In this document: in pieces, positions 1 to 38,744 of the stretch
Numbering within the stretch: position 1 is the stretch's first letter
How the letters are laid out: every line of letters starts with the position of its first letter
NCBI GenBank assembly: GCA_028285385.1
Contig: JANQPR010000211.1
Span: 1-38,744 of the forward strand
DNA from: Phycisphaera sp.
GTDB taxonomy: Bacteria; Planctomycetota; Phycisphaerae; Phycisphaerales; Phycisphaeraceae
Direction of reading: 5' to 3'
Length of the DNA stretch: 38,744 nucleotides
Program-made: the position numbers and the translations under genes
The notes under the pieces: model-generated
Database searches by the model: none
Seen by the model: the letters and a program-made list of their open reading frames with translations, nothing else
Told to the model about the DNA's origin: nothing

Positions 1-518
1 ATCGTGTTGCCCGCCAGCCGCCCGGTCACCGACGTCGGGTTGCCGTCGAGCGCGTCGACCACCGTCTGCCGGCGCACGAGCTCGAGGAAGTCGGCGTAGA
101 CCTGCTGCCCCTCGCGGAACAGAAAGTCGCTGATCTCGTCTTCCAGGTCGTCGCGGTCCGTGCCCGCGAAGACACGGCTGAACCCGAGCTGCGGGATCTG
201 CAGCGTCGCCGACGTGCCCGCCGCGTTGACATCGACGACCACGGCGTTGGCGATGCCGGCGTAGTCCAGCGTCGCCTGCGTGTCCCGGCCGACGAACGCC
301 GCGAATGCGTCCTGGCTGCGCACGGCGTCTTCGATTAGCGCGGGCAGGTCCGACGCGCTCGCCGAGGCGTTCAGCGCCGGGCCCGAGGTCGCCGTGGCGT
401 CGATGCGGAACAAGTCGTCGGCCGAGGCGCTCATCGCCGCCATCGAGACCGCCAAGACAGCCGACATGACGCCGAGTCGGAGAACGGCCGGAGCCCCGGG
501 GGCAGCAGTGGTCTTCAT
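1..518 (-). CDS. Secreted protein of unknown function (C-terminus outside window)
   Basis: The reading frame opens at an ATG at 518, preceded by a GAGG about 8 bases upstream, and stays open to the window edge (172 complete codons). The N-terminus has a basic start (MKTTAAPGAPAVLRLG) followed by an Ala/Val/Met-rich hydrophobic stretch and an Ala-Ser-Ala type cleavage site near residue 32, so export by Sec is likely. The mature part visible is acidic and rich in Ala, Asp and Val, with no domain I recognise. The frame is closed on its left only by the window limit. Third codon positions are strongly G/C, as in neighbouring genes. It is divergent from purU. Function unknown. Confidence 0.7.
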   Translation of the reverse strand, partial: MKTTAAPGAPAVLRLGVMSAVLAVSMAAMSASADDLFRIDATATSGPALNASASASDLPALIEDAVRSQDAFAAFVGRDTQATLDYAGIANAVVVDVNAAGTSATLQIPQLGFSRVFAGTDRDDLEDEISDFLFREGQQVYADFLELVRRQTVVDALDGNPTSVTGRLAGNT

Positions 519-629
519 GATGGGCCTCGAACGAGCACGTGGACGAGCAACCGGCAACTCTCCGAAACATCGACCGCCGCCGCGGCCTTCAACCAAAGCC
601 CGCGCCGGTCGTGCACCGCCACGGGCCAT

Positions 630-644
630 GCCCGATAATCGGGC
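630..644. promoter_or_regulatory. 15-base perfect palindrome between divergent genes
   Basis: GCCCGATAATCGGGC reads the same on both strands apart from its central base. It lies in the 255-base gap between the divergent secreted-protein gene and purU, the expected place for an operator. No regulator can be assigned, and no -35/-10 pair is clear nearby. The rest of this gap holds nothing I recognise. Confidence 0.35.
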
Positions 645-773
645 CACACCCGCCGCCGAATCAAACGGCCGATGCCCCCACACCGGGCTACGCTGCGGCC
701 ACCACCGCACCCCGCCCAGGTCCACTCCGACCAAGTCTGCGGAAGCCTCAACCCTCCCGACCCAGAGCTTGCC

Positions 774-1652
774 ATGCCCGCCTCCGTCAAAGCCGTCGTC
801 TCCGTCATCGGTCAGGACCAGAAGGGCGTCGTCGCACGCTTCGCCACCTACCTCGCCGACCACGGCGTCAACATCCTCGACCTCGAGCAGCAGGTCGCGT
901 CCGGCCGGTTCCTTATGGACATGCTCGTCGACCTCGCCGACATGAGCCTCGGGCTGGACGAGCTGATCCCCGGCCTGCTCGCCGAGGGCGAGAAGATCAA
1001 CATGACCGTCAAGGTCTCGCTGCAGAACGAGGCCACCCCCAAACGCGTCGCCGTGCTCGTCACCAAGGAGCGCCACTGCCTCGACGAGCTGATCGAGCGT
1101 TGGAGGGCCAAGGAACTCCGCGGCGACCTCGTGTGCGTGCTGGGCAACCACCCCGACCTCGAGCCCGTCGCCAAGGAAGCGGGCCTGCCGTTCGAGTCGT
1201 ACCCGGCGACGAACAAAGAAGAACACTTCGCGTGGGTGTTGGAGAACCTCGCGGAGTACAAGGCCGACTGCGTCGCGCTCGCGCGGTACATGCAGATCGT
1301 CCCGCCGCAGATCGTGCAGGCCTACCCGAACCAGATCATCAACATCCACCCGTCGCTGCTGCCGTTCTTCCCCGGCGCCAAGCCGTACCACAAGGCCTGG
1401 GAGGCCGGCGTCCGCGTCGCGGGTTGCACCGCGCACTACGTCACCGAGGACCTCGACGAGGGCCCGATCATCCTGCAGGACGTCTTCCACATCGACGTCG
1501 GCCGCGACACCGCCGAGGAAGTCCGCGCCAACGGCCAGAAGCTCGAAGGCAAGGTCCTCGCCGACGCGTTGCAGATGCACCTCGACGAGAAGCTCGTTGT
1601 CGTCGAAGACAAGGTCGTGTTCAGGCCGGGGCTGAGCGCGATGCTGGGCTAG
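774..1652 (+). CDS. purU: Formyltetrahydrofolate deformylase
   Basis: This enzyme hydrolyses 10-formyl-THF to formate and THF, supplying formate for purine synthesis and balancing one-carbon units. The ATG at 774 gives 292 residues, the usual size. The frame is open 34 codons further upstream, but that stretch is Pro/His-rich and unlike the family. An ACT domain occupies about residues 5-85 (VSVIGQDQKGVVARFATYL). The formyltransferase domain follows from about residue 90 (RVAVLVTKERHCLDELIERW). Catalytic residues are visible: Asn190 and His192 in NIHPSLLPFF, and the acidic loop EDLDEGPII with Asp228. The following gene is convergent, so purU is probably monocistronic. Confidence 0.93.
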   Translation: MPASVKAVVSVIGQDQKGVVARFATYLADHGVNILDLEQQVASGRFLMDMLVDLADMSLGLDELIPGLLAEGEKINMTVKVSLQNEATPKRVAVLVTKERHCLDELIERWRAKELRGDLVCVLGNHPDLEPVAKEAGLPFESYPATNKEEHFAWVLENLAEYKADCVALARYMQIVPPQIVQAYPNQIINIHPSLLPFFPGAKPYHKAWEAGVRVAGCTAHYVTEDLDEGPIILQDVFHIDVGRDTAEEVRANGQKLEGKVLADALQMHLDEKLVVVEDKVVFRPGLSAMLG

Positions 1653-1664
1653 GCGCGTCGGGGC

Positions 1665-2330
1665 TCATCCGGTCAGCCCCGCATGGTCGAGCAGCAGGGG
1701 CAAGGAAAAGACCCGGTGCATTTCGGGTCGATCTTCGAGGTCTTCTCGCATCGAAAACTCATCAACCGCTGCGTGATGCTCGGAATAGAACGCGGCCAGA
1801 CGGCGGAGTTCGTCCCACTCTTGCTCGGATGCGTGGTCCAGGAACGCGACGATGTTTCCCTCGAACTGGAGATGGCCGAAGCGCTCGGCAAACTCGGCGA
1901 GCGGGGCGAGCGAATCCGGCAAGATCGACCAATCGCGCTCTGGTTCCGGGTCTTCAACGAAGCGAACGGGCTCCGAGGCAAAGGGCTCGATCCCCGCGTC
2001 AGCAGCGCACATCATCGCGCAGATGAGCTGCCGCACTCCCCATGATGCCGCGTCGCGCTTTTTGCTCCGCTTTGGGTCGTCTTCTAACGCGAACCGGCTC
2101 GCGGCTTCAATCAAGCCGCGATCGATGATCTCTCGGTGTGCGTCTCGGACGAGTCTTTTGAGATCGGACAACTCTGGATCATCGAGTCGCTCAAACTCCA
2201 AGTTGCTCAACATCGAAACGGCCTGGGCCGCCGGGATCGACCAGCGAAACTCCTCGGGCATGCCGGAGTCGATCTGACGCTCGTGCTTCGGTTTCCGGAA
2301 CATCAGTCCAGCTTTGCCGGCTCGTGCCAT
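1665..2330 (-). CDS. Hypothetical protein, 221 aa
   Basis: The frame runs from an ATG at 2330 to a TGA at 1665 and converges on purU with a 12-base gap. The protein is soluble, acidic and mostly helical in appearance, with no signal peptide or membrane segment. I recognise no domain. Visible features are a PEEFRWSIPAAQAVSMLSNL segment near residue 25, a basic DDPKRSKKRD patch near residue 87, and a Leu/Glu-rich second half. An internal ATG at 2303 (MFRKPKHERQ) is an alternative start. G/C preference at third positions supports a real gene. Function unknown. Confidence 0.7.
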   Translation of the reverse strand: MARAGKAGLMFRKPKHERQIDSGMPEEFRWSIPAAQAVSMLSNLEFERLDDPELSDLKRLVRDAHREIIDRGLIEAASRFALEDDPKRSKKRDAASWGVRQLICAMMCAADAGIEPFASEPVRFVEDPEPERDWSILPDSLAPLAEFAERFGHLQFEGNIVAFLDHASEQEWDELRRLAAFYSEHHAAVDEFSMREDLEDRPEMHRVFSLPLLLDHAGLTG

Positions 2331-2515
2331 CCACGCAACTCCCGTCGATCCCGTTCGCTGCGCAGGCCGAAGGGATTCGCCCCTTGGGTAGAGCCGGCGC
2401 CCGTGTGGGGAGCGCGGCGGGTGGGGCGACGCCTCGCCGGATGGATGCGACGTGCCCGGGTCTGCGTTTCATGGCCTTGCGACCGTCGGCCGGTGCAGCG
2501 ACTTGAAGCAGCGAG

Positions 2516-2534
2516 CCGTGGACTGAGTCCACGG
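2516..2534. repeat. Perfect 19-base palindrome
   Basis: CCGTGGACTGAGTCCACGG is a 9+1+9 perfect dyad. It could be an operator or a very tight hairpin. No T-run follows on either strand, so it is not an ordinary intrinsic terminator. Confidence 0.5.
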
Positions 2535-2671
2535 ACCCCGTCGACGCAGTCGCCGGCTCGCAGACACGCTTCTCTCGCTGCATCCGCCGCGACCGACTCG
2601 CCGTGTGGCCCGCCGGGTGCCCCCGCCGTTCCGCGTGGCGTCCCGAAGAGTCCCGTCCGAACACGCGGGCA

Positions 2672-2768
2672 AGCGGTGTCGGTGACCGTGTCGGTGTCGG
2701 TCGGCAGGCGAGAAGCGTTTTCGCAGTCCGTCAATCGCCCCGACACCGACACTCACACCGACACCGCT
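2672..2768. repeat. Long imperfect inverted repeat with GTGTCG microsatellite arms
   Basis: Arms at 2672-2700 and 2740-2768 are complementary over 29 bases, with a 3-base mismatch in the middle of each arm. Each arm is built of repeated GTGTCG or CGACAC units. A 39-base loop separates them. A T-rich CTTTCTTT lies about ten bases downstream on the + strand. It may form a long RNA stem, act as a bidirectional terminator, or be a decayed repeat element. Confidence 0.6.
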
Positions 2769-2826
2769 CGCGGCTTTCTTTGACAAGTGAATCAGGGGCG
2801 TGCTGCCCCAACCCGTATGCCCAACC

Positions 2827-2849
2827 AAAAACCACGCCTTGCGGCGTGG
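2827..2849 (-). terminator. Intrinsic terminator of the HTH-receiver gene
   Basis: Read leftward, CCACGCC and GGCGTGG form a 7-base-pair stem with a GCAA tetraloop, followed at once by five T residues. It lies about 137 bases beyond the stop of the leftward regulator gene ending at 2986. The stem is strong and GC-rich. Confidence 0.7.
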
Positions 2850-2985
2850 CTTTCGTGCGGCGGGCGATTCCGTTCGTTGATCGGTGCGGGATCGGTCGTG
2901 CCCTGGATCTGGGCGGCGTCCTGCTGGGCCGCGGGTCTCCCTGCTCTCGTCCACGTAGGCGGAAAGAGCGATTGAATCAGTGCGT

Positions 2986-3564
2986 TCAGTACACGATGGC
3001 GGTGGCGTCTTCCACGGCCTCGATGACCTGGCGGACGTGGAAGGGCTTCTTGAGGTAGCCGTCGAAGCCGTTCTGAAGCAGGTGCTGGGCCTGGCCGTCG
3101 GTGAGCTTGCCGGACATGGCGATGACCTTGGTCATCTGCAGGTCGTCGGAGCCGCGGACGAGCTTGGCGATGGCTTCGCCCTTGATGTCGGGCAGGTGCA
3201 TGTCGACGAACAGGACGTGCGGCCGGAACTTCTCGGCGGAGACACCCGCGGCAAAGCCCCCGTGCGCGAGCTCGACCTCGTAGTTCGCCTGCTCGACGAG
3301 GACCTTCTTGAGGACCTGGAGCGTTTCGGATTCTTCGTCGACAACGAGGACACGGGTCGCGCCGGACTGCAGGCCATCGAGCGGGATGTTGTGCTGCTTC
3401 ATGAACCGGATGAGCCCCGAGAGCGGGATGCGCCGGTCCTTGGAGCCGGGGATGCGGTAGCCGCGGAGCTGCCCGGAGTCGAACCACTTCGAGACGGTGC
3501 GGGGGGCGACGTTGCAGATCTTGGCGACTTCGCCGGTGGTGAGGATGTCTTTCTGCTTGGGCAT
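2986..3564 (-). CDS. DNA-binding response regulator with N-terminal excisionase-like HTH and C-terminal receiver
   Basis: The ATG at 3564 gives 192 residues; the upstream extension of this frame is Pro/Ala-rich and unlikely. Residues 8-60 form an excisionase/MerR-type winged helix (TTGEVAKICNVAPRTVSKWF, then a GYRIPGSKDRRIP wing). Residues 70-188 form a CheY-like receiver. Asp76 and Glu77 are in the acidic pocket (VLVVDEE), Asp121 is the phosphoacceptor (LFVDMHLPD), Ser151 the switch residue, and Lys172/173 lie in GYLKKPF. The order, with HTH before receiver, is the reverse of the classic OmpR and NarL families. No histidine kinase is nearby, so the partner is unknown. A terminator follows at 2827-2849. 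Confidence 0.88.
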   Translation of the reverse strand: MPKQKDILTTGEVAKICNVAPRTVSKWFDSGQLRGYRIPGSKDRRIPLSGLIRFMKQHNIPLDGLQSGATRVLVVDEESETLQVLKKVLVEQANYEVELAHGGFAAGVSAEKFRPHVLFVDMHLPDIKGEAIAKLVRGSDDLQMTKVIAMSGKLTDGQAQHLLQNGFDGYLKKPFHVRQVIEAVEDATAIVY

Positions 3565-3811
3565 GTCCGGACCTTGGCCTTTCTCCCCGACAGCGGGGCT
3601 CCGAGAGCCGGCGGACGGTGCCCGCGCGTCTGGCTCACCGGTGGCATCGGACGGATCGAGACGCCGGTTCACCGCTACCGCCGGAAAAACCGCACCCACA
3701 GGCCCCAACGGCGCGACAGGGACGGCCGGACCAGCCGACAAGGTCGGGATAACCAAAGCAGACGTGGTGTTGCCGGGAGGCGGCCGGTGGCCCGTTCGCG
3801 GTTCGGGCGGT

Positions 3812-4057
3812 TTAGCCGCCCGAGACGGGGGGGATCAACGCGACCTCGTCGTCGGCGTGCAGGACGTGGTCGCCGGCGGCGTAGGCGTGGTTGACCGCGA
3901 CGGCGAGCGAGCCGCGCAGCTCCGCCACCGCGGCGTGTTGTGCCGACAACCGGTCGAGCAGGTCGGTCACGGTGGTGCCGGCGGGAAGGTCGACCGTGAC
4001 GTGGTCGGTGCCGAGGCGGTCGGCGAGGACCGCGAAGAGGAGGACGCGGAGTTGCAT
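3812..4057 (-). CDS. moaD: Molybdopterin synthase small subunit, MoaD/ThiS family
   Basis: This 81-residue protein has the family length and a beta-grasp pattern: MQLRVLLFAVLADRLG at the N-terminus, DLPAGTTVTDLLDRL in the middle, and the diagnostic C-terminal PPVSGG. The terminal Gly-Gly becomes a thiocarboxylate that passes sulfur to precursor Z in molybdopterin synthesis. No moaE, moaA, moaC or moeB is beside it. A C7 run sits in the codons just before the end. Other beta-grasp sulfur carriers look alike, but the LFAVLADRLG start fits MoaD better than ThiS. It is divergent from the HAD gene at 4172. Confidence 0.85.
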   Translation of the reverse strand: MQLRVLLFAVLADRLGTDHVTVDLPAGTTVTDLLDRLSAQHAAVAELRGSLAVAVNHAYAAGDHVLHADDEVALIPPVSGG

Positions 4058-4171
4058 CGTCGGGCGTCGTAGGCGGAACAGGAAGCGCGTGTTTGGCAGG
4101 GGAAGCGTAGCGGGAGACGTGGGCAGGGGACGGCTTTGCGGTCGGCAAGGCTAAGCCCGTAGACTCGCGCG

Positions 4172-4858
4172 ATGCCCGAGGCGATTGTCTTTGATTTCGA
4201 CGGCGTGCTGGTGGACTCTGAGCCGTTGCACTACCAGGCATTCGTGCTGATCGCGCGGTCGCTGGGGCTGGAGCTGGCGTTCGAGCAGTACGTGCAGACG
4301 TACATCGGCTTCGACGACCGCGACGCGTTCCGGGTGATGCTCGAAGCGGTGGGGCAGGAGCCGACGCCGCGCCGGGTGCGGGAGCTGTGCGACCAGAAGC
4401 AGCCGGCGTTCGAGGCGATCACGCTGGGCAAGGCCAAGGAAGGAAAGCTCGCGTTGCCCGGCGCAGTGGAGTTGCTCGACGCGGCCCGGGCGGCGGCTTG
4501 GCCGGTGGCGATCGCGAGCGGCGCGACCCGGGCGGACATCGACCTGATGCTCGGCGTGCTGGACCGGGCGGACGCCTTCGACGTGATCGTCACCGCCGAC
4601 GACGTCGAACGCAGCAAGCCCGACCCGATGTCGTACGCGTTGGCGGCGGAGCAGCTCGGCATCGAGGCGTCGCGTTGTCTGGCGATTGAAGACACGGTCG
4701 CGGGGTTGCAGTCGGCGATCGGCGCGGGGATGCGGACGTTGGCTGTCACCAACTCGTACCCGGTCGAGCGGTTGCGTGACGCGGACCACGTCGTGGAATC
4801 ACTGGCTCAGGTCGACCTGGAGTGGATCGCGTTGCGGTTTGCGTCGGAGGTGAGCTGA
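4172..4858 (+). CDS. HAD-superfamily phosphatase/phosphomutase, beta-phosphoglucomutase-like
   Basis: This 228-residue protein has all four HAD motifs. Motif I is FDFDGVLVDSEP, with Asp8 as nucleophile and Asp10 as acid/base. Motif II is the Ser in AIASGATRAD. Motif III is the Lys in RSKPDP. Motif IV is the acidic pair in IEDTVAGLQSA. The helical cap between motifs I and II (about residues 15-85) places it with subfamily I enzymes such as beta-phosphoglucomutase and phosphoglycolate phosphatase. The exact substrate cannot be read from sequence. Its stop codon abuts the glmM start, so the two genes are almost certainly cotranscribed, which suggests a sugar phosphate substrate. Confidence 0.88.
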   Translation: MPEAIVFDFDGVLVDSEPLHYQAFVLIARSLGLELAFEQYVQTYIGFDDRDAFRVMLEAVGQEPTPRRVRELCDQKQPAFEAITLGKAKEGKLALPGAVELLDAARAAAWPVAIASGATRADIDLMLGVLDRADAFDVIVTADDVERSKPDPMSYALAAEQLGIEASRCLAIEDTVAGLQSAIGAGMRTLAVTNSYPVERLRDADHVVESLAQVDLEWIALRFASEVS

Positions 4859-6220
4859 ATGGCGGGTCCCCCCCCCCTCATGTTGAGCGTCAGCGGGATG
4901 CGGGGTTTGGTCGGCGAGTCGCTGACCCCGCCAGTCGTCGCGCGTTACGCGGCGTCGATCGGCAGTTGGCTGAAGCGGTCGCGCGACGCGGCACACCCGC
5001 GCGTGGTCGTCGGGCGTGACTCCCGGCCGTCGGGGCCGATGTACGAAGACGCCGCGGCGGCAGGGTTGATCGCGGTGGGCTGTGAGGTCGTGCGGGTTGG
5101 TGTCCTGAGCACGCCAGGCATCGCGGTGATGGTCGGCGAGCTCAGCGCCGACGGTGGCCTTGTGCTGACCGCGAGCCACAACCCGACGCCGTGGAACGGG
5201 GTGAAGCCGTTGCGATTCGACGGCGTCGCGCCCCCGGCGAGTGACGTCGAACGGCTGATCGCGGACTTTCACGACAACCGCTTCGAGTACGTGGGGGTTG
5301 AGCGACTCCAACTCAGCCGATCGAACGACGACGGCGTCGACGCCCATGTCCGCAAGGTGATAGATGCCGGCATCGATGTTGAGGCGGTTCGTGACGCCAA
5401 ACTGACCGCCGTGGTCGACAGTGTCTGTGGCGCCGGCGGTGCCGAGGCCGCGGCGTTGCTCGAGCATTTGGGCGTGACGAACGTGCACCTCGCGGCGGAA
5501 CCGACGGGCTTGTTCCCGCACCCGCCCGAGCCGACGCGCGAGAACCTGACTGGCTTGTGCGACGCCGTCCGGGAACACAAGGCCGATGTGGGTTTCGCTC
5601 AGGACCCGGACGCGGACCGGCTGGCGATCGTAGACGACCACGGCCGGTACATCGGCGAGGAGTTCACGCTCGTGTTGTGTGCGATGCACCTGATGAAGCC
5701 CGGGGACACCGTGGCGGCGAACCTGTCGACCAGCCGGATGATCGACGACTTGGCCGAGCGAGTCGGGGCCGCCGTGGTCCGATCGCCGGTGGGCGAGGCG
5801 AACGTCGCCGCGGCGATGCGCGAACACGGCGCCACGGTCGGCGGCGAGGGCAATGGGGGGATCATCTGGTCGCCGGTGAGCCAGGTGCGCGACTCTTTGG
5901 TCGGCATGGCGGTCACACTCGAGATGATTGCCAAACGACGACAACGGTTGAGCGAGTTGGTCGACGAATGCCCCCACTACACGATCCTTAAAGAAAAACT
6001 GGAGATCACGCCCGGGTCGTCCGGCCCCGTGCTCGACCGTGTACGCGACGCGTTTGCCGGCGAGGCGATCGACGAGCAGGACGGCATCCGTGCCGACATC
6101 GGCCGGACCTGGGTACACGTGCGTCCAAGCAACACCGAGCCGATCCTGCGGATCATCGCCGAGGCCGAGGCTGTTGCTCAGGCCGAGGCGTTGGTGTCGC
6201 GGGTCCGCGCGGTGTTGTGA
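4859..6220 (+). CDS. glmM: Phosphoglucosamine mutase / phosphohexomutase
   Basis: This alpha-D-phosphohexomutase of 453 residues would convert glucosamine-6-P to glucosamine-1-P for UDP-GlcNAc and peptidoglycan synthesis. Landmarks are GMRGLVGE near the N-terminus, the active serine in TASHNP (Ser106), the metal-binding DPDADRLAIVDD loop, the sugar-binding GEGNGG, and the phosphate-binding RPSNTEP near the C-terminus. A phosphomannomutase or phosphoglucomutase role cannot be excluded from motifs alone. The first ATG directly follows the HAD stop. A second ATG at 4880 (MLSVSGMRG) is also a credible start, and a run of ten C residues (4868-4877) lies between the two. Confidence 0.85.
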   Translation: MAGPPPLMLSVSGMRGLVGESLTPPVVARYAASIGSWLKRSRDAAHPRVVVGRDSRPSGPMYEDAAAAGLIAVGCEVVRVGVLSTPGIAVMVGELSADGGLVLTASHNPTPWNGVKPLRFDGVAPPASDVERLIADFHDNRFEYVGVERLQLSRSNDDGVDAHVRKVIDAGIDVEAVRDAKLTAVVDSVCGAGGAEAAALLEHLGVTNVHLAAEPTGLFPHPPEPTRENLTGLCDAVREHKADVGFAQDPDADRLAIVDDHGRYIGEEFTLVLCAMHLMKPGDTVAANLSTSRMIDDLAERVGAAVVRSPVGEANVAAAMREHGATVGGEGNGGIIWSPVSQVRDSLVGMAVTLEMIAKRRQRLSELVDECPHYTILKEKLEITPGSSGPVLDRVRDAFAGEAIDEQDGIRADIGRTWVHVRPSNTEPILRIIAEAEAVAQAEALVSRVRAVL

Positions 6221-6235
6221 CGATTCGCTCTGAAC

Positions 6236-6784
6236 TCAACCCGCCCCTCGGCCGACGATTTCAACCTCATCACTCATCCGGGCTCCGCCGACGGGAGTGA
6301 ACGCGACGCGCAGCGTGGTGGCTTGCTGTGCCGGGTTCATGTTGTCGAGCTTGAGGCGAAACAGGTACCCACGGGTGATCGGGTCGAAGTACGCGCGCTG
6401 GTCGGCCAGGCTGAGCAGCGGGATGTCCCAGGCGTAGAGGCGTTCGCCGAGTGCGCCGTCGCCTCGGCCCGAGGAGGCGAACAACTCGCACCGCACGTCG
6501 CCCGCTCCCTTAACCGAGTCTCCCATCGCGTCGAACAACTCGATCCGCGCCTCAAGCAGGAAGAGCTCGCCCTCGGCGACAAACTGCGTCGACGGGTAGA
6601 TCCGCATGGAGACCGGTCGAGGAACCCAAGCCTGCCCGTTCTCGAGCGACGCGTCGTCGACGGGCTGGACGCCTTTGACGCAGCCGCCCACCAGCATCGC
6701 GAACGCGATCAGCGCGAGCCCTGCCAACGCTCGCCTGGGTCGGCTCGGTGATGAACTTTCTTGCCGCGTTACCCCTGATTTCAT
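6236..6784 (-). CDS. Lipoprotein of unknown function, last gene of the phage-head-like operon
   Basis: The 182-residue product has a basic N-terminus, a hydrophobic helix (ALAGLALIAFAML) and a lipobox LVGGC with the acylated Cys near residue 35, so it should be membrane-anchored outside the cytoplasm. The mature part is rich in beta-type segments (VSMRIYPSTQFVAEGELFLL) with no family I recognise. Its ATG overlaps the stop of the upstream membrane/coiled-coil gene by four bases (ATGA), indicating translational coupling to the operon. Its size and beta-rich content do not suit a small outer spanin. It converges on glmM with a 15-base gap. Confidence 0.75.
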   Translation of the reverse strand: MKSGVTRQESSSPSRPRRALAGLALIAFAMLVGGCVKGVQPVDDASLENGQAWVPRPVSMRIYPSTQFVAEGELFLLEARIELFDAMGDSVKGAGDVRCELFASSGRGDGALGERLYAWDIPLLSLADQRAYFDPITRGYLFRLKLDNMNPAQQATTLRVAFTPVGGARMSDEVEIVGRGAG

Positions 6785-7131
6785 GGCTCGGACTCCGCAC
6801 GGTGCAAGATATCACCCGCGGGGTCGCTCTGCGTCGTCGGGCGCGGTGTGTCCACCGGGCGGTGCCCTTGCGCCGTGAGCATCTGTTCGATCAGCCTACG
6901 GAGGCCGCGTTGGGTCTCGTCGAATCGAATGACGGCTCGGGTATTCCGCTCGAGCAGGTCGGTCAGCACGCTGACCTCGGCCCGTTCAAACATCATGCGC
7001 TCGTGGGCCTCGGTGAGTTGACGCTCACGCTGGCGGGAGAACATGCGCTCCCACGTCCAAAGAACGCCCATCAGCCCGGCCACCCCGAAGTTCAGTGCGT
7101 GTTCGAAGAGCTGCTCAGTCACGATCCTCAT
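6781..7131 (-). CDS. Small membrane protein with coiled coil, holin-like (BhlA-type) candidate
   Basis: The ATG at 7131 gives 116 residues and starts four bases after the upstream stop; an earlier in-frame start at 7161 would overlap that gene. An N-terminal hydrophobic segment (HALNFGVAGLMGVLWTWERM, about residues 9-28) is followed by a charged region rich in Glu, Arg and Leu (residues 30-95) that should form a coiled coil, then a polar tail. This layout resembles BhlA-type phage holins and some inner spanins, but the match is structural only. Position after the capsid genes and coupling to a lipoprotein gene support a phage-derived envelope role. Confidence 0.6.
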   Translation of the reverse strand: MRIVTEQLFEHALNFGVAGLMGVLWTWERMFSRQRERQLTEAHERMMFERAEVSVLTDLLERNTRAVIRFDETQRGLRRLIEQMLTAQGHRPVDTPRPTTQSDPAGDILHRAESEP

Positions 7132-7135
7132 CTCC

Positions 7136-7774
7136 TCACGCCCGCGCGGTCGGGAGCACACTCAGGGCGCGTTCCTGGTCGACCTGGCCGTCGCCATCGA
7201 GGTCGAGCGCGACCTTAGCGTGGAAGAACACCTCGGCGAACCGGCCGCGGAAGAATGCAGCCCTTCGCGACCACGCCGCCTCTTGCTCTGGTGTCCCGCT
7301 CGCGGTGAGGTACAGTTGTTCGAGGGTCTTGAACACCTCGAGCCGTCGTACCACGGAAGCGGACACGATCCCGTCGATCAGGTCCTGAGCACCGTCGCGG
7401 TCGGGGTCGATGCCGAGGCGTTGCAGGAGATCGTGGTACGCGGTTCCGCGCGCGACGGCGAATGACTTTGCAATCACAGTCGTGGCGGCCGCGTCAGCAC
7501 CAGAGATTGCGCCGTCGCTCGTGTCGTTACGGATCAGCGAGGTCGTACAAGTCGTCGCCGAACTCACCGCCAGCACCTCCCGCGGTGTGTCGTCAACCAG
7601 GAGCACAGACCCGGCGGCAATATCGGCGTCGGCGAAGCTGCCTGCGGTAAGCGTCAGCGTGCCGGCCGTAAGCGTGGCATTGGTCACGTCAAGCGTTGTC
7701 AGCCCGGGCAACGGTAGTTCGGTAAGGAGGCCCGGGCAGGCGGCGAGCAGATCGCGATCAATAGAGAAACTCAT
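7136..7774 (-). CDS. Phage head-completion/connector-like protein
   Basis: The ATG at 7774 has a CGGAG ribosome site 8-9 bases upstream and gives 212 residues. The N-terminal half is Thr/Ala-rich and beta-like (DVTNATLTAGTLTLTAGSFA). The C-terminal half is helical (RLEVFKTLEQLYLTASGTPE, then a WSRRAAFFRGRFAEVF segment), resembling the helical adaptor proteins that bind under the portal. The extreme C-terminus has a DLDGDGQVD calcium-loop-like motif. It lies directly downstream of the major capsid gene, the usual place for head-tail connector genes. The family assignment is inferred from position and shape, not from a clear motif. Confidence 0.55.
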   Translation of the reverse strand: MSFSIDRDLLAACPGLLTELPLPGLTTLDVTNATLTAGTLTLTAGSFADADIAAGSVLLVDDTPREVLAVSSATTCTTSLIRNDTSDGAISGADAAATTVIAKSFAVARGTAYHDLLQRLGIDPDRDGAQDLIDGIVSASVVRRLEVFKTLEQLYLTASGTPEQEAAWSRRAAFFRGRFAEVFFHAKVALDLDGDGQVDQERALSVLPTARA

Positions 7775-7863
7775 TTCGCGCACTCCGTTGGTTTGGTCAT
7801 CCTGGAAATGGGCCGGCGGCGAGGAGCCGCCGACCCGGGCAGAGAAAGAGCCAAGCGGAAGGG

Positions 7864-9000
7864 TCAGGCGCTGGTGAGGTTGTTCAGCACGCCGTGCGCG
7901 TTCTCGTTGCGTAGCTCGAGCGTGTACTCGCCGACGACCTGGCCGGTGACGCGGTCGCCCGTCGCCGCGAGCGGCTGGTAGGCGAAGCTGCGCCCGTTGA
8001 GCGGAAGCACGTCGACGCGCGAGCTGTCGAGCAGGATCAGCGTGTCAGCGGGCACCGACCGGCAGAGCACGACCCGGCACACGCCGAAGTCCGACTCGTA
8101 GACGCTGACCAACTCGCGGTACCTCGTGTCACCGGCGTCGTACCCTCGGCTGCTGGCGATGAACTGGTTGATCGCCCGCTTCTGGGCGCCGTTGACGACG
8201 ATCGTGTCGACAGCGCCGCTAGAAGTTTCCCAGATGTCGCGCATCACGCCGTTGAGCATCGATTCGGTCAGTGCCGTGGTGCCGGCGTCGGCGACATTCG
8301 TCGTGATCGAGTTCAGGACGCCCTTCATCGTGCGGCGCGTGGTCGCGTTGCCCTGTGGGTCGGCCGTCGGGGCGACACCGTTGATCACGCAGTTCTCAAG
8401 GTCACGCAGCAGCTCGCGCAGGCGCTCTTGCTTCTGATAGTCGAGTTCGTCGGCCACCGCGTGCTGCGCGGCCGCCTGTTGCGAACCGGAGACTTCGAGG
8501 GTCGCCGAGAAGATCTGCGTGTAGTTCTGACGCCGGGCACGGTTGGTGAAGCGGGCGGCGTCCGCGTCTTGGCCCTCGAGCGCGGCGTTGCCCAGCGAGC
8601 GGATGGTCCCGCCGTCGGTGAGCCCGGCCGGCGTGGTCGAGCCGTAGCCGCGCACGACGGTAAGGTCGTTGCTGCTGACGCCGGTGACGAGCATAACCTC
8701 GCGGGCCGAGTTGATCTGCACCAAGTCGCCGGAGCGGAAGACGGACCCATCGGTCACGGTGAACGTGGTGGCCGAAGTCGAGCCGGCGTTGAGCGCGTCG
8801 TTCACGGTGGTGTGATTGGGCAGCAGCGTGTCTTCGAGCCATTCGTGGACGGTGCTGGTCGCGGTGCGCTGCGGGTCGCCGAGGTGATCGAGTAGCGCGG
8901 TTTCGTAGGGGCTGACGATGCCGACGATGTCGCCGACGTCTTCGACGAGTTCAGGCAGCGTCGCGCCTGCGGAGTAGGTGGCTTTCCCGGTGAAAGGCAT
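7864..9000 (-). CDS. Phage major capsid protein, SU10-type (DUF5309-like)
   Basis: This 378-residue protein starts at an ATG with a GGAGA five bases upstream. Its N-terminus (TYSAGATLPELVEDVGDIVG, then IVSPYETALLDHLGDP) and the internal HEWLEDTLLP and RRQNYTQIFSATLEVSGSQQ segments match the SU10 major capsid family with HK97-like fold. Further signs are YQKQERLRELLRDLENCVING, GVLNSITTNV and the C-terminal ELRNENAHGVLNNL. A short beta-rich insertion near residues 70-130 may be a surface domain. It is full length with no frame defects. Its neighbours are a scaffold-like gene upstream and a connector-like gene downstream, the normal order of phage head operons. Confidence 0.85.
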   Translation of the reverse strand: MPFTGKATYSAGATLPELVEDVGDIVGIVSPYETALLDHLGDPQRTATSTVHEWLEDTLLPNHTTVNDALNAGSTSATTFTVTDGSVFRSGDLVQINSAREVMLVTGVSSNDLTVVRGYGSTTPAGLTDGGTIRSLGNAALEGQDADAARFTNRARRQNYTQIFSATLEVSGSQQAAAQHAVADELDYQKQERLRELLRDLENCVINGVAPTADPQGNATTRRTMKGVLNSITTNVADAGTTALTESMLNGVMRDIWETSSGAVDTIVVNGAQKRAINQFIASSRGYDAGDTRYRELVSVYESDFGVCRVVLCRSVPADTLILLDSSRVDVLPLNGRSFAYQPLAATGDRVTGQVVGEYTLELRNENAHGVLNNLTSA

Positions 9001-9058
9001 GAGGTCTCCAAGTCAAAGTCTGAGAGTGAAAGAGCGAGTGGAACGCGAGCCCCGAGGC

Positions 9059-9604
9059 TCACGGGCGTGTGCGGCGCAGCCGCAGGTAGCGCAGGAGGTC
9101 GCGCCGGTCGCCGGTCGTGCTGGCTTGCATCGCGGCGTCGTGCAGCGGGTCATCGTCGTCGGGCTCGACGCCCATCGCCTGCGCCGCCGTCGACCGCCGA
9201 CGGAACAAGTGCGGCTTCTGCCGGCAGAGGTCAGTGACGGCGAGCGCCACATCGGGGTCGTCCATCTGGGCGACGGCGGCTTCGGTCAGCAGGCGCGCGG
9301 CCTCCAGATCGACCGCGTCGGCTTCGCAGAGCATTGCGTCGATCCGCTGCCGACGCTCGAGCGCTGCAATGGCCCGTTCGCTCTCGGCGAGCGCGCCGGT
9401 CAACTCATTGACGCGAGTCTGCAGTGTGTCGAGTTGCTTCTCTGCGGCTTGCGCCCGCTTGCGGTAACGGATCGATTCTGAGACCGGCACGAGTCTGTCG
9501 GCATCGGGTTCTGCGGTCTTGACGTTGAATACGGGCGGTGCGTGAGCTTCTGCTTCGATCTGCTGAGCGATGGTTGGTTCCGGTTTCGGGGTTTCGTCGG
9601 GCAA
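9059..9604 (-). CDS. Phage scaffold-like coiled-coil protein
   Basis: Translation begins at TTG (9604), with a strong GGGAGG about seven bases upstream. The 181-residue product is acidic at the N-terminus and has a Gln/Glu/Leu-rich heptad region (about residues 45-90, KRAQAAEKQLDTLQTRVNEL). The C-terminus is basic (LLRYLRLRRTRP). A coiled coil with a basic tail between portal and capsid genes is typical of phage scaffolding proteins. No protease domain is present, and there is no separate protease gene in the operon. Sequence similarity to a named scaffold family is not evident, so the call rests on composition and position. Confidence 0.65.
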   Translation of the reverse strand: MPDETPKPEPTIAQQIEAEAHAPPVFNVKTAEPDADRLVPVSESIRYRKRAQAAEKQLDTLQTRVNELTGALAESERAIAALERRQRIDAMLCEADAVDLEAARLLTEAAVAQMDDPDVALAVTDLCRQKPHLFRRRSTAAQAMGVEPDDDDPLHDAAMQASTTGDRRDLLRYLRLRRTRP

Positions 9605-9674
9605 GGCGTGCCTCCCAGGGGTTGCGGGTTCGTTCGATGGACAGCGTTGGGGTCAACTAGCGGTCGCGTCGGTG

Positions 9675-11159
9675 TCAGACCGCGTTATGTGCAGCGGCCT
9701 CTCCCGTATTCCCGTCAGCCGGCTTGGTGTGTGGTTCGTCGGCGAGATGCGGTGGGCAGTCGGCGTAGCCCAGCTCGGTGAGGACCTGCTCCTGCGGCAC
9801 GCCGAGGCGGACCTTGCGCTCTGCGTTGTCGAGCTGCATCGACCGGCTCTCTGGGAACGGGTCTGGCCAGTCGATACGGAACCGGCGGTCTTCGAGGCGA
9901 TTGGGCAGCAGGCCGTGCACGTCGGCGGCGTGCAGGATGAGTTGGCAGCAGCGTTCGATCCCCGCGCCGTAGGTGATCCGTTTCTTCTCGGTACGGGCGA
10001 GCAACCCCAGGAGCACGACGCGGACCGCGTTCTCGCTGGTGAGGTTGCCGACGCGTCCCCGTAGCACCCCCGCCGCGATCGGCGAGACGCCGGACGCCTT
10101 GTCGAGCGCCTCGCGGACCTGCTCGATGTGAGCGTCTTCGGTCGGCGTGTCGCTGTCGCCGCCGAACGACTCGATGCTCGCCTCGGGGTTGTCGGTGGCC
10201 CACATCTGCCCCGGGCCGACCGGCCGCTCGGTGAAACCCTCGAGCCCCTTGGCCAGGTACATCTTGAAGCAGGCGAACGTCACACGGTTCGCACGGTCGG
10301 AAAGCCGAGTGTTGAGTTCATCCTGTAGCGGGATCAACGGCTCGACATCGGACAAGCCGTGGTAAGCGAAGGGTTGCGGCAGGTTTTGGATGTGGACAAC
10401 CGGGACATGGCCCAGCGGGTTTGGCTCACGGCGACGCAGCCGGCGCTCAGCACCGGTGCCTTCGTCGCTGGCAAGCATCTCTCGGCGATCGGCGGTCCAG
10501 CACTCGAGACGTTCCTGAGTCGTCGGTCGAGCGGATCGCGCCGTGCGACCTGGTCGCGAGTCAGCGTCGGTTTCGAACGTCCGCTTGTGCGTGCGGATGA
10601 TGTACGCGTCGAGTTGGCGGTAGTCGCCGGCGTTGAGCACCGGGATCGCTCGTCGTGCTTCGATGAGTTCTAGCGAGAACCCCATCGCCGGGTCGGTGCG
10701 GTCGGGCTCGCAGCGGACGAGGATGTCTGCCGAGCCGTACACGGCCCCGAGCAAGGCGAGGTCCTGAAAGAAAGTCACCCCGCCAGCGGCGCGGAAGACC
10801 TCCGCGATCAGCGCGTCGATGCGCTCGGCTTGGGCCGGGTCATCGGCGAGGGACCGTACCTCGACCGGCCGGCCGAACATGAAATCGACCTGCGTATGCA
10901 TCCGCCAGGCGATGTCGTTCTCGATGACGATTTCGCGTCGGGGCTCGCCGTCGGGGCTCCGCCGAAGCCGATCGGGCAGGCCCTCCTCCTGCGGGAACAC
11001 CCCGTGGCCCTCGGCGGTGGGTCGGCACTCGTTGCGGTAGTACCGCCAGAGCTTCCGCAGCCGTGGAAGAGTCCGTTGCCGGTGCTCAAGCACGAGGGCG
11101 TCGAGGACGGCGTTCGGCAGCGACGGTCCATTTGAAGCGGAGCGTCCATGGTCGGGCAT
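9675..11159 (-). CDS. Phage portal protein, SPP1 gp6-like
   Basis: The ATG at 11159 is preceded by GGAGG about nine bases upstream and gives 494 residues, the family length. Recognisable stretches are RLRKLWRYYRNECRP near the N-terminus, IVIENDIAWRMHTQVDFMFG (the conserved portal core after a basic linker), a beta-rich wing region, and the stem/crown-type segment GLSDVEPLIPLQDELNTRLS followed by NRVTFACFKMYLAKG. The C-terminal region keeps LTSENAVRVVLLGLLARTEK. Portals form the dodecameric DNA gate of the capsid. No large or small terminase gene precedes it; a divergent sigma-54 activator lies there instead. The frame is intact. Confidence 0.82.
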   Translation of the reverse strand: MPDHGRSASNGPSLPNAVLDALVLEHRQRTLPRLRKLWRYYRNECRPTAEGHGVFPQEEGLPDRLRRSPDGEPRREIVIENDIAWRMHTQVDFMFGRPVEVRSLADDPAQAERIDALIAEVFRAAGGVTFFQDLALLGAVYGSADILVRCEPDRTDPAMGFSLELIEARRAIPVLNAGDYRQLDAYIIRTHKRTFETDADSRPGRTARSARPTTQERLECWTADRREMLASDEGTGAERRLRRREPNPLGHVPVVHIQNLPQPFAYHGLSDVEPLIPLQDELNTRLSDRANRVTFACFKMYLAKGLEGFTERPVGPGQMWATDNPEASIESFGGDSDTPTEDAHIEQVREALDKASGVSPIAAGVLRGRVGNLTSENAVRVVLLGLLARTEKKRITYGAGIERCCQLILHAADVHGLLPNRLEDRRFRIDWPDPFPESRSMQLDNAERKVRLGVPQEQVLTELGYADCPPHLADEPHTKPADGNTGEAAAHNAV

Positions 11160-11360
11160 CGGCTTTGGCCTCCAAAGGCGGGTACACCCTTGGGGCGAAC
11201 GCGAAGTTTCTGCGCAGGAACCCAACGACACGGCTGTCAATATTGTTTTAAGTTATTTTTTATCAATTATTTGATTCAAATTCGCAAGGTTACGATTGCC
11301 ACAGAAGGGCTGACAGAATCCCTTGCGGTGGCGTTGAATTGCCGGTCTAATGGGCAATCT
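11160..11360. promoter_or_regulatory. Divergent control region with a strongly AT-rich core
   Basis: This 201-base gap separates the leftward capsid operon from the rightward sigma-54 activator gene. Bases 11237-11283 are almost all A and T (TTATTTTTTATCAATT), in sharp contrast with the GC-rich surroundings. Several weak sigma-70-like -10 and -35 hexamers can be drawn in the AT core in both directions. I could not find a correctly spaced sigma-54 (-24/-12) element. Confidence 0.55.
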
Positions 11361-12968
11361 ATGGATCAAGTTGGCCAAGAAATAGTCATTATTGAAGAAA
11401 TCAGCCAGATTCTCAGCGAGACCCTGGAGCTAAGCGAGGTCTTCCAGCGAGCGATGGCGGTGCTCACAGCCCGGTTGGGCGTTCAGCGGGCGGCGTTGGT
11501 TTTATTGGATTCGGCGACGGACGAGCTGCGGACGGTCGCGTCGATCGGGCTTTCCGCCGTGGAGCAAGACCGTGGCCGGTACAGCCTCGGCGAGGGGGTG
11601 ACCGGGCGGGTCATGGCGACGGGCGAGCCGGCCGTGGTGGGCGACGTGTCCAAGCACCCCGATTTCCTCAACCGCACCCAGGCCCGCGCCATGGCCGAGC
11701 CCCAGGCCGACGGCGGTGAGACGCTCAGCTTTGTGTGCATGCCGGTCCGTGACGGCGACCAGGTCGCTGGCGCGATCAGCGTCGACAAGCCCTTTGTCTC
11801 AGATGCCCAACTCGCCTCTGACGCGCGGGTGCTCAAGATCGTCGCCGGACTCTTCGCGCAGACCGTCCGCATCCACCACCAGGTCCAACTTCAGAAAGAC
11901 ACGTGGCTCGAAGAGACCCGGCAGCTACGCGATAACCTCCGCGACACGTACCGCTTCGACAACATCATCGGGTCCAGCCCGGCGATGCTCGAGGTGCTTG
12001 GCACGATCGCTCAGGTCGCCAGCTCGCGTGCCACCGTGCTCCTGCTCGGCGAGACCGGCTGCGGCAAGGAACTCATCGCCAAAGCGATCCACTACAACTC
12101 CGGTCGGAAGGACAAGCCACTCATCCGCGTCAACTGCGGCGCACTCTCGCCCCAGCTGCTCGAGTCCGAGTTGTTCGGGCACGTCAAGGGCGCCTTCACC
12201 GGCGCCGTGCGCGACAAGGTCGGGCGCTTCGAGGCGGCCGACGGCGGGACGATCTTCCTCGACGAGGTCGGCACGCTCGACCCGCAACTTCAAGTCAAGC
12301 TGCTGCGCGTGTTGCAGGAGCGCGAGCTCGAACGTGTCGGCGACCACCACAGCGTCAAGGTCGATGTCCGCGTCATCGCCGCCACCAACCTCGAGCTCGA
12401 AGACGAGGTCCGCAAGGGCAACTTCCGCGAAGACCTGTACTACCGGCTTAACGTCGTGACGATCAACCTGCCGCCGCTGCGGACGCGGCGCGAGGACATC
12501 CCGCTGCTGATCGACCACTTCCTGGACCGGTACAACCGCGAGAACCAACGGAATCTCAGGACGATCAGCCGAGACACACTGAACACCCTGTTGCGCTACC
12601 CCTGGCCCGGCAACGTACGCGAGTTGGAGAACACGATCGAGCGGGCCGTGGTGCTCTCGACCGGTGAAGACTTCACCGACGACCTGCTGCCGCTGCAGAT
12701 CCGCATGTTTGCCAGCCAGGTGCGCGGCGACCGGGCCGACGAATCGATCGACGGGCAGTGCAGCAAGCTCGCGGCCTCGGCGATCCGGCAGTACCAGGTC
12801 CACGACGGCGAGGTCTACGACATGGTCATCCAACAGGTCGAACGCCACCTGCTCCGCGAAGCGCTCAAGCACAACGGCGGCGTCAAGGTGCGCACCGCCG
12901 ATTTCCTCGGCATCAACCGCAACACGCTGAACAAGAAGGTCAAAGACCTGGAGATCGTCGCGGACTAA
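11361..12968 (+). CDS. NifA-like sigma-54-dependent transcriptional activator (GAF-AAA+-Fis)
   Basis: The ATG at 11361 (MDQVGQEIVIIEEISQILSE) gives 535 residues; the longer open frame upstream runs through the AT-rich promoter region. A GAF sensor domain spans about residues 15-170, ending the QTVRIHHQVQ helix. The AAA+ domain (about 195-430) has Walker A GETGCGKE, the sigma-54 contact loop GAFTGA, Walker B GGTIFLDEV, and the arginine-finger region NFREDLYYRLNV. A Fis-type HTH ends the protein (LREALKHNGG, then the TADFLGINRNTLNKK recognition unit). The ligand of the GAF domain and the target genes are unknown. It is divergent from the capsid operon, so regulation of that operon is possible but unproven. 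Confidence 0.92.
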   Translation: MDQVGQEIVIIEEISQILSETLELSEVFQRAMAVLTARLGVQRAALVLLDSATDELRTVASIGLSAVEQDRGRYSLGEGVTGRVMATGEPAVVGDVSKHPDFLNRTQARAMAEPQADGGETLSFVCMPVRDGDQVAGAISVDKPFVSDAQLASDARVLKIVAGLFAQTVRIHHQVQLQKDTWLEETRQLRDNLRDTYRFDNIIGSSPAMLEVLGTIAQVASSRATVLLLGETGCGKELIAKAIHYNSGRKDKPLIRVNCGALSPQLLESELFGHVKGAFTGAVRDKVGRFEAADGGTIFLDEVGTLDPQLQVKLLRVLQERELERVGDHHSVKVDVRVIAATNLELEDEVRKGNFREDLYYRLNVVTINLPPLRTRREDIPLLIDHFLDRYNRENQRNLRTISRDTLNTLLRYPWPGNVRELENTIERAVVLSTGEDFTDDLLPLQIRMFASQVRGDRADESIDGQCSKLAASAIRQYQVHDGEVYDMVIQQVERHLLREALKHNGGVKVRTADFLGINRNTLNKKVKDLEIVAD

Positions 12969-13278
12969 GACCCGGCGGCGCGACGCACGGCGGTCGGAAA
13001 CTCAAGCCCATAGAAAAGGTCTTGACACATCGGTGCTCGGCGATATCTTTCCCGACCCCCGTTTTGAATAGGGATCGATTTTCCTTTGGATCGGAGGCCC
13101 GTGTTGCTGACGTTTGTGGTGACAACTCGACGAGGTTGCTCGCCCGTCCGCGCGCTGGGTTGATTCCTTTGACATCCCAGTAGCCGGGTGGGCGGCATAG
13201 TTGTGGCCGTGTGTAGCGATGTTGTCGGCGTGTCTGGCGGTTGCCGTGCGCGAGAGGTTTGTCGTGGGATGAAGAGCG
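12969..13278. other. 310-base intergenic stretch
   Basis: Apart from a candidate promoter at 13022-13049, I see no gene, RNA or repeat that I can name. If that promoter is real, it implies a 5' leader of about 220 bases before the next gene, or an unannotated small RNA. Confidence 0.5.
13022..13049 (+). promoter_or_regulatory. Candidate sigma-70 promoter
   Basis: A perfect TTGACA (13022-13027) is followed after 16 bases by TATCTT (13044-13049). The -10 is imperfect, but the combination is notable in DNA this GC-rich. It would transcribe toward the gene at 13279. Confidence 0.4.
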
Positions 13279-13671
13279 ATGCCCAAGCAGAAGAAACACA
13301 AAGAAAAGTCGAAGCGGGATGCTGTGGTGCCTTCGCCCCGACCCGCGGGGATTGAGGACCTGCGTCCGGGAGACTTCGTCGCCGTTGAGAGCGAGGACGC
13401 GCAGCTGCCGCCGTTCTGTGACGAATCGGCGAGGTGGCCGCGACACGCGCTGCGGTTGTCCTACGTCCCATACGACGCCGGCAAACCGCGCCGGGTGGTG
13501 CGGATTTCGCCACCGTTCGTGCTCGTTTGTGAGCCGGACGGGCAACACGACACGTTCGACCTCCGGCTGACCCGGCTGCTCAAGCTCGACCGAACTTACG
13601 GCCGGTTGGCGTTCCGGCGGATGGACCCCCAACGCACGCACCGTCGGGAGCGGCGGAAGCGAAAGCGGTAG
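13279..13671 (+). CDS. Small basic protein of unknown function
   Basis: The frame encodes 130 residues beginning with a Lys-rich stretch (MPKQKKHKEKSKRDAV) and ending with an Arg-rich tail (RTHRRERRKRKR). The centre (GDFVAVESED, then PRRVVRISPPFVLVCEPDG) looks like a small beta-barrel. Basic ends suggest nucleic-acid or ribosome binding, but no family is recognised. It converges on leuB with a gap of about 50 bases. Confidence 0.65.
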   Translation: MPKQKKHKEKSKRDAVVPSPRPAGIEDLRPGDFVAVESEDAQLPPFCDESARWPRHALRLSYVPYDAGKPRRVVRISPPFVLVCEPDGQHDTFDLRLTRLLKLDRTYGRLAFRRMDPQRTHRRERRKRKR

Positions 13672-13722
13672 TCGAGCGTTGCTTGGTGGGGCCCTGGCCG
13701 GTCGGGCCGGCTCGCCCGTCGT

Positions 13723-14808
13723 TCAAAGCGCGTCGATCACCATCTTCGTGACGGCGTCGGTGCCGTAGCCGCTGCGGTCGAGGGACTTGCCCTCAAAGTT
13801 GGAGGTGACCTTCCGGACCGCGTCGCCGATGCGTTGGCCGCATTGGACTGCGGCGCTGTCGCCTTTGATCCGCCCGGTCTCGCGGAGCAGCAGGCCGAGC
13901 GAGTCGATGGTGGCGATGGGGTTGGCCTTGTTCTGCCCGGCAATATCGGGGGCGCTGCCATGCACGGGCTCGAACATGGACGGCGCGGTGCCGTCGGGCT
14001 GGAGGTTGCCGGAGCTGGCGATGCCCATGCCCCCGGCGATGGCGGCACCCAGGTCGGTGATGATGTCGCCGAACATGTTGGGCACGACGACGGTGTCGTA
14101 CACCTCGGGTTGCGTGACCATATACATGCAGCAGGCGTCGACGTGGTGGTACGCGGTCTGCACGTCGCTGTACTGCTCGGCGATCTCGGTAAACGCGCGG
14201 TGCCAGGTCTGCCCGACGTAGGTGAGCACGTTCGTCTTGTGCACCAGCGTGAGGTGTTTGCGTGGCCGGTTGCGGGCGAGGTCGAATGCGTAGCGTAGGC
14301 AGCGTTCGACGCCGAAGCGGGTGGCGAGCATCGTTTGCTCGGAGACTTCGTGGGGCGTACGCTCGCGCGCGATGCCGCCCATGCCGACGTAGAGGTCTTC
14401 CGTGTTCTCGCGGACGACGACGAAGTCGATGTCCTCGGGGCCTTTGTTCTTCAGCGGCGTGTCGATGCCGGGATAGAGCTGGACCGGCCGGAGGTTGATG
14501 TACTGGTCGAAGCAGAAGCGGAGCTTGAGCAGGATCCCCTTTTCGATCACGCCGCCGGCGAGGCGGGGGTCGTTGGGCTGACCGCCGACCGCGCCGAGCA
14601 GGATCGCGTCGAAGTTGCGGAGCGTGTCCAGGTCGGCGTCTTCGAGGACGTGCCCGGTCTCGAGGTAGTGCGCGGCGGAGAACGGGAAGCGGGTCGTGTC
14701 GTAGGCGAAGCCGTCTTTACTCTTGGCGGCGTCGAGCACGGCTAGGGCGGCGTCGACCACCTCGGGGCCGATGCCGTCGCCGGCGATCACGGCGAGTTTG
14801 AGCGTCAT
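13723..14808 (-). CDS. leuB: 3-isopropylmalate dehydrogenase
   Basis: This enzyme catalyses NAD-dependent oxidative decarboxylation of 3-isopropylmalate in leucine synthesis. The ATG at 14808 (MTLKLAVIAGDGIGPEVVDA) gives 361 residues, the family length. The longer frame upstream is not family-like. Signature elements are DAILLGAVGG, the substrate-binding RFCFDQYINLRP, VVRENTEDLYVG, the catalytic Lys in HKTNVLTYVG, the metal-binding Asp residues in NMFGDIITDLGAAIAGGMG, and the cofactor loop FEPVHGSAPDIAGQNKANP. Related decarboxylating dehydrogenases (tartrate, isocitrate) share these motifs, so the substrate is probable rather than proven. No other leu genes are adjacent. Confidence 0.85.
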   Translation of the reverse strand: MTLKLAVIAGDGIGPEVVDAALAVLDAAKSKDGFAYDTTRFPFSAAHYLETGHVLEDADLDTLRNFDAILLGAVGGQPNDPRLAGGVIEKGILLKLRFCFDQYINLRPVQLYPGIDTPLKNKGPEDIDFVVVRENTEDLYVGMGGIARERTPHEVSEQTMLATRFGVERCLRYAFDLARNRPRKHLTLVHKTNVLTYVGQTWHRAFTEIAEQYSDVQTAYHHVDACCMYMVTQPEVYDTVVVPNMFGDIITDLGAAIAGGMGIASSGNLQPDGTAPSMFEPVHGSAPDIAGQNKANPIATIDSLGLLLRETGRIKGDSAAVQCGQRIGDAVRKVTSNFEGKSLDRSGYGTDAVTKMVIDAL

Positions 14809-14949
14809 GGGGGTTGGCCTTTCTTCCTCGGGCTTGGCTCGCGGCGGGTTGCCGCGTCGTGTCACCGGGGAGCCGTGCAGAAATAGCACGCCCGCCCCCG
14901 TCCGGCAAGGTGGCGTCAAGGGCGGAGGATTCAGGTTTGCTGGACGGGT

Positions 14950-15405
14950 TTAGCGGAACCCCGGCGGCGGCTCGTCGTCTTCGCCGTCCTCGAAGCCGTC
15001 TTCGTCGTCCCCGTCCTCGTCGTCGAAGCCGTCGTCGAGCGGGTCCCGGCCGCCGAAGAGGTTGTACGGGTCGTCGGCCTCCTCGTCGTCCTCGTCGTCG
15101 GCAGCGCCTTCGTCGTCACGCTGCGGTAGGGCGGTGGGCCCGCCGGGCACACGCTTGGCCGAAGCCGCCCACGCGTCGCCGATCGCGGTTACCGAGTGCC
15201 GTAGCTCTCTGACCTGCTGCTCGAGTCGGCGTTGGCGGCTGAGCGTGCGCCGCCAGACGACGAGCAGTCCGATGATTACGAAGATGCCGACCAGCCCGAC
15301 GACGGCGATGGTGGCGATGCCGATCCAGCCGCGCAGGATGAGCTCAAGCTGTTCGTTGGTCCGCGTCGTGTCGGGCACGGCGGCGAGCAGGGCGGCGGCG
15401 GGCAT
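14950..15405 (-). CDS. Single-pass membrane protein with acidic tail
   Basis: The ATG at 15405 gives 151 residues and lies 26 bases after the stop of the upstream PTPS-like gene, so the two are probably cotranscribed. One hydrophobic segment (IGIATIAVVGLVGIFVIIGL, about residues 28-49) is followed by a basic coiled-coil piece (RTLSRQRRLEQQVRELRHSV). The tail is very acidic (long Asp/Glu stretches with GFDDEDGDDEDGFEDG) and ends PPPGFR. No domain is recognised. Confidence 0.65.
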   Translation of the reverse strand: MPAAALLAAVPDTTRTNEQLELILRGWIGIATIAVVGLVGIFVIIGLLVVWRRTLSRQRRLEQQVRELRHSVTAIGDAWAASAKRVPGGPTALPQRDDEGAADDEDDEEADDPYNLFGGRDPLDDGFDDEDGDDEDGFEDGEDDEPPPGFR

Positions 15406-15431
15406 ACCCGAGTGTACCGCCGGCGCGGGGT

Positions 15432-16271
15432 TCACCGAGGCGGCGTGACGCCGGGCCCGCGGAATGTACACACCGTCTTGCCGGTCTCCCACACGCTGAG
15501 TTCGTCGAGCTCGGCCGGTGACGGGATATGGTCGGCCAACATATGCCAGACCGTTTCGGCGATGTGCTCGACCGACGGGTTGCGGTCGGCGAACGCGTCG
15601 ACGTCGACGTTCAGGTTAGTGTGGTCGAGCTTCTCGATGACGGCCTCGTCCACGGCGCGGTCGAGGGCGCCAACGCTCAGCGCGTGGCCGTGCTCATCAA
15701 CGGGGCAACGAACGGCGACCTCGACGACGTAGTTGTGCCCGTGCCCGGCCGGGTTGTTGCACTTGCCGAAGGTCCGTTGGTTCTCTTCGTCGCTCAGGCT
15801 CGGGACGTGCAGCCGGTGCGCGGCCGAAAACTCGTAACGCTGCTTGAGAAGGACGTAAGGCATGGTGTCGTCGGGTTGAGTGCGGATCGTCAGCGTAGTG
15901 AACGGCGTGAGCCTCAGCTCGAGCGAGGCCACGGTGTCGTTGAGCGCGGGCTGTAGCCGGCGGATCGATTCAAGCAGCAACGATGCGGTCGACGCCGGTT
16001 GGCCGTGCTGTTCCTGCTTGGCCGCCTCCCAGAACAGCGGCAGGACCTGGCCGCGGGCCGCCGTGTCGATCTGCTTGATGTTGATGAAGTACCCGGTGGT
16101 CGGGTCCGCCGCGCCCCGGCAGGTCACCTTGAGTTCGTAGTACCGCGGCAGCCCGGCCGGCGGAGGCCAGGCGGCGTAGGTGTTGTGCCGCGGGGTGCGG
16201 GATTCGTCCGCCCAGGTGTTGTTTGCCTCGGTATTCAGGCAGAAACGGATCGTTCGAGACAGCTCCAACAT
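15432..16271 (-). CDS. Double-domain 6-pyruvoyl/6-carboxytetrahydropterin synthase-like protein
   Basis: The ATG at 16271 gives 279 residues, about twice a normal QueD/PTPS subunit. The C-terminal half (from about residue 140) is a complete T-fold enzyme. Zinc ligands are His152 (SAAHRL), His177 and His179 (GHGHNY). The catalytic Cys171 lies in GKCNNPAG, and the LDHTNLN and PSVEHIAETVW motifs are present. The N-terminal half repeats the pattern in degenerate form (RTIRFCLN, YYELKVTCRG, GYFINIKQID) without the zinc histidines. The reaction is either queuosine precursor or tetrahydropterin synthesis; no other que or fol genes are close. It is divergent from the TPR gene by 36 bases. Confidence 0.8.
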   Translation of the reverse strand: MLELSRTIRFCLNTEANNTWADESRTPRHNTYAAWPPPAGLPRYYELKVTCRGAADPTTGYFINIKQIDTAARGQVLPLFWEAAKQEQHGQPASTASLLLESIRRLQPALNDTVASLELRLTPFTTLTIRTQPDDTMPYVLLKQRYEFSAAHRLHVPSLSDEENQRTFGKCNNPAGHGHNYVVEVAVRCPVDEHGHALSVGALDRAVDEAVIEKLDHTNLNVDVDAFADRNPSVEHIAETVWHMLADHIPSPAELDELSVWETGKTVCTFRGPGVTPPR

Positions 16272-16307
16272 CGGTTGAGTATAGATCCGCCTCGGTGACC
16301 GACCGCC

Positions 16308-17408
16308 GTGGCGTATCCTCCGGCGGTGCGTTTCGTTTGGCTCGAGCACGAACCCCGGAGCGAGCGTCGCCATCATGGCCGCGCGGCTTCGGCAATCTTG
16401 GCCGCCCTCGTGGTTTTGTTGTTGGCGGCCATCGCGGTGGCGTGGTGGGCGTTGGGCGGGCTGGACGAGCCGGCCCCCGAGTTGACCGAGGCTCAGGCCC
16501 AAGCGCGCGTGGCGTCGCTGGCGGAGAAGTTCGACGCAGCACTGCAGAACGACCGCGATTTCCGTCCGCTGCGGCCGGAGACGCAACGTCTGGTGGATGC
16601 GTTCCCTGGATTGGCCGACGGGCACCGCCTGCTCGGGCAGATCGACGGACGCCGGGGGGACTTCGGGGCGGCCCTCGCGTCGTTTGAACGGGCGTTGGAG
16701 CTGCAACCCAACCAGCCGGCGCTGCACGTCTTGGCCGGCGGGATGAACGAGCGGCTCGGCCGGCTCAACGCGGCGTCACGCCACTACGACCGCGCGATCG
16801 AGCTCGAACCCGACGACCCCGCCCGGTGGGTCCGCCGGGCCAACGTGTTCATCGCGAATCGGCAGTGGCCGGAAGCGCAGGCCTGGCTCGACCGCGCCGT
16901 GGCGGCAGACGCGAGTCTGCATCAGGCCCACGCCCTGCTCGCGACCGTGCACGAACGCCGGGGTGACCCGGACGCGGCGCTGCATTCGCTGGAACGCGCG
17001 TATGAGCTCGCACAGGTCGAGGGCGGCGAGCCGCTGCGGAACTACGCGATGCGGTTGTCGGCGGTGCTGGTAGACCAAGGCGACCCGGCGCTGGCGGCGA
17101 AGGTGCTCCGCTTGCCCGAGCCCGAGGACTTCTTCACGGCGGAGGTCATGGCCGCGCACGCTGCGGCTTTGGGTCAAGCCGGACAGGCACTGTCGGCCGG
17201 GCAGTACTACGAGCAGTGGGTCCGGCGCGAGCCGGCCAACGCCGACGCCGCGTCCGCCGCCGTCCGCTGGTACCTCGCGGCCGGGGAAGCGGAGCCCGCC
17301 CGCGCGATGCTGGTCGTCTTGCGCCGCATCGACGCCCGCCACCCAGCGCTGGGCGAACTCGAAGCCGCGTTCCGTATGCTGATCGCCGGCGCCGACGAGT
17401 CGCCCTGA
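16308..17408 (+). CDS. Membrane-anchored TPR protein
   Basis: The protein has 366 residues. A membrane segment (residues about 27-49, ILAALVVLLLAAIAVAWWAL) follows a short basic cytoplasmic end, so the rest should face the periplasm. From about residue 85 it carries consecutive TPR units, each with the A/G-Y/F-P pattern: DGHRLLGQIDGRRGDFGAAL, NERLGRLNAASRHYDRAIEL, RWPEAQ-like units and ALLATVHERRGDPDAALHSL. TPR arrays bind partner proteins. The partner is unknown. A GTG at 16326 is an alternative start. The M42 peptidase gene begins 38 bases downstream and is likely in the same transcript. Confidence 0.8.
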   Translation: MAYPPAVRFVWLEHEPRSERRHHGRAASAILAALVVLLLAAIAVAWWALGGLDEPAPELTEAQAQARVASLAEKFDAALQNDRDFRPLRPETQRLVDAFPGLADGHRLLGQIDGRRGDFGAALASFERALELQPNQPALHVLAGGMNERLGRLNAASRHYDRAIELEPDDPARWVRRANVFIANRQWPEAQAWLDRAVAADASLHQAHALLATVHERRGDPDAALHSLERAYELAQVEGGEPLRNYAMRLSAVLVDQGDPALAAKVLRLPEPEDFFTAEVMAAHAAALGQAGQALSAGQYYEQWVRREPANADAASAAVRWYLAAGEAEPARAMLVVLRRIDARHPALGELEAAFRMLIAGADESP

Positions 17409-17446
17409 AACCCGACCGACCGAACTGCACCTCAGTTGAGCCCGAC

Positions 17447-18505
17447 ATGGAACTACTACGAGAACTCTGCCTCACGCCCGGCGTGCCCGGACGCGAAGAC
17501 CGGATCCGTGCCGTCATCCTCGAACGCATCGGCCCGCTGTTCGACGAGATCACCGTCGACCCGCTTGGTTCCGTCATCGCGGTCCGCAATGCACGAACGA
17601 CCGCCGACCGACCGCCCACGCGCATCATGCTCGCGGCGCACATGGACCAGATCGGCTTCCTCGTCCGGCACGTCGGGAGCGACGGGTTCCTCCGCGTGCA
17701 AAACGTCGGCGGCTTCGATGTCCGCAACCTCTTCGCCCGGCTCGTCCGCGTCAGCCCCGACCTCAACGACCCTTCGGCAGACGTGATCGGCGTGCTCAAC
17801 CCCGGCGGCAAGCCCGTGCACATCGCCTCCGAGGAAGACAAAAAAAAGATCCCGGAACTCAGCGAGTTCGTGATCGACACCGGCCTGCCCAAGGAAGAAG
17901 TGCAACGCCGCTTCAAGATCGGGGACATGGTGACGCTCGTCGCGCCGTTTGAGGAGATCGGCCACGCCGTGGTGTCGCAGGCCATGGACAACCGCATCGC
18001 CTGTTGGATCGCGATCCGGGCGATCGAGAAGCTTGTCGAAGACGACGCCCGACACGCCGCTGAGATCCACTGCGTGTTCACCGTGCAGGAGGAGGTCGGC
18101 CTCCGCGGCGCTCTCGCCTCGACGTACACCGTCAAGCCCGATGTCGGCATCGCGATCGACACCACGCTCTGCGTCGACACGCCCGGCGTCCCCGAAGACC
18201 AGCGCTGCACCGAGTTCGGCAAGGGCGCCGCGCTCACCGTCATGGACAGCGCTTCCATCGCCGACCGCGAACTACTGGAGGCCTTCGAACGCCTGGCCGA
18301 GCAACACGACATCCCGCACCAGCGTTCGATCCTCGCCAAGGGCGGCACGGACTCGGGCGCGATGCAGCGGCAGGTCGGCGGGGCCCGCACCTTCACGCTC
18401 TCGCTGCCGACCCGGTACATCCACACCGTAACCGAGATGATCAATCAGGACGACCTGTTCGCCTGCCGGGACTTGTTGGCGGCGTACCTAGCGTCAGCCG
18501 AGTGA
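17447..18505 (+). CDS. M42-family aminopeptidase (glutamyl/tetrahedral aminopeptidase type)
   Basis: The ATG at 17447 (MELLRELCLTPGVPGREDRI) gives 352 residues, the family size. The binuclear metal site is visible: His65 and Asp67 (AAHMDQIGF), bridging Asp181 (MDNRIACW), catalytic Glu215 and metal ligand Glu216 (TVQEEVGLRG), Asp238 (AIDTT), and the late His in RYIHTVTEM. These cytosolic enzymes assemble as large tetrahedral complexes that trim peptides from the proteasome or proteases. The gene has an A8 run near 17840 within Asp-Lys-Lys-Lys codons but the frame is intact. It is preceded by the TPR gene and followed by tRNA-Pro. Confidence 0.9.
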   Translation: MELLRELCLTPGVPGREDRIRAVILERIGPLFDEITVDPLGSVIAVRNARTTADRPPTRIMLAAHMDQIGFLVRHVGSDGFLRVQNVGGFDVRNLFARLVRVSPDLNDPSADVIGVLNPGGKPVHIASEEDKKKIPELSEFVIDTGLPKEEVQRRFKIGDMVTLVAPFEEIGHAVVSQAMDNRIACWIAIRAIEKLVEDDARHAAEIHCVFTVQEEVGLRGALASTYTVKPDVGIAIDTTLCVDTPGVPEDQRCTEFGKGAALTVMDSASIADRELLEAFERLAEQHDIPHQRSILAKGGTDSGAMQRQVGGARTFTLSLPTRYIHTVTEMINQDDLFACRDLLAAYLASAE

Positions 18506-18532
18506 CCATGCCGTGACGAGTAGGGCACGGTT

Positions 18533-18538
18533 TATACT
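18533..18538 (+). promoter_or_regulatory. Likely -10 element of tRNA-Pro
   Basis: TATACT ends ten bases before the 5' base of the tRNA, at the spacing expected for a promoter. A good -35 hexamer is not visible. Confidence 0.4.
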
Positions 18539-18547
18539 GCCGTCGCT

Positions 18548-18621
18548 CGGGGCGTAGCTCAGCTTGGCAGAGCGCCTGCTTTGGGAGCAGGAGGCCGCAG
18601 GTTCAAATCCTGTCGCCCCGA
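18548..18621 (+). tRNA. tRNA-Pro (anticodon UGG)
   Basis: The 74-base cloverleaf is complete. The acceptor stem pairs CGGGGCG with CGCCCCG, followed by discriminator A. The D arm is GCTC/GAGC. The anticodon stem CCTGC/GCAGG encloses loop TTTGGGA with anticodon TGG. The T arm is GCAGG TTCAAAT CCTGT with one G-T pair. No CCA is encoded. Its 3' 37 bases are duplicated exactly at 20813-20849. Confidence 0.95.
18585..18621 (+). repeat. Left copy of 37-base direct repeat (attL-like, within tRNA-Pro)
   Basis: The 3' half of tRNA-Pro, from the 3' end of the anticodon loop to the discriminator base, is identical base for base to 20813-20849. Sequence on both sides of the two copies differs at once. 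This is the usual attachment-site footprint of tyrosine-recombinase elements that integrate into tRNA 3' ends. Confidence 0.85.
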
Positions 18622-18868
18622 CTCAGAAACGCGATTATTTCACTCTCGAACCCCGGCTTGCACTATTTAGAGTCGCATAAACTGCGTGATGTAAGCGCTT
18701 TTATCTTGGGCTTGTGAGGTGCAAAAGTAAGCAACCGAAGGCGTCGACGAGTCGCGAAACTGTGCTTCTCAAACCATAGAAATTGGTATTCTCGGCGGGT
18801 GGAAGGGAGGTCAATCCGTGTGCTCATCAGCATTTAGCCCGAGGTCCGGGCGGAGGGGTTGGGGACGT
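18622..18868. other. Comparatively AT-rich non-coding stretch at the left end of the tRNA islet
   Basis: No gene or RNA is recognised. One GalR/LacI-type operator-like element, TGTAAGCGCTTTTA (18690-18703, with an AAGCGCTT core), is present. A single match like this is weak evidence. Otherwise nothing is identified. Confidence 0.4.
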
Positions 18869-19594
18869 TTAGCACCGTGCGTAAGCCCCGCGTTGGCCCG
18901 CCAAGACGCCGATCCCAACCAACGCGAGCCCGACCGTCACCGGCTCGGGCACGACCGCGATCGAAGTGAGCGTCCCGGTGACGGCGGACTCATTGTCGGT
19001 GATGTTGCCCGGTGCGTCGGGATCGCGGAACGTGAAAAAGAAGAACCGCTCGTCTACGTAATCCGCGAGGTTCCAGTTGATGCTGGTTAGCGCGTCAGAG
19101 GCCAAGGCGTCGTGGCTGATGTTGTCGTTGAGCCCGATCCCGAGGCGGTTGAGGTCTAGCGCTCCGAAGCTCGGGTTGCCGGGCCACTGGCTGGGTTGGC
19201 CGAGGCCCAACCGGATCTGATCGGTGGCGGGGAACCCCAGGGAAGGGAACTCGTCGTAGACACGGATGAGCGGTGCGGTGCCCGACGGTGTTGCTGCGGC
19301 CGAATAGATCGGGCTACCGGCCCGACGCACTACGAACAACGCGGCGGTGATAGCGCCTTCGTAGTTGCCGAACGTGGGGTCGCCCGGCGCGGCGTCCGCC
19401 GTCGCGTCGTCATACGACACCGACGCCGCGAACGTGTCGCCCGGGCTGAACACAGTTGCCACACCCGGATCGACCGTGTCGACGACGCCTGCGAAGCCGA
19501 CTGTGATGGTTGCGGCTGCGGTCGGCAGAGACAGCGCTCCGCAGATCGCAGTGCCCGCGAGTGCACAGAACAGCACGCCTGCCCGGTTCGTCAT
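18869..19594 (-). CDS. PEP-CTERM sorting domain protein
   Basis: The ATG at 19594 is preceded by GGGAGC and starts a typical signal peptide (MTNRAGVLFCALAGTAICGA, cleavage after PTAAA). The 241-residue product ends in VVPEPVTVGLALVGIGVL followed by a short Arg-containing tail. This is the PEP-CTERM signal that an exosortase would cut, attaching or releasing the protein at the cell surface. The middle (TITVGFAGVVDTVDPG, SPGDTFAASVSYDDATADAA, ERFFFFTFRD) is beta-rich and resembles other uncharacterised PEP-CTERM proteins. The tail has only one Arg in QRGAYARC, weaker than the RRR tails elsewhere in the window. It lies inside the tRNA-bracketed islet. Confidence 0.8.
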   Translation of the reverse strand: MTNRAGVLFCALAGTAICGALSLPTAAATITVGFAGVVDTVDPGVATVFSPGDTFAASVSYDDATADAAPGDPTFGNYEGAITAALFVVRRAGSPIYSAAATPSGTAPLIRVYDEFPSLGFPATDQIRLGLGQPSQWPGNPSFGALDLNRLGIGLNDNISHDALASDALTSINWNLADYVDERFFFFTFRDPDAPGNITDNESAVTGTLTSIAVVPEPVTVGLALVGIGVLAGQRGAYARC

Positions 19595-19812
19595 GATGTC
19601 GCTCCCAGAATCAAGTGTGGATGACGGGTCGCCTGATAACGATCCACCTTGAGTGCAGTCTACCGTGGAAAGCATTCTGTCCAAGGAGAAGTGGCCTTCG
19701 TCCGTGGGGGGCGTCGAAACCTCAAGAACGCCGGTCAGTAACCGAGCGGCCGGTCGCGGGGGCGGACGGATACAATGCAGGTAGTTTGTGGCTTTAATGA
19801 CGGGGAACCACC
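19595..19812. promoter_or_regulatory. Divergent promoter region of the two islet PEP-CTERM genes
   Basis: This 218-base gap should hold both promoters. A TACAAT -10-like hexamer lies about 40 bases before the rightward gene, whose ATG is preceded by GGGGAA. No convincing -35 is seen for either direction. Confidence 0.35.
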
Positions 19813-20505
19813 ATGAAACGATTCCGGTTGGCGGTCTTTTCGATCTTTGGGTTGATAGTCGGTATCGACGGGTCGGCGGCGACGATCTCCAGCCAGGGTT
19901 TTTCAAGCTCTGCAAGCATGATTGCCAAGAGCCGAGTCACACAAGCGCTGGATATGGGAGTGTGGTATGACGGAACGGATGACGACCAGAGCTGGACTCC
20001 GGCGCCTAGCGGTGGGAACCCGGGTGGCCACGCCCGGGCCGTGAGCGCGACCGAAAAGCCCGCCAGGTTGTTCCAGATCATTACGGGCGTGGGTTCGTTG
20101 AGCGGCACGTACCAGTTGGGTTTCGATCTCAACAACACAAACGCTAGCGGCAACACGAACATGCTTGAGATCGCGGTTTGGGGGTTTTCACGCGGCACGT
20201 CGTTCTTATTCGCGCCCGATCAGCCCCTCAGTAGCCAAGAAGTCCCGGCCCGACGGGCGTACGACCCTCGGACGCTGCCGAACACCTCCGGTTGGGAAAC
20301 CCAAGCGCCCCTGACGTTCGCTGTGCCTTCAGGTATCGAGACGTAGGTTGTCGGTTTCGCGTACGACGACGTGAACACGACCAGCAATGACGTGGTCGAA
20401 ATCGACAACGTGACACTGGTACCCGAACCGGCGACGGCGGTGCTGGCCCTGTTAGGCTCAGGTGTGCTTACTGCTGCCTCCCGCCGGCCTCGGCGGTATG
20501 GTTGA
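19813..20505 (+). pseudogene. PEP-CTERM protein gene interrupted by in-frame TAG
   Basis: The first open part (177 codons) starts with a signal peptide (MKRFRLAVFSIFGLIVGIDG) and continues as a beta-rich secreted protein (GTYQLGFDLNNTNASGNTNM). A TAG at 20344-20346 stops it. The same frame then continues without further stops for 52 codons: VVGFAYDDVNTTSNDVVEID, then a clear sorting signal LVPEPATAVLALLGSG and an RRPRR tail ending at TGA 20503-20505. The intact gene would make about 230 residues. Either one point mutation removed the surface anchor, giving a secreted form, or there is readthrough, or the base is a sequencing error. Confidence 0.75.
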
Positions 20506-20812
20506 AAAGCCCCGGGCTCTGCTACTGTTGTGCCCCCGCTCGTCAAGAAACCAAGACCACCATTGGATCATTTTAGTCTGCGGAACCAAACGTAGGGGCG
20601 GTTTCCATACCTTTTGTGGTACGTCTATTTAGGCCATCCCAACCTGCATCGCCACGCCGAAGTGGGCTTGGATGATTTTTTCATCCGCCCTGCATAGCGG
20701 GACGAGTTGGGACGACACAGGACGAATGGTCGATCCAGCGTCGGCCCACATATCTGTATATGTGTTTTTATAAGCTATCTATAATAACATCCTGACGTCG
20801 AGGTTGCCTTGT
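20506..20812. other. Gene-free, comparatively AT-rich right end of the tRNA islet
   Basis: No gene is supported. A short leftward frame (20629-20751, 40 codons, containing QLVPLCRADEKIIQAHFGVA) has a gene-like residue mix and might be a fragment of a lost protein, but it matches nothing I know. The right end (about 20755-20795) is almost purely A/T. Confidence 0.4.
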
Positions 20813-20849
20813 GAGCAGGAGGCCGCAGGTTCAAATCCTGTCGCCCCGA
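20813..20849 (+). repeat. Right copy of 37-base direct repeat (attR-like tRNA-Pro 3' fragment)
   Basis: This is an exact copy of 18585-18621. The 5' part of the tRNA is absent, and there is no promoter-like sequence in front, so it is not a second tRNA gene. Confidence 0.85.
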
Positions 20850-21220
20850 TTGGTTCGAACCCCATCCAAAGTCGGCGGCCATTGGATATCCCGGCAAGGC
20901 GATGGCGGAGCCGCTTTACTTCCGGACGGATGACACGGTGAGAAGCAACAGGCCGGTTCTTGGCGGTGGCGTGTGGCGGCGGGCCGTTTCTCCGGATCAG
21001 TGTGGATGGTCGTTCACAAGTCGGCCAGCCAACAACCTGACGTGATCGTTGAAAACCGCTCGATGGGACAAGTCTCCGTGGTGGATACACGCCGCCCGAA
21101 TGTCCCATCTTCGTGAATCCGTTTGGCCGACCCGACGCGCACAGCGAGAATACGGGTTTGGCACGTTCGCTCCCACGAACCGCACCCATCTTTACGGGGA
21201 ACACTCCAAGGGGACCACTC
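20850..21220. other. Non-coding upstream region of the large redoxin protein gene
   Basis: About 370 bases without a supported gene. Open frames here are low-quality, and one on the minus strand encodes the well-known spurious tRNA-derived peptide GATGFEPAASCSQ. I see no clear promoter. The AAGGGG before the ATG at 21221 is the ribosome site of the next gene. Confidence 0.5.
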
Positions 21221-24200
21221 ATGAAGACCCGTATCTGGCGTTGGATGGCCGCATTGACCGTGGCGGCGCTTCAAGGTCTGGCCTCGCCCGCCGTGGCGTC
21301 GGTGCCGTTGGAACTGAACCCGCTCGTGCCATGGAGCCGTGGCTGCGGGCACTGGCCAGCGACGGACCTGTACCGGTTCGATCTGCTCGACGACCGGCTG
21401 CGGGTCACGGTCGAAGAGCCAGGCAAAGGGGCGAACCTCAACTATCCCGTGGCCCTGTCGTTGAACCCGTTCCGGACGCCGCTGCTAACCGTGACGTACC
21501 GGGCCGAGGGGTTGCGGACCGAGGAGCCGGGCAAGACGGTGTTGGCGTTCTGGGGCGGTGAGCCGAATGTGATCCCGGTGCTGCACCACCGCGACCTGGT
21601 ATCGGACGGCGCGGTGCGAACCATGTCGATCGACCTGCGGGATGTGCTGGCTGAGCACAACGCGACGCCGGCGGCGCTGGAACGGATGGACATCCGCGTC
21701 CACGCCGGCAAAGGCGAAGGCGTCTTCGACTTGCTGGGCGTCCGGTTCGATCCGGTGTCAGGCACCGACGCGGACGAGGCCACGGTGCCGACTCTGGGAG
21801 AACGGGGCGCACGGGCCGTGTCCCCCGACGCGGCGCTGAAGGTCCGAGTCGTGGACGGGGCGGGCCAACCGGTGCCGGACGCGGTGGTCGTGCTGGACCC
21901 GCACCTGCTGAACCTTCGGGTCGAGGCGACGACGGACGCGGCCGGCCGGCTGACGCTGCGGTCGGCGGACGCCGCGGTGCCGCAGACCCGCCGCGCGTTG
22001 TTCGTGACCAAGCCTGGCCACGCCGAGGTGTGGCTGCGCGACCTCACGCGCATTGAACCGACCGAGGAACTCCGGGTCATGCTGGCCCCGGAGATGCGGG
22101 TTGGCGGTCGCGTCGTGGACGAATCAGGCGAGCCGGTCGTGAACGCGCGCGGTGAGATCTGGCTGCGGAACACGCTGGAGCAGGAAGAACGTGCCCGGCC
22201 GTACCGCGCACGGGATCAGCTCGTGTTCACTGACGACAATGGCCGGTGGGAGAGCCCGCCGCTTCCCGACACGCCAGAGATCGACGTGCAGGTCCGCTGG
22301 ATGGACGACCGTTTCCTTCAGGACCAGTGGGGTGGTCACTACAGCGGGAAGCTCGCGATAACCGCGCTGCGGAAGGGGGACGCCGAGTCTGTCCTGCGCC
22401 GCGGCGCGGAGTTGACCGGCGTGGTCACCGATCAGGACGGCAACCCGGTCGCCGGGGCGCACGTCGCGCAGGGGGACGACCGCTTCCCCTCGAATGCGCC
22501 GCCGGCGACGAAGACGGACACCGAGGGCCGGTATCGCTTCGAGAACGTCGCGCCGGGCCGGCTGGTGCTGACAGTGACGAAGAAGGGCCAGGCACCGGAC
22601 TTGGTTCAGACCGAGGCGGCGCCCGGGATGAGCCCAGTCGACTTTGCGCTCGGGCCCGCGGCCCTGTACCGCTTCCGGGTGGTCGATCAACAGGGCGAGG
22701 CGATCGCCAACGCGGGCATCTCCGCCGACACCTGGCGCGGCTTCCGCACCTTGGCGCAGAACATCCGCACCAACGCAAAAGGCGAAGCAACGTGGCACGG
22801 TCCGCACGACTCCGTACAGTTCGATGTCTACGCCCGGGACTTCATGCGTCGTGAACTCACCCTGTCCCCCAACGACCCCGACCGACCCGACGACGTGCAC
22901 GAAGTCGTCATGGCCGGGCCGCTCGACGTGACGCTACGCGTGACCGACGCCGAAACCGGCGAACCGGTGCCCGCGTTTGCCGTCATCACCGGCGTCCGAT
23001 GGGACCTCAATGCCGATCGCGCGCCGCACTGGCAGCGCGACCGTCACGACCGACAGCCCGGCCGAGAAGGCGTCTGGCAACAGGCGTTCACCCACAACTA
23101 CCCGTACCGCCTGTTCCGCGTCGAGGTCGACGGGTACCGGCCCGCGGTCAGCGAGCCGATCGCGCAGGACGCCGGCCGTGTGGAGATTGACCTCGAGCTG
23201 ACGCCGGCCGAGCCGGTCGTCGTACAACTCACCGACGCGACCGGCTCTCCCGCGATCGGCGTGCCGGTATACGTAGCGCTCGGGCGGTCCATGCCGCAGG
23301 TCCAGAGCGGTAAGGTCGCGCACGACAACGGCGCGGCGCGGTACACGACCGACGAGCGGGGCCGGTTCACAATGCCCCCGCTCGACGAGTACTTCGTGCT
23401 GTACGCTTCGAACGACGCGGGCTACGTCGAGGTCGACGGCGATGAACTGGCCGCCGCCTCGGGCCAGCTCACGTTGACCCCATGGGCCCGCATCACTGGT
23501 CGCCTGCTGATCGGGGACCAGCCCGCTGCCGGCGAACGCGTCGGGGGCTGGCCGCAACGCGGGTTCAACCAGAAGAAGCCGCGCCCGCACCACCAAGTGC
23601 AGGTGACTACCGATGCCGAGGGCACGTTCGTGCTCGACCGCGTTGTCGCCGGCGACGTCTCGGTGGGGCGGTACCTCGCCGTGGGACCGAACTCGTACTC
23701 GTACACCAACACGCAGCGCCTCATGATCGAGCCCGGTCAGTCGTACGAGCTCAAGCTGGGCGGCGCCGGTCGCCCGGTGGTTGGTCAGCTCGCCTGGGCC
23801 GACGCCGACGACGACCGCAGCCTCCGGCACGGTCACCGCTCACTGCGCTCGCACCGAGACCCGTCCGCCATGAGGGCCGCCATGGACCGCCTGATGCCCG
23901 AAGGCTTCAACGACTGGGAGCCCAGCCGTCGCGAGTCGTTCATGGGGTCCGACGCCGGGAAGGCAATGGCGCAGCAAATCAGCAAGGTGCAGGCCGAGTT
24001 CCACCGGAAAACACAGCACTTCAACTTCGCCGTTGAAGCCGACGGCACGTTCCGCGTCGACAACGTTGGGCCGGGCGAATACGTCTTGTCGGCCCAGGTC
24101 GCCGAGCCACCCGCAGGGAACCAGTGCGGCTTCGGCGACATGATCGGCCGGGCCAACCACCGGTTCACGGTCCCCGAGTTGCCCGACGGCGTGGCCTACG

Positions 24201-24748
24201 TCGCCGAGCCGCTCGAACTCGGCACGGTCACCGTCGAATCGATGGCGCCGACCTTGGGCGTCGGCGACGCGGCGCCGGACTTCACCGTGCCCGTGATCGA
24301 CGCCGACGCAACGCCTGGCACCTACGACGAAGACGACGCCCTCGACGAAGCGCCGACCTTCACGCTCTCCGAACACCGCGGCAGGGTCGTGCTGATCGAC
24401 TTCTGGGCCGTGTGGTGCGGCCCCTGCAAGGCGGAGACGCCGAACCTTAAGGCCGTGTGGGACGCGTTTGGCGACGACGACCGCTTCGCGATGATCGGCC
24501 TGTCGTTAGACCCGTCAGCCAAAGCGCCGTTCGACTACGCCCGGAAGCAGCAGCTCGGCTGGACGCAGGGGTTCTTGGGCAACTGGAACGACGCGACGTT
24601 GCCGCGGCGATACGGCGTGCGTGGCATCCCCTCGATCTGGCTGATCGGCCCGGACGGCCGGGTGCTCAAGCGCGACCTGCGCGGTGGGGCGATCGAAGCA
24701 GCGGTCCAGGAGGCCCTGAAGGCCGTGCCCGAGTTGGCGGCGCGGTAG
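21221..24748 (+). CDS. Large secreted protein: carboxypeptidase-regulatory-like repeats with C-terminal TlpA-type thioredoxin domain
   Basis: The ATG at 21221, with AAGGGG eight bases before it, gives 1175 residues. A signal peptide is clear (MKTRIWRWMAALTVAALQGL, cleavage near ASPAVAS). At least four beta-sandwich units of the carboxypeptidase-regulatory type follow (VRVVDGAGQPVPDAVVVLD, VGGRVVDESGEPVVNARGEI, LTGVVTDQDGNPVAGAHVA, RFRVVDQQGEAIANAGIS). More divergent units extend to about residue 950. The last 160 residues are a TlpA/ResA-like domain (GDAAPDFTVP, LIDFWAVWCGPCKAETPNLK) with the redox pair Cys1066 and Cys1069 and the cis-Pro in RGIPSIWLI. It should act as a surface or periplasmic disulfide reductase linked to a long adhesive stalk. 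It follows the tRNA islet. Confidence 0.87.
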   Translation: MKTRIWRWMAALTVAALQGLASPAVASVPLELNPLVPWSRGCGHWPATDLYRFDLLDDRLRVTVEEPGKGANLNYPVALSLNPFRTPLLTVTYRAEGLRTEEPGKTVLAFWGGEPNVIPVLHHRDLVSDGAVRTMSIDLRDVLAEHNATPAALERMDIRVHAGKGEGVFDLLGVRFDPVSGTDADEATVPTLGERGARAVSPDAALKVRVVDGAGQPVPDAVVVLDPHLLNLRVEATTDAAGRLTLRSADAAVPQTRRALFVTKPGHAEVWLRDLTRIEPTEELRVMLAPEMRVGGRVVDESGEPVVNARGEIWLRNTLEQEERARPYRARDQLVFTDDNGRWESPPLPDTPEIDVQVRWMDDRFLQDQWGGHYSGKLAITALRKGDAESVLRRGAELTGVVTDQDGNPVAGAHVAQGDDRFPSNAPPATKTDTEGRYRFENVAPGRLVLTVTKKGQAPDLVQTEAAPGMSPVDFALGPAALYRFRVVDQQGEAIANAGISADTWRGFRTLAQNIRTNAKGEATWHGPHDSVQFDVYARDFMRRELTLSPNDPDRPDDVHEVVMAGPLDVTLRVTDAETGEPVPAFAVITGVRWDLNADRAPHWQRDRHDRQPGREGVWQQAFTHNYPYRLFRVEVDGYRPAVSEPIAQDAGRVEIDLELTPAEPVVVQLTDATGSPAIGVPVYVALGRSMPQVQSGKVAHDNGAARYTTDERGRFTMPPLDEYFVLYASNDAGYVEVDGDELAAASGQLTLTPWARITGRLLIGDQPAAGERVGGWPQRGFNQKKPRPHHQVQVTTDAEGTFVLDRVVAGDVSVGRYLAVGPNSYSYTNTQRLMIEPGQSYELKLGGAGRPVVGQLAWADADDDRSLRHGHRSLRSHRDPSAMRAAMDRLMPEGFNDWEPSRRESFMGSDAGKAMAQQISKVQAEFHRKTQHFNFAVEADGTFRVDNVGPGEYVLSAQVAEPPAGNQCGFGDMIGRANHRFTVPELPDGVAYVAEPLELGTVTVESMAPTLGVGDAAPDFTVPVIDADATPGTYDEDDALDEAPTFTLSEHRGRVVLIDFWAVWCGPCKAETPNLKAVWDAFGDDDRFAMIGLSLDPSAKAPFDYARKQQLGWTQGFLGNWNDATLPRRYGVRGIPSIWLIGPDGRVLKRDLRGGAIEAAVQEALKAVPELAAR

Positions 24749-24863
24749 TGCGGTCCCCACTGGTTTTGACCAAGCTGTGGTAACGCTTCGGCGCTTCAGA
24801 TGTGGGGGTGTCCCGGCATGTGTGCGGCGTCTGCATCGCGGGCGTCGGACATGGTCGGCCTTC

Positions 24864-24894
24864 AAAAGCCAAGACCCCGCGGTTTCGCGCGGGG
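24864..24894 (-). terminator. Intrinsic terminator of the PstS-like PEP-CTERM gene
   Basis: Read leftward, CCCCGCG and CGCGGGG form a 7-base-pair stem with a six-base loop (CGAAAC), followed within a few bases by CTTGGCTTTT. It lies about 50 bases past the stop of the leftward gene ending at 24945. Confidence 0.6.
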
Positions 24895-24944
24895 CCTCGG
24901 GTCGCCATCGGCGGGTTGGGTTGTGGGATCGGTCGTAGGCGAGG

Positions 24945-27665
24945 TCAGGCCGAGCGACGGCGGAGCATGGCCAGGCCGCCGAGGCCAAGCAACGCCAGCG
25001 TCGCGGGTTCCGGGACGACCACGCCGCGGAAGTCCGGGGCGGCGGTGCTGCCCCAGTTCTGCAGGACGATGTCGAGGTCGGCCTGCTCGACAACGCCGTT
25101 GGCGCTGTAGTCGCCGCCGGAGTAGCCGGTGTTGGTCTGGCCCCAGTTCTGGAGCACGGCGTCGAGGTCGCCTTGCTCGATCTGGCCGTTGAAGTTCACG
25201 TCGCCGTAGATCCCGTCGAGGACGGTGACGGCGATTTCTTCGAGGTCGGCCCGGTTGATGACCAGGTCGCCGTTCATGTCCGCCGAGAGGTCGGCGAACA
25301 CGGCCTCGTCCAGGTTGCTCCACTCGACGCCCTCGCTGCCGTCGAGGTCCAGCCCGACGAACTGGGCGTAGACGTAGTCGAGGTCCTGCAGGTCGACGGT
25401 GCCGTCCTGGCCCTGCGGCGCCCAGCCCTTGGCTTCCTGGCCGCTGCCGGCCACGTCGGCGCGGCTGTCACCGGCGTCGTAGGTGCCGGTCGCCAGCGTG
25501 GTGCCGAACAGGTTACCGGTGGTGGACGCGTTGTCCACGTCGATGAAGTTCTGCTTGCGGTCAAGCGTGTCGCCGCTGCGGCCCTTGACGAACAGGCCGT
25601 CGGCCCCGTAGCGGACGTCGTTGAGGTCGAAGTTCCCGTCGCCGTTGAAGTCGCCGAGCAGCTCGAGCGCCGCGTTGGCGTCGCTGCCGGCCAGGTTGCT
25701 GCGGCTGGAGATGGTGTTGCCGGCCGCGTCCGTGGTGTCGGACGCGCCGATGGCGCCGCTGTTCTCGTACGCGTTCACCATGGCGGCGACGTCGGCGGCG
25801 GAGCGGGTGCCGTCGTTATTGAAGTCGCCGGCGATGGCGTTGCGGTCGGCGATGGCGTCGCCGACGAACATGCTCGCGCCCTCACCGATGGTGCCGCCGT
25901 TGTTGGCGACGTAGTCGGCGCTGCCGTTCTGGCCGTCGGTGTAGGTCAGCCCGTCGGTCAGGGCGGTGCGGTCGGAGGCCTTGCCGTAGCGGTTGAGTTG
26001 CGTGGCGTTCGGGCCATAGCTCGGCGAGATGTTCTCGGCGGGCAGCAGGCTAGGGTTGTTGAACAGCGTGTCGCGGAGCGTCTGGCTGAAGCCCGCGTCC
26101 TGAACGAAGATGTCGGTGTTCGTTACGTCCGGCAGAACCTCGACCCCCGGGGCGAGCGCAAAGGAGTTGGCCAGGAAGTCGCCCGGGGTGCCGTCCGCGT
26201 CGGCGTTGGCGACGGCGTTGCCCAGAGAAGTGATGATGTTCCGCATGTACAACGCGGCGTACGGGCTGAACATGGTGGGGTTGCCCGAGCCGTTGCCGAC
26301 GAACTCGACCTCGTTGGCGCCGAGCGGCGCGTTCTCGTCGAAGCGGGCCTCGCCGGTGGAGGTGTTGACGATGATACGGCCGGCCTGCGGGTCGCCCTCG
26401 GTGACGAAGGTCTGCGAGCCGCCGATCTGGAAGCCGGTGTTCGGGTCGCCGTTGAAGATGACGTTGTTGTCGGTCGTCTTGTTGAGGACGGGGTAGACGT
26501 AGCTGCTGCCGTCCCAGTTGGCGTCGGTGTCGTTGGCAACGGCGAGCAGGTGGTAGTCGCCGTCGACCGAGTCGTCGCCGGCGCGGCTGCTGGAGCCGAG
26601 GCCGTCCGCCAAGCCGGAGTAGCCCACGGCGAGGCGGTGGTTCTGGACGGTGCCCTCCATGCGGGACGAGCCGCCCTTGTTGGACGGGACGAAGTCCGGC
26701 CCGAGCCGGTCGAACTGGCTGTCGCCCGAGCCACCCTTGGCGCCGGCGTTGTCGCCGACGGCCCACGACGGGTCGACGCCGATGGAGTTGGCGAACCCGT
26801 TGCGGGTGCCCGAGCCGGAGTCGCGGGCGACGAACACGAGGTTCTCGCCGGTCTCGGTCCGGCCGGTGACGTAGCCGTGCTGCAGGGTGGTCTTGCGGAC
26901 TTCGCCCTCGCCGCCGGCGGCGGAACCGTTGGAGTCGACCTCGGCGCCGTAGTTGGCGAACGGAGCGATCGGGGTCCAGGCGATCTGCGTGTCGAACAGC
27001 GTCTGCCGGTCGGGGCTGCCTTGGTTGAGGTTTAGCGTCGTGCCGCCGCCGGTGGGCGTGAGCGACTTGAGCTGGTTGCTCTGCCCGCCGCCGGCGAGGG
27101 CGCCGTTGCCGGTCGCGACCGGGTTAGAGGTGATCTGGCTGTTGCCGTAGCCGGGTGTGGGGGCGCCGCCGGTGAAGGGCGAGTTGTCCCAGGCCGCGCC
27201 GGCGCGGGTGTCGGTGACAAACCAGGACGAGGGCACGTCGACCGAGGCGATGTCGAAGATCACGTCACCGGTGAACGCCGAGCTGGGGGTGACGGCGCCG
27301 GCGTTGCGCGTGGCGTAGTCGTTGGAGTCGTAGTTGCCCGAGGCCCAGGGGGCGCCGGGGCCGTTGTTTCCGCCGAAGTCGACGAGTTCCTGGAACCCGT
27401 TGCCCGAGCCGATGCCGCGGGCCTGGGTGTTGAAGAAGCCGAACAGCAGGTCGACGGTGGGGACGTCGAGGTCGGTGGTGATGCCGTCGCCATCGACGTC
27501 GATAGCGTCGGAGCCCTGTGAGTTGGCTTCGTAGAAGCCGCGGAACAGGGTCGCGCCGGTGGTGTTGACCTCATTGTCCTTGGCGAAGCCGGCCGGGGCG
27601 TACGCACCGGTGGCCGCCGCGAGCAACGCGGCCGTGCTGAAACACAGAGTCCGCTGGGCAGTCAT
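24945..27665 (-). CDS. Exosortase-anchored PstS-like substrate-binding protein with dockerin repeats
   Basis: The ATG at 27665 has GGAGCG upstream and gives 906 residues. After a signal peptide (cut near YAPAGFA) comes a region with the marks of phosphate-binding-type periplasmic proteins: TTGATLFRGFYEAN, RGIGSGNGFQELVDFG, IAWTPIAPFANYG and the anion-loop motif FVARDSGSGTRNGFA, then a GAIGY-like QNHRLAVGYSGLADG. From about residue 610 there are EF-hand/dockerin-like repeats (GDFNNDGTRSAADVAAMVNA, GDFNGDGNFDLNDVRYG, GDVNFNGQIEQGDLDAVLQN). The C-terminus is VPEPATLALLGLGGLAMLRR. The ligand need not be phosphate. A pseudopilin-like gene precedes it about 100 bases upstream in the same direction. 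Confidence 0.82.
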   Translation of the reverse strand: MTAQRTLCFSTAALLAAATGAYAPAGFAKDNEVNTTGATLFRGFYEANSQGSDAIDVDGDGITTDLDVPTVDLLFGFFNTQARGIGSGNGFQELVDFGGNNGPGAPWASGNYDSNDYATRNAGAVTPSSAFTGDVIFDIASVDVPSSWFVTDTRAGAAWDNSPFTGGAPTPGYGNSQITSNPVATGNGALAGGGQSNQLKSLTPTGGGTTLNLNQGSPDRQTLFDTQIAWTPIAPFANYGAEVDSNGSAAGGEGEVRKTTLQHGYVTGRTETGENLVFVARDSGSGTRNGFANSIGVDPSWAVGDNAGAKGGSGDSQFDRLGPDFVPSNKGGSSRMEGTVQNHRLAVGYSGLADGLGSSSRAGDDSVDGDYHLLAVANDTDANWDGSSYVYPVLNKTTDNNVIFNGDPNTGFQIGGSQTFVTEGDPQAGRIIVNTSTGEARFDENAPLGANEVEFVGNGSGNPTMFSPYAALYMRNIITSLGNAVANADADGTPGDFLANSFALAPGVEVLPDVTNTDIFVQDAGFSQTLRDTLFNNPSLLPAENISPSYGPNATQLNRYGKASDRTALTDGLTYTDGQNGSADYVANNGGTIGEGASMFVGDAIADRNAIAGDFNNDGTRSAADVAAMVNAYENSGAIGASDTTDAAGNTISSRSNLAGSDANAALELLGDFNGDGNFDLNDVRYGADGLFVKGRSGDTLDRKQNFIDVDNASTTGNLFGTTLATGTYDAGDSRADVAGSGQEAKGWAPQGQDGTVDLQDLDYVYAQFVGLDLDGSEGVEWSNLDEAVFADLSADMNGDLVINRADLEEIAVTVLDGIYGDVNFNGQIEQGDLDAVLQNWGQTNTGYSGGDYSANGVVEQADLDIVLQNWGSTAAPDFRGVVVPEPATLALLGLGGLAMLRRRSA

Positions 27666-27698
27666 CTTTATCGCTCCAAGAGTTGGGAACAGGCCGTG

Positions 27699-27721
27699 CC
27701 CGCCGGCGCCGCACCGGCGGG
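27699..27721. repeat. GC-rich hairpin between the pseudopilin-like and PstS-like genes
   Basis: CCCGCCGG (27699-27706) and CCGGCGGG (27714-27721) form a perfect 8-base-pair stem around a 7-base loop. A second hairpin (CCCGGC type) lies at about 27734-27751. No T-run follows leftward, so attenuation or transcript stabilisation is more likely than full termination. Confidence 0.5.
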
Positions 27722-27766
27722 AAGAGAACGCCGCCCCGGCCACACGCCGGGACGGCTACGTGTTGG

Positions 27767-28828
27767 TCATTCGTTGAAGCCGTTGCCGTTGAACAGGATC
27801 CTGGTCGGCTTGCCCGTCAGGGAGTAGAACTGGTCGCCCCAGGCTTTCTGTCGCACGGTCTCTTCCACGCGTTCCTGGAACACGCTGCCGTCGGTGCGGG
27901 TGAAGTTGGCGGTCCCCCCCGCGTGGTGCCGGCCGACGAGGTTGATGGGCTTGTTGAAGTACGCCCCCTCGGTCTGGTTGTTCAGGACGGTTTCGTCCTT
28001 CTGGATGCCGAACCCGAGTTCGCCCGGGGTGTCGGTCCAGACGATGTTGGTGCCGGTGGGGTAACCGGTCGGGGCCCCGTCGGCACCGGTGGCGGAGTTG
28101 AGCGGGTTGATCGAACGGTGACTCTTGCTGACCCCGGCAACGATCAACTGTTTCGGATTGCTCATCCATTCGGTCACCATGATCGGCGAGTCGGTGACGC
28201 GGTCGGCCTTGACGAGTTGATTGTTCCGCCCGCCCGTGCCGGGTGCGTTCACAAAGAACTTGTTGCGGGGGATGATCATCTCGTTGGGCGCGAAGGCCAT
28301 GTAGTCGACCTGCCGATCGACGACGCTGCCGCCGGCGCCCTTCTGCCAACCGTCGGGCGCGTCGACGCCGTCGTTCCAGTTCGTCGCGGGGTAGCCGCCG
28401 TTCTCGAGCTCCGGGCACTGGAAGCCGGCAAGCTCGAGGCCGTTGTCCAGCAGGAAGTACGACCAGTGCAGGTACCCCTCGGGCGGGTTGCTGCCGCGCT
28501 GGCGCTGCCAGGTCCACGCGTTGCGGGCTTGACTCTCGCCGTCCCACGCCTGGTCGGGGTAGACGTAGGCCGCGGGGTAGAAGTTGTTGTTGTCCGCGAC
28601 GTAGATGTTCATCGCCACGGCGGCCTGACGCATGTTGCTCTTGCACACCGCGGTCCGGGCCGTGCCACGGGCGGCGCCGAGGGCCGGCAGGAGGATGCCG
28701 ATCAGCAACGCGATGATCGAGATCACGACGAGCAACTCGATCAGGGTGAATGCCGTTTTTTGCGGGACGAGAAGGCCGGTTTGACGTTGTCGTGGCGGGT
28801 TCGGAACAGCCGAGACAATGAGGGACAT
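27767..28828 (-). CDS. Pseudopilin-like protein (prepilin leader, H-X9-DG-type)
   Basis: The ATG at 28828 has GGAG ten bases upstream and gives 353 residues. A long leader precedes the prepilin cleavage/methylation motif [20 protein letters not shown], with the conserved Glu five residues after the cut site, and the hydrophobic helix runs on to LLPAL. Then comes KSNMRQAAVAMNIYVADNNN, the second conserved helix of this planctomycete family. The C-terminal GRHHAGGTANFTRTDGSVF is a variant of the H-X9-DG motif. Such proteins are very abundant in Planctomycetes and are thought to be type II secretion-related pseudopilins. Function here is unknown, possibly display or export of glucan-active proteins. 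Confidence 0.85.
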   Translation of the reverse strand: MSLIVSAVPNPPRQRQTGLLVPQKTAFTLIELLVVISIIALLIGILLPALGAARGTARTAVCKSNMRQAAVAMNIYVADNNNFYPAAYVYPDQAWDGESQARNAWTWQRQRGSNPPEGYLHWSYFLLDNGLELAGFQCPELENGGYPATNWNDGVDAPDGWQKGAGGSVVDRQVDYMAFAPNEMIIPRNKFFVNAPGTGGRNNQLVKADRVTDSPIMVTEWMSNPKQLIVAGVSKSHRSINPLNSATGADGAPTGYPTGTNIVWTDTPGELGFGIQKDETVLNNQTEGAYFNKPINLVGRHHAGGTANFTRTDGSVFQERVEETVRQKAWGDQFYSLTGKPTRILFNGNGFNE

Positions 28829-28903
28829 CCGTGGCTCCAGGGTGGTGATGGCGAAGCGGAACAATGACGACCGTTGGTCGCCGAAGCGCGAGCACGGCGC
28901 AAG

Positions 28904-28930
28904 GAAACAACGGGTTCGCGGTGAACCCGT
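28904..28930 (-). promoter_or_regulatory. TTGTTTC half-site beside an 8-base inverted repeat upstream of the pseudopilin gene
   Basis: On the minus strand TTGTTTC occupies 28910-28904. It abuts, sharing one base, an inverted repeat ACGGGTTC/GAACCCGT (28910-28917 and 28923-28930, loop of five). The location, about 75-100 bases upstream of the pseudopilin start, suits a control site. The TTGTTTC element matches those at the LacI/GH5 region. Confidence 0.4.
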
Positions 28931-28979
28931 CTGGTGGCTGTCCTGTGTTCCGGAAATCCCCGGTGTAAACGACGAGCGA

Positions 28980-29321
28980 TCAGTGAATCTTCGGCGTGTC
29001 AGGGCGTGAGTTGTCGGCGGGGTCAAGCGTGTAGCCGAGCCCGCGCACGGTACGCACGTAGCCGCCCGCCGGGCCGAGCCGTCGGCGCAGGTGGTAGATG
29101 TGGTTCTTCAGCGACACCGGCGTGAGCCCCACGTCACGCCGAGGCAGCGTCTCGGCGATCTGTTCGGGCGTCTGTACCCAGCCCGGCCGGCGTGCCAGCG
29201 CCTTGAGGATGTTGAACTGCATCAGCGTCAGCGTGAGCCGTTCGCCGGCGTACGTCACCTCGTAACGTTCCGGGTCGACCCGGAGTTCGCCGACGTCGAT
29301 GGGGCCATCGTGCTGCGACAC
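28980..29321 (-). CDS. Orphan winged-helix DNA-binding protein (OmpR/PhoB effector type)
   Basis: Translation starts at GTG (29321) and gives 113 residues. The whole protein is a trans_reg_C-type winged helix: VGELRVDPERYEVTYAGERL (N-terminal beta-sheet), LTLMQFNILKALARRPGWVQ, the recognition helix in TPVSLKNHIYHLRRRLG, and the C-terminal hairpin YVRTVRGLGYTLDP. There is no receiver domain and no open frame upstream that could supply one, so activity is not set by phosphorylation in the usual way. It lies between the pseudopilin gene and GH5, same strand as both. Confidence 0.85.
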   Translation of the reverse strand: MSQHDGPIDVGELRVDPERYEVTYAGERLTLTLMQFNILKALARRPGWVQTPEQIAETLPRRDVGLTPVSLKNHIYHLRRRLGPAGGYVRTVRGLGYTLDPADNSRPDTPKIH

Positions 29322-29440
29322 GCCGGGACGCTAGCGAGGCGGCGTCACCGATCCGCTAGCGGCACGTGAGCAAGACGAGTTTTGGGTGATCGTCGCGGGA
29401 GCGGTTCGACGACGCCCGTGAGCAACCTGTGGAAAACCAC

Positions 29441-31852
29441 TCAATGCTCGGTCGCAGACAACCCGAACCCGCCTAACCGCAGCTCGCCCCGTCCCGATGC
29501 GCCGTCCGGCCGCGACACCCGGACCAGCAGCCGGAGGCGGTCCGTCAGCGCCGGCCCGGAGACCGAGAGCCGTGCCGATGATTGCGCGGGTGTGCCGGGG
29601 TCGAGTTCGTACGTCTCGCTCGCCACCGTCAACCACGGCAGACCCGGTTCCAGCGGTGGGGATTCCAACCGGGCTTCGACTTCCAGCGGCGCCGAACCCT
29701 TGAGCGTCGCGTTCAGTCGGAACGCGTACCAACGGCCGGGTTCGACCCCCTCGGTGACATCGTGCCACGTGCCGGCGTCGAGTGGTGTTGCCTTGTCGAC
29801 CACCAGCCGCATGGCCGGCATTCCCGAGTCGTTCTTAGTGCCTCGAAGCGGCTGCCAGCCATCGCCCCAGTAGAACCAGTTCGGCTTGATCGTTGGTGGG
29901 GGCTCTTTCGTCGCAGGGCGATCAAGAAGGTTGGAAGGCGCGTCGGCAGAGCCGTTGGGCGGTTGAGCATCCTTCGGCGCCGCGGTGGACCAAGTCGGGG
30001 GCAAAAAGGCCGCCTCGACCAGCCGGTCTTCGTCGTGCGCCAGCAACGCAATGCCGGTCCGAACGTCACGATCTTTCGTGTGCTTCCATGGCATTGCGGC
30101 GACGCGCGTGTACTCCCTCTGGCTGTCGGCCACCCACGCGTGCACATCATCGCCTACCCGTTGCAGGCCCAACGCAACGGGGAATCCGGTGAACGCTAGG
30201 GTCCGCTCGGTCGTCTCGCCGCCCGGCGCTGTTCGTTGCGCGAGCACCACCTCGCCGCGTGGGAACACGTGGAGCAGCACGTGCGCCGCGTCGTGCTCAA
30301 GCGAGCTACGCAGCATCAACCCGGCTTTGGCGTAGCGGTCCCGCGCGGTGAACGACTCGATCCCTGTCCACACGCCGAAGTCGCCTTCAACGCTGCGCGA
30401 CACAAACCGGAACGCGTCCGACCGACCAAAGATGTCCCGGCCGCCGCCTTGCACGACCCAGCGACTGCCCTCGATCTGTTGCCCGCCGGGCGTTGCTCCA
30501 CCGACATTGTGCGCCAGCCACGGCGAGGGCAACGCGTCGTCGCCCGCCGTGACCGACGCCGCGCTCGGCAGCTCAAAAGCGAACGAACTTGCATCGGCGG
30601 TAAGCCTTTCCCGGAGGCGATTGTCCTCGTCCAGTTTCATCTGTCCGTAGTGCCGCAGCTTCGCCTCGATCTCGTCGTCGGTGTCGGCGAAGACATCGAT
30701 CGGCTCGACCGGCTCGGCGTTGGTCACCAGCGGCCAGTTGTCGTCCGGCAGCCCGCCCGAAGGGTGCACGAGCTTGTAGCACCACATCGTCGCCGACCAC
30801 CCCAAGTCGGCGTAGCGATCGAAGGACGCCCGCATCATGTCGGCCCCGCCCAGCCGCTCGAACACGACGTTGAACTCGCCGACCAGGAACGGCGCTTCGG
30901 CGCCTTTAAGGAACCGTTGCCGGCTCTCCGCAAACGGCCCGAGCAGGTTGAAGTGCGACGTCATCGCCGTCGCGTCGCCGAACAGGCCCGGGTAGTAGTG
31001 CTCCGTGTAGCCGACATTCGTCCAACCGCGGTCGCTCGGCCGGCCGTAGAACGTCATGCCCTGCAAAGTCCCCGGCAGATAGATCAGCGTGTCCTCGTCT
31101 TGCGCGCGGATCACGCGGACCAACCGGTTTGCCAGATCGAGCATGGGACCACGCAGGTCCTGCCTCAAATCGCCGTACGGCTCGTTCAACACGTCGTAGG
31201 CCGCGACGGCGGACTCGTTGGCGTAGCGCTCGGCGAGCGCGGCCCAGAGATCAAGCGTCCGCTGCTGATGGATTGGTGAAGTCCACAACTCGTTCTCCCC
31301 GACCCGGCCGGACGGCTGGTCGATGCTCTGCCCACCCGGCGCGCCGTGCAGATCAAGAATCACGTAAACCCCGGCGTCTCGGGCGAGCGCAATGGCATGG
31401 TCCAGCCAACGGAAGTCGAAGATCGTCTCGCGACTGCCCGCTACGCCGCCTCGCTTCTCGACCAGTGCGTAGTGGAACGGCAAGCGGACGGCATTGAAGC
31501 CGAAGGACTTGACCCGGTCGAAGTCCTCGCGCTGAATCCAGCTGGCGTAGTGCGTCTCCATCAACGCGTCGGCACGTTCGGGGCCGAACCGTTCCCGCAA
31601 GGTCTCGACGAACGTGTGGTGGTCCGGCACGGCGGCGGAGTCGAGGCCGAGCATCCATGACTCGAGCAGGAACCAGTTCCCCAGGTTGACACCGCGCAGC
31701 GTGACGACGTGCCCGTCGGGGTCGACGAGGTGTCGGCCGGCGACGGACAGCGATGGCGGGCCGGCCGCGCCGCGAGCGGTAGACGGCGTCGAGGACAAGA
31801 TCAGCGTCGCGGCGACCGAGGTCGCCAAGGCACAGGCGGGATGAAGTTTCAT
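29441..31852 (-). CDS. Secreted GH5 glycoside hydrolase, exo-beta-1,3-glucanase-like, with C-terminal lectin-like domain
   Basis: The ATG at 31852 gives 803 residues with a signal peptide (cut near STARGAA). Residues 35-430 are a GH5 barrel. LRGVNLGNWFLLESWM and FNAVRLPFHYAL resemble fungal-type exo-1,3-glucanases (GH5_9). The acid/base Glu224 lies in VLNEPYG and the nucleophile Glu326 in FLVGEFN. Residues about 460-640 look like a DUF1349-type concanavalin-like module (RDIFGRSDAFRFVSRSVEGD, then RYAKAGLMLRSSL). The C-terminus is another beta-sandwich. There is no PEP-CTERM, so the enzyme should be free or lipid-independent. A 15-base palindrome overlaps the ribosome-binding region, suggesting repression by the divergent LacI protein. 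Confidence 0.87.
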   Translation of the reverse strand: MKLHPACALATSVAATLILSSTPSTARGAAGPPSLSVAGRHLVDPDGHVVTLRGVNLGNWFLLESWMLGLDSAAVPDHHTFVETLRERFGPERADALMETHYASWIQREDFDRVKSFGFNAVRLPFHYALVEKRGGVAGSRETIFDFRWLDHAIALARDAGVYVILDLHGAPGGQSIDQPSGRVGENELWTSPIHQQRTLDLWAALAERYANESAVAAYDVLNEPYGDLRQDLRGPMLDLANRLVRVIRAQDEDTLIYLPGTLQGMTFYGRPSDRGWTNVGYTEHYYPGLFGDATAMTSHFNLLGPFAESRQRFLKGAEAPFLVGEFNVVFERLGGADMMRASFDRYADLGWSATMWCYKLVHPSGGLPDDNWPLVTNAEPVEPIDVFADTDDEIEAKLRHYGQMKLDEDNRLRERLTADASSFAFELPSAASVTAGDDALPSPWLAHNVGGATPGGQQIEGSRWVVQGGGRDIFGRSDAFRFVSRSVEGDFGVWTGIESFTARDRYAKAGLMLRSSLEHDAAHVLLHVFPRGEVVLAQRTAPGGETTERTLAFTGFPVALGLQRVGDDVHAWVADSQREYTRVAAMPWKHTKDRDVRTGIALLAHDEDRLVEAAFLPPTWSTAAPKDAQPPNGSADAPSNLLDRPATKEPPPTIKPNWFYWGDGWQPLRGTKNDSGMPAMRLVVDKATPLDAGTWHDVTEGVEPGRWYAFRLNATLKGSAPLEVEARLESPPLEPGLPWLTVASETYELDPGTPAQSSARLSVSGPALTDRLRLLVRVSRPDGASGRGELRLGGFGLSATEH

Positions 31853-31855
31853 GAT

Positions 31856-31870
31856 TTGTTTCTGAAACAA
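31856..31870. promoter_or_regulatory. Candidate LacI-family operator O1 at the GH5 start
   Basis: TTGTTTCTGAAACAA is a perfect 7+1+7 palindrome ending three bases upstream of the GH5 ATG. It replaces the usual ribosome-binding sequence, so a bound repressor could block both transcription elongation and initiation of translation. Size and odd symmetry fit LacI/GalR operators. Confidence 0.6.
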
Positions 31871-32014
31871 GAACGTGGCGGGGAGTTGGGCCGAACGGCG
31901 AGCCGCTGTGAGTCTGGGCAAGTGCTCGTGGAGTATTCTACTGGGTTGGGTGCGTAATCCGAAGATATCTGTGCTGGGAGATTGAGGATTGGGCCAGAAA
32001 ATCTCCCGTGAAGG

Positions 32015-32042
32015 TTGACATGGCCGAGAATCCACGTATTCT
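32015..32042 (+). promoter_or_regulatory. Candidate sigma-70 promoter of the LacI-family gene
   Basis: A perfect TTGACA (32015-32020) is followed after 16 bases by TATTCT (32037-32042). The candidate operator O2 overlaps the -10 end, which suggests autoregulation. Confidence 0.55.
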
Positions 32043-32080
32043 TTGTTTCTGAAAATATAGTGTCGCGTTTCTTTGTTTCT
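32039..32080 (+). repeat. Direct repeat TTCTTTGTTTCT, two copies 30 bases apart (operators O2 and O3)
   Basis: TTCTTTGTTTCT occurs at 32039-32050 and again at 32069-32080, an exact spacing of about three helical turns. The first copy continues as GAAAATA, a five-of-seven match to the right half of the O1 palindrome. Both contain TTGTTTC. They lie between the LacI promoter and its start codon. Confidence 0.55.
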
Positions 32081-32106
32081 CGGCTTCAGTTTCTCTTCAT
32101 CCTCTC

Positions 32107-33201
32107 ATGGCCACTGTTCGTGACATCGCGCGTTCCGTCGGCGTCTCGCCCGCCACGGTGTCCCGGTCATTGAATCAGACCGGTGTGGTGAGCAAGGACC
32201 TGCGCGATCAAGTCCTGGCCGAGGCGAAGCGGCTCGGCTATCGGGCGCCCCGCAAGCGGAGCCGACGCTTGGCCCCGCGGACCAGACACGGCCTGGTCGG
32301 GATGCTGTTCTTCAACGCCTCGTCCGGCGCGCCCTTCAGCGGGTATGACGCGATCGTCTGGGGCGGGGTCACCCGCGCGGCGATCTCGCTCAAGTACGGC
32401 GTCACCGTCGTCGACCCGCAGAGCCGGCGGTCGGGCGAGAGCTTCACCGCCTTCGCGGAACGCATCGGCGTCGACGGCTTCATCGTCCGCGTCGACGAAG
32501 GGTCGCGGAACCGCTGCGTGCAGATCGCCGAAGAAGGCGTCCCGCACGTGGTCATCGCCGACCGCTTCGAAGACGACCATGGCGTCAACTTCGTCTACTG
32601 CAACTCGTACGACGCGTCCTACGCCGCGGTTGAGCACTTGATCCACCTCGGGCACCGTCGCATCGGCGTCGGGCACAACCCCGTGCTCGACACCGACCAC
32701 CACGACCGCCTCCGTGCGTACCGCCAGGTCCTGGAAGACAACGGCGTCGACTACGACCCACACCTCGTGATCCCCGCGGCGGTGGACTTGCGCGGCGGGG
32801 CGTCGGCATTCAATCGACTGATGTCGCTGCCCGAACCGCCGACCGCGATGTTCTTCACCGACCCGCAGATGACCGTGACCGCGCTGCGACGCAGTCTCGA
32901 GGTCGGCATCAGGGTCCCCGAAGAGTTGTCTATTGTCGGCGTGGACGACGAGCAGCTGCGCGAGATGACCTTCCCGGTCTACACCGCGGTATGCCAGCAG
33001 GCGGAGCAGCTCGGCTTCGAGGCCGGCCGGTGGTTGTGTCGGCAACTCGGCTCGACGTCGTCGGACGCGACGGGCATCGGCACCGACGGCCCGATGCTTC
33101 GGCGCGAGGTCGACGCCGTCCTGGAGGTGAATCAAACCACAGCGCCGCCGCCGTCGAAGCCCGGCCGGTTGTCGCCCGCGGGGCAACGGCTCAACAGTTG
33201 A
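32107..33201 (+). CDS. LacI/GalR-family transcriptional regulator
   Basis: The protein has 364 residues. The N-terminal HTH is textbook ([20 protein letters not shown], then a hinge helix with [17 protein letters not shown]). The rest is a periplasmic-binding-like sensor ([64 protein letters not shown]). The sensor should bind a sugar released by the neighbouring hydrolases. It is divergent from GH5 and upstream of the pseudopilin, PEP-CTERM and GH30 genes, and TTGTTTC elements lie on both sides. The next gene starts about 50 bases downstream. Confidence 0.92.
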
Positions 33202-33251
33202 TGGCCCAGGCCATTCCGCACAAAACGCACCGCACTTTCGAGAAGGTTCTC

Positions 33252-34052
33252 ATGCGTCCCGCTAACCCAACACCGACGCGTCCCGCCGCCAACAAGGCGT
33301 ACGGCCGAGTTACGCGCGCGTTCACGCTGATCGAGTTGCTCGTCGTGATCAGCATTATCGCGCTGCTGATCGGGATCCTGCTTCCGGCGTTGAGCGCCGC
33401 GCGGGAGACGGGCCGGAAGATCGCGTGCGCGTCGAACGTCCGGCAGGAGGCGCTGGCGGTACTGGCCTACGCCGCGGATCACCGGGAGCACTTCCCGCTC
33501 GCCGCGGCGTACGAGCCCGAGCTGCTGGTCATCGGGAACCGCGACATGCCCGACGACCCGTTCATCCACCACATCCTCATCCCGTACATCGGCGGCGAGA
33601 AGGGCACGGGCGAGTACACCGCGACGTTCCGGTGTCCGTCCCGGGAGGCGCTAGGCCCGCCGCCGGGCGAGGGCGGCAACCCCAGCCCGTTCCCGGACAT
33701 GGACGACGAGCAGCACACGCACTACCGCTACAACTGGCAGGCGGCGTTCTACCGGCTGACCTTTTGGGAGAAGCGCCTGGACGAGCCGCAGATCCAGAGT
33801 CTGAAGGTGGACGACGTCATCACCGCGACCGACGCCCTGCTGATCTACGACACGGTGTTCCCGGACTGGATCGAAGACGCCTTCCCGCACCGTGGCGGTG
33901 GCGACGGCGCGATCAACGCGAGCTACGTCGACGGACACGTCGACACGGTGCGCTTCGACGACTACAAAGAAGCGACATCGCGGTTCAGCACGTCGGCCGA
34001 GTTTATGAACCCGTTCTATCACGAGGGCTGGCCATACCCCGAGCTGCCGTGA
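33252..34052 (+). CDS. Pseudopilin-like protein (prepilin leader)
   Basis: The ATG at 33252 is preceded by GAGAAGG and gives 266 residues. An upstream ATG overlapping the lacI stop (33201) is a weaker alternative. The prepilin motif [20 protein letters not shown] has the conserved Glu, followed by [20 protein letters not shown] and the paired helix [20 protein letters not shown]. The C-terminus keeps [14 protein letters not shown], the DG part of the H-X9-DG family signature. It shares its leader almost letter for letter with the gene at 27767. The lacI gene lies just upstream and a PEP-CTERM gene 65 bases downstream. Confidence 0.85.
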
Positions 34053-34117
34053 CGGCGGCGCGGCTCTGTGTTTTGTTTTCTGGTTTCATGTCAACTCATA
34101 CTTGGAGGACTTGGGTC

Positions 34118-34723
34118 ATGTTTAGGACTGTATTTCGAACCGCGGTCGTGGCGACCGCCACGCTGGCGGCGTCGGTGGCGGGGGCCGAACTTCTCACCAA
34201 CCCCGACTTCGAAGACACCGGCGGCGGCATCGGTGAGGGCTGGGGCAGCTTCGGCAACGCCGACTTCAACGACTTCTTCGGCGGCAACGGCCACGCCAGC
34301 CTGTTCATGGACAACCCCGGGAACTTCGGCGGGGTGTTCCAGTCGGTCGGCGGCGCCGTGCCGGGCGCGACGTACACCTTCACGCTCGAGGACGTCCGTA
34401 TCGAGGACAACGCCGCGGCGGACCTGCGGTTTGGCTTGGAGTACTACCTCGCCGACGATTCGACCAAGATCGGCGAAGACATCGTGCCCGTCCCGTTGAG
34501 CCCGACCGGAGACGGCCTGGTGTTCAGCATGATGGGCACCGCGCCGGCGAGCACAGCGATCGTTCGGCCGATCATCCTGTTCGACAACGTGACCTCGACG
34601 GCCAACGGGCAGGAGAACGCGTTTGTGTTCTCGACGTCGCTGGTACCCGAGCCAGCGACGGCGGCGCTCGCGGGCCTCGGCGGGTTGCTGGTGTTGCGTC
34701 GGCGTCCCGACGCCTGCGTTTGA
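34118..34723 (+). CDS. PEP-CTERM protein with one copy of an unrecognised jelly-roll-like module
   Basis: The start at 34118 is chosen because GGAGGA lies eight bases upstream; an ATG at 34088 lacks this. The 201-residue protein has a signal peptide (MFRTVFRTAVVATATLAASV, cut after AGA), one module at residues 24-174 and VPEPATAALAGLGGLLVLRR at 176-195. The module begins ELLTNPDFED, continues WGSFGNADFNDFFGGNGHAS and LRFGLEYYLADDSTKIGED, and ends FVFSTSL. The same module occurs twice in the next gene. The opening resembles carbohydrate-binding CBM4/9-type or similar beta-sandwich domains, which suits a glucan locus, but no named family is certain. Confidence 0.82.
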   Translation: MFRTVFRTAVVATATLAASVAGAELLTNPDFEDTGGGIGEGWGSFGNADFNDFFGGNGHASLFMDNPGNFGGVFQSVGGAVPGATYTFTLEDVRIEDNAAADLRFGLEYYLADDSTKIGEDIVPVPLSPTGDGLVFSMMGTAPASTAIVRPIILFDNVTSTANGQENAFVFSTSLVPEPATAALAGLGGLLVLRRRPDACV

Positions 34724-34831
34724 CCTCCACGGCGTCGGTGGTTCGTGCCGCCGCCGCCGTTTTGCGTGTGACTTTGTTTCGAGTTTGGTGCCGAACGCGC
34801 CGCACCGTGCGGCGACAGCCGAGGAGGAATC

Positions 34832-36205
34832 ATGCCGGTTCGACTGAGTGACCAATCGTGCTCCGCGTGGGCGGTGGGGGTAGCGGCGGCGTTGACCGCA
34901 GCCGCACTGCCTGCGATGTCCGTGGACAACCTCCTGTTCAACCGCGGCTTTGAAGACGTCAATCCCGACACGACCGGCTCCGGCAGCGTGTTCGGCGACG
35001 GTTGGGGCGCATTTGGCGCGGCCGACTTCAACGCCTTCTTCGGCGCCAATGGCCACGCCAGCCTCTTCCCCGACGAGGTCGGCAACAGTGGCGGCGTGTT
35101 CCAGGCCGGGATTGCCGGCACGGCGGGCGCGACGTACCAGTTCGACCTGCTCAACACGCGGATCGAGGAGAACTTCGACGCCGACCTGCGTTTCGGCCTG
35201 GAGTACTACCTCGCGGACGACGCCACGAAGATCGGCGAGACGATCGTGACCATCGACGCCGCCGTGCGTCTCGCCAACGGGAGCACCGACGGCAACGTCT
35301 TCAGCATGCAGGGCACTGCGGTCCCCGGGACCGCGATCGTCCGCCCCATCCTGCTGTACGACAATGTTCAGTCCACCGCGACCACCCAGGAGAATGTGTT
35401 CGTCTTCGACTCGTTCCTCTCCGAGGTCCCCGCGCCGGGCGGCAACCTACTCAAGAACCCGGGCTTCGAAGACATCGACGGCGACGGCAGCCTCGGCGCG
35501 GTCTGGGGCAGTTTTGGCAACGCCGGGTTTAACGACTTCTTCGGCGGCAACGGTCACGCGAGCCTCTTTGCCGATACGTTCGGAAACAGCGGCGGGTTGT
35601 TCCAGCAGTCGGTGCTGGGCACGGCCGGGACGGAGTACGCGTTCTCGCTCGACGACGTGCGGATCGAAGAGAACTTTGACGCCGAACTCGCCTTCGGACT
35701 CGAGTTCTACGGCGACGACGACTTCACCAAGCTCGGCGAGTCGCTGGTCGTCGCCGATACCAGTGTCACGGGCGACGGGCTGTCGTTCGACATGTCGGCG
35801 GTTGCACCGGCGGGCACGGTGTACGTGCGGCCGATCGTGAGTTTCGACAACGTCAACTCGTTCTACCTGGAGCAATCGCTGGCCAACCTGTTCATCTTCG
35901 AGACCTCGCTGGCCGAAGCCCTCGACGCCCTAGTCGGCGACTACGACGGCAGCGGCCAGGTCGAGCAGGGCGACCTCGACATCGTCCTCCAGAACTGGGG
36001 CACGGGCACTTTCACTGGCGACGAAACGGCGCTGGTGGGCGGCGGGCCGTTCGACGGCACCGTCGACCAAAACGAGCTCGACGGCGTGCTGCAGAACTGG
36101 GGCAGCACCGCGTCGCCTGACTTTGCCGGCGTCTTGGTCCCCGAGCCAACACTCGCGGGCTGCCTCGCACTCGTAGGCGCTACGCTTTGTCGGCGACGGT
36201 GGTGA
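34832..36205 (+). CDS. PEP-CTERM protein with two jelly-roll-like modules and a dockerin-like pair
   Basis: The ATG is preceded by a strong GAGGAGGA. The 457-residue product has a signal peptide (cut near residue 30), module 1 at 33-196 and module 2 at 205-360, both clear relatives of the single module in the gene at 34118 (shared core FGxxxFNxFFGxNGHASLF and FDNV near the end). Residues 369-427 hold two EF-hand-like units (GDYDGSGQVEQGDLDIVLQN and a FDGTVDQNELDGVLQNWG unit). The C-terminus is VPEPTLAGCLALVGATLCRR. Likely a surface glucan-binding protein, inferred from its neighbours. The GH30 gene follows 42 bases downstream. Confidence 0.85.
   Translation: MPVRLSDQSCSAWAVGVAAALTAAALPAMSVDNLLFNRGFEDVNPDTTGSGSVFGDGWGAFGAADFNAFFGANGHASLFPDEVGNSGGVFQAGIAGTAGATYQFDLLNTRIEENFDADLRFGLEYYLADDATKIGETIVTIDAAVRLANGSTDGNVFSMQGTAVPGTAIVRPILLYDNVQSTATTQENVFVFDSFLSEVPAPGGNLLKNPGFEDIDGDGSLGAVWGSFGNAGFNDFFGGNGHASLFADTFGNSGGLFQQSVLGTAGTEYAFSLDDVRIEENFDAELAFGLEFYGDDDFTKLGESLVVADTSVTGDGLSFDMSAVAPAGTVYVRPIVSFDNVNSFYLEQSLANLFIFETSLAEALDALVGDYDGSGQVEQGDLDIVLQNWGTGTFTGDETALVGGGPFDGTVDQNELDGVLQNWGSTASPDFAGVLVPEPTLAGCLALVGATLCRRRW
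35927..36103 (+). repeat. Dockerin-like module, copy 1
   Basis: This 177-base, 59-codon segment encodes ALVGDYDGSGQVEQG to GVLQNWG. At protein level it is identical to 37697-37873 (in GH30) at 54 of 59 positions, much closer than other parts of the two genes. It suggests recent copying or gene conversion. Confidence 0.8.
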
Positions 36206-36247
36206 CCACGAGACCGCGTCACGCACGGGAGTCCTGGAACCCGAATC

Positions 36248-37981
36248 TTGTTTGTGCCTTTCTTGAGTTGTGGTTCGTCACGGTTCGCTTGGCGTGGGTG
36301 GCTAAGCGTGGCGGCGGTGGTCGTCGCCGGTAGTCCGGTGTCGGCGACCAACGTCGACGTCTGGCTCACCCGCGGCGACGGGCTCAGCCTCCTCGAACAA
36401 CGGACTTCACTGACGTTCCAACCCGGTAACGGTACCCACGCCACCAAGGTTTCGCTCGACCCGACCACGACGTACCAGACCATTGACGGCTTCGGCGCGG
36501 CGGTCACCGAGTCGTCTGCGTGGCTGATCCAGAACGAGATGTCGTCGGCACAGCGCGACGCGCTGATGAACGACCTCTTCAGCCGGGACACCGGGATCGG
36601 GTTGAGCTATGTTCGCGTGCCGATGGCGGCGTCGGACTTCGCGCTGTCGCCGTACACGTACAACGACCTTCCCGCGGGGCAGACCGATCCGACGCTGTCG
36701 CAGTTCTCGATCGACCGCGACCGCGTTGACGTGATCCCGACGCTGCAGCAGGCACGGTCGATCAACCCCGAGTTGCAGTTGATGGCGTCGCCTTGGTCGC
36801 CGCCGGCGTGGATGAAGACGAACGGATCGCTGAACGGCGGGTCGTTGAAGCCGGAGTTCTATGGAGCCTACGCGGACTACTTCGTGAAGTTTGTCGAGGC
36901 GTACGGCGCGGAGGGGCTGCCCATCGCCGCGGTGACGCCGCAGAACGAGCCGCTGAACCCGACGCCGAACTACCCGTCGATGTCGATGCAGACGTTTGAA
37001 CAGAGCGACTTCATCGGCGACCACCTCGGCCCCGCGTTCGACGCCGCAAACCTCGACACCAAGATCCTCGCGTTCGACCACAACTGGGCCGACTGGTCGT
37101 ACCCCATTGTCGTCAACAACGACCCCGAAGCAGCGCTGTACGTCGACGGCGCGGCGTTCCACGGCTACGACGGCACGGTCGATCAGCAGTCGAACTACCA
37201 CGATTTCTTCCCCGACCAGGAAGTGCACTACACGGAGATCACCGGCGGCAGCTTCGCGACCGACTTCGCGAGCAACCTCGTCTACAGCGTCCGCAACTCG
37301 GTGATCGGCGCGACGCGCAACTGGGCTCGGTCGTCCATCTATTGGAACATCGCCCTAGACCCCAACGGCGACCCGCACCTGCCCGGAGGCTGCGACGTCT
37401 GCCGCGGTATGGTCACGATCGACCCGCAGACCGGCGAGCCGACGCCCGAGGTCGAGTTTTACGCCTACGGCCAGGCGAGCAAGTTCGTCGACCCCGGCGC
37501 CGTCCGCATCGCGTCCGACACGTTCGACAACGTCATCGAGACCGTTGCCTTCCGTAACCCGGATGGCAGCGAAGTCCTGATCGCGCTGAACCCCGGTGCC
37601 GCGTCGCGCTGGTTCAATGTCCTCCGCGACGACAAGAGCTTCGCCTACCGGCTCACCGGCCGCTCCGTCGCGACGTTTGTGTGGGACACCGTCGCGGCGC
37701 TCGTCGGAGACTACAACGGCAACGGCCAGGTCGAGCAGGGTGACCTCGACCTTGTCCTGCAGAACTGGGGCACGGGCACGTTCGCCGGTGATGAAACTGC
37801 CCTTGTGGGTGGTGGCCCGTTTGACGGCGCCGTAGACCAGAACGAACTCGACGGCGTCCTGCAGAACTGGGGTGCGTCGTCGGCACCTTCGTGGCCAAGC
37901 GCGGCGGTGCCCGAGCCAGCGGCCGGCGCGACCGCGTTGTTGGCCATCTCATGTCACCGTCGCGTGCACCGGCGTCGGTGA
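36248..37981 (+). CDS. Secreted GH30 glucanase with dockerin-like module and PEP-CTERM signal
   Basis: The frame starts at TTG (36248); GTG at 36254 is an alternative. The 577-residue product has a signal peptide to about residue 33. The GH30 barrel shows YQTIDGFGAAVTESSAWLI, LSYVRVPMAASDFAL, MASPWSPPAWMKTNGSL, acid/base Glu234 in TPQNEPL, and nucleophile Glu330 in HYTEITGG. The C-terminal beta domain ends near residue 480. This layout fits GH30 subfamilies acting on beta-1,6-glucan or related glucosides. Residues 484-542 are the dockerin-like module and 554-577 the sorting signal (VPEPAAGATALLAI with a CHRRVHRRR tail). It should be held at the cell surface by exosortase. It ends three bases from the convergent PKS gene. 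Confidence 0.9.
   Translation: MFVPFLSCGSSRFAWRGWLSVAAVVVAGSPVSATNVDVWLTRGDGLSLLEQRTSLTFQPGNGTHATKVSLDPTTTYQTIDGFGAAVTESSAWLIQNEMSSAQRDALMNDLFSRDTGIGLSYVRVPMAASDFALSPYTYNDLPAGQTDPTLSQFSIDRDRVDVIPTLQQARSINPELQLMASPWSPPAWMKTNGSLNGGSLKPEFYGAYADYFVKFVEAYGAEGLPIAAVTPQNEPLNPTPNYPSMSMQTFEQSDFIGDHLGPAFDAANLDTKILAFDHNWADWSYPIVVNNDPEAALYVDGAAFHGYDGTVDQQSNYHDFFPDQEVHYTEITGGSFATDFASNLVYSVRNSVIGATRNWARSSIYWNIALDPNGDPHLPGGCDVCRGMVTIDPQTGEPTPEVEFYAYGQASKFVDPGAVRIASDTFDNVIETVAFRNPDGSEVLIALNPGAASRWFNVLRDDKSFAYRLTGRSVATFVWDTVAALVGDYNGNGQVEQGDLDLVLQNWGTGTFAGDETALVGGGPFDGAVDQNELDGVLQNWGASSAPSWPSAAVPEPAAGATALLAISCHRRVHRRR
37697..37873 (+). repeat. Dockerin-like module, copy 2
   Basis: Codes for ALVGDYNGNGQVEQG to GVLQNWG inside the GH30 gene; the partner copy is at 35927-36103. 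Confidence 0.8.
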
Positions 37982-37984
37982 GCG

Positions 37985-38744
37985 TCAATCGAAGAGCACG
38001 CCCTCGATCGACAGCCCCGGGCCGAACGCCAGCGCGAGCCAAGGCCGGTTGGTGTCTCGTTGCCGAAGCCGTTCGAGGATGAACAGCACCGTCGGTGATG
38101 ACATGTTGCCATGGTTACGCAACACTTCGCGGGACACGTCTCCGTGAGTGGGGTTGAGCCCCGCGGCGCGGAGCGCAGCGCCGAGGATGCGTGGCCCGCC
38201 GGGGTGGACCGCCCACCCGCTGATGTTTGGCGAATCCGTGCCGTTTCTCTCGAGCCATTCATCGAGCAACGCGGGGAGGTTCTTCTCGATCAGGCCGGGA
38301 ACCGCAGGCCGGAGCGACATCTCGAAGCCGTGGTCACCGATGTGCCAGGACATGGCGTCGCGGGACTCTGGGACGACCGCGCTCAGGGAGGCGCCGACCT
38401 TGGCGATCGTGTGGCCGCCGTTGTGCTCGCCCGGCACGAGCACCGCTGCGGCCGCGCCGTCCGCAAATAGCGCGTTGGCCACGACGCGCTCGGGGTGCCA
38501 GCCGTACGCGAAGTGCGCGGTGCAAACCTCGACACACACGAGCAGCGTCGGTTGCTTGAGGGCTTCGGCGTGCGCCGCCGCGACACGCAGCCCGTTGACT
38601 GCGCCGTGGCACCCCATGAAGCCGACGTTGGTCCGCGGCGTGGAGCGCGGCAGGTCGAGGCTCTCCATCAAAGCCAGATCGACGCCGGGCGCCGCGAACC
38701 CGGTGCATGAAACCAGCACGACGTGGCCGAGGTCAACGCCCCCG
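37985..38744 (-). CDS. Type III polyketide synthase (N-terminus outside window)
   Basis: The frame is open to the right window edge, so the real start is not visible; about 252 codons of a usual 350-390 are present. The chalcone/stilbene synthase triad is complete: catalytic Cys in NVGFMGCHGAVNGLR, His in WAVHPGGPRIL, and Asn in LRNHGNMSSPTVLFIL. The GFGPG-like loop appears as AFGPGLSIEGVLF at the C-terminus. Type III PKS enzymes extend acyl-CoA starters with malonyl-CoA to make pyrones or alkylresorcinols. Starter and product cannot be told from this fragment. It converges on the GH30 gene. Confidence 0.88.
   Translation of the reverse strand, partial: GGVDLGHVVLVSCTGFAAPGVDLALMESLDLPRSTPRTNVGFMGCHGAVNGLRVAAAHAEALKQPTLLVCVEVCTAHFAYGWHPERVVANALFADGAAAAVLVPGEHNGGHTIAKVGASLSAVVPESRDAMSWHIGDHGFEMSLRPAVPGLIEKNLPALLDEWLERNGTDSPNISGWAVHPGGPRILGAALRAAGLNPTHGDVSREVLRNHGNMSSPTVLFILERLRQRDTNRPWLALAFGPGLSIEGVLFD

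Follow-up and report, generated by a model that had tools for sequence, protein, structure and literature searches.

The window, that is, the whole 38,744-nucleotide stretch of Phycisphaera sp. DNA that was analysed, carries a block of phage-head genes which probably forms the head module of a phage-derived system that the host has domesticated and keeps by vertical descent. Its counterpart would be a packaging module elsewhere in the genome, encoding a terminase (TerL), a TerS-like protein, a ParB-like protein and a CI/LexA-type repressor, and the likely product is a gene-transfer-agent-like particle filled with the cell's own DNA. This dispersed gene transfer agent (GTA)-like reading is drawn from the intact head genes, a TerL with conserved residues, class-wide co-occurrence of the two modules, a family (f14) in which they form a single cluster, a largely vertical distribution and purifying selection. 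Of the four origins offered in a preliminary description of the window, the best fit is a gene transfer agent whose modules are scattered; the largely vertical distribution across the class speaks against a partial prophage.

The head block and its flanks

The block had been described as an intact set of phage-head genes in canonical order, bounded by glmM and a sigma-54 activator gene, and this description holds. Six minus-strand frames at 6236-11159 are all open and stand in head-gene order between a GlmM-type gene and the activator gene (Table 1). The portal and capsid assignments are firm, the scaffold-like assignment is weak and the connector-like one is predicted.

Table 1 Genes of the head block and of its flanks in the window.
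Gene product	Position	Strand	Length (aa)	Basis
Phosphohexomutase (GlmM-type), flank gene, convergent	4859..6220	+		Four Pfam PGM_PMM domains
Predicted lipoprotein	6236..6784	-	182	No family match
Small protein	6781..7161	-	126	Hydrophobic N-terminal segment and long charged helix; no family match
Adaptor/connector-like protein	7136..7783	-	215	Function predicted
Major capsid protein, SU10 type	7864..9000	-	378	Pfam SU10_MCP 3.4e-87
Scaffold-like protein	9059..9604	-	181	Weak: PHROG scaffold 0.0046, Pfam Phage_scaffold 0.0082
Portal protein	9675..11159	-	494	Pfam SPP1_portal 1.2e-19; PHROG portal 1e-22
GAF / sigma-54 activator / Fis regulator, flank gene, divergent	11148..12968	+		Pfam Sigma54_activat 8.9e-72

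Mean column identity is 73% in the capsid alignment (A1, 20 members), and the capsid profile, when compared with solved capsids, gave 9ny2_A as the best match (4.5e-34) and SU10 7z45_A at 2.1e-10. The portal alignment (A2, 20 members) has 50% mean column identity; the portal shares about 25% identity with its best match among annotated phage portals, with no match among PDB sequences and three matches only among viral contigs. The scaffold-like gene was assigned from its weak matches and its position, and its place between portal and capsid is kept in relatives. The structure model of the 215-aa protein is confident (pLDDT 94.3) and its structural neighbours are weak, chiefly connectors and podovirus tail adaptors, from which it is predicted to be adaptor-like; Foldseek gave no matches at E ≤ 0.001, a negative that does not extend to other folds. 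A membrane role is predicted, by eye, for the 126-aa protein, in which G26, A28, G29, W35, E38, R39, R45, N73 and T74 are invariant over 28 members (A10). In the lipoprotein (A9, 26 members) Cys35 is invariant and is preceded by a hydrophobic stretch.

Encapsulin nanocompartments are HK97-fold shells that lack packaging machinery and hold enzyme cargo. A capsid that is kept by the host, in a block with no prohead protease gene, could have become a compartment of this kind, holding enzymes and not DNA. Such an origin is, however, very unlikely, as a portal and a scaffold-like gene are kept alongside the capsid, TerL co-occurs with it and the Pfam match is to SU10_MCP, with none to an encapsulin family.

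The synteny with both flanks recurs in relatives: in family f1, among the 40 order loci that were read (L031-L070), the activator adjoins the block in 15 and GlmM does so in 12, many loci stopping short of the flank positions. The recurrent order is portal, scaffold, capsid and 215-aa protein, followed after 0 to 8 kb by the 126-aa protein and the lipoprotein. A scan of the window and the f1 loci for a sigma-54 promoter before the portal gene gave one weak site, in L050, and none before the window portal; this near-empty scan does not link the flanking activator to control of the block. The true start of the activator gene may be further in.

A terminase in a second conserved module

The view that the block is head-only, without packaging genes, stands for the block itself, which has no terminase, but not for the genome, where a cognate TerL, a TerS-like protein and a phage-type repressor are encoded in a second conserved module. 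In a search of 101 genomes with four Pfam terminase models (PF03237, 19 of 101; PF04466, 3; PF03354, 8; PF17289, 16) no match was found in the genome of the window. Pfam TerL families, which are marks of ordinary prophages, occur in 26 of the 58 block genomes and 13 of the 43 others, which is no association with the block. The reading that there is no terminase, suggested by the Pfam models alone, was overturned by a profile (A3) of six TerLs from the viruses nearest the capsid (capsids 38-44% identical), which keep the order TerL-portal-scaffold-capsid.

The profile revealed a TerL in the same genome, on a different contig from the head module (G000:C155:46697-47824, minus strand, E 5.2e-34). 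Matches to A3 were found in 67 of the 101 genomes: 54 of the 58 that bear the block (the exceptions being G005, G029, G049 and G075) and 13 of the 43 others, six of these 13 being C-terminal only. A class-wide profile, in which order TerLs were added to A3, matched in 180 of 298 genomes, 132 of which have the capsid. At any E, a match is present in 125 of the 132 capsid genomes versus 55 of 166 others; strong matches (E < 1e-120, a cut-off set after seeing the list) are present in 119 and absent from 13 of the 132, versus present in 14 of the 166. As both modules are kept together across the class, the cell likely makes phage-like particles, which would package its own DNA. The TerL alignment (A11, 18 rows) shows no variation in the Walker A lysine, the DE box or the acidic residues of the nuclease, and the protein matches a PHROG terminase (2.8e-12).

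The two modules are on one contig in 31 of the 54 genomes that have both, 10-649 kb apart. The median distance is 37.5 kb, with 27 of the 31 within 82 kb and the rest at 129, 252, 275 and 649 kb, and these distances are biased short by fragmentary assemblies. In six single-contig genomes the modules are 33-129 kb apart, the chance of each being 0.017-0.071, and the six are not independent. The genes between them are host-like in the two intervals that were read: iPGM, ferredoxin and a glycosyltransferase in G059, and EF-P, a class-V aminotransferase and antiporter subunits in G058. In family f14, G108 and G117 have TerL, portal, scaffold-like gene and capsid in one cluster, which in G108 runs on to a baseplate hub, a relative of the 126-aa protein and the lipoprotein. 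The portal, capsid, 126-aa relative, a spanin-like gene and TerL are likewise packed together in G174 (f11). Sequence distances for TerL correlate with those for capsid (r 0.55) and portal (r 0.73), with 0 of 2000 permutations as high (15-17 genomes).

The second module comprises genes for a CI/LexA-type repressor, a sigma-like protein, an ABC-type ATPase, a GNAT-like protein, a ParB-like protein, a TerS-like protein and TerL. Upstream of TerL in 20 loci are the GNAT-like gene (20), the ABC-type ATPase (20), the sigma-like gene (18), the divergent repressor (17), the ParB-like gene (15) and the TerS-like gene (14), each counted by position so that a host transporter gene is not counted as the ATPase. 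In the genome of the window the repressor has HTH_3 and Peptidase_S24 (1.7e-15) domains, the ATPase matches ABC_tran (3.8e-9) and the ParB_N match is weak (0.0025); the module is flanked by genes for polyphosphate kinase and an FG-GAP protein. The TerS-like gene, named by position, has no PHROG match and a non-significant HTH match (0.092). According to the available text of PMC11841831, the TerS of known GTAs has no detectable DNA-binding domain. A comparison of both promoter regions in 12 genomes gave no shared operator above the cross-genome background, with 12.4 of 16 positions matching within genomes and 12.5 across genomes. A 9-bp inverted repeat lies beside the repressor.

Judging from the protein families, relief of the S24-type repressor, perhaps by DNA damage, would be followed by docking of TerL on the portal of an SU10-type prohead built on a scaffold. 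TerL would pump in chromosomal DNA up to the capacity of the head (headful packaging). The 215-aa protein would then close the portal, and the small membrane protein and the lipoprotein may serve release or anchoring. Given the two unlinked loci, it is likely that the system cannot fully package its own genome.

Distribution, inheritance and selection

Capsid relatives were found in 58 of 101 sampled genomes of the same and related taxa, the strong copies sharing 56-75% identity. G054, G062, G070 and G072 have additional, divergent copies (about 25-32%) that lie next to genes of ordinary prophages. Named genomes, when scanned, yielded 294 capsid relatives; the best 80 of the 294, examined by title, are from Phycisphaerae, Phycisphaerales, Phycisphaeraceae or Planctomycetota/planctomycetes, with one Planctomycetaceae and one Vicinamibacteraceae.

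The preliminary description had argued for selection rather than decay, which is supported by the presence of the block in these 58 genomes and by dN/dS values below 0.3: 0.041-0.276 for the capsid in 10 of 10 pairs, and 0.075-0.299 for the portal in 9 of 10, the remaining pair being saturated. It had also proposed that a simple prophage remnant would be indicated if close relatives lacked the block and other strains had damaged frames. For the most part this was not what was found, as a same-genus genome keeps the block; yet 43 of the 101 genomes are without a capsid match, and a small number of copies carry damage (the G062 capsid and the G027 TerL have a stop and the G027 capsid is truncated). 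The 43 genomes, the four block genomes without TerL and the 13 capsid genomes of the class without a strong one indicate that the system is dispensable.

On the capsid tree the family labels, the form in which host phylogeny entered the comparison, change 6 times, where the minimum possible is 5 and the shuffled mean is 18.3. Families f2 and f5 form clades; f1 and f6 do not. The viral sequences lie outside, on a long branch. Capsid inheritance thus appears to be largely vertical.

These data bear on two further origins. The block could be what is left of an ancient prophage, in slow decay and with no function for the genes that persist, as its patchy presence, the damaged copies, the element insertions described below and the lack of an integrase or replication gene might suggest. 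This is improbable in view of the capsid and portal dN/dS values (0.04-0.30), the class-wide retention of two unlinked modules and a tree that is vertical at family level. Even less probable is a temperate phage or satellite family that is still alive and keeps re-entering these genomes, its genes divided between two integration sites. Related free viruses do exist and the repressor of the second module is of phage type, but the nearest viral capsids with a recognisable head operon are 38-44% identical, the viral sequences lie on the long outside branch, the neighbours (sigma-54 activator and GlmM) are fixed within f1 and host genes lie between the modules. Active prophages have integrase and replication genes with their structural genes; PHROG and Pfam scans found neither among the six block genes or the scanned second-module genes.

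Tail parts, known systems and inserted elements

Of the terminase and tail genes proposed as a check, profile searches of the genome for TerL, the baseplate hub and m122, a small tail-ring-like protein, gave the TerL on contig C155, no hub and no relative of m122. Some relatives (the long form) have a tail module as well, and the fold of its baseplate hub is recognised there. The hub is absent from 34 of the 58 block genomes, that of the window included, and all 34 keep TerL; 18 of the 34, again including that of the window, have no m122 relative either. Delivery from this genome, if any, would therefore be by parts not recognised here.

The hub-less members may instead make a tail-less capsid that packages DNA, relies on no tail for delivery and has another role, for example storing DNA, releasing it to competent neighbours or interfering with phages. 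We regard this as a less likely but real possibility. It is favoured by the retention of TerL in every hub-less genome, by the 18 that have neither hub nor m122 and by capsid dN/dS values of 0.04-0.10 in hub-less f5 pairs. Against it, hub and tail parts may be too diverged for the profiles or encoded at a third locus, and PADLOC gave no defence match at E ≤ 0.001 for five block proteins (portal, capsid, adaptor-like protein, membrane protein and lipoprotein). PADLOC also gave no match for TerL, the GNAT-like protein or the recombinase; the ABC-type ATPase and the repressor match generic models, which is taken as family resemblance and not defence. To our knowledge no function has been described for a tail-less packaged head, and the hub-less members raise the question of whether such a head is useful without a recognised tail.

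Gene transfer agents are recognised in few lineages. Formal classification covers alphaproteobacterial and spirochaete groups, and the available text of PMC9662315 lists as GTA features caudoviricete-derived particle proteins, an endogenized genome, often at multiple loci, mostly vertical inheritance with co-diversification with hosts, encapsidation of mostly random host DNA, a genome that is not fully packageable and delivery of DNA to other cells. Of these, the caudoviricete-derived proteins are represented here, as known from genes alone, by portal, capsid, TerL and, in long-form relatives, the hub fold. The multiple loci correspond to the separate contigs in the genome of the window and the 10-649 kb spacing in 31 relatives; mostly vertical inheritance is seen in the family-label capsid tree and the correlated distances, f1 not being one clade.

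The RcGTA type (Rhodogtaviriformidae) is alike in that caudovirus-derived genes are kept vertically at several chromosomal loci (PMC9662315, in the text available). The planctomycete system differs from it in its SU10-type capsid, SPP1-type portal, S24/CI-type repressor and phylum, and in that TerL, and not only accessory genes, lies apart from the head genes; in the genome of the window there is also no recognised tail hub. BhGTA / VSH-1 of Brachyspira, according to the same text, has a likely dispersed genome with a putative TerL apart from the validated genes, a likeness in arrangement. Other named GTAs are BaGTA, Dd1 and VTA (PMC11841831, available text). Sporosarcina phage Lietuvens and the IMG/VR contigs L187 and L189 share the order TerL-portal-(minor)-scaffold-capsid and have capsids 38-39% identical; unlike the block, Lietuvens has tail genes (tape measure, sheath), and SU10-type relatives are otherwise full phage contigs. 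No description of the present system was found in searches of open-access PMC papers: in the text available, the GTA remark in PMC13055281 concerns Rhodobacteraceae, and PMC8346489 and PMC8597652 describe no such system.

If the dispersed GTA-like reading is true, the Phycisphaerae have an independently derived system of two modules that spans the class. It would be an additional major GTA lineage and would explain 'orphan' phage-head blocks that are annotated as remnants. Others could then be found by pairing capsids that are conserved with terminases that are not linked to them, through co-occurrence and not neighbourhood.

Elements interrupt the capsid gene near codon 57 in five genomes of four families (G008 and G022, f1; G063, f6; G077, f3; G101, f7). 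They encode large serine recombinases that share 57-95% identity with the two reference copies. A protease-capsid fusion and a helicase-like gene are present in 4 of the 5 elements. The insertion of these elements at one capsid codon suggests that parasites exploit the system. It is conceivable, as a tentative extension, that the class-wide gene-transfer system of the Phycisphaerae hosts a parasite of its own: tail-less forms would keep the full DNA-packing head, and the elements would switch the host capsid off, bring in most cases their own protease-capsid fusion and could take over the host portal and terminase to spread, as satellites with a chromosomal gene-transfer system, not a phage, as helper. 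The ends of the G022 element are on two contigs, and in G063 the far part of the capsid is inverted relative to the near part.

Elements within the host capsid gene

In five genomes from four families (loci L048 in genome G008, L052/L053 in G022, L049 in G063, L047 in G077 and L300 in G101), the host capsid gene is interrupted near codon 57 by related elements borne by large serine recombinases. Element length is about 11.5 kb in both G008 and G077, and 7 kb in G101. Four of the five carry a prohead protease/capsid fusion, and the fusion protein of the G077 element matches NCBIfam NF045541 (1.7e-84).

Head genes in prophage-like loci and on viral contigs

Block-bearing genomes also contain four ordinary prophage-like loci (L091, L092, L094 and L095), each of which has a portal of its own alongside a divergent SU10-like capsid. 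In L091, L092 and L094 a large terminase (TerL) was also recognised, by eye and by a search with a Pfam terminase model.

Two viral contigs (L181 and L182) each hold a complete capsid gene, the product of which is 55-59% identical to the block capsid and the neighbours of which are non-head genes. On L181 the end of the scaffold-like gene is also retained ahead of the capsid gene, which would fit capture from a host; chimeric assembly may be the cause instead.

On a further viral contig, IMGVR_UViG_3300031673_016560 (L250, L251), a portal relative is in two pieces, with residues 19-138 near one contig end and residues 119-465 approximately 24 kb further, as if a provirus were sitting within the portal gene.

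Coordinates of individual genes
Locus	Position	Feature
Window	24945-27743	932-aa protein, PEP-CTERM motif
Window	29441-32035	GH5-type cellulase-family protein
L032	14859-17036	TIGR03790-family protein (1.4e-20), tail module of long-form relatives
L181	6917-8183	Capsid gene
L182	5970-7124	Capsid gene

Position of GlmM and the label of one record

In 12 loci (L108, L114, L128, L147, L155, L159, L162, L169-L171, L179 and L180), a relative of GlmM, the phosphohexomutase, shares the strand of the capsid gene and is located 4.1-8.5 kb upstream of it. In family f1, by contrast, GlmM is downstream of the capsid gene and convergent.

The block is also present in a record labelled Vicinamibacteraceae, a family of the Acidobacteria (L126, WYBR01000003.1; capsid identity 61%), which is probably mislabelled or a mixed bin.
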